Source: a virus. Taken from it: a stretch of DNA of 36,649 nucleotides. The stretch spans positions 1 through 36,649 of IMG/VR virus record IMGVR_UViG_3300020469_000115; one strand, given 5' to 3'. How positions within the stretch are numbered: position 1 is the stretch's first letter; each line of letters starts with the position of its first letter. The translations under genes and the position numbers were made by a program. This document shows positions 1 through 36,649 of the stretch, piece after piece. The notes beneath the pieces are model-generated. The model was not told the origin of the DNA. It ran no database searches and saw nothing but the letters and a program-made list of their open reading frames with translations.

Positions 1-50
1 TGTAATTTTATAGCCCACTGCAAATCTTCTGGTATATTTTTATTTGTCAT
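1..50 (-). CDS. 5' fragment of the ADP-ribosyltransferase-like gene (duplicate of the right end)
   Basis: Read on the minus strand from the ATG at 48-50, this encodes the first 16 codons of the protein complete at 35882-36574 (it starts MTNKNIPEDL). Bases 1-55 are identical to 36525-36579. It is a copy produced by overlapping ends of a circular or terminally redundant genome, not a second gene. Confidence 0.9.
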   Translation of the reverse strand, partial: MTNKNIPEDLQWAIKL

Positions 51-186
51 TGTTTCCCCTTGTTTCTATTCTTGCTTTTATTCTTGCTTTTTCTGACCTG
101 TAATCATTCAAAATAATTACTCCCTTATCTCTTAAAGCATCTTCTTTTTTAGTTTGCTCAATCATTCTGTCTATGTAATCTGTCAT
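40..186 (-). CDS. 48-residue hypothetical protein, present in only one end copy
   Basis: The ORF starts at the ATG at 184-186, which overlaps the TGA of the upstream 91-residue gene (ATGA). It ends in TAA at 40-42 after overlapping the ATG of the ADP-ribosyltransferase-like gene at 48-50. The protein begins MTDYIDRMIEQTKKEDALRD and is charged and probably helical; I recognise no family. Its boundaries nearly match the 136-bp segment missing from the right end copy, so it behaves as a removable one-gene cassette in the operon. Overlapping start and stop codons on both sides suggest translational coupling. It could modulate one of its neighbours, but nothing in the sequence shows this. Confidence 0.65.
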   Translation of the reverse strand: MTDYIDRMIEQTKKEDALRDKGVIILNDYRSEKARIKARIETRGNNDK

Positions 187-458
187 AATTTTCTCCCTAT
201 GTGTTCAATAACTTCTGGCATAGACTTAACCAACAGCTCTATATTTTCTGTTACGCCCTTGTGAATTTGATTTTTTATAGGAGCAGAAGGGTTTGGAATT
301 TCATAAACAACAAAATTATTAGTTAAAAAATATTTCCAATAATGTAATTTTTTATATTTTGGTTTATCTTTAGCGCCAGAAATTAACTCAACACTACCTG
401 CTATATAATCTTGAGCAGTACAGCCGCCTAGCCATTTTGTTTTAATTTTATTTGCCAT
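183..458 (-). CDS. 91-residue hypothetical protein, first gene of the integrase operon
   Basis: The ATG at 456-458 has a good ribosome site just upstream (GAGGAGAAAG on the minus strand) and sits about 40 bases below a strong promoter. The protein starts MANKIKTKWLGGCTAQDYIA and has a central aromatic stretch (HYWKYFLTNNFVVYEI), with no signal peptide or membrane segment. I do not recognise the family. It opens the leftward operon that continues through the 48-residue gene, the ADP-ribosyltransferase-like gene, a 90-residue gene and the integrase. Its last residues depend on which end copy is read: RKL here, and RKQ in the right-end version, where the next gene is the ADP-ribosyltransferase-like one. 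Confidence 0.75.
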   Translation of the reverse strand: MANKIKTKWLGGCTAQDYIAGSVELISGAKDKPKYKKLHYWKYFLTNNFVVYEIPNPSAPIKNQIHKGVTENIELLVKSMPEVIEHIGRKL

Positions 459-495
459 AACTTTCTCCTCTATATTTATTTAAGTTATATAGTAG

Positions 496-523
496 ATTAT
501 AGGGATATTTAGGATAATTGCAA
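496..523 (-). promoter_or_regulatory. Promoter of the integrase/ART operon
   Basis: On the minus strand, TTGCAA (518-523) and TATAAT (496-501) are separated by 16 bases. The expected start is near 489, about 30 bases before the ATG at 458. The -35 box lies just past the stop codon of the last structural gene (525-527), so the integration module can be expressed independently of the late genes. Confidence 0.7.
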
Positions 524-524
524 G

Positions 525-944
525 TTATTTTTTCATGTGTTTTAAAACTTTTTCTAAGTCTTTTACAGTATCTACTTCTTGAAATTCTTTATCTGTAAAA
601 GTTATTTTAGTTGGCGTTTCATCAAACACTTTAAAAATAGTTTTGTTATGTTGCAAACAATAAAAAGCGTAAAGGTCCACCATGCCTTTTTTATATCTTC
701 TTTCTTTGCAGTTGGTAGTCCTTCTCATGTCAAAACACCAGTTAACTCTTTTGTGAGTTTTGTGGCACATTTTTTTTAACTGGCATGTTTTGACTTGGCA
801 CTTATAAATATTTTTTTTGTATTCAAAAATAATATCTGCATGACTGCCATGAGCAACAACATTTACCAAAGGAGAAAATAAAGAGAGAACACTAGCCGCA
901 GCATATTCTCCACACTGTCCAACTCTCAGAGTTGGGAAAATCAT
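525..944 (-). CDS. PD-(D/E)XK nuclease-like protein
   Basis: A 139-residue protein. The N-terminal half shows the layout of small PD-(D/E)XK nucleases of the resolvase type. There is a helix GQCGEYAAASVL containing E13, then AHGSHADIIFEY with D37, then a strand ending CQVKT with Q50 and K52 in the usual E/Q-x-K position. Several Cys and His follow (C54, C60, H61, H64), which might bind metal. This fits a PDDEXK_5-like or Holliday-junction-resolvase-like enzyme acting on phage DNA, but the assignment rests on motif spacing only. It is the last gene of the late operon, one base after the ejection-protein gene, which suggests a packaging or DNA-processing job. Confidence 0.5.
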   Translation of the reverse strand: MIFPTLRVGQCGEYAAASVLSLFSPLVNVVAHGSHADIIFEYKKNIYKCQVKTCQLKKMCHKTHKRVNWCFDMRRTTNCKERRYKKGMVDLYAFYCLQHNKTIFKVFDETPTKITFTDKEFQEVDTVKDLEKVLKHMKK

Positions 945-945
945 T

Positions 946-2595
946 TTATCTGAATAGGCTGTATAAATTTCTTAACGCACTTCTTGGGAGAGGCTGATTA
1001 TCTGGAGTGAACATTCCAGACGAGCTTCCAGAAATATTAGGAGCTGCTGCTCTAACTCCTCTACTCGCAGCATTAATTCCTTCTCCTAAAACTCTGGCTG
1101 CTAATGGGCTTCTTTGTATGCCGCTATAAAGACCTGCTCCTAGCAAAGCAGGAGCAGCAGCAGACATAACCGCTGGATTAATTAAGCCAAGTCCTAATGC
1201 TCCAGCTGCAACAGCGTTAGATACTGTTCCGCTGTTAGGAGATGTTCTTGGTAAAACTTGCTGACCTGCTTCTGTTAAATCTGCAAAGTCAACTTTTCCA
1301 GTTGAAGAATTTATTTTTCCAGCGCTTTTATCTCCTTGTCTAGCTGCTCTGCCTAATTGCGCTGGGGTAAAAGTTGCAGCGTTAGAAGATGTATTAGCTC
1401 TGCTTAAAGCTATTAATTTTCTATAAGCGTCTTTGCTTTGTAAATATTTGTTTAATTCTTTTCCGCTTAGTCTAGTTCTAAACCCTTCTTCTGCTATTTC
1501 TAAAGCGTCAGCTAAAAAAGTTTTGGTAGAGTCTGGAGAAGTTCTTAGGCTTGGTATTTGTTTTCTAAAAAGCCTATCAAGCTGTTGCAAATCTTGTCCA
1601 GTAACTTTTTTATTTCCGCTTTTACCAATAAGTATTTTTGCAAACGCTGACATTAAAGCTTTTCTTTGCACTTCGTCCACTTCATCACTTTGTTTTAAAA
1701 CAGATTGAAAAAATCTGTAAAGCTCTGTTGGATTTTTAATTGACAGTTTTGAAACAGAGTCATCTATTTGGTTTTTAACTCCAGATACTAATTTTTCAAA
1801 AGCTACTGGGCTGCTCATGTCTTTAGATATTTTTACGCCAGTTTTTTCAGCTAGTTCGTTTAGAGCAGCAACATTAAATGTTTTAAAACTTTTTTCTAAC
1901 GGACCAGACATCATGCCAAGAGGCATATTTTCTTCTAGCTGCCTCATGCTTCTGCCTACCATATTTCCGTCAAGCATTTGTCCAGTGGTTAAATCAACAT
2001 CTTTGTTCATTAATTTCCTAGCGCTTTGACTTATAACTGGAGTTAATGCTCTGACTCCAGCTCCAACAGTTCCGCCAATAGCAGCTCCTTCTACTCCACC
2101 AAAAGCTCTATCTCCAACTGATTTTAAAATCCCTGCATTTGGGTCGCTTTGAGTTGTTCCCATGCCATAAGCAGCTCCTTGCGCCATAGAAGTTTTAATA
2201 GGATTTTTAGCGGCAAACTGTCCTAGTTTAGCCATGTTATTTGTTATGCCAGATGTTGCTAATTTTGCTCCTCCTCTCGCAGCTGCTTGACCTGCTAAAG
2301 AAGCTCCTCCAGTAAAAATTGCTGGTAAAACTGCTCCAGCTATTTCTGTTCCATAAGCAACAGCTGGGTTAACATCTCTAAATTCGTCTATTTCTCCTCT
2401 AACTTCTTTAACTATTTCGTTGTAATCTTTTTCAGAAAACATACTTCTTATAGACGCTTCTACTTCATCTCCAAAACCAAAAGCTAAACCTTGTCCTAAT
2501 AATGTTCTGGCAACATTTTTTCCAGAAGTAACATTAGATTTTTCTTCGTTTAGTTTTTCTTGGATTGTGTTTGGATTGTATTTATATTTTGACAT
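946..2595 (-). CDS. Internal virion (DNA ejection) protein
   Basis: A 549-residue Ala/Gly-rich protein. Residues 30-60 carry a pattern (GQGLAFGFGDEVEASIRSMF) that recurs in large phage injection or internal virion proteins. Long hydrophobic Ala/Gly segments lie near residues 85-110, 165-190 and 460-495, as expected for a protein that inserts into or crosses the host envelope with the DNA. Residues 240-400 look helical and charged. It is third in a run of large virion proteins (5418 to 946) downstream of the tail genes, like the internal core genes of T7-like phages. A predicted role in extending the ejection channel rests on composition and position. Confidence 0.65.
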   Translation of the reverse strand: MSKYKYNPNTIQEKLNEEKSNVTSGKNVARTLLGQGLAFGFGDEVEASIRSMFSEKDYNEIVKEVRGEIDEFRDVNPAVAYGTEIAGAVLPAIFTGGASLAGQAAARGGAKLATSGITNNMAKLGQFAAKNPIKTSMAQGAAYGMGTTQSDPNAGILKSVGDRAFGGVEGAAIGGTVGAGVRALTPVISQSARKLMNKDVDLTTGQMLDGNMVGRSMRQLEENMPLGMMSGPLEKSFKTFNVAALNELAEKTGVKISKDMSSPVAFEKLVSGVKNQIDDSVSKLSIKNPTELYRFFQSVLKQSDEVDEVQRKALMSAFAKILIGKSGNKKVTGQDLQQLDRLFRKQIPSLRTSPDSTKTFLADALEIAEEGFRTRLSGKELNKYLQSKDAYRKLIALSRANTSSNAATFTPAQLGRAARQGDKSAGKINSSTGKVDFADLTEAGQQVLPRTSPNSGTVSNAVAAGALGLGLINPAVMSAAAPALLGAGLYSGIQRSPLAARVLGEGINAASRGVRAAAPNISGSSSGMFTPDNQPLPRSALRNLYSLFR

Positions 2596-2597
2596 TT

Positions 2598-4232
2598 TTA
2601 TTGTGTTTCTGTTTCTTCTTCTTCTACTTTTTCAAAATTGCCTGCAAAAAAGTTAACTAAATCATAGCCGCCATTTTCGTTTCTTAAAGCTATTGTTTGT
2701 CCGTCCCTTAACATTCCAGTTTGCACTAAATTTTCAAGTCTAGTATTTCCGTTTGCTTCATCAATACCAAAATCTGCTATATCATAAATTTCAAAAACTC
2801 TTTTAACTGGTAAATCTACTCCGCCAATATTCATTGTTGCTGCATAAGAATTATTAATTTGTCCGTCTTCTATGCTTTCTCCTCTTTTTTTCGCATCATC
2901 TAAAGATTTATTATAAGCTGCGTCAAAGCCAGCTAAAGTTCTGTTAACAGCAAAATATCTTTCTCGCAAATCTTTATAATTTATATCTCTTTCTCCAGTG
3001 TTAATCATAGTATTAGCAATAACTAAGTTTCCTTCTTCAGTTTTACCTAAAGACGGAGCTGCAGCTTGATAAAGGCTTGCTTCAAAATCAGAAGTTGCTC
3101 CAGACCCAACAGCTCTCATTCTTGGTACTAAGTAAGAAGAAGCAGCAGTAAAAGCTTCTTGGTTTGATACATTAGCAAATTTTGTGCCAGTTGCATCTTC
3201 TATTATTTTTTTCCATTCCAAAGTAATTTCTGAAATAGGACCAGTTATCTTTTCTCCTTTTTGTATTGCGCTAACTACAATATTTTTCATGTTATTTAGT
3301 CTTGGCGAAAACTCTCTATAAGTGTTTATTGACTCGTCCATATCTCCAAGACGACCAACATCTAAGTCAACTAATGCCTTTGTTATTGCTAATTCTTTTT
3401 CTCCTTCTAAGTCAACTCCAGAGGCATTTTTGAGGTTTTCGCCAATTTGGTCGCTTACCAATTTTTTATATTCTTCAGAATTAGGGTCTAAATTTGGATT
3501 AGCTGTCTTCACTTGATAATTAGCTGTTCTAACTGCGCTTGGCAAGTCAAATTGATTGCTAAGAGCGCCAGATATTGCAGCTTGGGCTGTGCTTGGGTCA
3601 TTAGCCATAGCCATTGCTTCTGCAGGAGAATAGCCGTTTTTAATTAATAAGTTATATGCAGATTGTTTTTGTTTTTGGACATTACCTATTCTTTCTTGTT
3701 CTTGAGCTAATAACATTTCACTTTGTCTTCTGTTCGCAGCTCCTACCGCAGCACTTTCTCCGCTTAAAATATCTGAAAGGACATTTAATATTTCTGCAGT
3801 TCCTTTATTTCTAGCTCCTTTTCTTGATTTATTATATGCTTCTAAATCTGTTGGGCTAAGTTGTGCTATTTGTTCTTCAGATAATACAGTTCCGCCTCCA
3901 AACTCAACCATAAAATCTCTAGCAGCTGGCTTAAAATTTGCAGCTCCTTCAGCTCCTACTGCTAAATAAGGAGAGGCTGCTTCTTCGCTTAAAAAAGTTG
4001 TTGGGTCATAACCAGCCCTATCTTTTTCTGTACCTATACTTTGGTTAAATGCTACACCACCGCCAGCAGGATTAACAAAATCTGCTTTAAAAAAAGGAGA
4101 TTGAGGGTCAACATAAGACTCAGCAATTTGTTTTCTAGTAAAGGTTTTGTCCATAAACGGATTAGGCGAGCCAAAAGACCCTAAAGGAGCTACACCTCCA
4201 TTAAATAAATTTAGTAAATCTTTAGCTGCCAT
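2598..4232 (-). CDS. Large internal virion protein
   Basis: A 544-residue protein, Ala-, Asn- and Gln-rich. It starts MAAKDLLNLFNGGVAPLGSF, has a flexible Gly/Pro-rich N-terminal third, then a long helical region (about residues 135-320) and a C-terminal acidic tail. I see no enzyme motif. It overlaps the upstream gene by 11 bases and sits two bases before the next ejection-type gene, so the three are probably co-translated and assembled together. I infer an internal or ejection protein from size, composition and position; a specific family is not recognised. Confidence 0.6.
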   Translation of the reverse strand: MAAKDLLNLFNGGVAPLGSFGSPNPFMDKTFTRKQIAESYVDPQSPFFKADFVNPAGGGVAFNQSIGTEKDRAGYDPTTFLSEEAASPYLAVGAEGAANFKPAARDFMVEFGGGTVLSEEQIAQLSPTDLEAYNKSRKGARNKGTAEILNVLSDILSGESAAVGAANRRQSEMLLAQEQERIGNVQKQKQSAYNLLIKNGYSPAEAMAMANDPSTAQAAISGALSNQFDLPSAVRTANYQVKTANPNLDPNSEEYKKLVSDQIGENLKNASGVDLEGEKELAITKALVDLDVGRLGDMDESINTYREFSPRLNNMKNIVVSAIQKGEKITGPISEITLEWKKIIEDATGTKFANVSNQEAFTAASSYLVPRMRAVGSGATSDFEASLYQAAAPSLGKTEEGNLVIANTMINTGERDINYKDLRERYFAVNRTLAGFDAAYNKSLDDAKKRGESIEDGQINNSYAATMNIGGVDLPVKRVFEIYDIADFGIDEANGNTRLENLVQTGMLRDGQTIALRNENGGYDLVNFFAGNFEKVEEEETETQ

Positions 4233-5418
4233 AATTAAAAATTTTGCTGTAGTTAACTAATAAATAACCATTTTTATCTTTAGAAACTGCGTTTGGAATA
4301 TTTTGTACTTCTTGAGCCATAACCCCAACATTGTATTGATATTTTTTATCCCAGCCCATTGATTGAGCTAATTTATTCCAAGTCCAAGAGTAAATATTTA
4401 TGCCATTTACCGTTCCTAATTTTTTAATATTAGTTTTCATTCTTTTATCAGAGCCAAGATTAGAGCTAGGATTACCCAAGAAAGCTGCTCCTAACTGTAC
4501 TCCAGCGTTTAATACATCTCCAAAACCAGTTTTTTTCTGTGTACTTGTTGTAGGCATAAATGGCACACCAGAGAAGGCTGAAGTCATTAAGCCTAAATTA
4601 TTTGCAAACTGATTTTGTTGCCTATCAAACTCGCCCATTTCAAAATTAATTTGGTCTTGTGCTAAGCCTCTTTGAGCGCTTCCAGTGCCTAATAAACCTT
4701 GGTTAGCTAAATATTGATTTTCAAGCAAAGCTAATTCTATGTCTTTGCTTCTGTCCATGCTGGCATCTCCTAGCAATGCCCTTCTTAAATTTAATTCGTT
4801 TGTAGCATCAAGCCCTCTTTGGTCAAAGCCAGCCATTGCTAAATTTGCTTCAAGGTTTCTGTCTGCTTCGCCTCTTGCTAATTCAGAAGCTCTGTCAAAA
4901 CTCCTAGAATATAAATCAGCTGAAGCGTCTGCTACTTCTTCTAAAGCAGCTTGATTAGTTAAAGCATTTTCTACAGCCAATCTGTCTCCGCCATAAGCAT
5001 TAGCGGCAAAAGCTTGGTCTGCATTTTGATTAGTTTGCATTAATCTAGCTTTTTCAATGTCTTTAGTTACTCTGTCCATAACGCCAGTATTAAATTCATT
5101 CATATAAGGAGAAATATTTCCTAATAAACTTCCGCCAGAAACTTCTCTTGGACCAACAGCTGCATCTCCTAAAAACGGATTAGCGCCAGATAATTGAGAT
5201 AAATTAAAAACTGGGTCAGTGCTAAGAGCAGCTGCAGACATATCTCTTGTGTTTTGAAAAGAGGCTAATTCGTCTGGAGTAAATTGAGCTACCGCTTCTC
5301 CAGTAAAAGGATTAAATTGTAAAGCCTTACCTTCTCTACCAGCTGCATATAATTCTTCGTATGCTTCTTGTTGCCACTCTGGGACACTTGTTGTTGTTGT
5401 AGTTGCGCCTTTGCTCAT
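4222..5418 (-). CDS. Internal virion protein with a C-terminal S74-type chaperone domain
   Basis: A 398-residue protein. Residues 1-310 are Ala/Gln-rich and helical (many NQ, ADQ and LAR segments) like phage internal virion proteins. The last 76 residues form an intramolecular chaperone (Peptidase_S74) domain. It opens SDKRMKTNIKKLG, with the catalytic pair S323 and K328 five residues apart, and contains GVMAQEVQNIPNAV. In tail spikes this domain trimerises the protein and then cuts itself off. Finding it on a protein in the ejection block is unusual, so the gene could instead encode a fibre- or needle-like tail component. A second S74 domain is on the fibre at 11452-12750. Confidence 0.7.
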   Translation of the reverse strand: MSKGATTTTTSVPEWQQEAYEELYAAGREGKALQFNPFTGEAVAQFTPDELASFQNTRDMSAAALSTDPVFNLSQLSGANPFLGDAAVGPREVSGGSLLGNISPYMNEFNTGVMDRVTKDIEKARLMQTNQNADQAFAANAYGGDRLAVENALTNQAALEEVADASADLYSRSFDRASELARGEADRNLEANLAMAGFDQRGLDATNELNLRRALLGDASMDRSKDIELALLENQYLANQGLLGTGSAQRGLAQDQINFEMGEFDRQQNQFANNLGLMTSAFSGVPFMPTTSTQKKTGFGDVLNAGVQLGAAFLGNPSSNLGSDKRMKTNIKKLGTVNGINIYSWTWNKLAQSMGWDKKYQYNVGVMAQEVQNIPNAVSKDKNGYLLVNYSKIFNYGS

Positions 5419-5420
5419 TT

Positions 5421-5819
5421 TTATAAATCCTTTGAAATTACATTTTCAGCTTTAAAGCCTAATTCTTTTGGTATCTTGCGAAGCCAGCCCAAGCGACCTC
5501 CGCCATAAAGTCTTTTAATACCACACCGTTTAGCAAAAATTTCTATATCTTTCATCATAGACTCAAGTTCTTCATATTTACCACCACAGAATAACAAGTT
5601 CATAATTCTTGCTCTTGGGTATTCTATGCACTCAGTTACCATTGCAGAGTTTTCGCCACTCCACAACATAAAAAAACCACTTCTTATTTTACACTCAATA
5701 TCGTCTATTGTGTATAAATCCTGCCTTAATACGGCTTTTTCTATAAATGGCTTGCTTTTAGCCCATTTTTTATCAAAATCTTCAAACAACTTGTGTTGTG
5801 CTAACTGCGCCTGCATCAT
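5421..5819 (-). CDS. GNAT-fold-like protein beside the ejection genes
   Basis: A 132-residue protein with an alternation of strands and helices like a GNAT acetyltransferase: IDDIECKIRSGFFMLW, then ARIMNLLFCGGKYEELESMM, then a late GIKRLYGGGRLGWLRKIP. The usual acetyl-CoA loop (Q/RxxGxG/A) is not clear, so it may be catalytically inactive. T7 gp13, also made beside internal core proteins, has a comparable size and a reported GNAT-like fold, so a virion assembly role is possible. The start overlaps the previous gene by 38 bases; a second Met lies one codon in. Confidence 0.45.
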   Translation of the reverse strand: MMQAQLAQHKLFEDFDKKWAKSKPFIEKAVLRQDLYTIDDIECKIRSGFFMLWSGENSAMVTECIEYPRARIMNLLFCGGKYEELESMMKDIEIFAKRCGIKRLYGGGRLGWLRKIPKELGFKAENVISKDL

Positions 5820-6009
5820 TTACTGTTATTTTATATTTAGTTCCATTTGGAGAAACCAAAACTATTTCAGTTTGGTCAGCTCCATTAGCCTCAATTCTTT
5901 CGCCTTTATTAAAAGTTAATCCAGTAAAATTTTCTATTTCTGATATTAAGTATTGAAAATAAGTTGGGCTGTAATCTCTTGCAGGTCTAGTAAAGGCTTT
6001 TCTTGCCAT
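5782..6009 (-). CDS. 75-residue hypothetical protein between nozzle and GNAT-like genes
   Basis: A small protein starting MARKAFTRPARDYSPTYFQY. The C-terminal half is predicted beta (TEIVLVSPNGTKYKITVNDAG). Its ATG overlaps the last base of the stop codon of the nozzle gene, and its end overlaps the next gene by 38 bases, so it is translated within the tail-gene run. I recognise no family. Position suggests a virion or assembly part. Confidence 0.6.
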   Translation of the reverse strand: MARKAFTRPARDYSPTYFQYLISEIENFTGLTFNKGERIEANGADQTEIVLVSPNGTKYKITVNDAGAVSTTQVV

Positions 6010-7520
6010 TATCTTCTGCCTCTTGGTCTAATATCTGCTCTGATTTTTCCAACTTTAAAATCATGCGTAGTTGTTCCAGTAACAGTCATTTGAAGTTGTC
6101 TAGCTGCAAATCTTGCATCTGTATAACCGTCTGCAGAGTCAAAAGTAAAACTTCCAAAATCTGTTTCTGGTCCGTTAGGAGCAAACTTGCCTTTAAAGCT
6201 TAAAGTTAAAGCAGAAACATTAGTTGTTTCTTCATCTGTAATTATATGATTTACTTGAGAAATATTATTACCGTTATTAATTTCTAAAGGTCCAGTTTTG
6301 CAAAAAGGTACAGCAGTTCCTAAATTTGGCGAGTTAAATAAAACTGTGCTTTCGTGTTGATAAACAAAACCAGAGCTATCGCAAGAAACTGGATAATCTA
6401 AAGAGCCAGCATCAAACCAGCAAGACCTATCTAATTCTCCTTTACTCCAAGTTTTGTCAACATGATTATAAATAATATATTTGTTTGGCACTTGAGAGCT
6501 GCCACTTGGGAAAAACCATATTATTTCATTAAAATTACTGTTATAGCCTCCACAAGCAGTTTGTCTATAAACATGGTTTAAATCTCCATAAATAAAATCA
6601 TGCACTTCGCAAGGCACTTCTGCAACTTGACCGTCAAAAGAAAATACGGAATTTTCTCCAAGCCAATACAAAGTATTTCCAGTAGAAACAACAGACCTAA
6701 TTGCTAAAGTTTTACAATTATCTCCAGCTGTTTGGATACCATATACAAAAGGAGAGCCAGAGTAATACATTCTATTAATACCAGAGTCAGTAAAAATTAT
6801 TATGTCTGTTTCCCATTTTTTTGCGCCTAATATTCTTCCGCCAGTAGGAACATTTAATGAGCCTGCGGTGTTTGTGCTTGCAGCCGTCCAAGTTGTAAAA
6901 TCTTCTCTTGAAGACCAAGCAACTTTTCTTGGGTCAGCAGCACTACCAAAAGCTATTAAATGCCTTTCATTAGAAACTAAAATAGAAGTATTATTTAATG
7001 GAGCGTTGGCATGTATTATTGTTGCTATTGTGTCTGCAGTAGCTCCAGAGTTTGGATTCCATTTATATATTTTGCCGTCTGAGCCAGAGCAAAATACTAA
7101 AAGCTCTCCCCAGTTTGCAAAAGCAAAAGACTTAGTATCAAACGCTAATCCAGATTGACTTCTAGCATCTCCAAAATCTTCTTCTCCATAATGATAAGCT
7201 CCATAACCTAAAGGAGAAGTAGCTGCATCTGAGCTAAAACCAGTTGGCGTTATATCAATCCAGTTATCATTATAATTAACATAAATTTTTTCTCTTGTTC
7301 CTATAACTAAAACTCTTGCTCCTAAATCATCTCTATAAGAATAAACACCTATTGGAGTTCCTGATAACGCAGTAGTTTTTATTCTTTCCCAGCCGCCTAT
7401 AGGTCTTAAAAAGCCGTTTTGAAACCTTACCAAGTTTCCGTCAACCCACCTACCAGAGTTAGCATATTCAGTTCCAGCTGTAACAATTCCTGCTGGTGGA
7501 GTTATAGGGATTAGAGCCAT
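6009..7520 (-). CDS. Tail nozzle / DNA-stabilisation-type protein
   Basis: A 503-residue, beta-rich protein. The N-terminus is characteristic: PITPPAGIVTAGTEYANSGR, then VRFQNGFLRPIGGWERI, as in many podovirus tail proteins related to the P22 packaged-DNA stabilisation protein gp10 and to nozzle proteins. Repeated Trp/Gly strands (for example WGELLVFCSGSDGKIYKWNP) look like beta-propeller blades. It would close the portal channel and form the tail tip. It follows the accessory cassette by one base and precedes the internal virion genes. The fold call is by pattern, not alignment. Confidence 0.7.
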   Translation of the reverse strand: MALIPITPPAGIVTAGTEYANSGRWVDGNLVRFQNGFLRPIGGWERIKTTALSGTPIGVYSYRDDLGARVLVIGTREKIYVNYNDNWIDITPTGFSSDAATSPLGYGAYHYGEEDFGDARSQSGLAFDTKSFAFANWGELLVFCSGSDGKIYKWNPNSGATADTIATIIHANAPLNNTSILVSNERHLIAFGSAADPRKVAWSSREDFTTWTAASTNTAGSLNVPTGGRILGAKKWETDIIIFTDSGINRMYYSGSPFVYGIQTAGDNCKTLAIRSVVSTGNTLYWLGENSVFSFDGQVAEVPCEVHDFIYGDLNHVYRQTACGGYNSNFNEIIWFFPSGSSQVPNKYIIYNHVDKTWSKGELDRSCWFDAGSLDYPVSCDSSGFVYQHESTVLFNSPNLGTAVPFCKTGPLEINNGNNISQVNHIITDEETTNVSALTLSFKGKFAPNGPETDFGSFTFDSADGYTDARFAARQLQMTVTGTTTHDFKVGKIRADIRPRGRR

Positions 7521-7521
7521 A

Positions 7522-8253
7522 TTAATTGTTTATTTTATAATGTTTATGCAATTCAAGCCATAACGGCTGTATTTCTTTCCAATAACTAGAAGGCAAAATA
7601 TTTAATTCTTTTCTGACTTCAAGTACAGATTTATTAAACATTTTGTCAAAATCTACTGACATAAGCCACTTAGATTTTTTGCCTATTTTGTAACCTTCTA
7701 TAATTAATTTAATAAGTATGTAAGGCTGTATATATTTAATTTTATACCAAAACTTAATATTTTTAGTTGTAAATTGATTTTTTATAGACATAAAAAAACT
7801 AGCTAATAATATTGAAAAATAAGACCAACGCCATTCATTTGCCAAGTTATTACTTAAAACCATAACTTCGCCAATAGGAGTAGTATCATATTCATTTAAA
7901 AAATGAATTAAATCGTGTTGTAACATAGCGTGTTCAAAAAAAAGTTTTTCTTTTTTGTTTTTGTATTTTAAAGTTTTAAGGCTGGTTTTATACAAATCAT
8001 CTTGCATAGAGTTCATGTATTCTTGAAATTCAAAACCAAAAGTATTTTTTTTAAATTTTTTATTTGTTATTTTTTTTAAATAACTGCCTTCTTTATATAT
8101 TTTTTTTGAAACATCAAGCTTGTTAAATTTTTTTAATAAATGTTTATTTCTGTTTTTATCCAAAGAATTAACAAAAGAAAAAATATCATTTAAATCTACT
8201 GAAATATAACTTTTAGACTTGTAATATTTATAAAACAATTTAAAAAAATTCAT
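7522..8253 (-). CDS. Coq4-like metal-binding protein
   Basis: A 243-residue Lys/Phe-rich protein. Residues 113-129 carry HDLIH followed by exactly eleven residues and Glu. This HDxxHx11E pattern is the metal-binding signature of Coq4, the ubiquinone-synthesis scaffold protein recently linked to decarboxylation of the quinone ring. The Glu lies in IGEVMVLSNNLANEW, matching Coq4 (GE then a hydrophobic helix). The N-terminal third is very basic. It overlaps the upstream gene by four bases (ATGA) in a cassette with a 2OG-Fe oxygenase inserted among tail genes. A lipid- or quinone-related role in the host is possible; a virion role is not excluded. I am fairly sure of the motif, much less of the function. 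Confidence 0.6.
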   Translation of the reverse strand: MNFFKLFYKYYKSKSYISVDLNDIFSFVNSLDKNRNKHLLKKFNKLDVSKKIYKEGSYLKKITNKKFKKNTFGFEFQEYMNSMQDDLYKTSLKTLKYKNKKEKLFFEHAMLQHDLIHFLNEYDTTPIGEVMVLSNNLANEWRWSYFSILLASFFMSIKNQFTTKNIKFWYKIKYIQPYILIKLIIEGYKIGKKSKWLMSVDFDKMFNKSVLEVRKELNILPSSYWKEIQPLWLELHKHYKINN

Positions 8254-8969
8254 TTACTAATCATTATTAATTTAAAAGGCTTGTTAGTAATGTTTTTTAT
8301 TTGGCAGCTAGAGCTTGTTAATTGTTGGACCTCAAATTGTTTTGGTTTGTAAGTAAAAACTTCGTTTATAACATCTGGAGAATTTACAGAAACTTCACAA
8401 AGATTAGAATAAAACAAATAACATTGATTGCCTTTTTTATTAGCAGTTATAGTTTCTCCTGCTGAAATATCTATGTTATCAAAGTTCCAGCCATATTCGC
8501 TTTGTATGCAGCACAACAACAAAGTATCATCTTCTAAAATTTCAACGCCAGCTTTAGTAGAAGCTAAACTCCAATTTACAGAACATGGCTGCCAATCAGA
8601 AACTAAACCTTTATATTCTGTTTCAAAAAAATATTTTTTGTCTTGCGTATTTATATCTTGGTAAGCATCAAAATCTTCTGGGTTTTCTGTTTCGTAAATT
8701 TTTTGTAAAAACTCAACATCTTTTTGAGTAATTCCTTCTTCTTCAGTCCATTCCCAATAAGCTTTTATTTTGCCTTCTAATAAAATGTGATTATATAAAT
8801 CTTTTTGAATTTTATTATTGTCTTTATGAAATTTTAAATTTTGAAAATACGGCTGTTCTTCAAAACTATCTCTTTGTATTTTTTGACCTTTTTTTGAGCC
8901 AACAGAAACGCAAGTTTTTAATACATCATCATATTGCACTTCATGTTCAAAAGTTATATTTATTATCAT
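8250..8969 (-). CDS. Hypothetical protein in the tail-gene accessory cassette
   Basis: A 239-residue acidic protein beginning MIINITFEHEVQYDDVLKTC. The first half is charged and probably helical. The second half (about 130-239) is beta-rich, with several Cys (SSSCQIKNITNKPFKLIMIS at the end). I recognise no domain. It is linked by overlaps to a 92-residue gene upstream and to the Coq4-like gene downstream, so the four genes from 9947 to 7522 form one translational unit. Confidence 0.6.
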   Translation of the reverse strand: MIINITFEHEVQYDDVLKTCVSVGSKKGQKIQRDSFEEQPYFQNLKFHKDNNKIQKDLYNHILLEGKIKAYWEWTEEEGITQKDVEFLQKIYETENPEDFDAYQDINTQDKKYFFETEYKGLVSDWQPCSVNWSLASTKAGVEILEDDTLLLCCIQSEYGWNFDNIDISAGETITANKKGNQCYLFYSNLCEVSVNSPDVINEVFTYKPKQFEVQQLTSSSCQIKNITNKPFKLIMISK

Positions 8970-9244
8970 ATTTTTTTTGCTTTTATTGAATTATTCGGCT
9001 GAACAGTTAAGTTTTGTTCTATAAAATCTTCTGGCACATCATCTTCTCTAATTTTTTCTTCCCAATTATTTGGATAGCCAGCTTTGTATGCTTCTAGCCT
9101 ATAATTATCTAAAAAATTTTTAATTGCTTTTTGAGCTTCTTTTTCTGTTGTGTATAAAAAATCAAAAGTTCCTTTTGCAAAAGAATAATGGCAATAAACT
9201 CGACCACCAATAATTTTAGTTTGATATTTAAAAGATTTACTCAT
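8966..9244 (-). CDS. 92-residue hypothetical protein of the accessory cassette
   Basis: The ATG at 9242-9244 is preferred over an in-frame TTG two codons upstream. The protein starts MSKSFKYQTKIIGGRVYCHY and is basic, with a short beta region (GRVYCHYSFAKGTFDFLYTT) and then a helix rich in Lys and Glu. The family is unknown. It overlaps the oxygenase gene upstream by 8 bases and the next gene by 4. Confidence 0.6.
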   Translation of the reverse strand: MSKSFKYQTKIIGGRVYCHYSFAKGTFDFLYTTEKEAQKAIKNFLDNYRLEAYKAGYPNNWEEKIREDDVPEDFIEQNLTVQPNNSIKAKKI

Positions 9245-9947
9245 TAACAAAATCCATACTATATTTATCTTTCCATTTTACTTTTTTTAAAATATGTTTT
9301 CCTTCTTCATCAAACTGTAAATCCCAGTTTTCATGTTTTTTATAAAAATTAGGTGTTTTTAACCAAAAGCTAGAAGAAAGGTTTTTTCTTATGCCTTGCG
9401 TAATTTTTGTAACTCTGTGAGATTGTGCAGAGTCCATAAAAACAGTTCTGCCATTTTCTGGTTTAATTCTTTCAATTTTACTAGAGTCTAAATTTAAAAT
9501 AAATTTATCATGTGTTTTTAGGTCAACTCTATGCCTATAAGGATTAATTTCTAATACGCCTCCTTCTAAATTATCGCTAACTTCAACATAATAAACTTGG
9601 CTATAATTTGCTATTTCGTATTTTTTATTTTTGTCTGCATAATGGTCTTCGCAGGTATCTTGATGCCACTCTAAAGAGCCATGATTTTCAAAACACCTTG
9701 ACCAATATTCAATGCCGCCTTCACGGTAAAAATCAACATTAATTTTTCCTTCCCATAAAACTTTTAAAGTTTCTTCTACAATATTTCTAGGGTCTTCTTT
9801 CCACCAACCCTTCCAAAAGTTGTAAGTTGGCAAAGATTGATAAGACTTAGATTTTGCAACATTACATAAATTAACCAAATTTTCTTTAACTTGAACAGAG
9901 CTAGGCAAGTGTTGAGAAAGCAAAAAATTTTTTTCTACAAAGTTCAT
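9237..9947 (-). CDS. 2-oxoglutarate/Fe(II)-dependent oxygenase
   Basis: A 236-residue protein with the iron-binding facial triad and 2OG-binding Arg in correct order. HQD is at 95-97 (LEWHQDTC), the distal His at 177 (DSAQSHRVT), and Arg at 187 (GIRKNLSSSFW) binds the 2-oxoglutarate carboxylate. Flanking strands (YSQVYYVEVSDNLEGGVLEI) fit the double-stranded beta-helix core. Such enzymes hydroxylate proteins, nucleic acids or small molecules. Here the gene lies directly downstream of two tail-fibre genes, so modification of a virion protein or of a host surface compound are both possible. It heads the four-gene accessory cassette. Confidence 0.75.
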   Translation of the reverse strand: MNFVEKNFLLSQHLPSSVQVKENLVNLCNVAKSKSYQSLPTYNFWKGWWKEDPRNIVEETLKVLWEGKINVDFYREGGIEYWSRCFENHGSLEWHQDTCEDHYADKNKKYEIANYSQVYYVEVSDNLEGGVLEINPYRHRVDLKTHDKFILNLDSSKIERIKPENGRTVFMDSAQSHRVTKITQGIRKNLSSSFWLKTPNFYKKHENWDLQFDEEGKHILKKVKWKDKYSMDFVNE

Positions 9948-9949
9948 AA

Positions 9950-10783
9950 TTAGCTTATGGTTAAAACTCCATTTGTGGCAATCGTTCCAGTTTGTGCTAC
10001 ACCGCCTATATACTGATTGCTGTAAGGTGTACCCATTAAATTATAAATATTAGTTGCAGAATTATAATAAGCTTGAATAAAAGCAACTCCGCCAGAAGGA
10101 GGATTTAAGCTAAAACTTGTAAAATCTATATTTTGAAAACTATTAAGACTTCCAAGTTGCAAAGTTTTATTTCCTGCATTAGTTCCAGATTTTGTAAATG
10201 TTAAAACCATGTTACTAAAACCAGTTGGAACAGAGGTACTAGCATTATAAGCAGGATACCAACTGGGATTATAGTTAGCTGCAGTATTGCTGTTTTGACC
10301 TCTGCCGTAATGATGCAGACCAAAAACAGCTTGATTAGAAGTTGTTCCGCTAGAAATAGTATAACTGCTATACCAGTAAGGCGAAGATATTGCATTGTAA
10401 GTAGCTCCGCCAGTGCTACCTAAAAAATTGTCAGAGCCTATAGTTGAAGAAGTTGGACCTCCGCCATGTATAAAGCCGCTAAAATTAGAGTGAGAAACAT
10501 CAGCAGCGGCTAAACTTATTCTGTGTGTATAGCCAGTCGTAGTCGTGGTCTTTCCAGATGTGGTTTGTTGAACAATAAAAACATAGATTACATCTATGCT
10601 TGTTGCCTGATATATATTAGAAGAAGCTCCATAATATGAATTTAATGAATTAGAAGCTCCAGACGAAACGCCAATTAAAGCTCTTATATCTGAGTCGTTA
10701 AGACTGGCAGTTGTGCCAGATGTACCTCCCACTTCAACATGGAGGTCATTAATAGAGATTGCTCCAGAGGTTTGAAGTGCCAT
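9950..10783 (-). CDS. Tail fibre protein, paralogue A
   Basis: A 277-residue Ser/Thr/Gly/Asn-rich beta protein. Residues 1-35 (MALQTSGAISINDLHVEVGG then SLNDSDIRAL) match the N-terminus of the neighbouring gene at 10785-11450. This start resembles the anchoring segment of many phage tail proteins. The remainder is unrelated to the neighbour, as expected for a receptor-binding tip swapped onto a conserved attachment domain. There is no signal peptide or enzyme motif. Confidence 0.65.
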   Translation of the reverse strand: MALQTSGAISINDLHVEVGGTSGTTASLNDSDIRALIGVSSGASNSLNSYYGASSNIYQATSIDVIYVFIVQQTTSGKTTTTTGYTHRISLAAADVSHSNFSGFIHGGGPTSSTIGSDNFLGSTGGATYNAISSPYWYSSYTISSGTTSNQAVFGLHHYGRGQNSNTAANYNPSWYPAYNASTSVPTGFSNMVLTFTKSGTNAGNKTLQLGSLNSFQNIDFTSFSLNPPSGGVAFIQAYYNSATNIYNLMGTPYSNQYIGGVAQTGTIATNGVLTIS

Positions 10784-10784
10784 T

Positions 10785-11450
10785 TTAAGTTATACTAAAA
10801 GTGTGTGCCACTGTTCCTATAAAAGCAGTATTTCTGCTTCCATTACTTAAAATCTGACTACTTGGATAACTTAAACCAGTTAATGAGTCTATACTCCAAG
10901 ACCAAAAAGTTTGTAAAGTATTATAAGTATAATTTGCAGAAGTTCTGTTTAAAGTTATAGGAGAAGACGGACCTCCGCTTGATAAGTAATGATAAATAGT
11001 CAGTGAAGTCCAACCAGAATTAAAAACTGGCGTATCTATTCTTAATATTATACTTGAGCTTCCTCCAAACATAGGAGGATTGTTTGTTAGTTCCACTATA
11101 TTTGTTCCTCCCCAGCTGGCACTGCTCAAACTTCCAGTTCCTGAGGTGGTTGCAAAACCGTAATAATGAAAGCTAATAGGGGAGCTAATTGAAAAATTTC
11201 CAACATTTATTGTTCTGTTTCCAGTGCTTGCGCTGCCAGAAATAGGGAAAGTTTGTCTAGGGTCATTTGAAGCGCCATAAAAATCAGCAAAATCTATTTC
11301 AGTCCCAAGCGTACTATTAATAACTCTGCCAGAAGCAGCGCCTAAATTTCTTATATCAGAGTCATTTAAACTAGCTTGCGTTCCACTTGTGCCGTTTGCT
11401 TCAACATGAATTTGGTCTAAACTTATTGCTCCAGAATTCTGCAGAGCCAT
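10785..11450 (-). CDS. Tail fibre protein, paralogue B
   Basis: A 221-residue beta-rich Ser/Gly/Asn/Thr protein. It shares the start MALQNSGAISLDQIHVEANG and SLNDSDIRNLG with the next gene downstream, then diverges (DPRQTFPISGSASTGNRTIN onward). The tandem pair looks like a duplication of a fibre gene with a conserved virion-binding N-terminus and variable C-termini. The start codon follows the S74-fibre gene's stop region by one base, so the fibres are co-expressed. Confidence 0.65.
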   Translation of the reverse strand: MALQNSGAISLDQIHVEANGTSGTQASLNDSDIRNLGAASGRVINSTLGTEIDFADFYGASNDPRQTFPISGSASTGNRTINVGNFSISSPISFHYYGFATTSGTGSLSSASWGGTNIVELTNNPPMFGGSSSIILRIDTPVFNSGWTSLTIYHYLSSGGPSSPITLNRTSANYTYNTLQTFWSWSIDSLTGLSYPSSQILSNGSRNTAFIGTVAHTFSIT

Positions 11451-11451
11451 A

Positions 11452-12750
11452 TTATCCTCCGTTTATTTGAGGAGATACTATATCTATAATTCTTGAAATT
11501 TGATTGATTACTTCTTGTTGTTTTTCAATCTGTTCTTGCTGTTCTTTAATAGCTTCTACCAAAAGACCGACTGTGTTGCCATATCTTATAGCTAAATGAT
11601 TTTCTTTGTTTTCATCAAGAGTTTCAGTTTCATAAACTGCTTCTGGTAATACTTTTTGCAAATCTTGTGCAATTAATCCAGTTAATCTATTTCCGTCTGA
11701 TTTTAAAGTGTAAGTAATTCCTTCAAGCTGTTTTACTTTATCAATAGCATTATTAATTTTTGTAATATCTTCTTTTAGTCTTTTATCACTTGGAGAGCCA
11801 TAGGCTGTAACATTTCCTGAAAAAACTGCATTACCACTTCCGTCAATAGAAAATCTATTGCTACCTCCAGAGTCTTGGAAATAAATATTAGTATTAATTT
11901 TTATATAAGTTGGTCCAGCACTTGCAGTAAAATAAAATCTATTTGCTCCGCCAGTATCGTTAATCCAACCATTAGTAGCAAGCTGAGCAGAAGTAGCTAT
12001 AGTTCCTTGAAAAGAGCCATTGATTGCGCTAGTAGCTGTTAAAGTTGCTGCAGTAACCGTTCCAGTAGATGTTATTGCTCCACAATTTAAAGTGCTTGCT
12101 AAAGTTAAAGCTCCTGCAGAAGTAAGCTCCATTCCTGCAGTTGTTCCGTCTGCTTGATAAACAACAAAATTTCCGCTTGACCCTATGACCATAACGCTAG
12201 TAGATGATGCACGCCTAAATATTATTGAGCCAGTTTCATTATCAAAATATGTGTCAGTGCCGTTATGGTAAATTTCTAAATCTTGCGAATCTCCAATTCT
12301 AATTTTATCGTTATCGCCTAAATCTATTTGGTCCGCTGCTAAAGTTCCAACAACACTAACTCCATTTGTAGTAGTTGTTAATTTAGAAGAATTATCATAA
12401 AAAAGAGCTACAGCTCCATTTTCTGTAAAAGTAATTCCAGACTCAGTGCCGTCATTGTTGTAAATGCCTAAAGCAGAAGCATAAATTTTTAAATCTCCAG
12501 TACCAGCATCTTTTATATAACTATGACTTCCGTCATGGAAAATTTCTAAATCATCTCCAGTTCCAAAAATAGCTTTATCATTATCATCAAAATTAGCGGA
12601 AGCAAAACGAACATTAACTTTTGTTCCGTTAGCAGCAAATATTCCGTCTATAGTGTCAAGACCATTATTTAATTTTGTACCCCATGTGTCCGTACTACTT
12701 CCAACCTCTGGCTTAACTAGAGATAAATTTGTGGTTTGCGTATCTGCCAT
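11452..12750 (-). CDS. Tail fibre/spike with C-terminal S74 chaperone domain
   Basis: A 432-residue protein. The N-terminus ([20 protein letters not shown]) is typical of phage tail fibres. Middle repeats such as [20 protein letters not shown] and [13 protein letters not shown] suggest a trimeric beta-helix shaft. The C-terminal 112 residues form a Peptidase_S74 domain, with catalytic S321 and K326 in SDKRLKEDI, followed by a coiled coil rich in Glu/Gln ([16 protein letters not shown]). This domain guides trimer folding and is then cleaved off. The protein is probably a main receptor-binding fibre. Confidence 0.8.
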
Positions 12751-12763
12751 AATTAATTCCTTT

Positions 12764-13669
12764 CTATGCTGCTATTTTTTGTTCGGTCCATGTTTTATTA
12801 CTTGCATTTTGTTCAGCCCAAACTTCATTGTCTGCAGCTTGTTCTGACCATGTTTCTAAGCCAACACCTTGCTCAGACCATGTTTCTGAGTCTGCTTGCT
12901 GCTCAGACCAAACTTCGCTTGCAACGCTTTGGTCTGTCCATTTTATAACACCTTCTGCGGCAAAGCCACTTGTTGCATTAATAGTTGAAGCACAATTTAC
13001 GGTTAACGAAGCTGTAGCATTTACAGCAAAACTTGCGTCAATTTGATTATTTAACGACTCAATTAAATTACTTCCAGCCGCAGTTACATTCAAACTCATA
13101 GAAATATTAGCAGCTCCTATGTCTATTTGCATTCCAAAAACATTAGGCATTGTTAAAGAAAGGCTAATACTAGACTCTCCTTGTACAACTTTAGTGCCTT
13201 CTGAGGTCATATTTGTTGTTAAATTAGGAGCAGAAACGCCTTGTAGTATTTTAGTTCCTAGAGAGCTTAAATTTAGCTCTAAAGGTATGTTGCTGCTTGC
13301 TCCAAAAGTAGCGTTTCCAGTCGCACTTAAATTTGTTGTTCCGAGTATAATTACTGACCCTAAATCAACTTGAGTTCCAATAGCAGAAAAACTTGTGTTT
13401 AAAGGCATCAAAGCATCATCTTCTAAAACTTTTGTGCCTACAGCAGTTAAATTAGAAGTAGCATTAATAGTAGCAGCTGCACTAAAAATAATTCCGCCAT
13501 TAGCAGTTAAAGATGATGTAGTGTTGATAGTTTGGTTAACGCTAAACGCAAGTATAGGCGTAGCCGCAAAAGTTAAATTAGCGTAAATATTAGCAGAAGC
13601 TATCTCATATTGTGGCGTTCCATAGGCTGCTATACCATAATTAAACGACCCAAACCCAACACTAGCCAT
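12764..13669 (-). CDS. Repeat-built virion protein (probable fibre or decoration)
   Basis: A 301-residue protein in three parts. Residues 1-30 are Gly/Tyr-rich. Residues 30-245 consist of about ten degenerate repeats of 20-22 residues with the core (I/L)xxTxLxAxGT; examples are [13 protein letters not shown] and [12 protein letters not shown]. The last ~56 residues hold five or six copies of a ten-residue WSEQ unit (ETWSEQ, EVWAEQ, KTWTEQ). This suggests a beta-solenoid stalk with a tandem Trp-containing tail. I recognise no family. Neighbours are tail and adaptor genes. Copy number in both repeat parts could vary between relatives by slippage. Confidence 0.65.
12781..12940. repeat. 30-bp tandem repeat coding the WSEQ units
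   Basis: Similar ten-base starts recur at exact 30-bp steps: 12781 (gttcggtcca), 12811 (gttcagccca), 12841, 12871, 12901 (gctcagacca) and 12931 (ggtctgtcca). The period equals ten codons and lies wholly inside the gene at 12764-13669, so it is a coding minisatellite and not a CRISPR array. Confidence 0.85.
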
Positions 13670-13671
13670 TT

Positions 13672-14055
13672 TTAATTAGCAACTATGTCAAGCGCTCCAG
13701 CTGCAAATCTAAAAACATCATCTGTAGATACAGTCTTAGAGCTGCTCAAAGTTCCATAAGCCAATAAATTTCCGCCAGATAAAGCGTCCATTACACCGAC
13801 TGCAACTACAGTTCCGTAATTTGCCGTTGCTGTAGCATATTCTATAGCAGCTGTATTACTTGCAGTATTTCCGCTGACAGTAAATGCTGAAGTTTGTCTA
13901 GCATAGCCGCCACCGCTGACTTCTGTTCCAGAAGTTGAGTCCGTAGGAGCTACGGTATATAAAGAAATATATAAAGTTGTTGGAGCAGTATAAGCCGTGC
14001 CGCCAAATACATGCTGCAAAATTTTAGTTTCTAAGTAATCTGAAATTCCAGCCAT
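13672..14055 (-). CDS. Tail-associated structural protein
   Basis: A 127-residue protein starting MAGISDYLETKILQHVFGGT, followed by APTTLYISLYTVAPTDSTSG and GGGYARQTSAF. This arrangement is common in phage structural proteins found beside adaptor and fibre genes, usually left as unnamed tail proteins. It is mostly beta and Gly/Thr/Ala-rich. It sits between the head-tail adaptor gene and the repeat-built protein. Role inferred from position and similarity of pattern. Confidence 0.6.
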   Translation of the reverse strand: MAGISDYLETKILQHVFGGTAYTAPTTLYISLYTVAPTDSTSGTEVSGGGYARQTSAFTVSGNTASNTAAIEYATATANYGTVVAVGVMDALSGGNLLAYGTLSSSKTVSTDDVFRFAAGALDIVAN

Positions 14056-14072
14056 TTTTTTACCTCGTTATA

Positions 14073-14723
14073 TTAATTATTTCCAAAATAAGTTCTTTTT
14101 CTGCTGACATTTCCGTAGGTCCTTCTTCTTTGTATCAAAGAGTTTTTACCAAAAGCAGCTCTTTCTTGTTGTAGTCTAAGTTCTTCTAATGCTTTATCAA
14201 AAAGACCAGAAAACAAAACTACTCTATCATCTTCCATTAAAAAAATAGAAGCATGTTTGCAACAGCCGTACAAATAAACATCTGGAGCTGTTGTACTTAC
14301 AAAATTGCTGGTATTAGTTGCGCTAAGTCCGTCAATGTTTGCGTAATAAGTTAATTGTATAGAATAAGACTGGTCTGGGGTAGGACATAATTCTAAAGTA
14401 TCTCCTACTATTGCATAATATTTTGGCAAACCAGAAACATCATCTGTACTTTTTCTATAAGCATCTAAACTTTCTAAAGATTGTTGAAATAACGGCTGAT
14501 ATTCATTAGTTAAAATTTCTACATTTATGGCGCTAATAAAATCTCCAGCTAATTGCATAAATTGACTATCCGCAGTTGCAGTGCTTCTTTTAATCATGTC
14601 TTTATGCTTTAAAATTCTGTTTATCTCTCCTTCTGTTTGGTCAATGAAAGTATCAAGCTCAGAGGTTAAATCTCCTCTGTTCATAAAACTTGCAATTTTT
14701 GTTTTTAATTCTTCGTAAGTCAT
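14073..14723 (-). CDS. Head-tail adaptor (SU10 adaptor / gp11-like)
   Basis: A 216-residue protein, mainly helical, with the pattern of podovirus adaptor proteins. An N-terminal helix pair (MTYEELKTKIASFMNRGDL, LDTFIDQTEGEINRIL) is followed by a central beta part with YAIVGDTLELCPTPDQ and YYANI. It ends with a helix-rich part and an Arg-rich tail (RRRTYGNVSRKRTYF). Such proteins form a dodecamer under the portal and connect it to the tail. Position between the capsid and tail genes agrees. The family name is from pattern recognition only. Confidence 0.65.
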   Translation of the reverse strand: MTYEELKTKIASFMNRGDLTSELDTFIDQTEGEINRILKHKDMIKRSTATADSQFMQLAGDFISAINVEILTNEYQPLFQQSLESLDAYRKSTDDVSGLPKYYAIVGDTLELCPTPDQSYSIQLTYYANIDGLSATNTSNFVSTTAPDVYLYGCCKHASIFLMEDDRVVLFSGLFDKALEELRLQQERAAFGKNSLIQRRRTYGNVSRKRTYFGNN

Positions 14724-14725
14724 TT

Positions 14726-15019
14726 TTATATTTTACCTTGCCAAGACCTAAAAGGCTTGTTTTCTGGATTATTTAACCATTTTTTCCAAGCATCTTTATC
14801 ATTAGCCCAACCTTCTAAACAAGCTTTTTCATAGATAACCATTGGAATTTCAGCAACATGCCTAAATTCTTTACTTGGTGTTTGTTCGCCTAAATGCTTT
14901 GTGTACTTAATTATATTACTTACATCTTGCTCAGTGTAAAAAATTCCTCTTTCGTCTTCAGTAACAAAAGAAGAAGTAAAACCAGATTTATGGTTTATAA
15001 CTGTAGTTCTCTTAGGCAT
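14726..15019 (-). CDS. 97-residue hypothetical protein after the capsid gene
   Basis: A basic protein starting MPKRTTVINHKSGFTSSFVT. Its C-terminal half has Trp-rich helices (EGWANDKDAWKKWLNNPENK). The family is not recognised. It is the first gene after the terminator behind the major capsid gene, so it would be made at a lower level than capsid. It is two bases before the adaptor gene. Confidence 0.6.
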   Translation of the reverse strand: MPKRTTVINHKSGFTSSFVTEDERGIFYTEQDVSNIIKYTKHLGEQTPSKEFRHVAEIPMVIYEKACLEGWANDKDAWKKWLNNPENKPFRSWQGKI

Positions 15020-15027
15020 TTTATTTT

Positions 15028-15057
15028 GAAAAAGGAGTGAGCTAAAAGCCCACTCCT
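15028..15057 (-). terminator. Intrinsic terminator after the major capsid gene
   Basis: On the minus strand a 10-bp stem (AGGAGTGGGC with GCTCACTCCT, one G-U pair) closes a 5-base loop and runs directly into TTTTTC. The stem spans 15033-15057. It sits nine bases after the end of the capsid gene. It likely gives partial termination, so that capsid mRNA exceeds downstream tail mRNA. Confidence 0.85.
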
Positions 15058-15066
15058 AAATCATTA

Positions 15067-15999
15067 TTAAGTAGTTAAATCAGCTACTACACCGTGAGCA
15101 GCTTCATTAGACACTTCTAAACCAAATTCGCTTAGAATTACTTTAGTATCAGCATCTCCGACTTTTGCTAAATCAAAAGTTTCAAAATTTCTTAAATATG
15201 AAACTTTAGCAAACTCTGGGTCAACTAAAAGTAAAGACCTATCTCTGCTTCTGTTAGAAGGAATAATTTTTAACTCGCCAAAGTCTGAAGAATAAACAGA
15301 CACAGCTGCTTCTACAGTTTGAGAGTCAATCATTTGTCTAGCAGATGAACGACCAGTAAACCCAGAAATTTTTCCTTTGTTAACTGGACCTGCAATAGCA
15401 GTATCTAAGTCAGCTCCGTTAGTAAACATAGACTCTAAAACACCTTTAAGAAGTGTTTCAGTCAAGTTTCTTTGCGTGCCGTCAGTTGGAGCAGCTCCAG
15501 CGCCAGCGCCACTACCGCCAGTTCCTCTTGATACATTAGAAGTCAACCAAGACTCTAATCCACCAGTAACTCTTGCAGTTGTAGCATTACCAGTTGTTTT
15601 TGCTCCTTTTTGACAAAGAGCTTGCTCCATGTCCCTTTTAAGAGCTTTAGCTGAAATAGCCATTTGATGCGCTAATTCAGATTTTTTAGCTGCAGCGTTA
15701 GAGGCTTCTTGCGACCCAGACACAGTAGCATCTCTGCTTTGTATCATTGCCACATTAGACACTCTTGCTGACGCTGTAGCAGCAGCTCTTGTTATTTCGT
15801 TACCTTCTAGCTGTCCGTTTCCAGTTGGGCTAGGAAGGCTCTCAGTTTGCCAGTCGAATACAACATTACTTATATTTCTAGTCCCTATCATAGAAAGAAA
15901 AGGAGTAGCTGTTGGGTCAATGTTGTAGATTACATCTGACAAGTCTTCTCTGTTTGCAGTTGCGCTGTATGTATCAAACGCATTTCCTACTTTTGCCAT
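15067..15999 (-). CDS. Major capsid protein (SU10-like, DUF5309 type)
   Basis: A 310-residue protein. The N-terminal part (NREDLSDVIYNIDPTATPFL, then FDWQTESLPSP) matches the SU10-like major head protein family (HK97 fold). The residues after it (NVAMIQSRDATVSGSQ, then a long helix with LAHQMAISAKALKRDMEQAL) fit the E-loop and spine helix. A Gly/Ala-rich flexible insert lies near residues 155-175. The gene follows the scaffold and ends at a strong terminator, as expected for the most abundant virion protein. Confidence 0.85.
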   Translation of the reverse strand: MAKVGNAFDTYSATANREDLSDVIYNIDPTATPFLSMIGTRNISNVVFDWQTESLPSPTGNGQLEGNEITRAAATASARVSNVAMIQSRDATVSGSQEASNAAAKKSELAHQMAISAKALKRDMEQALCQKGAKTTGNATTARVTGGLESWLTSNVSRGTGGSGAGAGAAPTDGTQRNLTETLLKGVLESMFTNGADLDTAIAGPVNKGKISGFTGRSSARQMIDSQTVEAAVSVYSSDFGELKIIPSNRSRDRSLLLVDPEFAKVSYLRNFETFDLAKVGDADTKVILSEFGLEVSNEAAHGVVADLTT

Positions 16000-16015
16000 A
16001 ATAATCTCCTAAAGA

Positions 16016-17023
16016 TTAAATTAAATGTTCAAATAATTTAGCTGCATCTGAAACTTTTCCAGATTTAGCTAACCTTGTTTTGGCTTTTTTTAAAGGAGAT
16101 GTTGTTTTAACCGTGTTAGAAGTTCCAGCTCTAGCGACTCTTGACTTAGCCTTTTGTGTTGGTTTCTTTTTAGCAGCTTCAGTAGCTTTCTTAAATTTCC
16201 ACGCATCACGCATCAAAGGTATTAATCTTGCGTCATAGACCGTATTTATTTCTTCTTGAGAAAAACCATAGTTTTTAATGGTATTTTGCACAATAGCAGC
16301 TTTTTCAGAAGCGGCTTTTTCTGCATCAGTCCACTCTGGAATTAAAGTTAACAACTGCTCTTGACCTTCTTGTATTTGTTTGGTCATAAGCTCTCTATTT
16401 TTCAAAGCTTCTTCTTCTTGAAGTCTAGCTTGTTCTTCTTCAAAAGCTCTTAGCTGTTGTTTTCTTTCATTCCACTTGTTTTTTTCAATTAAATAAGTAG
16501 TAGGGTCTGCCTTTTCCAGAGCTTCCCAGTCTGGCTCAGCTTCCATACCATTTTCATAAATAGTTTTCAGCTTTGGCAACAATTCCTTATAAATTTGCCT
16601 TTCTTCCTCTACTTGACTTGACTCTGCTTCTATCTGTTTTCTAACTTCAGCAATTTCTTGTGTCTTTCGAGTGTAATCCTTCTGTCTGCTGTATCCTCTG
16701 ATTAGTTCGTCTTGCGATACCTCAAGTTCTTCTCCGTCAACTTTGACGGTAAAAGAAAGAGGCTGCTCTGTTTCTTCAGTTTCAACTTGGCTTTCTTCTG
16801 ATTGTTCAGTTTCATCTTCAAAATCTTCAGAAGCTTCTAAAGCTTCTTCTTCTTCTTCTTCTAAAACTTCTTCTTCTTCTAATTCCTCTTGAGCAAGTTC
16901 GGCTTCTTGTTCCTCAACTTCAGTTTCTTCAACTTCTTCTTGAGGAGTAAGCATTGCTTCAAAAGCATTAGCAGCTTTATCAATATCGGTTTCAAAACCA
17001 GTTGGCTTTGCATTGTTGGTCAT
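16016..17023 (-). CDS. Scaffolding protein
   Basis: A 335-residue protein. Residues 25-90 are almost only Glu, Asp, Gln and Ala. Residues 110-230 form a long coiled coil (QIEAESSQVEEERQIYKEL and similar). The C-terminal 60 residues are basic (KKKPTQKAKSRVARAGTS) and end in a helix. An acidic N-terminus, coiled coil and basic capsid-binding tail, directly before the coat gene, is the usual build of a podovirus scaffold. No protease motif is visible. Confidence 0.8.
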   Translation of the reverse strand: MTNNAKPTGFETDIDKAANAFEAMLTPQEEVEETEVEEQEAELAQEELEEEEVLEEEEEEALEASEDFEDETEQSEESQVETEETEQPLSFTVKVDGEELEVSQDELIRGYSRQKDYTRKTQEIAEVRKQIEAESSQVEEERQIYKELLPKLKTIYENGMEAEPDWEALEKADPTTYLIEKNKWNERKQQLRAFEEEQARLQEEEALKNRELMTKQIQEGQEQLLTLIPEWTDAEKAASEKAAIVQNTIKNYGFSQEEINTVYDARLIPLMRDAWKFKKATEAAKKKPTQKAKSRVARAGTSNTVKTTSPLKKAKTRLAKSGKVSDAAKLFEHLI

Positions 17024-17072
17024 ATTTCCACCTTATAGTTTGTAGTATTTTACCCTTAAACGGCTAAAACAC

Positions 17073-17345
17073 TCAAGTTAATCGAGTAATCCCTTTTATT
17101 TTGTTAATGTGAGATTGTGTTATTTTGCCTCTTTCGATAACAATTCTTAACTGTCTTTCTACTTCTGGCAAAATTCTTATAGCTTGATGCAAAGCCTCTC
17201 TAAGCTCTTTTTCTTCTGGCTTGTCTGAGTTTATCCATTTATTGGTATATTCTTCTTTTAAGGTTTGAATAGCATTAGTAAAAACATCACTGTTTAAAAC
17301 TATTTCCGCTTCTGTTGAATTTTTTATTTCTTTATCTGTAGGCAT
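17073..17345 (-). CDS. 90-residue hypothetical protein before the scaffold gene
   Basis: A small all-helical protein starting MPTDKEIKNSTEAEIVLNSD, with a basic middle (EVERQLRIVIERGK). Size and position between the lysis genes and the scaffold match a small conserved protein often seen in podovirus genomes, but I cannot name it. Confidence 0.6.
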   Translation of the reverse strand: MPTDKEIKNSTEAEIVLNSDVFTNAIQTLKEEYTNKWINSDKPEEKELREALHQAIRILPEVERQLRIVIERGKITQSHINKIKGITRLT

Positions 17346-17349
17346 ATTT

Positions 17350-17604
17350 TTATGAGCTAATCAACTTATCAATTTTTGCTTCTAATCTATCAAACCTATC
17401 CAACATTCTTTCCATGTCTTCGTTTAAGTCTTTTTTAGAAACATAGTCTTTAGCTATCTCCTCTCTTGTTTTGTTAATTAAAATATCAATTCTTTTGGTT
17501 TCGTTAGCATTTTGTCTAATCGCATAAATAATTGGCGCATAAACTAAAGTTAGTATAGCGTTCCAAATAATATACATAGATACTTCCATATTTAATAGCT
17601 CCAT
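17350..17604 (-). CDS. Membrane-anchored coiled-coil protein, possible Rz-type spanin
   Basis: An 84-residue protein. A hydrophobic segment at about 8-27 (MYIIWNAILTLVYAPIIYAI) would anchor it in the inner membrane. The rest is a charged coiled coil (EDMERMLDRFDRLEAKIDKL). This single-anchor layout fits an inner-membrane spanin subunit; no outer-membrane lipoprotein partner is evident. It overlaps the endolysin gene by 13 bases. Internal ATGs give alternative starts at codons 6 and 10. Confidence 0.5.
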   Translation of the reverse strand: MELLNMEVSMYIIWNAILTLVYAPIIYAIRQNANETKRIDILINKTREEIAKDYVSKKDLNEDMERMLDRFDRLEAKIDKLISS

Positions 17605-17969
17605 ACATGCGGTCTAGGTCTATCATTTTCTGGCTCTGATATATCTAAGTGTATAAATCTGCTATTGCCTTTTTGATTTACACCTATGCCAGTAAAACCG
17701 AATTTAGCAGCATTAGCTAAAATTATATATGCTTGTTCGCCTCTGCACAAAATATCTACAGCCAAACCAGAAGCATGCACTCCAGATTTAGCTTTTTTTG
17801 CTTCTATAGGGTGTTCTAAACATCTATATCCAGAAGTAATTACAAAAGGAAAGCCTAAATATGTTCTAAACTCCTGCAATTTATCCAGTAAATTAGGCGA
17901 AATACCCTCTTTTCCGCAATGCTGGCAAGCAAATTCTTCTGGTTTAAAGTTTGAGTAGTTCCATTCCAT
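17592..17969 (-). CDS. Endolysin, M15-type D,D-carboxypeptidase/endopeptidase
   Basis: A 125-residue protein matching the compact Peptidase_M15_3 form. It has SGYRCLEHP at about 46-54, zinc ligands H65 and D72 in HASGLAVD, and the third ligand H107 in RFIHLDI. It would cut peptide cross-links of peptidoglycan. Two N-terminal Cys (CQHCGK) are additional. There is no signal peptide, so release depends on the holin encoded 166 bases upstream at 18135. The gene overlaps both neighbours. Confidence 0.85.
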   Translation of the reverse strand: MEWNYSNFKPEEFACQHCGKEGISPNLLDKLQEFRTYLGFPFVITSGYRCLEHPIEAKKAKSGVHASGLAVDILCRGEQAYIILANAAKFGFTGIGVNQKGNSRFIHLDISEPENDRPRPHVWSY

Positions 17970-18138
17970 AATGACTATCTATACTTTCTACATATTCGCC
18001 AACAATTTTTAAATCTGTATTCATTTCAAAAGCAAGCTCTTTGGCTTCTTCTGGGCTGTCAGCTGTAATCAAAGGACCGTCAAAAGTTAAAACTTTTTTT
18101 TCGCTAGTAACTACATCTATTTCTGTTAAATACATCAT
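17944..18138 (-). CDS. 64-residue hypothetical protein in the lysis cluster
   Basis: A small acidic protein (MMYLTEIDVVTSEKKVLTFD), with beta-beta-alpha alternation and no membrane segment. It overlaps the holin gene stop (TGA at 18135-18137) and the endolysin start. Two ATGs in a row start it. The function is unknown; it could be a lysis-timing accessory because of its place. Confidence 0.55.
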   Translation of the reverse strand: MMYLTEIDVVTSEKKVLTFDGPLITADSPEEAKELAFEMNTDLKIVGEYVESIDSHYGMELLKL

Positions 18139-18557
18139 GGCTTGTAAGAGTCTTTAATATTTTCTTCTCGCATATTATTTCTTGCGACACCTTTGTATTT
18201 TTCAAAACTTCGCATACCACCAAGACCTAGCATTGATAATGTCAAAGTCATAAGACCTTCAGTATCAATCTCAGGTGGCACAATATCAATAGTAAATGTC
18301 CACACCACCCAATTAAGTATCGGTGCTAAGAAATATGCCCACATCAAGCCCAAACAAGCCACCCACATGATTGCTGGGCGAGCTCCCGCTACAAAAACAG
18401 AAGCGTGTTTTGCTTGTTCTAAATTTATTTCATTTTGCGACTTCTGTAAGTCAATCATCTGGCTTTTTATAGAAGCTTCCAACTCCATTCTTTTAGTTTT
18501 GTCTGGAATAGCCTTGCCAATTAAATCGCTTATAGGTTTAAAAAATTTATCAATCAT
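18135..18557 (-). CDS. Holin, three-transmembrane family
   Basis: A 140-residue protein. An amphipathic N-terminus with a coiled-coil stretch (LQKSQNEINLEQAKHASVFV) leads to GARPAIMWVACLGLMWAYFL, the signature of the Holin_3TMs family. Membrane segments lie near residues 58-78, 80-95 and 100-115. It would form the inner-membrane hole that lets the M15 endolysin out. It overlaps the gene on each side by a few bases. Confidence 0.75.
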   Translation of the reverse strand: MIDKFFKPISDLIGKAIPDKTKRMELEASIKSQMIDLQKSQNEINLEQAKHASVFVAGARPAIMWVACLGLMWAYFLAPILNWVVWTFTIDIVPPEIDTEGLMTLTLSMLGLGGMRSFEKYKGVARNNMREENIKDSYKP

Positions 18558-18912
18558 CTTTTTTTCCTTCTAATATGTTTTGCAGCCTTATTGCTTTTTC
18601 ATGCGCTGTATCAGCATGCAAGTTTTTATCAACTACCTTTTCTAATTTTAAACTTTCTATTTTATTATTGCTAATATAACGCCAACGATAGCCGCTGCTA
18701 CCATAAACGCCAAAAGTAGTTTGAGAAACGCCAATTTTTATTATCATGGCTTCCTCACTGTCTAATAAAACTTTATCGCCTTCTTTGAATTGAGAATTAA
18801 GTTTAAATTTTAGTCCTTTTATGAAAGAAGCAGAATAATCTTTAAGCATTAATCCGCCAAGAATACTAAAAAGAAAAAATGACAGTTCTAAATAATATTC
18901 TTCAAAAGACAT
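18550..18912 (-). CDS. Membrane protein with an MscS-like beta domain
   Basis: A 120-residue protein. One hydrophobic segment lies at about 8-23 (LELSFFLFSILGGLML). Residues 42-88 match the beta domain of MscS channels: FKEGDKVLL, then a strand pair ending IIKIGVSQTTF, then YISNNKIESL in place of the usual IPN. The channel-lining helices are otherwise missing. It overlaps the holin gene start by 8 bases. It may tune lysis or act on membrane tension; this is inference. Confidence 0.5.
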   Translation of the reverse strand: MSFEEYYLELSFFLFSILGGLMLKDYSASFIKGLKFKLNSQFKEGDKVLLDSEEAMIIKIGVSQTTFGVYGSSGYRWRYISNNKIESLKLEKVVDKNLHADTAHEKAIRLQNILEGKKDD

Positions 18913-18918
18913 AGCAAT

Positions 18919-18996
18919 TTATTTCTTTTTCTTTTTGTTATTCTTTTTTTTAGGTCTGCCAACTCTTGACCCATAAGTTCCTTTACCTCTTGGCAT
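18919..18996 (-). CDS. 25-residue Lys/Arg-rich peptide
   Basis: The start MPRGKGTYGSRVGRP is followed by a run of Lys and Asn to the TAA at 18919-18921. A GAGG ribosome site sits six bases before the ATG at 18994-18996. Very similar short basic peptides occur beside the portal in many aquatic phages. It may bind DNA or RNA. Confidence 0.65.
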   Translation of the reverse strand: MPRGKGTYGSRVGRPKKKNNKKKKK

Positions 18997-19003
18997 ATTT
19001 ACC

Positions 19004-19156
19004 TCACTTTTTTTTAGCCGTTTTGGCTGCTCTTTTAAATTGTTTTGCAGTTGGCGCTCCTTTGCTACCAACTTTACGCATTTTTTCTTTACTGCCAGCC
19101 TTTATTCTTTTGCGTTTTGCGTGAATATTAGCGTACAGACCTCTTTTCTTTGGCAT
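19004..19156 (-). CDS. 50-residue basic peptide (MPKKRGLYANIHAKR type)
   Basis: A strong ribosome site (AGGAGGT) precedes the ATG at 19154-19156. The protein starts MPKKRGLYANIHAKRKRIKA, continues with a GSKEKMRKVGSKGAPTAKQF segment and ends in Lys. The pattern is a recurring phage peptide found near portal genes in AT-rich and cyanobacterial phages. About half of its residues are Lys, Arg or Ala. A nucleic-acid-binding or packaging role is likely but untested. Confidence 0.75.
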   Translation of the reverse strand: MPKKRGLYANIHAKRKRIKAGSKEKMRKVGSKGAPTAKQFKRAAKTAKKK

Positions 19157-19165
19157 GATTACCTC

Positions 19166-19441
19166 CTACCACTTAGTTTTATTAGCCCAATAAGCTGCTG
19201 ACATTTTACCTTTGCTAATATTCTTAGCATGACGAGCTTTAAAAGACTTTCGTCTGGCTTTATCTTTAGCTGATTTTGGATTTTTGCCAGCTCCGCTTAC
19301 GCCTTGCTGACCAAATCTTATAGTTTTAACTTTACCACCTTCTTTAGCAACTACAACATGAGATTTTTTTGGGTGGCTAGGAGTTCTTTTGGGTTTGTTA
19401 AATCCAGAAACGCCTGCTCTTTTTAATCTTGAGTCTTTCAT
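19166..19441 (-). CDS. 91-residue basic protein (DUF6321-like)
   Basis: A Lys/Ser/Gly-rich protein starting MKDSRLKRAGVSGFNKPKRT. It has the conserved-looking stretch TIRFGQQGVSGAG and then KSFKARHAKNISKGKMSAAY, ending WANKTKW. The combination RFGQQGVSGAG plus FKARH is seen in small phage proteins of the DUF6321 type. It forms, with the two shorter basic peptides, a trio between portal and lysis genes. Confidence 0.7.
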   Translation of the reverse strand: MKDSRLKRAGVSGFNKPKRTPSHPKKSHVVVAKEGGKVKTIRFGQQGVSGAGKNPKSAKDKARRKSFKARHAKNISKGKMSAAYWANKTKW

Positions 19442-19443
19442 AG

Positions 19444-19629
19444 TTAATGTATCGAGTCTTCTTTTATTAAAACAAATTCAGTGTCTTGTGTAATTCTGTC
19501 TTTAAAAACTACACGCATTAAATTTTCTGCTTGCTCTTTATTTCTGGCTCTAATATCAGTGCCAATAAGTAAGTAATCTCCAGCTATAGCTTCAATATGA
19601 AATTTTTTAACTGGTAAGTTCTTGCTCAT
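19444..19629 (-). CDS. 61-residue hypothetical protein after the portal
   Basis: A small alpha/beta protein (MSKNLPVKKFHIEAIAGDYL). It overlaps the portal gene end by 23 bases and stops two bases before the basic protein gene. I recognise no family. Co-translation with portal suggests a structural or assembly helper. Confidence 0.6.
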   Translation of the reverse strand: MSKNLPVKKFHIEAIAGDYLLIGTDIRARNKEQAENLMRVVFKDRITQDTEFVLIKEDSIH

Positions 19630-21733
19630 TGAAAAGACCTGCAGCTTGTACCTTTTGCTCTGACCTCATAGCTTCTTTATCTCGTTCCATAAGAGCGTTT
19701 ATTTCAGCAATATTAACTTGAGCGCCATATTTAGCTTTTAACTCTGCAGCCTTTAATCTAATTTCGGCTTCAGACTTATCTCTTTCTAAATCATCTTCCA
19801 TAATTATTTTCATTCTATCTGTTTCAGCATCAACAACAGCTTTTTGAGCTGATACTTGAGTTTTTTGTATTTCTGCCTGCGCTAATAACTCTGCTGGGTC
19901 TGATTTTGCAGGTTTAGGCGGCATTGGAGCGACTTTAGTATTAATAAAAGTTGTCGCATCTTTAAATCCAGCCAGCTCAACCATTCTTGCAATAGTGTTA
20001 GAGTATTGCTGCAAATCAACTAAAGGGTTTTGCGGTCCTAGTTGTTGCAATATTTGCTCTTGTTTTGTTGCCAACAAAGTCAAAACTTTTAATTTTTCAT
20101 CATCACTGCTTTTAGAAATAGCAACATTAACAACCACATCTTTATCTGCGTCCCAATATCTTGGGTCAACTGGAATAAATTGATTGTTTAGCCTAAAAAT
20201 ATCTTCTGCGTCTTGATGTTTGCAAACTAAGCCGTTAACTAATCTAAATAAAGGCTTCATTCCAGACTCAGCAAAATGTCTGCATATTAGTTCTAGCCTG
20301 CCTTGAGATGCAGACATAGTAGCTGATACAGCAGTTTTCGTGGTACTTTGCAAAGCTTCTGCATTTAAGCCAGCGCTTGCTTTAGAAACTCCAGTTCTGT
20401 TTTCTTTTGCAGAGTCTAAATAATTTAATACTGGAAAAGCTTCTTTGCCAACAAAAGGCGTGTTAAAAGATTGCACAGCTCCAGCCTGCCTCATTCTAAT
20501 TGGCTGACCTATGTCAGTGTTTAGCACATCATCAATGTTAACCTGACCTTCTACAACACCAAATCTAGGGAAAATAGAATGTCCTAAAGAGTCTAAAGTA
20601 TCACGCATAATTTGCGACTTAGCAGCTTGAATAGGTTTTAAATAATCTGTTGGACAGCTGCCTATTGAAGTGTGCGGCTCTGGGTCTGGACAAAACATAA
20701 CTATTGGCAGCTCGTCCCACTGCTCAACATTAATAATATTTAAGCCTTCGCCAATAGTACAAACTTTTATAAGCTCGTCTATTCCGTCTTCGTCTAAATC
20801 ATAATTTAAGTAATGTTCTATATACAAAACATCATTACCTTTAACATCTTGTCTGTCTGGACCGTCTAAATTGTCATAAGGATTTCTAGCTTGTCTTTCT
20901 TCGTGAGTGTCAACATAGTTTCCAGACCCAGCGTGCATTTCTATTTCTTCTTTGTCATAACCCATTGCTACTAAATCAGAAACAGTTTTGACAGTTCTAT
21001 GACCAACATAAGGGCTTTCTTCTAAACTTCTTGCGTATCTGGAAATTAAAACTTCTTCTGGCGGAATAGACTCAATGCAAACTTGGCTTTTAGATTTTAC
21101 TCGTCTAATTTTTAAATCATAACTAACTGGTTTTTCTTGAGTTATTTCTTCTTGGGTTTCTTGGCTAATTACCGTAAAAGACTCCATGTTTATTTTTTCG
21201 GAAATAATCTCTACATCTTTATCCATTACCAAAGCCATATATGCTTCATAACTTAAATCAGAATATTCATGCGTACTAGCTGTTAGACTTTCGTCCCAGA
21301 AAGCTTTTACAAAACCACTTTTTCTAATCAGCGCATCTTTAAAAACATCATATATAACTTTAAAGCCGTTATTTTTTTGCGTGATTATGTGATTTATATA
21401 ATCTGTTTGTTGTTCTGCAAGAGGTATGTCTTCTTGGTTTTGAGGCATAAACTCAACCACTTTTTTACTACCAAAAAAAGTTCTCATAATAGAAGGCAGT
21501 AAAAACAAAACGCTATCTCTAACATCTGTTGAAATATATTGTGATTGCAATTCACTGGTATTGTCTGGCTCATTGCCTAAATAATAATCAGTTGATTCTG
21601 CTCTTTCTTCGCCTATTTGATTAATAAAGTCTTGAGCATCATCTACTTCTGCTTTTAAACAACTTTTTAATTTTTCTTCGTCATAAGAGCTGTCTTCAGA
21701 CTCTTGCAATTCTTCATTATCTTTGTATTCCAT
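19607..21733 (-). CDS. Portal protein (P22-like)
   Basis: A 708-residue protein. The N-terminal region (DYYLGNEPDNTSELQSQYIS, TDVRDSVLFLLPSIMRTFFG) and the mid region (IESIPPEEVLISRYARSLEE, then FCPDPEPHTSIGSCPTDYLK) match P22-type portals. The C-terminal ~100 residues are a long charged helix (QAEIQKTQVSAQKAVVDAET), as in the barrel of that family. It would form the dodecameric DNA gate. It is four bases from the large terminase gene, its packaging partner. Confidence 0.85.
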   Translation of the reverse strand: MEYKDNEELQESEDSSYDEEKLKSCLKAEVDDAQDFINQIGEERAESTDYYLGNEPDNTSELQSQYISTDVRDSVLFLLPSIMRTFFGSKKVVEFMPQNQEDIPLAEQQTDYINHIITQKNNGFKVIYDVFKDALIRKSGFVKAFWDESLTASTHEYSDLSYEAYMALVMDKDVEIISEKINMESFTVISQETQEEITQEKPVSYDLKIRRVKSKSQVCIESIPPEEVLISRYARSLEESPYVGHRTVKTVSDLVAMGYDKEEIEMHAGSGNYVDTHEERQARNPYDNLDGPDRQDVKGNDVLYIEHYLNYDLDEDGIDELIKVCTIGEGLNIINVEQWDELPIVMFCPDPEPHTSIGSCPTDYLKPIQAAKSQIMRDTLDSLGHSIFPRFGVVEGQVNIDDVLNTDIGQPIRMRQAGAVQSFNTPFVGKEAFPVLNYLDSAKENRTGVSKASAGLNAEALQSTTKTAVSATMSASQGRLELICRHFAESGMKPLFRLVNGLVCKHQDAEDIFRLNNQFIPVDPRYWDADKDVVVNVAISKSSDDEKLKVLTLLATKQEQILQQLGPQNPLVDLQQYSNTIARMVELAGFKDATTFINTKVAPMPPKPAKSDPAELLAQAEIQKTQVSAQKAVVDAETDRMKIIMEDDLERDKSEAEIRLKAAELKAKYGAQVNIAEINALMERDKEAMRSEQKVQAAGLFNEQELTS

Positions 21734-21737
21734 AGAA

Positions 21738-23270
21738 TTAGCCTACTCTGTAAATTTTTGATTTTAACGGTTTTTTGAAATTATACCCTAGAAAGCTATT
21801 ACTGCCACTAAAGGAAGCAGCTGTAGCGGCAAAAGTAAGAGCTAAAGCATCTGCTTTGTCTGGAGATTTAATACCTCTTTTTTTCATTTCTTCTTTGCTT
21901 TCTAGTTTTACTTTTCCAGAAGAAGTGTATTTATAAATTGGAGATACTAACTCTTGAATTAATTCATTGTCATTAGGCAATGAACAAGCTCTTTGTCCTA
22001 ACCATTCTTTAATTTGAAACCAAAGCTCAGCACGCAAGTTTAAATAATTTTTTTTAGACGAAGGAGCTTCTGAAACATTAACGCCTCTAACTGGCAAATT
22101 TTGTTCTGCTAATCTGTCAACAACTCCAGACCCTAGTCCAATAACATCTACTAATATTTCTTGAGGCTTATCTATAGCCAAACTATCATCATATAAATTT
22201 TTAATAACTCCGCAAAGCTGCATTAAATCCATTGAGTTAAAAGTTTTTATTTCTAAAACTGTATTACCTTGCCTAACACATAAGGCAGAATTATCGCCAC
22301 CATAACGAGCAACATCTAAACCCCAAACGATAGGCTCTCCAGCAGTTATTGATACATCTCTTTCAACAGCAGCTCTAGCAAGCTCCATAGAAATAACAGT
22401 ATCATCATCTGAGCTTGGAAATTGACCTAAAACTTCTACTTTAGCTACTGTTGAGTCTTCGCCATATTGTTCAAGCATAGTTTTAAAAAGCTTTTGGTCT
22501 GTTCCTTCTACATCTCTACTGTCTATTTGTGTGTTTTTCCAATAAGAGCTACTGCCGTGAAAAGAGTCGTAAAACGGTCCAGTATTTCTTCTAGGGTTAG
22601 AAAAAGCAAACCAGTATCTATCGCTAGTTGGCTCAGTAAAAAACCCTTCACTAACAGAGTATATAGGCGCTGGAATACCTGAAGCTTCGTCCATTATTAA
22701 CATAGTTCCTGCAAAAGAGTGCAAACCAGCAAATGCGTCTGGATTTTCTTCACTCCAGAGCTGAGCTTGTGCGTAATAATATCCAGTATCTACTTTTAAA
22801 TCTTTTTGTAACGCTTCTTCAAACCATTGCGCTGGTCTAATTGTTGTAGCAGTTTTTTGCCACCAGTGAGAATTTATAGACAAAGTAAGCCATTTAGACA
22901 GCTCAGCCCAAGTTCTGCTTCTTAATTGTTGCTCAGTGTTAGCGGTTACTATCACTGTTGACCCAAGTCTTGTTGATAAAAACCAAAGTATAAGCCAAGC
23001 AACTAAAGCAGATTTACCTATTCCACGACCACTAGCCACAGCCATACGGTACATTTCTGGCAAAGATATTCTTTGATTTCTTGCAATATGAACAGCAATA
23101 TTTTTTAAAATTTTTTCTTGCCACTTTCTTGGACCAGTAAAATCTTCAAGGGGGGTATCTTTCATTCCCCAAGAAAAAGCAAATTTTACGAAATTATAAG
23201 GATTGTCTTTAACTTGAGCTGACCATAGTTCGGTCATTAGTTGTTTTTCTTCTTCTGGCTTGTATTTCAT
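21738..23270 (-). CDS. terL: Terminase large subunit
   Basis: A 510-residue protein. The ATPase domain has Walker A SGRGIGKS (80-87) and Walker B MLIMDEASGI with D194/E195. The nuclease domain has WGLDVARYGGDNSAL (D319, D326) and a final acidic site in SPDKADALALTFA. It packages DNA into the prohead through the portal. Unusually, no Shine-Dalgarno site precedes the ATG; the 25 bases upstream are nearly pure A/T. Upstream lies a palindrome-rich gap separating it from the small subunit. Confidence 0.92.
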   Translation of the reverse strand: MKYKPEEEKQLMTELWSAQVKDNPYNFVKFAFSWGMKDTPLEDFTGPRKWQEKILKNIAVHIARNQRISLPEMYRMAVASGRGIGKSALVAWLILWFLSTRLGSTVIVTANTEQQLRSRTWAELSKWLTLSINSHWWQKTATTIRPAQWFEEALQKDLKVDTGYYYAQAQLWSEENPDAFAGLHSFAGTMLIMDEASGIPAPIYSVSEGFFTEPTSDRYWFAFSNPRRNTGPFYDSFHGSSSYWKNTQIDSRDVEGTDQKLFKTMLEQYGEDSTVAKVEVLGQFPSSDDDTVISMELARAAVERDVSITAGEPIVWGLDVARYGGDNSALCVRQGNTVLEIKTFNSMDLMQLCGVIKNLYDDSLAIDKPQEILVDVIGLGSGVVDRLAEQNLPVRGVNVSEAPSSKKNYLNLRAELWFQIKEWLGQRACSLPNDNELIQELVSPIYKYTSSGKVKLESKEEMKKRGIKSPDKADALALTFAATAASFSGSNSFLGYNFKKPLKSKIYRVG

Positions 23271-23479
23271 AAAAATAAAAAAAATTAAAAAAATTTAGTT
23301 CATTAGTTCCCTGCTAAGCGGAGTACCGCTGCCCTCGAATGGGGGTCTAAAAAACAAGGTAAGTAAGCGCTTACTTACCAAATTCACAACAGCACGGAGA
23401 GGAGAAAAGATATATCCGTGCTGCTGCTTTTTGATGTTCAAACCTAGAGGAGAGAAAAGAAAAAGGTCATTATAGAACA
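23271..23479. other. Palindrome-rich gap between terminase genes
   Basis: This 209-bp stretch holds, in minus-strand order, a 9-bp inverted repeat (CAGCACGGA, arms at 23390-23398 and 23415-23423), a 22-bp perfect palindrome (23358-23379) and a short GC-rich hairpin AGCGG-AGTA-CCGCT at 23317-23330. A reading frame (23295-23483 minus) exists but has little support. The GC-rich clustered symmetry in an AT-rich genome suits a terminase recognition (pac/cos) site or an attenuator. Confidence 0.5.
23347..23379 (-). terminator. 22-bp perfect palindrome followed by a T-run (terminator or binding site)
   Basis: The arms GGTAAGTAAGC and GCTTACTTACC meet without a spacer at 23358-23379. On the minus strand the palindrome runs into TTGTTTTTT, so an RNA hairpin plus U-run would form a terminator after the small terminase gene. 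A perfect DNA palindrome could equally be a dimeric protein site. Confidence 0.45.
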
Positions 23480-23932
23480 TCATTTATTATTCAGTTTCTT
23501 TATAGGGAGCTGCTCATTGTTATCAATACCAGTAATATCAAGGCTTTCTCCTTCAATTATGTTTTGTGTCTGCATATTGTCTGCATTTAATCTTCCTTTT
23601 GCATCAGCCAAAACATCTCTTAAATTTAATTCTACTTTTAGGCTTTGGTCCTTATCAGCCCATTGTCCGTCTTCGCCTACATTTTTGAGGAAAAATTGCT
23701 GCGCTTGGACATTTCCATTTTTTGCACTATCGTAGAGCGAATTTCCAATTTCTACCAAACTTTCGGCTTTCCCAGCCTCAATAGCATTAGCAAAACTATC
23801 ACTATCTTTTTTGCGTCTTAATACTGTATGAGGACTAACCCCAAGCATTTTGCTTATTTGATTGAAGTTCAAGCCTCTTGAGGCGTAAAATTTTACAAGG
23901 TCAAGGTCAAACTCAATTTTCTTTCTAGCCAT
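23480..23932 (-). CDS. terS: Terminase small subunit
   Basis: A 150-residue protein. The N-terminal helix-turn-helix (GLNFNQISKMLGVSPHTVLR, about 19-38) is of the kind small terminases use to bind the packaging site. The middle (SLYDSAKNGNVQAQQFFLKN) is a repeated motif of this family, and the C-terminus is acidic and flexible for contact with the large subunit. It is the first gene of the leftward late operon, 209 bases before the large subunit. Confidence 0.85.
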   Translation of the reverse strand: MARKKIEFDLDLVKFYASRGLNFNQISKMLGVSPHTVLRRKKDSDSFANAIEAGKAESLVEIGNSLYDSAKNGNVQAQQFFLKNVGEDGQWADKDQSLKVELNLRDVLADAKGRLNADNMQTQNIIEGESLDITGIDNNEQLPIKKLNNK

Positions 23933-23979
23933 GTTAAAGGTCCTTATTTTGTCAATTTATAGTCATTTTAAGGCTTATT

Positions 23980-24007
23980 TTTGTATTTTGATAGTTAATT
24001 ATTGCAA
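23980..24007 (-). promoter_or_regulatory. Possible late promoter
   Basis: On the minus strand, TTGCAA (24002-24007) is followed after 16 bases by TACAAA (23980-23985), a weak -10. The -35 and spacing equal those of the integrase promoter. It would start the late operon about 40 bases before the small terminase ATG. A weak -10 fits a promoter needing an activator. Confidence 0.35.
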
Positions 24008-24036
24008 AATAAAAGGCAAAAAAAAGGTTAAAAAGT

Positions 24037-24065
24037 GCTTGCTTTTTATATAGGTATCCTATAAT
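24037..24065 (+). promoter_or_regulatory. Rightward early promoter with internal operator-like inverted repeat
   Basis: TATAAT lies at 24060-24065, with TTGCTT at 24039-24044 (15-base spacer) or TGCTTG at 24037-24042 (17). Between and overlapping the -10 is TATAGG-TAT-CCTATA (24049-24063), a 6-bp inverted repeat suited to a repressor dimer. The first ATG is about 30 bases downstream, behind AGAGGAGA. Confidence 0.55.
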
Positions 24066-24099
24066 ATAATAACCATAAACAACAAAAGAGGAGAAAAAT

Positions 24100-24435
24100 A
24101 TGAAACCAATTAAAGTAATAGCGCAGCAAATAGAAAGAAGAAGCGGAAGCGCAGTCTATGTTGAAGGCGAAGTCGAGATGATGCTGTACGGACCAGAAGG
24201 TAATCCTAAAGCTAATCTTGCTGAGCCTAATGGCGAAAACCACAAGCAGATTATTAATCTAATTAATAGAGAAGAACAAAGAAAGCATAATGGTCTTAAA
24301 GTAATTTGGGCGGAGCAAGGCTGGTTAAATAATGAAGAAGAAACGGAAGCAGTTATTGAAAACTACTCTCCTAACTACAAAAACAAATATTTACTTTACT
24401 TAAAAAATTGCAAAATCTTAGGAGAAGAAATTTAA
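24100..24435 (+). CDS. 111-residue hypothetical early protein
   Basis: The first gene of the rightward operon, with a strong ribosome site (AGAGGAGAAAAAT before ATG). The protein begins MKPIKVIAQQIERRSGSAVY and is charged, with mixed alpha/beta prediction and no membrane segment or Cys. I recognise no family. Its stop codon is five bases before the tRNA. Early expression suggests host takeover or immunity functions, but nothing in the sequence specifies one. Confidence 0.65.
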   Translation: MKPIKVIAQQIERRSGSAVYVEGEVEMMLYGPEGNPKANLAEPNGENHKQIINLINREEQRKHNGLKVIWAEQGWLNNEEETEAVIENYSPNYKNKYLLYLKNCKILGEEI

Positions 24436-24440
24436 CTATA

Positions 24441-24515
24441 GGTCTGTTGGTATAATGGCTATTACACCTCTCTGTCCAAGAGGAAATAGGAGTTCAATTC
24501 TCCTACAGACCGCCA
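24441..24515 (+). tRNA. tRNA-Asp(GTC), CCA encoded
   Basis: The full cloverleaf is present: a 7-bp acceptor stem (GGTCTGT with ACAGACC), a D arm GTA..TAC, a perfect 5-bp anticodon stem (CCTCT with AGAGG) with loop CTGTCCA giving anticodon GTC, a 4-base variable loop, and a 5-bp T stem (AGGAG with CTCCT) with loop TTCAATT. Discriminator G is at 24512 and CCA at 24513-24515. It is packed between two genes: five bases after one stop, and directly followed by the next ribosome site. It must therefore be cut out of the operon mRNA. Confidence 0.95.
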
Positions 24516-24528
24516 AAAGGAGAAAATT

Positions 24529-24687
24529 ATGAAAGCAGTTATAGCTAGGTGGAAAGACGAAGGATACATTTTAGTAGCCAAGTCAAACAATGAAATTTTA
24601 TTAAACAAGAAAAAACAACAAAACGAACATTTAAACTCCAAGATAGTTTCTTGGGAAGAATGGGAATTAATCCAAAGGTGTCAATAA
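24529..24687 (+). CDS. 52-residue hypothetical protein
   Basis: The ATG at 24529-24531 lies behind AAAAGGAGAAAATT, immediately after the tRNA 3' end. The protein starts MKAVIARWKDEGYILVAKSN and ends in a Trp/Glu helix (SWEEWELIQRCQ). Its TAA overlaps the next ATG (TAATG). I recognise no family. Confidence 0.6.
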   Translation: MKAVIARWKDEGYILVAKSNNEILLNKKKQQNEHLNSKIVSWEEWELIQRCQ

Positions 24688-24920
24688 TGAAAGTATATGT
24701 AGTGCAAAACCCAGAAGAAGCTAACGACACAACGACAGTTTTTACTTCCAAAGCTAAAGCTGAATACTGTGTCAGAAGCGCAAACCAATCTGACTTTGGC
24801 GGAGAAGAAGTATATACAGTTGAAGTGCATGAGTTTGAAATATCAAAGCGAGGCATTTTAAGAGCCATAAGTGCTGGCGCTGATATTTGTCGTGGTGGAG
24901 ATATTGGTTATGAAATATAA
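24687..24920 (+). CDS. 77-residue hypothetical protein
   Basis: The ATG at 24687-24689 overlaps the previous stop (TAATG), which favours this start over an earlier in-frame ATG at 24660. The protein starts MKVYVVQNPEEANDTTTVFT and has the layout of small phage proteins that begin with a beta strand and then a helix rich in Ala and Lys. I recognise no family. Confidence 0.6.
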   Translation: MKVYVVQNPEEANDTTTVFTSKAKAEYCVRSANQSDFGGEEVYTVEVHEFEISKRGILRAISAGADICRGGDIGYEI

Positions 24921-25050
24921 AATAGATAAAGATGTTATATACGGCTATCAAGGAAGCGAGCTGGTCCTTTATCTTTTTATTGCTGACCCAGTATCTAGGT
25001 CTAAATATATTTTAGATTTATCAAAGACAGGAGAGCTGCATGTGGTTTAA
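24910..25050 (+). CDS. 46-residue hypothetical protein
   Basis: The ATG at 24910 overlaps the end of the previous gene by 11 bases. It is a short mixed protein (MKYKIDKDVIYGYQGSELVL) with one moderately hydrophobic stretch. It overlaps the next gene by 11 bases as well, so it belongs to a run of coupled micro-genes. The function is unknown. Confidence 0.5.
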   Translation: MKYKIDKDVIYGYQGSELVLYLFIADPVSRSKYILDLSKTGELHVV

Positions 25051-25216
25051 CGAAAAAACTTTAAAGTTCAAAGGGCAATGTATTTATTGTGATTTTGTAA
25101 AGATAGACGAAAGAAACGGAAACTATATTGTTTGGCTGCATGAAAACGAACATTTACCTCCAAGCAAACATTTTCAATCAGTAAATCCAGATTTATTAGA
25201 GAAGCCATGCAAATAG
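25040..25216 (+). CDS. 58-residue protein with a CxxC pair
   Basis: It starts MWFNEKTLKFKGQCIYCDFV. The CIYC pair at 14-17 and further C57 and histidines (H34, H38, H44) could hold a metal, in the style of small early phage host-modifying proteins. Its ATG lies inside the end of the previous gene, with a GGAGAGCTGC ribosome site. The family is unknown. Confidence 0.55.
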   Translation: MWFNEKTLKFKGQCIYCDFVKIDERNGNYIVWLHENEHLPPSKHFQSVNPDLLEKPCK

Positions 25217-25347
25217 AAGATTTGTTTTATGAGGCTTCTAAGTTAAAAGCCAAAGATAGAAACAAATTAATTATGGTTTTGGCAGTTAGAAACATTGAAA
25301 CAGTAAGTAAAAAAGATATTAAACAACTTTTAAAAGAGGAAAATTAA
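25207..25347 (+). CDS. 46-residue helical hypothetical protein
   Basis: The ATG at 25207 overlaps the previous gene by 10 bases. The protein is all-helical and charged (MQIEDLFYEASKLKAKDRNK) and ends KQLLKEEN. It stops one codon before the next ATG at 25348. The function is unknown. Confidence 0.5.
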   Translation: MQIEDLFYEASKLKAKDRNKLIMVLAVRNIETVSKKDIKQLLKEEN

Positions 25348-25542
25348 ATGGCAGATAAGAAGAAATACAAACATCAAGAGAATTATGAGCAAAAAATGAT
25401 TAAACAAGGTTTTATTAAAATGAAGCTCTGGATACCAGACAGCATGAGAAATAGAGCTAAAGCTTACGCTCAGAGCCTCAGACAGCTTTATTTAGGCGAT
25501 AAAACAGAGGATAATAAGGAAAGTACCAAGAAAGATAAATAA
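25348..25542 (+). CDS. 64-residue basic protein, possibly ribbon-helix-helix
   Basis: A very Lys-rich protein starting MADKKKYKHQENYEQKMIKQ. The segment IKMKLWIPDSMRNRAKAYAQ looks like the strand-helix of a ribbon-helix-helix DNA-binding protein, so it may repress or activate phage promoters; this is inference from 25 residues. It is the last gene of the rightward operon. The candidate large RNA on the other strand ends where this gene stops. Confidence 0.5.
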   Translation: MADKKKYKHQENYEQKMIKQGFIKMKLWIPDSMRNRAKAYAQSLRQLYLGDKTEDNKESTKKDK

Positions 25543-26545
25543 AAGGTTTAAAGGCAACAAATTAATAGAATTGGCGTAGAGGAAGCGTATCATTCTCCTC
25601 CCAAAAATAAAATGCTTTCTCTACGCACTCAAAATAAATGGTCCAGAAAAGCAAATTAATAGCTCCCAAGCCTATATCTATCAAAAAGAAGACCTCACAG
25701 TCTAGGAGCAAAAGAATATCCAGCAGCACAATGAATAAGGACCAAAGGCGTATGCGTGGTAAGAATTTAAGAAGGTCTGGGAGATAAAGTTCCCTTAAAG
25801 GATTAAAGTTTTGCAGAGCTTTTACTTAGAGCGACTAAGCTTAAAACTCCTAGATTTTTATAAACCTTCTCGTCAGAATTGTGCATAAAATATAGATGAA
25901 ACCACTCTCTTATTCGCCTAGAGTCTATACTGGACAAGCCAACATAAATTTACATCAAGGTATCTAACCTCAATTCCCTCTTAACCTGCAACTCATAGTC
26001 AGCGATACAGCCGTTATATTCTTTTTGGTGGTCCAAAAATAAAGCGCCTCTAGGAAAAGTCGTTGGGTACTTAAACCTCGCTTTTATATCCGACTGGTCT
26101 ACACCTTGTTTAACAATTATCAGACTATGGCAGTTTTTATTGAGTCCGAGATAGACAATTAAGTTAATATCTCCAACAATAAGGTTTATAGCTTTCCTCG
26201 CAGTGAGACCTCAAATCCCACGCTTACACAGTTCCTCTTAATCCAAAGCTCCTTACTTTGGGAGGTGTTTATCGCAAAACCATGCCTAGTTAATCCCTCT
26301 ACATTTGCTCTTTGGTCATTTTCGCCTCAAGCCTATTTTGGGAAATGCTTTTTAACGCATTTAATCTAAAGTTGACAGTTAGGTTAAGATTTCTTGTATG
26401 TTATGTCATTTGCACAACTAATTTAAAAAATCGTGTAAAACTTTAATCTTTTAAAGAAACTTATCGTGAGCTTTTTTTGCTTTTAATCTCCTCAAGAAGT
26501 TTGGTTATCTTTAAGTTTTTTATCGTTTAACCAACAAGCCGATAT
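25541..26545 (-). ncRNA. Candidate large structured non-coding RNA, two domains
   Basis: There is no credible ORF on either strand. Two counted blocks are 38% (25981-26040) and 45% (26041-26100) G+C, against 27% for adjacent coding DNA (25321-25380). Domain 1 is closed by 26381-26389 with 25979-25987 plus 26369-26374 with 25989-25994. It contains hairpins at 26203-26221, 26234-26265, 26120-26149 and 26022-26039. A hairpin at 25954-25974 lies in the linker. Domain 2 is closed by 25861-25870 with 25541-25550. It contains 25847-25854 with 25701-25708 and a 12-13-bp stem 25614-25626 with 25574-25586. G-U pairs in the first, third and linker hairpins exist only on the minus strand, and a promoter lies at 26552-26579. 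Size and phage setting recall GOLLD and ROOL RNAs; the family is unproven. Confidence 0.6.
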
Positions 26546-26551
26546 ATATAC

Positions 26552-26579
26552 ATAATATAGGACCACTATAATATTGCAA
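26552..26579 (-). promoter_or_regulatory. Promoter of the candidate large RNA
   Basis: On the minus strand, TTGCAA (26574-26579) and TATTAT (26552-26557) have a 16-base spacer, the same -35 and spacing as the integrase promoter. There is no gene for 500 bases downstream on this strand, so its transcript would be the structured region. The expected start is near 26545. Confidence 0.6.
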
Positions 26580-26610
26580 CCTTTTTCTTAATCTTTCTTA
26601 GACTTTGTTA

Positions 26611-26634
26611 TTATAAAAAAGTTTTTTCTTATAA
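26611..26634. terminator. AT-only palindrome, possible bidirectional terminator
   Basis: TTATAA arms at 26611-26616 and 26629-26634 enclose A-tract/T-tract arms. On the minus strand it follows the stop of the HTH gene (26640) and carries a U-run in its right arm. It would separate that gene from the RNA promoter at 26552-26579. The lack of G+C makes it a weak call. Confidence 0.35.
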
Positions 26635-26639
26635 GACCC

Positions 26640-27086
26640 CTATTGCTCCAGTTCTTCCATAAAATAATGGTTAAGACCTACCAATAGTAAATGAGTTTTA
26701 TACCGTTTCTGAGGCTCTAAGCGCTTCTTAGCTATGCTTTCACTCCCCTCTATAGCTATCCAAATAATTGGCTCTGGAGTATGTTCTGATAAATTTAAAA
26801 CCGCCTTAGAAATTGTATGCCTAGACAGCCCAAGCATTTTAGCCAAATAAGAATAACTTAGCTTGCAGCTGCAACTATGATAATTATATTTTTCACAAAT
26901 AGCCCACAACACTAATTTATCTCTGGCAGCTAATTCTCTTATATCAATCTTGGACCTAAAATATTTCCAAACCACTCTTTTAAATTTATTAAAATCTTTA
27001 AACTTTTTGTGCGTAGCAAAATTTATATATCCAGTTTCAGCCTGCTCAACTGACTTTGTTGTTATCCACCAGTATTGACTCTCCAT
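26640..27086 (-). CDS. Winged-helix/HTH DNA-binding protein
   Basis: A 148-residue protein from the ATG at 27084-27086 (MESQYWWITTKSVEQAETGY). A TTG 45 bases upstream is also in frame, but it falls inside the structured leader. A helix-turn-helix is clear at 77-100 (LSYSYLAKMLGLSRHTISKA). The build (Trp-rich N-terminus, basic middle, HTH with a wing after it) resembles phage replication initiators and plasmid-type regulators that read 'helix-turn-helix domain'. It has its own promoter and a 109-base structured leader, so it is probably regulated after transcription. It is the last of the leftward early genes. Confidence 0.65.
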   Translation of the reverse strand: MESQYWWITTKSVEQAETGYINFATHKKFKDFNKFKRVVWKYFRSKIDIRELAARDKLVLWAICEKYNYHSCSCKLSYSYLAKMLGLSRHTISKAVLNLSEHTPEPIIWIAIEGSESIAKKRLEPQKRYKTHLLLVGLNHYFMEELEQ

Positions 27087-27195
27087 AATTTTTTGTTTCC
27101 TCCCCCCCAGCTCAGATGTTTGGGCTATCAACCCCCAGCCTAACTGCTGCTCTCTCCCCAGCCCAAAGCGTGGGAAAGCCTGCGGCTTTCCACGC
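27087..27195 (-). promoter_or_regulatory. GC-rich structured 5' leader of the HTH gene
   Basis: The transcript from the 27202-27230 promoter would begin at about 27195. This is the first base of a 12-bp stem with one bulge: GCGTGG and AAAGCC at 27168-27180, GGCTTT and CCACGC at 27184-27195, loop GCA. A second stem follows at once: arms TTTGGGCT (27119-27126) and AGCCCAAA (27160-27167). Three CCCCAG copies end at 27110, 27138 and 27161. G+C is 62% in 27121-27180. The ribosome site GGAGG lies about 12 bases before the ATG, just after the second stem. Confidence 0.6.
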
Positions 27196-27201
27196 AGCTC
27201 C

Positions 27202-27230
27202 TATATATGTTATATAAGTATGAGTGTTAA
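27202..27230 (-). promoter_or_regulatory. Promoter of the HTH gene
   Basis: On the minus strand, TTAACA (27225-27230) and TATATA (27202-27207) are 17 bases apart. It lies directly before the structured leader. Confidence 0.55.
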
Positions 27231-27236
27231 CCCATA

Positions 27237-27281
27237 TATACAGAAACGGCTTAGAGTTGGTATATATGTCTATACAGAAAC
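27237..27281. repeat. Two 11-bp direct repeats upstream of the HTH-gene promoter
   Basis: TATACAGAAAC occurs at 27237-27247 and 27271-27281, 34 bp (about three helical turns) apart. They lie just upstream of the -35 box at 27225-27230, a typical place for an activator or autoregulator to bind. Confidence 0.5.
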
Positions 27282-27508
27282 TAATCTGTTTCATTGTGCA
27301 ATAACTCCAATTCCAACTCAATATAATGTTTCGCTTTTTTTAAATCTTCGACTCTGTTGCCTTTATTTCGACAAATATATTTGACCACATTTGCAGAACA
27401 AAAATTTAAATTGTGCGCCAAGATAAATTCAATGGGCTGTATGCTGGCTTGCTTATAATGTGCGCCACCGACTTGCTTACTTAGTGCTTGGCTTTTTCTT
27501 TTTTTCAT
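27281..27508 (-). CDS. DUF3310 protein
   Basis: A 75-residue protein from the ATG at 27506-27508; an upstream TTG extends the frame but is less likely. VGGAHYKQASIQPIEFILAH, NVVKYICRNKGN and EDLKKAKHYIELELELL are the full signature of the phage DUF3310 family, whose members are sometimes annotated as SaV-like nucleotide kinases without solid biochemical proof. It would act in nucleotide metabolism or early host takeover. It overlaps the preceding 36-residue gene by 32 bases. Confidence 0.85.
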   Translation of the reverse strand: MKKRKSQALSKQVGGAHYKQASIQPIEFILAHNLNFCSANVVKYICRNKGNRVEDLKKAKHYIELELELLHNETD

Positions 27509-27587
27509 TCTTCTTAAATATCTTGTCCCAGTTTTCTGCAAACTTTTTCTTATCAGTTATTGGACGAGGCATTGACCCTTTAGACAT
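27477..27587 (-). CDS. 36-residue peptide (MSKGSMPRP type)
   Basis: The ATG at 27585-27587 has an excellent ribosome site (AAAGGAGCAAGCA). The start MSKGSMPRPITDKKKFAENW, followed by DKIF and a Lys-rich tail, matches a short peptide that recurs in phage early regions next to DUF3310 genes. Its end overlaps the DUF3310 gene in another frame. Confidence 0.7.
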   Translation of the reverse strand: MSKGSMPRPITDKKKFAENWDKIFKKNEKKKKPSTK

Positions 27588-27598
27588 TGCTTGCTCCT

Positions 27599-28450
27599 TT
27601 AATCATGACAAAAACAATCAACGCTTTCATCATCTGCAAATAACTCAAATTGTTTATCTTGCTCGTTTTTAATTTCAATCATTTGGTCATAGGAAATATC
27701 ATACTTAAAAGTTTTGCCAGTGCGCTTTTCTTGCTCAACCCACCAGTGCGCTAAATCTTCTCTTTGTTTTAACATCTGCAAAAGTTGACCTTTGCCTTTT
27801 AAAAAACACATATCACAATTACCAAAAAGCGTGTGCTTATCACTTGCAATAAGGTTTAAGTCAAAATTATTTTTTTTCCAAAAATCTTTTATATCTTGTT
27901 GTATTACTTTTGCGTCAAATAAAGGAGTAAAATAATCCGCCTTACCGTTTCTGTCTTTTATTTTGTGGACTCGTCTTGGCTCGTCTGCTCTTAATCCGAT
28001 AACTTGGTCTATATCTTTAAAACCTTTTTGCCTTTCATACCAAATTATTGCTCTTTGTTTTAAAAGAAAAGTACAAAATCTATTTGTTGAGTTTGGCAGT
28101 TTTCCATAATAATCAATTAATTTTTCAAAAGGCTCGCCATTTCTGCTTGCTGTTTCGTAATCTACAAACTTATATTTAAAAATCCAACCGTCAGTATTTT
28201 CTCCTTCAGCAGCTTTATCTACATGAGTTAATTCTACCCAATCAATTTTGCAATCCCATTTGTCTGAACAATCTCTTATAAAATCTAAAGTTTGTGGCAT
28301 TTCTTTACCAGTGTTTGCAAAAACTACATAAATGTCTTCTGGTAAAGTTCCGCCATACGCATCAATAATTTTTTTTAACATAAACCCAGAAGTTCTTCCG
28401 CCACTAAAACTTATTAATGCTGGTCCTTGTATTTTGTATGGATTATTCAT
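27599..28450 (-). CDS. PAPS-reductase-like (PP-loop) protein
   Basis: A 283-residue protein from the ATG at 28448-28450; a TTG eight codons upstream also reads in frame. The PP-loop is SFSGGRTSGFML (residues 14-25), used to bind an adenylated substrate. Cys residues (NRFCTFLLKQRA, GNCDMCFLKGKG and the final CFCHD) could hold an iron-sulphur cluster. The family (PAPS/APS reductase, DndC-like) moves sulphur or activates by adenylation. In phage early regions such genes are common, but the substrate is unknown. No sulphate-pathway genes are nearby, so nucleotide or tRNA/DNA modification is a better guess than sulphate assimilation. Confidence 0.75.
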   Translation of the reverse strand: MNNPYKIQGPALISFSGGRTSGFMLKKIIDAYGGTLPEDIYVVFANTGKEMPQTLDFIRDCSDKWDCKIDWVELTHVDKAAEGENTDGWIFKYKFVDYETASRNGEPFEKLIDYYGKLPNSTNRFCTFLLKQRAIIWYERQKGFKDIDQVIGLRADEPRRVHKIKDRNGKADYFTPLFDAKVIQQDIKDFWKKNNFDLNLIASDKHTLFGNCDMCFLKGKGQLLQMLKQREDLAHWWVEQEKRTGKTFKYDISYDQMIEIKNEQDKQFELFADDESVDCFCHD

Positions 28451-28455
28451 AATAA

Positions 28456-28539
28456 TTAAAAAAACATCTGCCAATATTTATACATAAAAACAATAATAAA
28501 CGAAAAAATTAAAACAATTATTGCTTTTGGCTCTTGCAT
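28456..28539 (-). CDS. 27-residue single-pass membrane peptide
   Basis: The ATG at 28537-28539 and TAA at 28456-28458 fill the gap between two genes almost exactly. The peptide MQEPKAIIVLIFSFIIVFMY is hydrophobic from residue 6 to 20, ending KYWQMFF. There is no good ribosome site, but it starts one base after the previous stop, so it may be coupled. It is possible but unproven. Confidence 0.4.
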   Translation of the reverse strand: MQEPKAIIVLIFSFIIVFMYKYWQMFF

Positions 28540-28540
28540 T

Positions 28541-28885
28541 TCAATTAAAACGGCTAGTATCTTGCTCGTTTAAGTCATATATCATCAAAAACTTTTCCGT
28601 CTGTTCTACGGCTTCTGTTAGCCTTGTAGCGTGATTATTAGGATAATCAATATATCTTGGGTCAATCTCTACATAAGAAATAAAATCTTTTGTAAGTTTG
28701 TAAAGATTTTTTAAATTTTCATACAGCTCTCCGTAGTTCTTTATAACAGCCGTTTCTCTAAAGATTGATATAGACTTCTTCAACTCATTATTTTGCTCTA
28801 CCAGAGCTTCTTTTTCCTTCTGTATGCGTGTTAAGCGCTCCTCCAAGTTAACTAAGTAAGTTTCTAAATTAAGCTCTTTTTTCAT
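28541..28885 (-). CDS. 114-residue coiled-coil hypothetical protein
   Basis: The N-terminal half is a heptad-rich coiled coil (LEERLTRIQKEKEALVEQNN). The C-terminal half is helical, with DPRYIDYPNNHATRLTEAVE. No enzyme motif is visible. It overlaps the preceding 35-residue gene by 17 bases. Confidence 0.55.
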   Translation of the reverse strand: MKKELNLETYLVNLEERLTRIQKEKEALVEQNNELKKSISIFRETAVIKNYGELYENLKNLYKLTKDFISYVEIDPRYIDYPNNHATRLTEAVEQTEKFLMIYDLNEQDTSRFN

Positions 28886-28976
28886 TTTTTTCTCCTGCTT
28901 TTATGCGTTTATTAATATGTATTTGAAGTCTTTGCAAAGTTTCTTTGGTTAATTTGCCGTTTTGTTTAATCTTCAT
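28869..28976 (-). CDS. 35-residue basic peptide
   Basis: The ATG at 28974-28976 is behind GGAGAAGAAA. The peptide MKIKQNGKLTKETLQRLQIH is basic and helical, ending GEKNEKRA. It overlaps the genes on both sides, so the spacing argues that it is translated. The function is unknown. Confidence 0.5.
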   Translation of the reverse strand: MKIKQNGKLTKETLQRLQIHINKRIKAGEKNEKRA

Positions 28977-29142
28977 TTTCTTCTCCTTGTTTAAAATAAT
29001 CTTCATTGTCAGCTTTTATACTTTCATATTTATCTTGATTTTTATTTTCTTCTAATTGTTTTTTATAAATTTGCCAAAGCGTGTCATTGTATTCAGCTTC
29101 AGCTTTTTTATTCTTTTTCTTTCTGCGTCTAAAAAAACTCAT
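28966..29142 (-). CDS. 58-residue charged hypothetical protein
   Basis: The ATG at 29140-29142 overlaps the stop of the primase-helicase gene (ATGA), which favours it over the in-frame TTG two codons earlier. The protein starts MSFFRRRKKKNKKAEAEYND and has a basic N-terminus and acidic C-terminus. It has no recognised family. Confidence 0.55.
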   Translation of the reverse strand: MSFFRRRKKKNKKAEAEYNDTLWQIYKKQLEENKNQDKYESIKADNEDYFKQGEENED

Positions 29143-31010
29143 TCCCAACTAACCTCCAATTTATCCGAGTCTTCAATAATTTTTAGTAAGCCGTTTTCTC
29201 TAACCAGAGTTTTAACTGTTGAGTCATGCGGTCCATTGCTTTTTACAACTGCAGCTCTAACTATTTTAAGTGGGTCAAACTGCACGCCCATTTCCAAACA
29301 AATTTTTTCTGTATCGCTTGGCTCTGGCAAAAAAAAGTTTATGCAATGTCTATGCGAGTCAGCCAAGCTTGAGCCGCCTCGTATTTGCTGCCTGCTCATT
29401 AAACTTGTGCCATTGCTTGACAACGCTTGCTTTGTAAGATGATGCACAGAAACTACGGCACAAGAATATTTCTGCGAAAGCAATGCACACCATGTTGAAT
29501 AAATTTGTCCAACTGAATTATCATTTAAATTTGCAGACACAACAGATGATATTGGGTCAATGACAATCATTTTTAAATCTTTAATTTCTCCAATAGACTC
29601 CATTAATTCGTCAGCTTGTTCGGTCAAGTGCAAACCATTTCTGCTATCGTCTTTGACCAAACTTATTGGCTTGCCAAAATCTGGCACACTTAATAAATAA
29701 GTATCGTATTCACATTCTAATCTTTTTCTTTGTGGGTCAATTAGTTCTAACCTTCTGTGTAATTCGTCTATGCTATCTTCATTTGAAATTATCAAGCAGT
29801 TGCCTTGTGTTTGTATCTCATGTCCTAAAAATTGACCGCTGCCTTGATTGATAGATAAACTGGTTTGTAACAAATAAAAACTTTTACCTATACCGCCAAT
29901 AGCACTAATCAACACAGCCGTTTCTGGCAAAATATTTTCCACAATAAATTTTCTTTCTGGCGCTTTGCCAGTCAAAGTTTTAAAAGAATGTTGTTTTAAT
30001 TTAAAACCTTTATCTAAAATTTCATTTCTTACTGCGTCTTTGTCTTTTTGGTAAAGGTCGTTGAAATCTCCATACTCACTTGGCAATCTGATACTTATGT
30101 TATGAAAGTTAGCTGCTATCTCTTGCGCTTTTGCTTGACCTACGCCATTTCTATCTAAATCAAAGCAGAGAATAAATTTGCAGTTTGTCCAGCGTCTAAG
30201 ATTTTTTATTGCTTCATGTCCAAAATTTGCAGACATGACTGATATTGTTGGAATTTTACAGCTTTCCCAGATTGATGCCGCAGTAGCCATGCCTTCCGCA
30301 ACGCAAACTTCTTTTAGCTCTGTCCATTCAGACCAGTCAAAACCTACGGTCCAAATACAGCCTTTCGTTTCTGCAGCGCTGACAAACCTTTTTATATGCT
30401 CTTGAGTATTATTTTTAGATTTTGGAGAAATATATTGCAAAGACCTCAAAGTTTTTGTTTGTAATTGTGTAGAATACAAACCGACAAGCAAACTGCCGTT
30501 AAGCTCAGTCAACCCATAATTATTTTTTAACCCTTTAGCATTTAGGTAGCTATGATTAACTATTGTTTTACTCTTTTTAAATCTCTCTACAACATCTTTT
30601 GCAACTTCGTTTTGCCGTTCCTTGCGTGCAATCTCAGCTTGCTCTTGGCGTTCTTTGATTTGCGCCATTAGCGCTTCTTGTTCTTGGCTGGATAATTTCT
30701 CTATAGACTTAGAGGTAAATTTTTGTTTGCTGCCGTCCCTCCAGTTTCCAAAGACTGATACAAAATGTTCGCCAAAAGAATGAAAAAAATAATAGCCGCT
30801 TTTTTCAGACCCTTTATCTGGTCTGTTAAATTTTGTGCCGTCAACTGGCACTCTGATTATTTCTCCGCTTGAGTCTATAGAATTAACTCTTAATCCAAAT
30901 TCTTGCATGGCTGCAATTAAATCTTTTATATCTAAACTTGTTTCTTTAAAAAACAAATTAGGATTTAAAACAAAGCCTTCATCTCCGTAAAACTTTTTTA
31001 AATCTATCAT
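29139..31010 (-). CDS. Primase-helicase (TOPRIM + RepA-like ATPase)
   Basis: A 623-residue protein. The N-terminal region (1-220) holds a charged linker. The TOPRIM domain has VCVAEGMATAASIW (E239) and FDLDRNGVGQAK (D284, D286). The C-terminal AAA_25/RepA-like helicase domain has Walker A SAIGGIGKS (369-377) and a Walker B in KMIVIDPISSVV. It unwinds DNA and may prime synthesis at the fork. No classical zinc-binding primase head is visible, though a separate Cys-rich protein is encoded immediately before it (31011-31385). It is the largest early gene and the central replication protein. Confidence 0.85.
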   Translation of the reverse strand: MIDLKKFYGDEGFVLNPNLFFKETSLDIKDLIAAMQEFGLRVNSIDSSGEIIRVPVDGTKFNRPDKGSEKSGYYFFHSFGEHFVSVFGNWRDGSKQKFTSKSIEKLSSQEQEALMAQIKERQEQAEIARKERQNEVAKDVVERFKKSKTIVNHSYLNAKGLKNNYGLTELNGSLLVGLYSTQLQTKTLRSLQYISPKSKNNTQEHIKRFVSAAETKGCIWTVGFDWSEWTELKEVCVAEGMATAASIWESCKIPTISVMSANFGHEAIKNLRRWTNCKFILCFDLDRNGVGQAKAQEIAANFHNISIRLPSEYGDFNDLYQKDKDAVRNEILDKGFKLKQHSFKTLTGKAPERKFIVENILPETAVLISAIGGIGKSFYLLQTSLSINQGSGQFLGHEIQTQGNCLIISNEDSIDELHRRLELIDPQRKRLECEYDTYLLSVPDFGKPISLVKDDSRNGLHLTEQADELMESIGEIKDLKMIVIDPISSVVSANLNDNSVGQIYSTWCALLSQKYSCAVVSVHHLTKQALSSNGTSLMSRQQIRGGSSLADSHRHCINFFLPEPSDTEKICLEMGVQFDPLKIVRAAVVKSNGPHDSTVKTLVRENGLLKIIEDSDKLEVSWE

Positions 31011-31385
31011 CTACTCCTCTGTTTCTGATTTTGCTACCTCTGCATTAAGATACTCTAAAATTATCCAGTTGAAAAATTTTTTTCGGTCTTCAGCTGACCA
31101 ATTAAATAAATCTCCAGAGCTATTTTTTTTTCTTAGCTCTTTGTATAAATGTTGGCTTCTTTTTCTGCAATAATCTGCAGAGTCATAATTGACTGAAGCC
31201 TTAATTGGTAATTTTTCTCCTCTCTCAATTTTTTCTTTAGTTTCTTTTTGACATGCCATTGAGCAGCAACTATGTATTTTTTTATTTTCTTCAATATACA
31301 ATAGCCCACCTTTTGCAACTTTATGACAGTTAGAGCAAAAAGAAGGCTTATCGTATGCAATGCTTTTAGAATGGTATGCTTTCAT
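31011..31385 (-). CDS. Zinc-finger-like small protein before the primase
   Basis: A 124-residue protein. Its N-terminal zinc-binding motif (CSNCHKVAKGG at 17-27, then HSCCSMACQKE with C40, C41 and C45) is treble-clef or MYM/FCS-like. The rest is charged and helical. It abuts the primase-helicase start (31010) and might serve as the DNA-template-recognising part that the primase itself lacks. That is inference. Confidence 0.55.
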   Translation of the reverse strand: MKAYHSKSIAYDKPSFCSNCHKVAKGGLLYIEENKKIHSCCSMACQKETKEKIERGEKLPIKASVNYDSADYCRKRSQHLYKELRKKNSSGDLFNWSAEDRKKFFNWIILEYLNAEVAKSETEE

Positions 31386-31884
31386 CTTCTAAAGTATCTT
31401 TTTCTTCAGAAGTTGGAGCTGGAGCTGATGTAGCTTCCTCTGATTTACCTTCTACAGCCTGCCAGTTTTTACCTTTTTGACTGTTAATTTGTAAATAACC
31501 ATTTTCATTTTTATTACAATGACAGTGTACATATTTTCCTGCCAATGCTTGGTCTAAATCTTTTGCTTGAGATACGCCAAAGGCTTTCATCATCAAAGCA
31601 AAATCATTCTTCGCAGTTTCGCAAACCCAGTGGTCAGCTTGTCCTGCATATTTCATAATAAAACTCTTGTCAAGATTTATTAATTTGCCGTTTTCAGTTT
31701 CTAGCTCAAACATTACCTTAAAACCAGACCAGCCTTCTGGACCAGTTTTTTCATTTTTGCCTTCAACTTCTTCACAACCTGCATAGCCTAAGTCATAGTA
31801 GCCTTCCGCAAGACTTCCGCCAGAGCTATTTTCGGTTTCCTCTATATTTCCTTCTTGGAAATAATTACTTATATCAACACTCAT
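31366..31884 (-). CDS. Single-stranded DNA-binding protein (SSB-like, DUF669 type)
   Basis: A 172-residue protein. The N-terminal half resembles the phage SSB-like DUF669 group (SLAEGYYDLGYAGCEEVEGK, then a beta core GFKVMFELETENGKLINLDK). A flexible Ala/Pro/Glu linker leads to the last residues DTLEDESIPF. This acidic tail ending in IPF is the hallmark of SSB proteins, which use it to recruit partner enzymes. It lies beside the Sak4-like ATPase, as in known recombination modules. Confidence 0.7.
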   Translation of the reverse strand: MSVDISNYFQEGNIEETENSSGGSLAEGYYDLGYAGCEEVEGKNEKTGPEGWSGFKVMFELETENGKLINLDKSFIMKYAGQADHWVCETAKNDFALMMKAFGVSQAKDLDQALAGKYVHCHCNKNENGYLQINSQKGKNWQAVEGKSEEATSAPAPTSEEKDTLEDESIPF

Positions 31885-31909
31885 TTTTTACCTCTCTAAT
31901 TTGTGTTTT

Positions 31910-32119
31910 TTACCCAGCATCAAAACTGGACCTATCATTTAAAGACTCTTTAAGACTTTCTACAATATCATCTATTTCTTCTAAAGCTTCTAGCGTGCCT
32001 TTAGGCAGTTCTTCTTCAAAAGGGTCTATTTCATTAGCAACTTGCAATAATACTTGTATAGTTAAAAGAATTTTTAAAACCTTTTCTGCTTTGTAAGGGA
32101 TGTCAGACCTAATTTGCAT
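31910..32119 (-). CDS. 69-residue acidic hypothetical protein
   Basis: Helical, with an acidic middle (VANEIDPFEEELPKGTLEAL), starting MQIRSDIPYKAEKVLKILLT. It overlaps the Sak4-like gene by 11 bases. The family is unknown; it sits between the ATPase and SSB genes of the recombination module. Confidence 0.5.
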   Translation of the reverse strand: MQIRSDIPYKAEKVLKILLTIQVLLQVANEIDPFEEELPKGTLEALEEIDDIVESLKESLNDRSSFDAG

Positions 32120-32855
32120 CTTTAACCATTTCTTCTCTTACTGTTTGCCAACTATCTAGCGGCAACTCAGAAGGCAAGTCATACCTATTTTTTGCTTTCC
32201 ACATAGGAGTTTCAGTCGTAAATAAAGCCCTGCCAGTATCAACTGTCTTTGTTACAGTTTGTCCTTTATCGCCTTTAGTCTTTACAGTTCCTAATTTGTA
32301 ATTAGCAAAAAATATACAATCAACCCATTCAGTAAAACGAGCAGCTGCTTCTTTACCTAACAACTTCAAGTCAAATTTATTAAATGAGTCAACTTGCAAT
32401 GCCTCAAATTTTGTAACTTCAGAATGAGCTATTAAGCAAATTATCATTTTCTTTTCATCTCTAAGACGCTCTAAAAGGACAAGTATTTCTTCAACCTTTA
32501 CCATTACCTCTTTCCATTTCTGTCCATATTGTTGCCAATCAATAGTCTTGTAACCATTTTCTTTGCAAACTTGTTTGTGGACTAATTTTTCAGCCCAATC
32601 TAAAGAGTCAATGACCAAAGTCTTTCTGTCATGGTCATTATTTAGCAGCTCGTTCAATTTATCTACCAAGTCTTGATAGCTTTCAATATTCCAAAACTGT
32701 ATATCTTTTAATTTTCCTAGACCTTTTTCTATACAGAAAAATATAGGATTAGGCATTGTAGAAGCCCAAGTTGTTTTTCCTATTCCGCTTGTTCCATAGA
32801 TTAAAATTCTTGGAATGGCTACGGCAGCGCTAACAATAATATCTTTTAACGGCAT
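32109..32855 (-). CDS. Sak4-like RecA-type ATPase (AAA_24)
   Basis: A 248-residue protein. Walker A is GTSGIGKTTW (21-30) and Walker B is KTLVIDSLDW with D83. The region AHSEVTKFEALQVDSFNKFD, then KEAAARFTEWVDCIFFANYK, is typical of the phage AAA_24 family that includes Sak4 recombinases. Such proteins anneal or exchange single strands together with a phage SSB, encoded here 225 bases downstream. The pair would recombine and repair replicating phage DNA. Confidence 0.75.
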   Translation of the reverse strand: MPLKDIIVSAAVAIPRILIYGTSGIGKTTWASTMPNPIFFCIEKGLGKLKDIQFWNIESYQDLVDKLNELLNNDHDRKTLVIDSLDWAEKLVHKQVCKENGYKTIDWQQYGQKWKEVMVKVEEILVLLERLRDEKKMIICLIAHSEVTKFEALQVDSFNKFDLKLLGKEAAARFTEWVDCIFFANYKLGTVKTKGDKGQTVTKTVDTGRALFTTETPMWKAKNRYDLPSELPLDSWQTVREEMVKDAN

Positions 32856-33191
32856 TTATTTATCCTCCTTAGTTATGATTTTAGGTTTTAAAGTAGCTTT
32901 TGGACTTCCAATAGCTTCTTTTAATACTGGAATGTTAGAGTCAAGCAAAAATTGCAAGCCTTGATTAAATTCTTGCAATCTTTGTGCGGCTCTTAAAGCT
33001 GTAACATTTTCTAAATCAGCTTCTAGCTTGCATTTAATGTTAGCAGCCCAGCCAATTACATCTGCTAGGTTTTTTGTATTTATATTTACAGTAACCTCAG
33101 TTGGCTCTTGGCTTAATTGGTCCTCAAAAACTTGAACATTTTGATTGTCAATATTCAAAGTTAAGTAAGGCTCTTTTTTTTCATTGCTCAT
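32856..33191 (-). CDS. 111-residue hypothetical protein of the recombination module
   Basis: A charged alpha/beta protein (MSNEKKEPYLTLNIDNQNVQ), with a long helix near 55-95. It lies directly between the DUF2800 nuclease gene and the Sak4-like gene, one base from the latter. Its position implies a recombination role; no motif is recognised. Confidence 0.5.
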   Translation of the reverse strand: MSNEKKEPYLTLNIDNQNVQVFEDQLSQEPTEVTVNINTKNLADVIGWAANIKCKLEADLENVTALRAAQRLQEFNQGLQFLLDSNIPVLKEAIGSPKATLKPKIITKEDK

Positions 33192-33194
33192 TAT

Positions 33195-33987
33195 TTACCT
33201 CTCTTTGTTTTTATAATTTGCATGTTCTTCACACTCTGGTTTGTAGTTGCAAAAAAAACAATGTTTGCCTGCTACAAATTCTGGACTTTCTTCTAAACAT
33301 TTTTCAGCTGCAGGCTTTAACCATTCAAAACCCCAATGTGCTAAATCTTCAGATTTCAAAGTTGAGCTTCTTATTGGTCCGTCTTTATGATTAGCTCTTG
33401 GCTGGACCACGACCATTTCTACATATTTTTTTTCAGAATATCTGGCTAAAGCCATAAGACCATAAATCCTTAATTGCAAATTGTTGCCATTATTTTCTAC
33501 TGGGTATCTGCCTGCTTTTAAATCTATAATTACTAATCTATCTTCTCCAATAAGAGTCATATCAGCTGTACCCCAAATATTTTCATTTATCTCATGGCAG
33601 TCAAATTGATGTTCTACTAACATTTCTGCTGATAACTCCTCTTGCCTTTCTTTAACATAATTAACATACATTCTTGCTGCATCAATCATTGACTGGTCAA
33701 CAACAATTTTATTCCTCTGTTTCGTATTCAATTTCTTTACCCAACCAATAATCTTCTAGCGTTACTCCTTCAAGCTCGCCTTTTAATTCCATTTCTGCTA
33801 TCTCATGTACTACTGTTCCTTCAAATGCAGCCTTTGATGTTTTATTAGGCATGTTTCTTGAGTAAGTTGGAGATGCTGGACATTTTGACCAGCGTTCACA
33901 ACCACTAGGGCTGAGCAAAGCATGTTTAGATACTGTTCCTTGCAAAGTCAGAGTTTCAATTTGTACTGCTTCTATATTTTCTGTCAT
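33195..33987 (-). pseudogene. DUF2800 PD-(D/E)XK nuclease, split by a +1 frameshift
   Basis: Two overlapping frames carry one protein. The first (ATG at 33985-33987) encodes HALLSPSGCERWSKCPASPT and AFEGTVVHEIAEM, the N-terminus of DUF2800. It stops at 33709 after DYWLGKEIEYETEE. The second (33195-33731, minus) continues with the nuclease core GTADMTL then IIDLKAG and a Cys cluster GKHCFFCNYKPEC. The only upstream start in the second frame is a TTG, which argues against an independent gene. A +1 shift near GAA TAA A would join them. It could be a programmed frameshift, a sequence error or a broken gene. The intact family cuts DNA and has Cas4-like cysteines. Confidence 0.65.
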
Positions 33988-34172
33988 TTTTTGTTTTCAA
34001 AAGCTAAAACTTCTTCGACTGGGTATCTAACTATTGTTCCATTTATTTTTTTGGCTTTAGGTCCAGTGCCTTTGCTTCTCCAAGCTTCTAAAGTTTTTTC
34101 AGAAATTTGGTATCTTTCAGCAAGTTCTTTTTGAGTAAAAAATTCCTTACTTTCTTTTTTAAGTTTGGTCAT
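33984..34172 (-). CDS. HTH protein, excisionase/AlpA-like
   Basis: A 62-residue protein. FFTQKELAERYQISEKTLEA, then WRSKGTGPKAKKINGTIVRY and PVEEVLAFE, is the HTH_17 (MerR-like) signature of small excisionases and AlpA regulators. It is the first gene after the leftward early promoter and 345 bases from the integrase end. It could control excision or early transcription. It overlaps the DUF2800 gene by four bases. Confidence 0.75.
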   Translation of the reverse strand: MTKLKKESKEFFTQKELAERYQISEKTLEAWRSKGTGPKAKKINGTIVRYPVEEVLAFENKK

Positions 34173-34200
34173 GGGTTATTAAATCTTCCTCGTTTGCTCT

Positions 34201-34229
34201 ATAATACTCTATATAGTCTTCTTTTCCAA
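34201..34229 (-). promoter_or_regulatory. Leftward early promoter
   Basis: On the minus strand, TTGGAA (34224-34229) and TATTAT (34201-34206) have a 17-base spacer. It would start the whole leftward early operon about 20 bases before the HTH gene. It overlaps the region where the rightward DUF1289 gene must start, so the two genes may compete. Confidence 0.6.
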
Positions 34230-34245
34230 TAAAGAGGTGTAAAAA

Positions 34246-34545
34246 ATGTGTAGCTACAAAGACGCATGTAAATTAAAAGGTTTAAGTTCTTCATTAGAGG
34301 ACTCTCCTTGTATTTCTGTTTGCGAATTGACTTACGCTACTCCTGCTAATGACAGATGCGTTTGCGGCAGAAAAACCAGAGAAATAGCAGACTGGAATAA
34401 ATACGACTCGACTACAAAAAAAAGAATAGTCATGGAGTGTATTAAAAATCCAGAAGCTTACCCCAGACAAAAACTGACTTTTATTTGTGATAATCTTGAT
34501 ATAACTTTTCAAGAAGCTAAGAAGCGTTTTGTTGTAAATAAGTAA
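34246..34545 (+). CDS. DUF1289 protein with a phage-specific tail
   Basis: A 99-residue protein. Residues 20-56 match DUF1289: DSPCISVCELTYATPANDRC then VCGRKTREIADWNKY, with Cys at 22, 26, 38 and 40. The second Cys pair is one residue closer than usual. A further 40 residues follow (IKNPEAYPRQKLTFICDNLD). DUF1289 is a widespread small family in proteobacteria with unknown role. The ATG has a clean ribosome site (AGAGGTGT). It is the only rightward gene in its area and its end overlaps the integrase end by 29 bases. Confidence 0.75.
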   Translation: MCSYKDACKLKGLSSSLEDSPCISVCELTYATPANDRCVCGRKTREIADWNKYDSTTKKRIVMECIKNPEAYPRQKLTFICDNLDITFQEAKKRFVVNK

Positions 34546-35638
34546 CATATTCTGGTTTATTAAAAATTAATTCATTAATTGTGTTTGTGTTTTCAACAGA
34601 TGTTTCTCTAAATGTGTGCATGTATCTTTTACTAGAAGCTGAAGATTTATGTCCTAACAAAGTTGCAACTTCTAAAACTGACATTTTTTTTGAATTTAAA
34701 CCAATAGATGCGTAAGAGTGTCTTAAATCATGCAAGCGCAAGTCTTCGCAGCCACAAGTTTTTCTAACACTGTTCCACAAATTTTTAGGATTTCTAACAT
34801 TTAAAATAAAATCTTCGTCATTTTTTCTTGGCAGAGTATTTATTAAATTAATTGCAAACTCGCTCAAAACAATAAAATCTATTTTTTTTGTTTTTCTCTT
34901 GGTTTTGTGGTCCTCTAAAATTATGACTCCGTTTTGTAAGTGCTTCCATTTTGCATTAGCAATTTCAGATTTTCTTCTGCCAGTAGCAATCAATAATAAA
35001 ATAAAAATTACGGAATGTTGTAAGCTGCTATTATTTTTCCAGCGAGTCATTAACTCTAAAATAATTTTATCTTTTTCTTCTTCGCTGTAATATCTTTCTC
35101 TAGGCAGCTCCTCAAATTTATTTAAAGAGGCAGCAGGATTTATTTTAACCAAGCCTCTTTGCATGCCAAAATTAAAACTGGCTTTTAAAATACTTAAAGC
35201 TTTGTTTGCTTGGTAAATACTTCTATCGCTAATTTTTTCAAAAACTTTGTTAACAATTTCTGTAGATATTTCATTTAAAAATAAATTGCCTAAATCTTTT
35301 TTTAAATCTTTATCGTAAAGTTGTTTTATTTTTTTTATTGTTTTAGCTCCTTCTTTTTCTATTCTGTTGCAATAACTTTCAAATAAATATTGAAATGTTT
35401 TTTGTTTGTTTTGGCTTTCTAGTTCATAAGTGCCGTTTTGTATTTCATTCCACAAGCTAACAGCTCTTTTTCTTATATCTGCCATTGGAATTAATTTATG
35501 GTCTATATCAATTAATTTTGACTTTCTTCTGCCGTTTTTATCATTCCAAAATAAATACCATTTAGAATAATAATTTCCGTTTTTATCTTTTCTAGTAATT
35601 TTTACTAGAGGTTTAAATTGTGTATCCCTTTTTTGCAT
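34517..35638 (-). CDS. int: Tyrosine integrase
   Basis: A 373-residue protein. It has an N-terminal arm-type-binding part, a SAM-like core-binding domain (about 80-170) and a catalytic domain with R222 (TGRRKSEI), a Lys in the beta hairpin (HKTKRKTK), H303 and R306 (LHDLRHSY), H330 (LLGHKS) and Y339 (SKRYMH). All the catalytic residues are present, so the phage should integrate. It is the last gene of the leftward operon from 458, overlapping the 90-residue gene by 26 bases. The attP site is not identified. Confidence 0.92.
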   Translation of the reverse strand: MQKRDTQFKPLVKITRKDKNGNYYSKWYLFWNDKNGRRKSKLIDIDHKLIPMADIRKRAVSLWNEIQNGTYELESQNKQKTFQYLFESYCNRIEKEGAKTIKKIKQLYDKDLKKDLGNLFLNEISTEIVNKVFEKISDRSIYQANKALSILKASFNFGMQRGLVKINPAASLNKFEELPRERYYSEEEKDKIILELMTRWKNNSSLQHSVIFILLLIATGRRKSEIANAKWKHLQNGVIILEDHKTKRKTKKIDFIVLSEFAINLINTLPRKNDEDFILNVRNPKNLWNSVRKTCGCEDLRLHDLRHSYASIGLNSKKMSVLEVATLLGHKSSASSKRYMHTFRETSVENTNTINELIFNKPEYVTYLQQNAS

Positions 35639-35885
35639 CTCTCCTCTCTTTAGCTAATTTATTTACTCTTAATTTTTCTTCTCTCAACTCTGGCTCTAGT
35701 TCGTGCATTATTTCTGCTTTGACCAAAGCTGCTTCGTCTGGATTTAATTCGTCTAACAAAGCAATATCATCTTCTGTTGGTATCCAAGTTTTAAAAAATT
35801 GTTTTTTTTGGTCTTTCCAATACCAAGCAATTTCTTTGTTCAGCTCTGTTGACTGAATACAAAAATATAAAATGTTGCTGCTCAT
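35613..35885 (-). CDS. 90-residue hypothetical protein between integrase and ART-like gene
   Basis: A charged protein starting MSSNILYFCIQSTELNKEIA, with an acidic middle (EDDIALLDELNPDEAALVKA) and basic C-terminus. It overlaps the ART-like gene by 4 bases and the integrase by 26. Being coupled to both, it may be a partner of either (for example an immunity protein). No motif supports this. Confidence 0.5.
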   Translation of the reverse strand: MSSNILYFCIQSTELNKEIAWYWKDQKKQFFKTWIPTEDDIALLDELNPDEAALVKAEIMHELEPELREEKLRVNKLAKERRDAKKGYTI

Positions 35886-36574
35886 TTTATTATTACCTCC
35901 TCAGACAAAGGCTGCTTCCAAGTATCCAAGTCGGATAACATTCTGTATCTGTTTCCTAAAAATCTAAAATTTTGAATAGTTATTGTAGGGTCGAAAAAAT
36001 CAATTATTTTAGAATGGTCCAAAATGCTATATCTTGTAATTTGCTCTGAATTTATTGCGCCAAGATAGCATGCAGTTCCCATGTGTTTTAAACTTTCAGT
36101 ATAAAAATCTTTATAAGCCATAAATTTTTGCACAAAAAATTTAGTTCTTTGACTCATGTCTTGACCTCTAAATTTTTTCTGCCACTCTGGGTCTTCTCTA
36201 GTTGCTTGCTCTAAATAATCTTCGTCTGGGTATAAATTAAACTTATCTACTTTGACTTCTAATACGACTGGCTTGCCACCGTTTTTGTTAGCTGCTACAT
36301 CTGCAAAGTAAGGAGCGTAAGCGCTAGTTAAATAAACCATAAAAGGATTACTAGGGTCTTTTGACCAATTACCGTTTGTATTTTTTTGCAAAAGCTTTCT
36401 AGGAAAAATTCCTTTAGACAAAATTTTATCTAAATATTTGGTAGTTGTTCCATGATACAAAGTCAATTCTTCTAAGCTTTCATAATCAACTTCTGGATAA
36501 GATTGTTCCAGCTCTCTCTGCTTTTGTAATTTTATAGCCCACTGCAAATCTTCTGGTATATTTTTATTTGTCAT
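35882..36574 (-). CDS. Predicted ADP-ribosyltransferase-fold protein
   Basis: A 230-residue protein. The core reads LYHGTTTKYLDKILSKGIFP (H41), VYLTSAYAPYFADVAA (Y81) and PVVLEVKVDKFNLYPDEDYL, then GAINSEQITRYSIL (E177/Q178). This H-Y-E/Q order with the YHGT and VYLT strands is the ADP-ribosyltransferase-like fold (NAD-binding), as in PARP, Tpt1/KptA and phage Alt-type enzymes. Residues 110-165 form an insert. It may modify a host protein or nucleic acid or act as a toxin or defence gene in the prophage. It is in an operon with the integrase. Its 5' end is repeated at 1-50. Fold call by motif, not alignment. Confidence 0.6.
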   Translation of the reverse strand: MTNKNIPEDLQWAIKLQKQRELEQSYPEVDYESLEELTLYHGTTTKYLDKILSKGIFPRKLLQKNTNGNWSKDPSNPFMVYLTSAYAPYFADVAANKNGGKPVVLEVKVDKFNLYPDEDYLEQATREDPEWQKKFRGQDMSQRTKFFVQKFMAYKDFYTESLKHMGTACYLGAINSEQITRYSILDHSKIIDFFDPTITIQNFRFLGNRYRMLSDLDTWKQPLSEEVIIK

Positions 36575-36649
36575 TGTTTTCTCCCTATGTGTTCAATAAC
36601 TTCTGGCATAGACTTAACCAACAGCTCTATATTTTCTGTTACGCCCTTG
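36525..36649. repeat. Right copy of terminal overlap, lacking 136 bp
   Basis: 36525-36579 equals 1-55 and 36580-36649 equals 192-261. The 48-residue gene (40-186) is missing, so the ART-like gene here follows directly after the 91-residue gene. Short shared bases at the breakpoints (TTT, GA-rich, ATGACA) are visible. Confidence 0.9.
36571..36649 (-). CDS. 3' part of the 91-residue gene in the variant arrangement
   Basis: The frame matches the 91-residue protein to its penultimate residues, then ends RKQ with TGA at 36571-36573, overlapping the ATG of the ART-like gene (ATGA). The start is beyond the window end. This shows that both arrangements keep an intact stop/start overlap. Confidence 0.75.
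   Translation of the reverse strand, partial: KGVTENIELLVKSMPEVIEHIGRKQ

Follow-up and report, generated by a model that had tools for sequence, protein, structure and literature searches.

Introduction

Does a block without recognizable genes in the genome of a tailed phage encode a large structured RNA, and if so, on which strand and over what extent? The window, i.e. the whole stretch of DNA analysed here, is an IMG/VR record of 36,649 bases. Its source is a marine tailed phage with genes for a terminase, a portal, a major head protein, a scaffold, tail fibres and a primase/helicase, and it also encodes a Sak4-like annealing protein, a PAPS-reductase-like protein and an integrase. An earlier note had proposed that positions 25543-26639 lack a credible gene and contain a two-domain structured non-coding RNA, with the minus strand favoured, a promoter at the right edge and a likeness to GOLLD and ROOL, which assemble into RNA-only multimers. 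Our analysis suggests that the block very probably does encode a large structured non-coding RNA and that this RNA belongs to a modular phage family without a match in Rfam.

Results

Open stretches of the block do not behave as genes

A codon model trained on the long ORFs of related phages gives good scores to the neighbouring small genes and to most other genes of the phage, but not to the open stretches of the block, and none of these stretches has a match in PHROGs, Pfam or the INPHARED phages. The longest open frame of the block is interrupted in the homologue L096, which is described below. Of the 13 indels that separate the window from L096, 10 are not multiples of three and, therefore, no reading frame has survived; substitutions in ORF B fall 27/14/20 on codon positions 1/2/3, i.e. 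without a third-position bias. Together, codon statistics, protein searches and the broken frame bear out the proposal that the block has no credible gene, and at the level of sequence comparison we regard its non-coding nature as established. Protein readings of the minus-strand stretches (MTKEQM..., ORF B and ORF C) were rejected on the basis of the codon model, the family searches and the L096 indels. The plus-strand ORF at 25638-25787 (49 aa) was also set aside; it has no ribosome-binding site by eye, no match and a poor codon score.

A decayed or frameshifted protein gene could have left behind the minus-strand stretch 26210-25953, in which 86 codons are open without a start codon and which looks protein-like by eye. 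Given that the codon model ranks this stretch below all genes tested, that it has no protein match, that the L096 indels break the frames and that the substitutions are not at third positions, we attach practically no credence to this explanation.

The G+C excess of the block over adjacent genes, which had been taken as a further sign of an RNA, is small (0.357 for the RNA versus 0.343 for the genome). In 300-nt folding windows on both strands the energy does not go beyond chance, the sole exception being a plus-strand window at the block's left edge (25350-25649, z -2.2). A hairpin of 13-15 bp at 25574-25626, just past the end of the small-gene operon at 25542, is slightly more compatible with the plus strand.

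Homologues delimit an RNA unit with an invariant leader

Contig L004 from the same collection has an identical block and differs from the window by one base in 7,294; it is, therefore, effectively the same virus. A scan with the consensus of two repeat arms identified L096, which is from another phage and is 81.3% identical to the window across an alignment of 856 columns, or 83.5% if gapped positions are left out. Between the two phages, shared genes have a nucleotide identity of 70-73%, which is below the 83.5% of the RNA. Relatives of the L096 exonuclease gene led to the further members L103, L102, L107, L111 and L132, among which L103, L102 and L107 are nearly identical to one another and L107 ends early. 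The known members fall into five distinct sequence types, and L096 alone has a body that resembles that of the window along its length. Pattern matches at L097-L100, for which BLAST shows no wider similarity, and a 13-residue match at L086 were deemed to be due to chance. L096 also has a gene for a PAPS-reductase-like protein near the RNA; that of the window lies at 27599-28474.

The homology between the window and L096 runs from about 26546 to 25776; it begins where the transcript is expected to start and ends at a short tail, and this comparison delimits an RNA unit of roughly 770 nt on the minus strand, from about 26543 to 25776 (Table 1). The extent proposed earlier was wrong: because homology ends at about 25776, most of the proposed second domain is excluded from the RNA. 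The proposed closure of 25861-25870 with 25541-25550 makes use of sequence past this end and is unsupported as a part of the RNA. The same holds for the proposed stem of 25574-25586 with 25614-25626, which is a real hairpin in the window, but a separate one beyond the conserved unit. In place of two domains, the unit consists of a leader module and a body closed by a long helix, P1.

Table 1. Features of the RNA unit and its surroundings in the window
Feature	Position	Strand	Basis or remark
Sigma70-like promoter	26552..26579	minus	TTGCAA (26579-26574), 16 nt, TATTAT (26557-26552)
5' leader module	26463..26543	minus	Alignment of homologues and leader model R1
P1 closing helix, 5' arm	26434..26462	minus	Inverted repeat, covariation
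Body, ~620 nt	25816..26433	minus	Interior fold partly resolved; consensus fold of two sequences
Long-range internal pairing	26369-26389 with 25974-25994	minus	13/15 pairs kept in L096
3' hairpin, TCGC loop conserved	25815..25850	minus	Covaries among window, L096 and L111
P1 closing helix, 3' arm	25787..25815	minus	Inverted repeat, covariation
Short 3' tail	25776..25786	minus	TTATCTCCC in window; L096 homology stops here
Possible weak terminator	25684..25705	minus	5-bp hairpin followed by TCTTTTT
64-aa gene, relative of phrog_11804	25348-25542	plus	Junction-conserved in several TerL-related phages
tRNA-Asp (GTC)	24441-24515	plus	1.3 kb from RNA

The leader module is predicted to fold into an ATCG/CGAT closing stem, a long-loop hairpin (TTGGTTA/TAACCAA) and two small hairpins. 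Across all homologues, the first 50 nt of the module (26543-26494) are completely identical, and a covariance model of the leader (R1) gives significant scores in the window and the RNA-bearing contigs only. Under this constant leader the bodies are replaced: they measure ~620 nt in the window and L096, ~200 nt in L103 and ~250 nt in L132, and each ends with a complementary 3' arm and so has a P1 of its own. L111 (2019-2990) has a single leader, after which two P1-closed bodies stand in tandem, a short one and directly thereafter a long one; the last 170 nt of the long body resemble L096, and the short body does not. The tail in L096 and L103 reads AACTAATTCTCCCC. A 39-nt motif, GCCAAATGTT.TATAACATGAGTAGCTGAAG, is 92% identical between L111 (2719-2757) and L132 (3244-3282), the bodies of which are otherwise different.

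The closing helix and a 3' hairpin covary

The block had been described as rich in nested complementary segments. Complementarity does exceed chance; the decisive pair, the two P1 arms, was absent from that description. As an inverted repeat P1 has an ungapped score of 43, which none of 200 shuffles reached (mean 25.7, maximum 37) and which is above the best repeat in 13 other stretches sampled from the genome. The P1-bounded segment of 676 nt, the ends of which were picked after the repeat had been seen, folds better on the minus strand than 100 of 100 shuffles (z -2.96), and the folding excess in the window is present only if both arms are included.

P1 is 25-29 bp long, its 5' arm starts with AGTTTCTTT in most members, and that of the window includes two A-C mismatches. 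In an alignment of five P1 helices, standard pairs make up 98.4% of the cells, and both sides have changed in 10 of the 25 pairs; neither value was reached in any of 500 shuffles, and pairing falls to 57-63% if the partner is slid by one column. The 5' arms pair best overall with their own 3' arms, in that the true sum is reached by only two of 720 arrangements, the true one and a second that is a tie because the arms of the window and L096 are nearly alike. In the 3' hairpin, all 14 pairs are kept in the window, L096 and L111 with four compensatory changes, a result reached by 2 of 500 shuffles; as three sequences are compared, the shuffle counts carry little weight, but the pattern itself is direct. 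Compensatory base changes are found in P1 as well as in the 3' hairpin, as judged by shuffle tests, and no reading frame is kept.

The interior of the body is moderately supported

A consensus fold of the window and L096 has an energy of -140.4 kcal/mol, and column shuffles give -97.5 +/- 6.7; double changes number 12, where 6.1 +/- 2.0 were expected. If the leader and P1 are left out, the energy is -99.6 versus -74.8 +/- 6.5 and the double changes are 11 versus 5.3 +/- 2.2. The null in these comparisons is a mononucleotide column shuffle of two sequences, in which dinucleotides are not kept. Folded singly, L103 (z -5.5), the second body of L111 (z -6.0) and L096 (z -3.5) are more stable than expected; L132 has a weaker P1 and no excess stability. 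Without P1, single bodies fold no better than shuffles and, therefore, P1 accounts for much of the excess stability. Because the null ignores dinucleotides and single bodies equal shuffles, we consider the predicted interior fold to be moderately supported.

Several helices proposed for this region can be followed into L096. Most of the long-range pairing listed in Table 1, which had been proposed as a domain closure, is kept, as are 6 of 7 pairs of the hairpin at 26120-26149 and 6 of 8 pairs of that at 25954-25974; the hairpin at 26203-26221 keeps 2 of 8 pairs and is not supported.

Promoter and terminator layout points to independent transcription

The promoter-like site expected at the right edge is present. 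All homologues have the same layout upstream, with TTGTA(A/T) and TTAAAT at a matching distance from the leader; a lone match of this kind is not above chance, and the evidence is the conserved position. Downstream of the 3' arm, L096, L103 and L111 have AACTAAT(T/A)CTCC, directly followed by an intrinsic terminator. Of the four homologues with a complete 3' end, three have such a terminator; in L132 a clear terminator was not found. In the window, a strong terminator was not found after the tail, a possible weak one near 25690 being the only candidate. G exceeds C and A exceeds T on the minus strand of every member. The strand, previously favoured as minus, is settled as such by the promoter layout, the terminators in relatives and these base skews. 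From the promoter and terminator layout we infer an independently transcribed RNA, which would also be stable.

Long inverted repeats around a gene-free interior, a patchy presence and a slot of exchangeable cargo would also be expected of a MITE-like mobile element or a recombination cassette acting at the DNA level, in which an enzyme recognizes the repeat ends and the interior is passive. In such an element, the invariant 50-nt leader would not be expected to lie outside the repeat, as it does, nor would the inner P1 sequence vary among members and remain complementary. A hairpin within the body covaries, the promoter layout is conserved, terminators follow the RNA in three members, and no target-site duplication is seen by eye. 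We consider this explanation very unlikely.

In relatives of the phage the RNA occupies an accessory slot

The distribution of the RNA is patchy. No homologue was found in 42 records of TerL-related phages, and where the equivalent junction was examined, it contains a short gap or small genes instead; most exonuclease-bearing phages also are without the RNA. Cultured phages, plasmids and bacterial and archaeal genomes gave no homologue either, in genome scans that used exact patterns and that diverged copies would, therefore, escape. In the L096 group the RNA sits between the exonuclease and lysozyme genes. Sister phages have small unassigned genes, a larger gene of ~300 codons or a likely homing endonuclease in the same slot, and several of these occupants have their own promoter-like and terminator-like sequences. 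The likely homing endonuclease is a 245-aa ORF (L109:3344-4081) that is GIY-YIG-like by eye and has a weak I-HmuI NUMOD-like match under the Pfam cut-off. In the window, the RNA is at a different junction, past a rep-like gene, and again at a convergent operon end. Patchiness and change of place fit an RNA that is accessory cargo.

The RNA lies at a convergent operon end in the window as well as in L096 and runs in the direction of the upstream gene, which could alternatively indicate an element that acts only in cis: the rep/exonuclease operon may have a long 3' untranslated end, or the block may serve in replication. We find this unlikely: the upstream gene differs between the two (rep-like in the window, exonuclease in L096), the RNA has its own promoter-like site, and it is absent from the 42 TerL-related records and from most exonuclease-bearing phages.

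Discussion

The homologues, the broken frames, the covariation, the shared promoter layout and the three terminators uphold the proposal of a structured non-coding RNA on the minus strand. That it represents a new family appears to be borne out, as no Rfam family matches at its gathering score. For the window block and L096, Rfam searches up to E 10 returned only hits far below gathering scores and no match to GOLLD or ROOL, so that the suggested likeness to these RNAs is by analogy only. For L111, the best hit is to a pseudoknot family of plant viruses; it lies on the opposite strand and stays below the gathering score. In a non-exhaustive search of titles and abstracts on large, structured or phage-encoded RNAs we found no obvious description of this RNA.

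GOLLD is a large structured RNA of phages and prophages that exceeds 800 nt in many members, has one conserved and one variable region and often is close to tRNA genes (PMC12286853). The RNA described here is likewise a large structured phage RNA; its size, its setting in a phage, the lack of a protein and, in the window, the tRNA gene 1.3 kb away could suggest a highly diverged GOLLD, ROOL or OLE RNA. This we judge highly improbable. Up to E 10, the covariance models of these RNAs match neither the window block nor L096, and the tRNA gene that contributed to the proposed likeness is confined to the window, with none near any homologue. Moreover, the order of the parts is reversed: in GOLLD the constant region is 3' and the variable region 5' (PMC12286853), whereas here the leader is 5' and invariant and is followed by a variable P1-closed body that, unlike in GOLLD, can be swapped or doubled. 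ROOL (RF03087) is similar in being a large phage/prophage RNA of unassigned function and differs from the present family, with its bodies of about 200 to 650 nt, in that its covariance model has no match here; a search without a positive control found no ROOL in the ten records behind the loci. ROOL is located near tRNA islands; here, a single tRNA-Asp gene is present in the window and none is close to the homologues. OLE is a large ornate RNA as well, again without a covariance-model match here.

Two further systems share aspects of this layout. Retron non-coding RNAs have long complementary arms that close their ends around a variable interior, as P1 does here. The invariant leader of the phage RNA lies outside the arms, and a reverse transcriptase (PF00078) was not found in the window's own genome record. 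Phage morons are accessory cassettes that sit in exchangeable slots, bring a promoter and a terminator of their own and usually code for protein. The unit described here has the same slot-type layout with a product that would be an RNA, and we infer that it is an independently transcribed accessory ('moron') RNA.

In total, the comparisons suggest a plan of three parts: (i) an invariant leader of 50 nt inside a folded 5' module of ~80 nt, (ii) one or two bodies, variable in sequence and size, each of which would be closed by a long P1, and (iii) in three of four 3'-complete homologues, a short tail with an intrinsic terminator. We can only guess at how such an RNA may act. The leader might be engaged by one fixed partner and the exchangeable body might bear a specific activity, e.g. 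as a decoy, a scaffold or an inhibitor in host takeover, counter-defence or the exclusion of rival phages. As a tentative model, which we put forward as possible rather than probable, the fixed leader and its constant partner would deliver exchangeable P1-insulated bodies, sometimes in tandem, as effectors against varying targets in the host or in rival phages.

Few large structured phage RNAs are known and their functions are open. The family described here would add to them an unusual plan in which an accessory slot holds a hyperconserved leader joined to P1-closed bodies that can be swapped. The sequences and covarying helices suffice as the start of a family model, and two questions become testable, i.e. 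which partner binds the leader and whether the bodies are interchangeable effectors.
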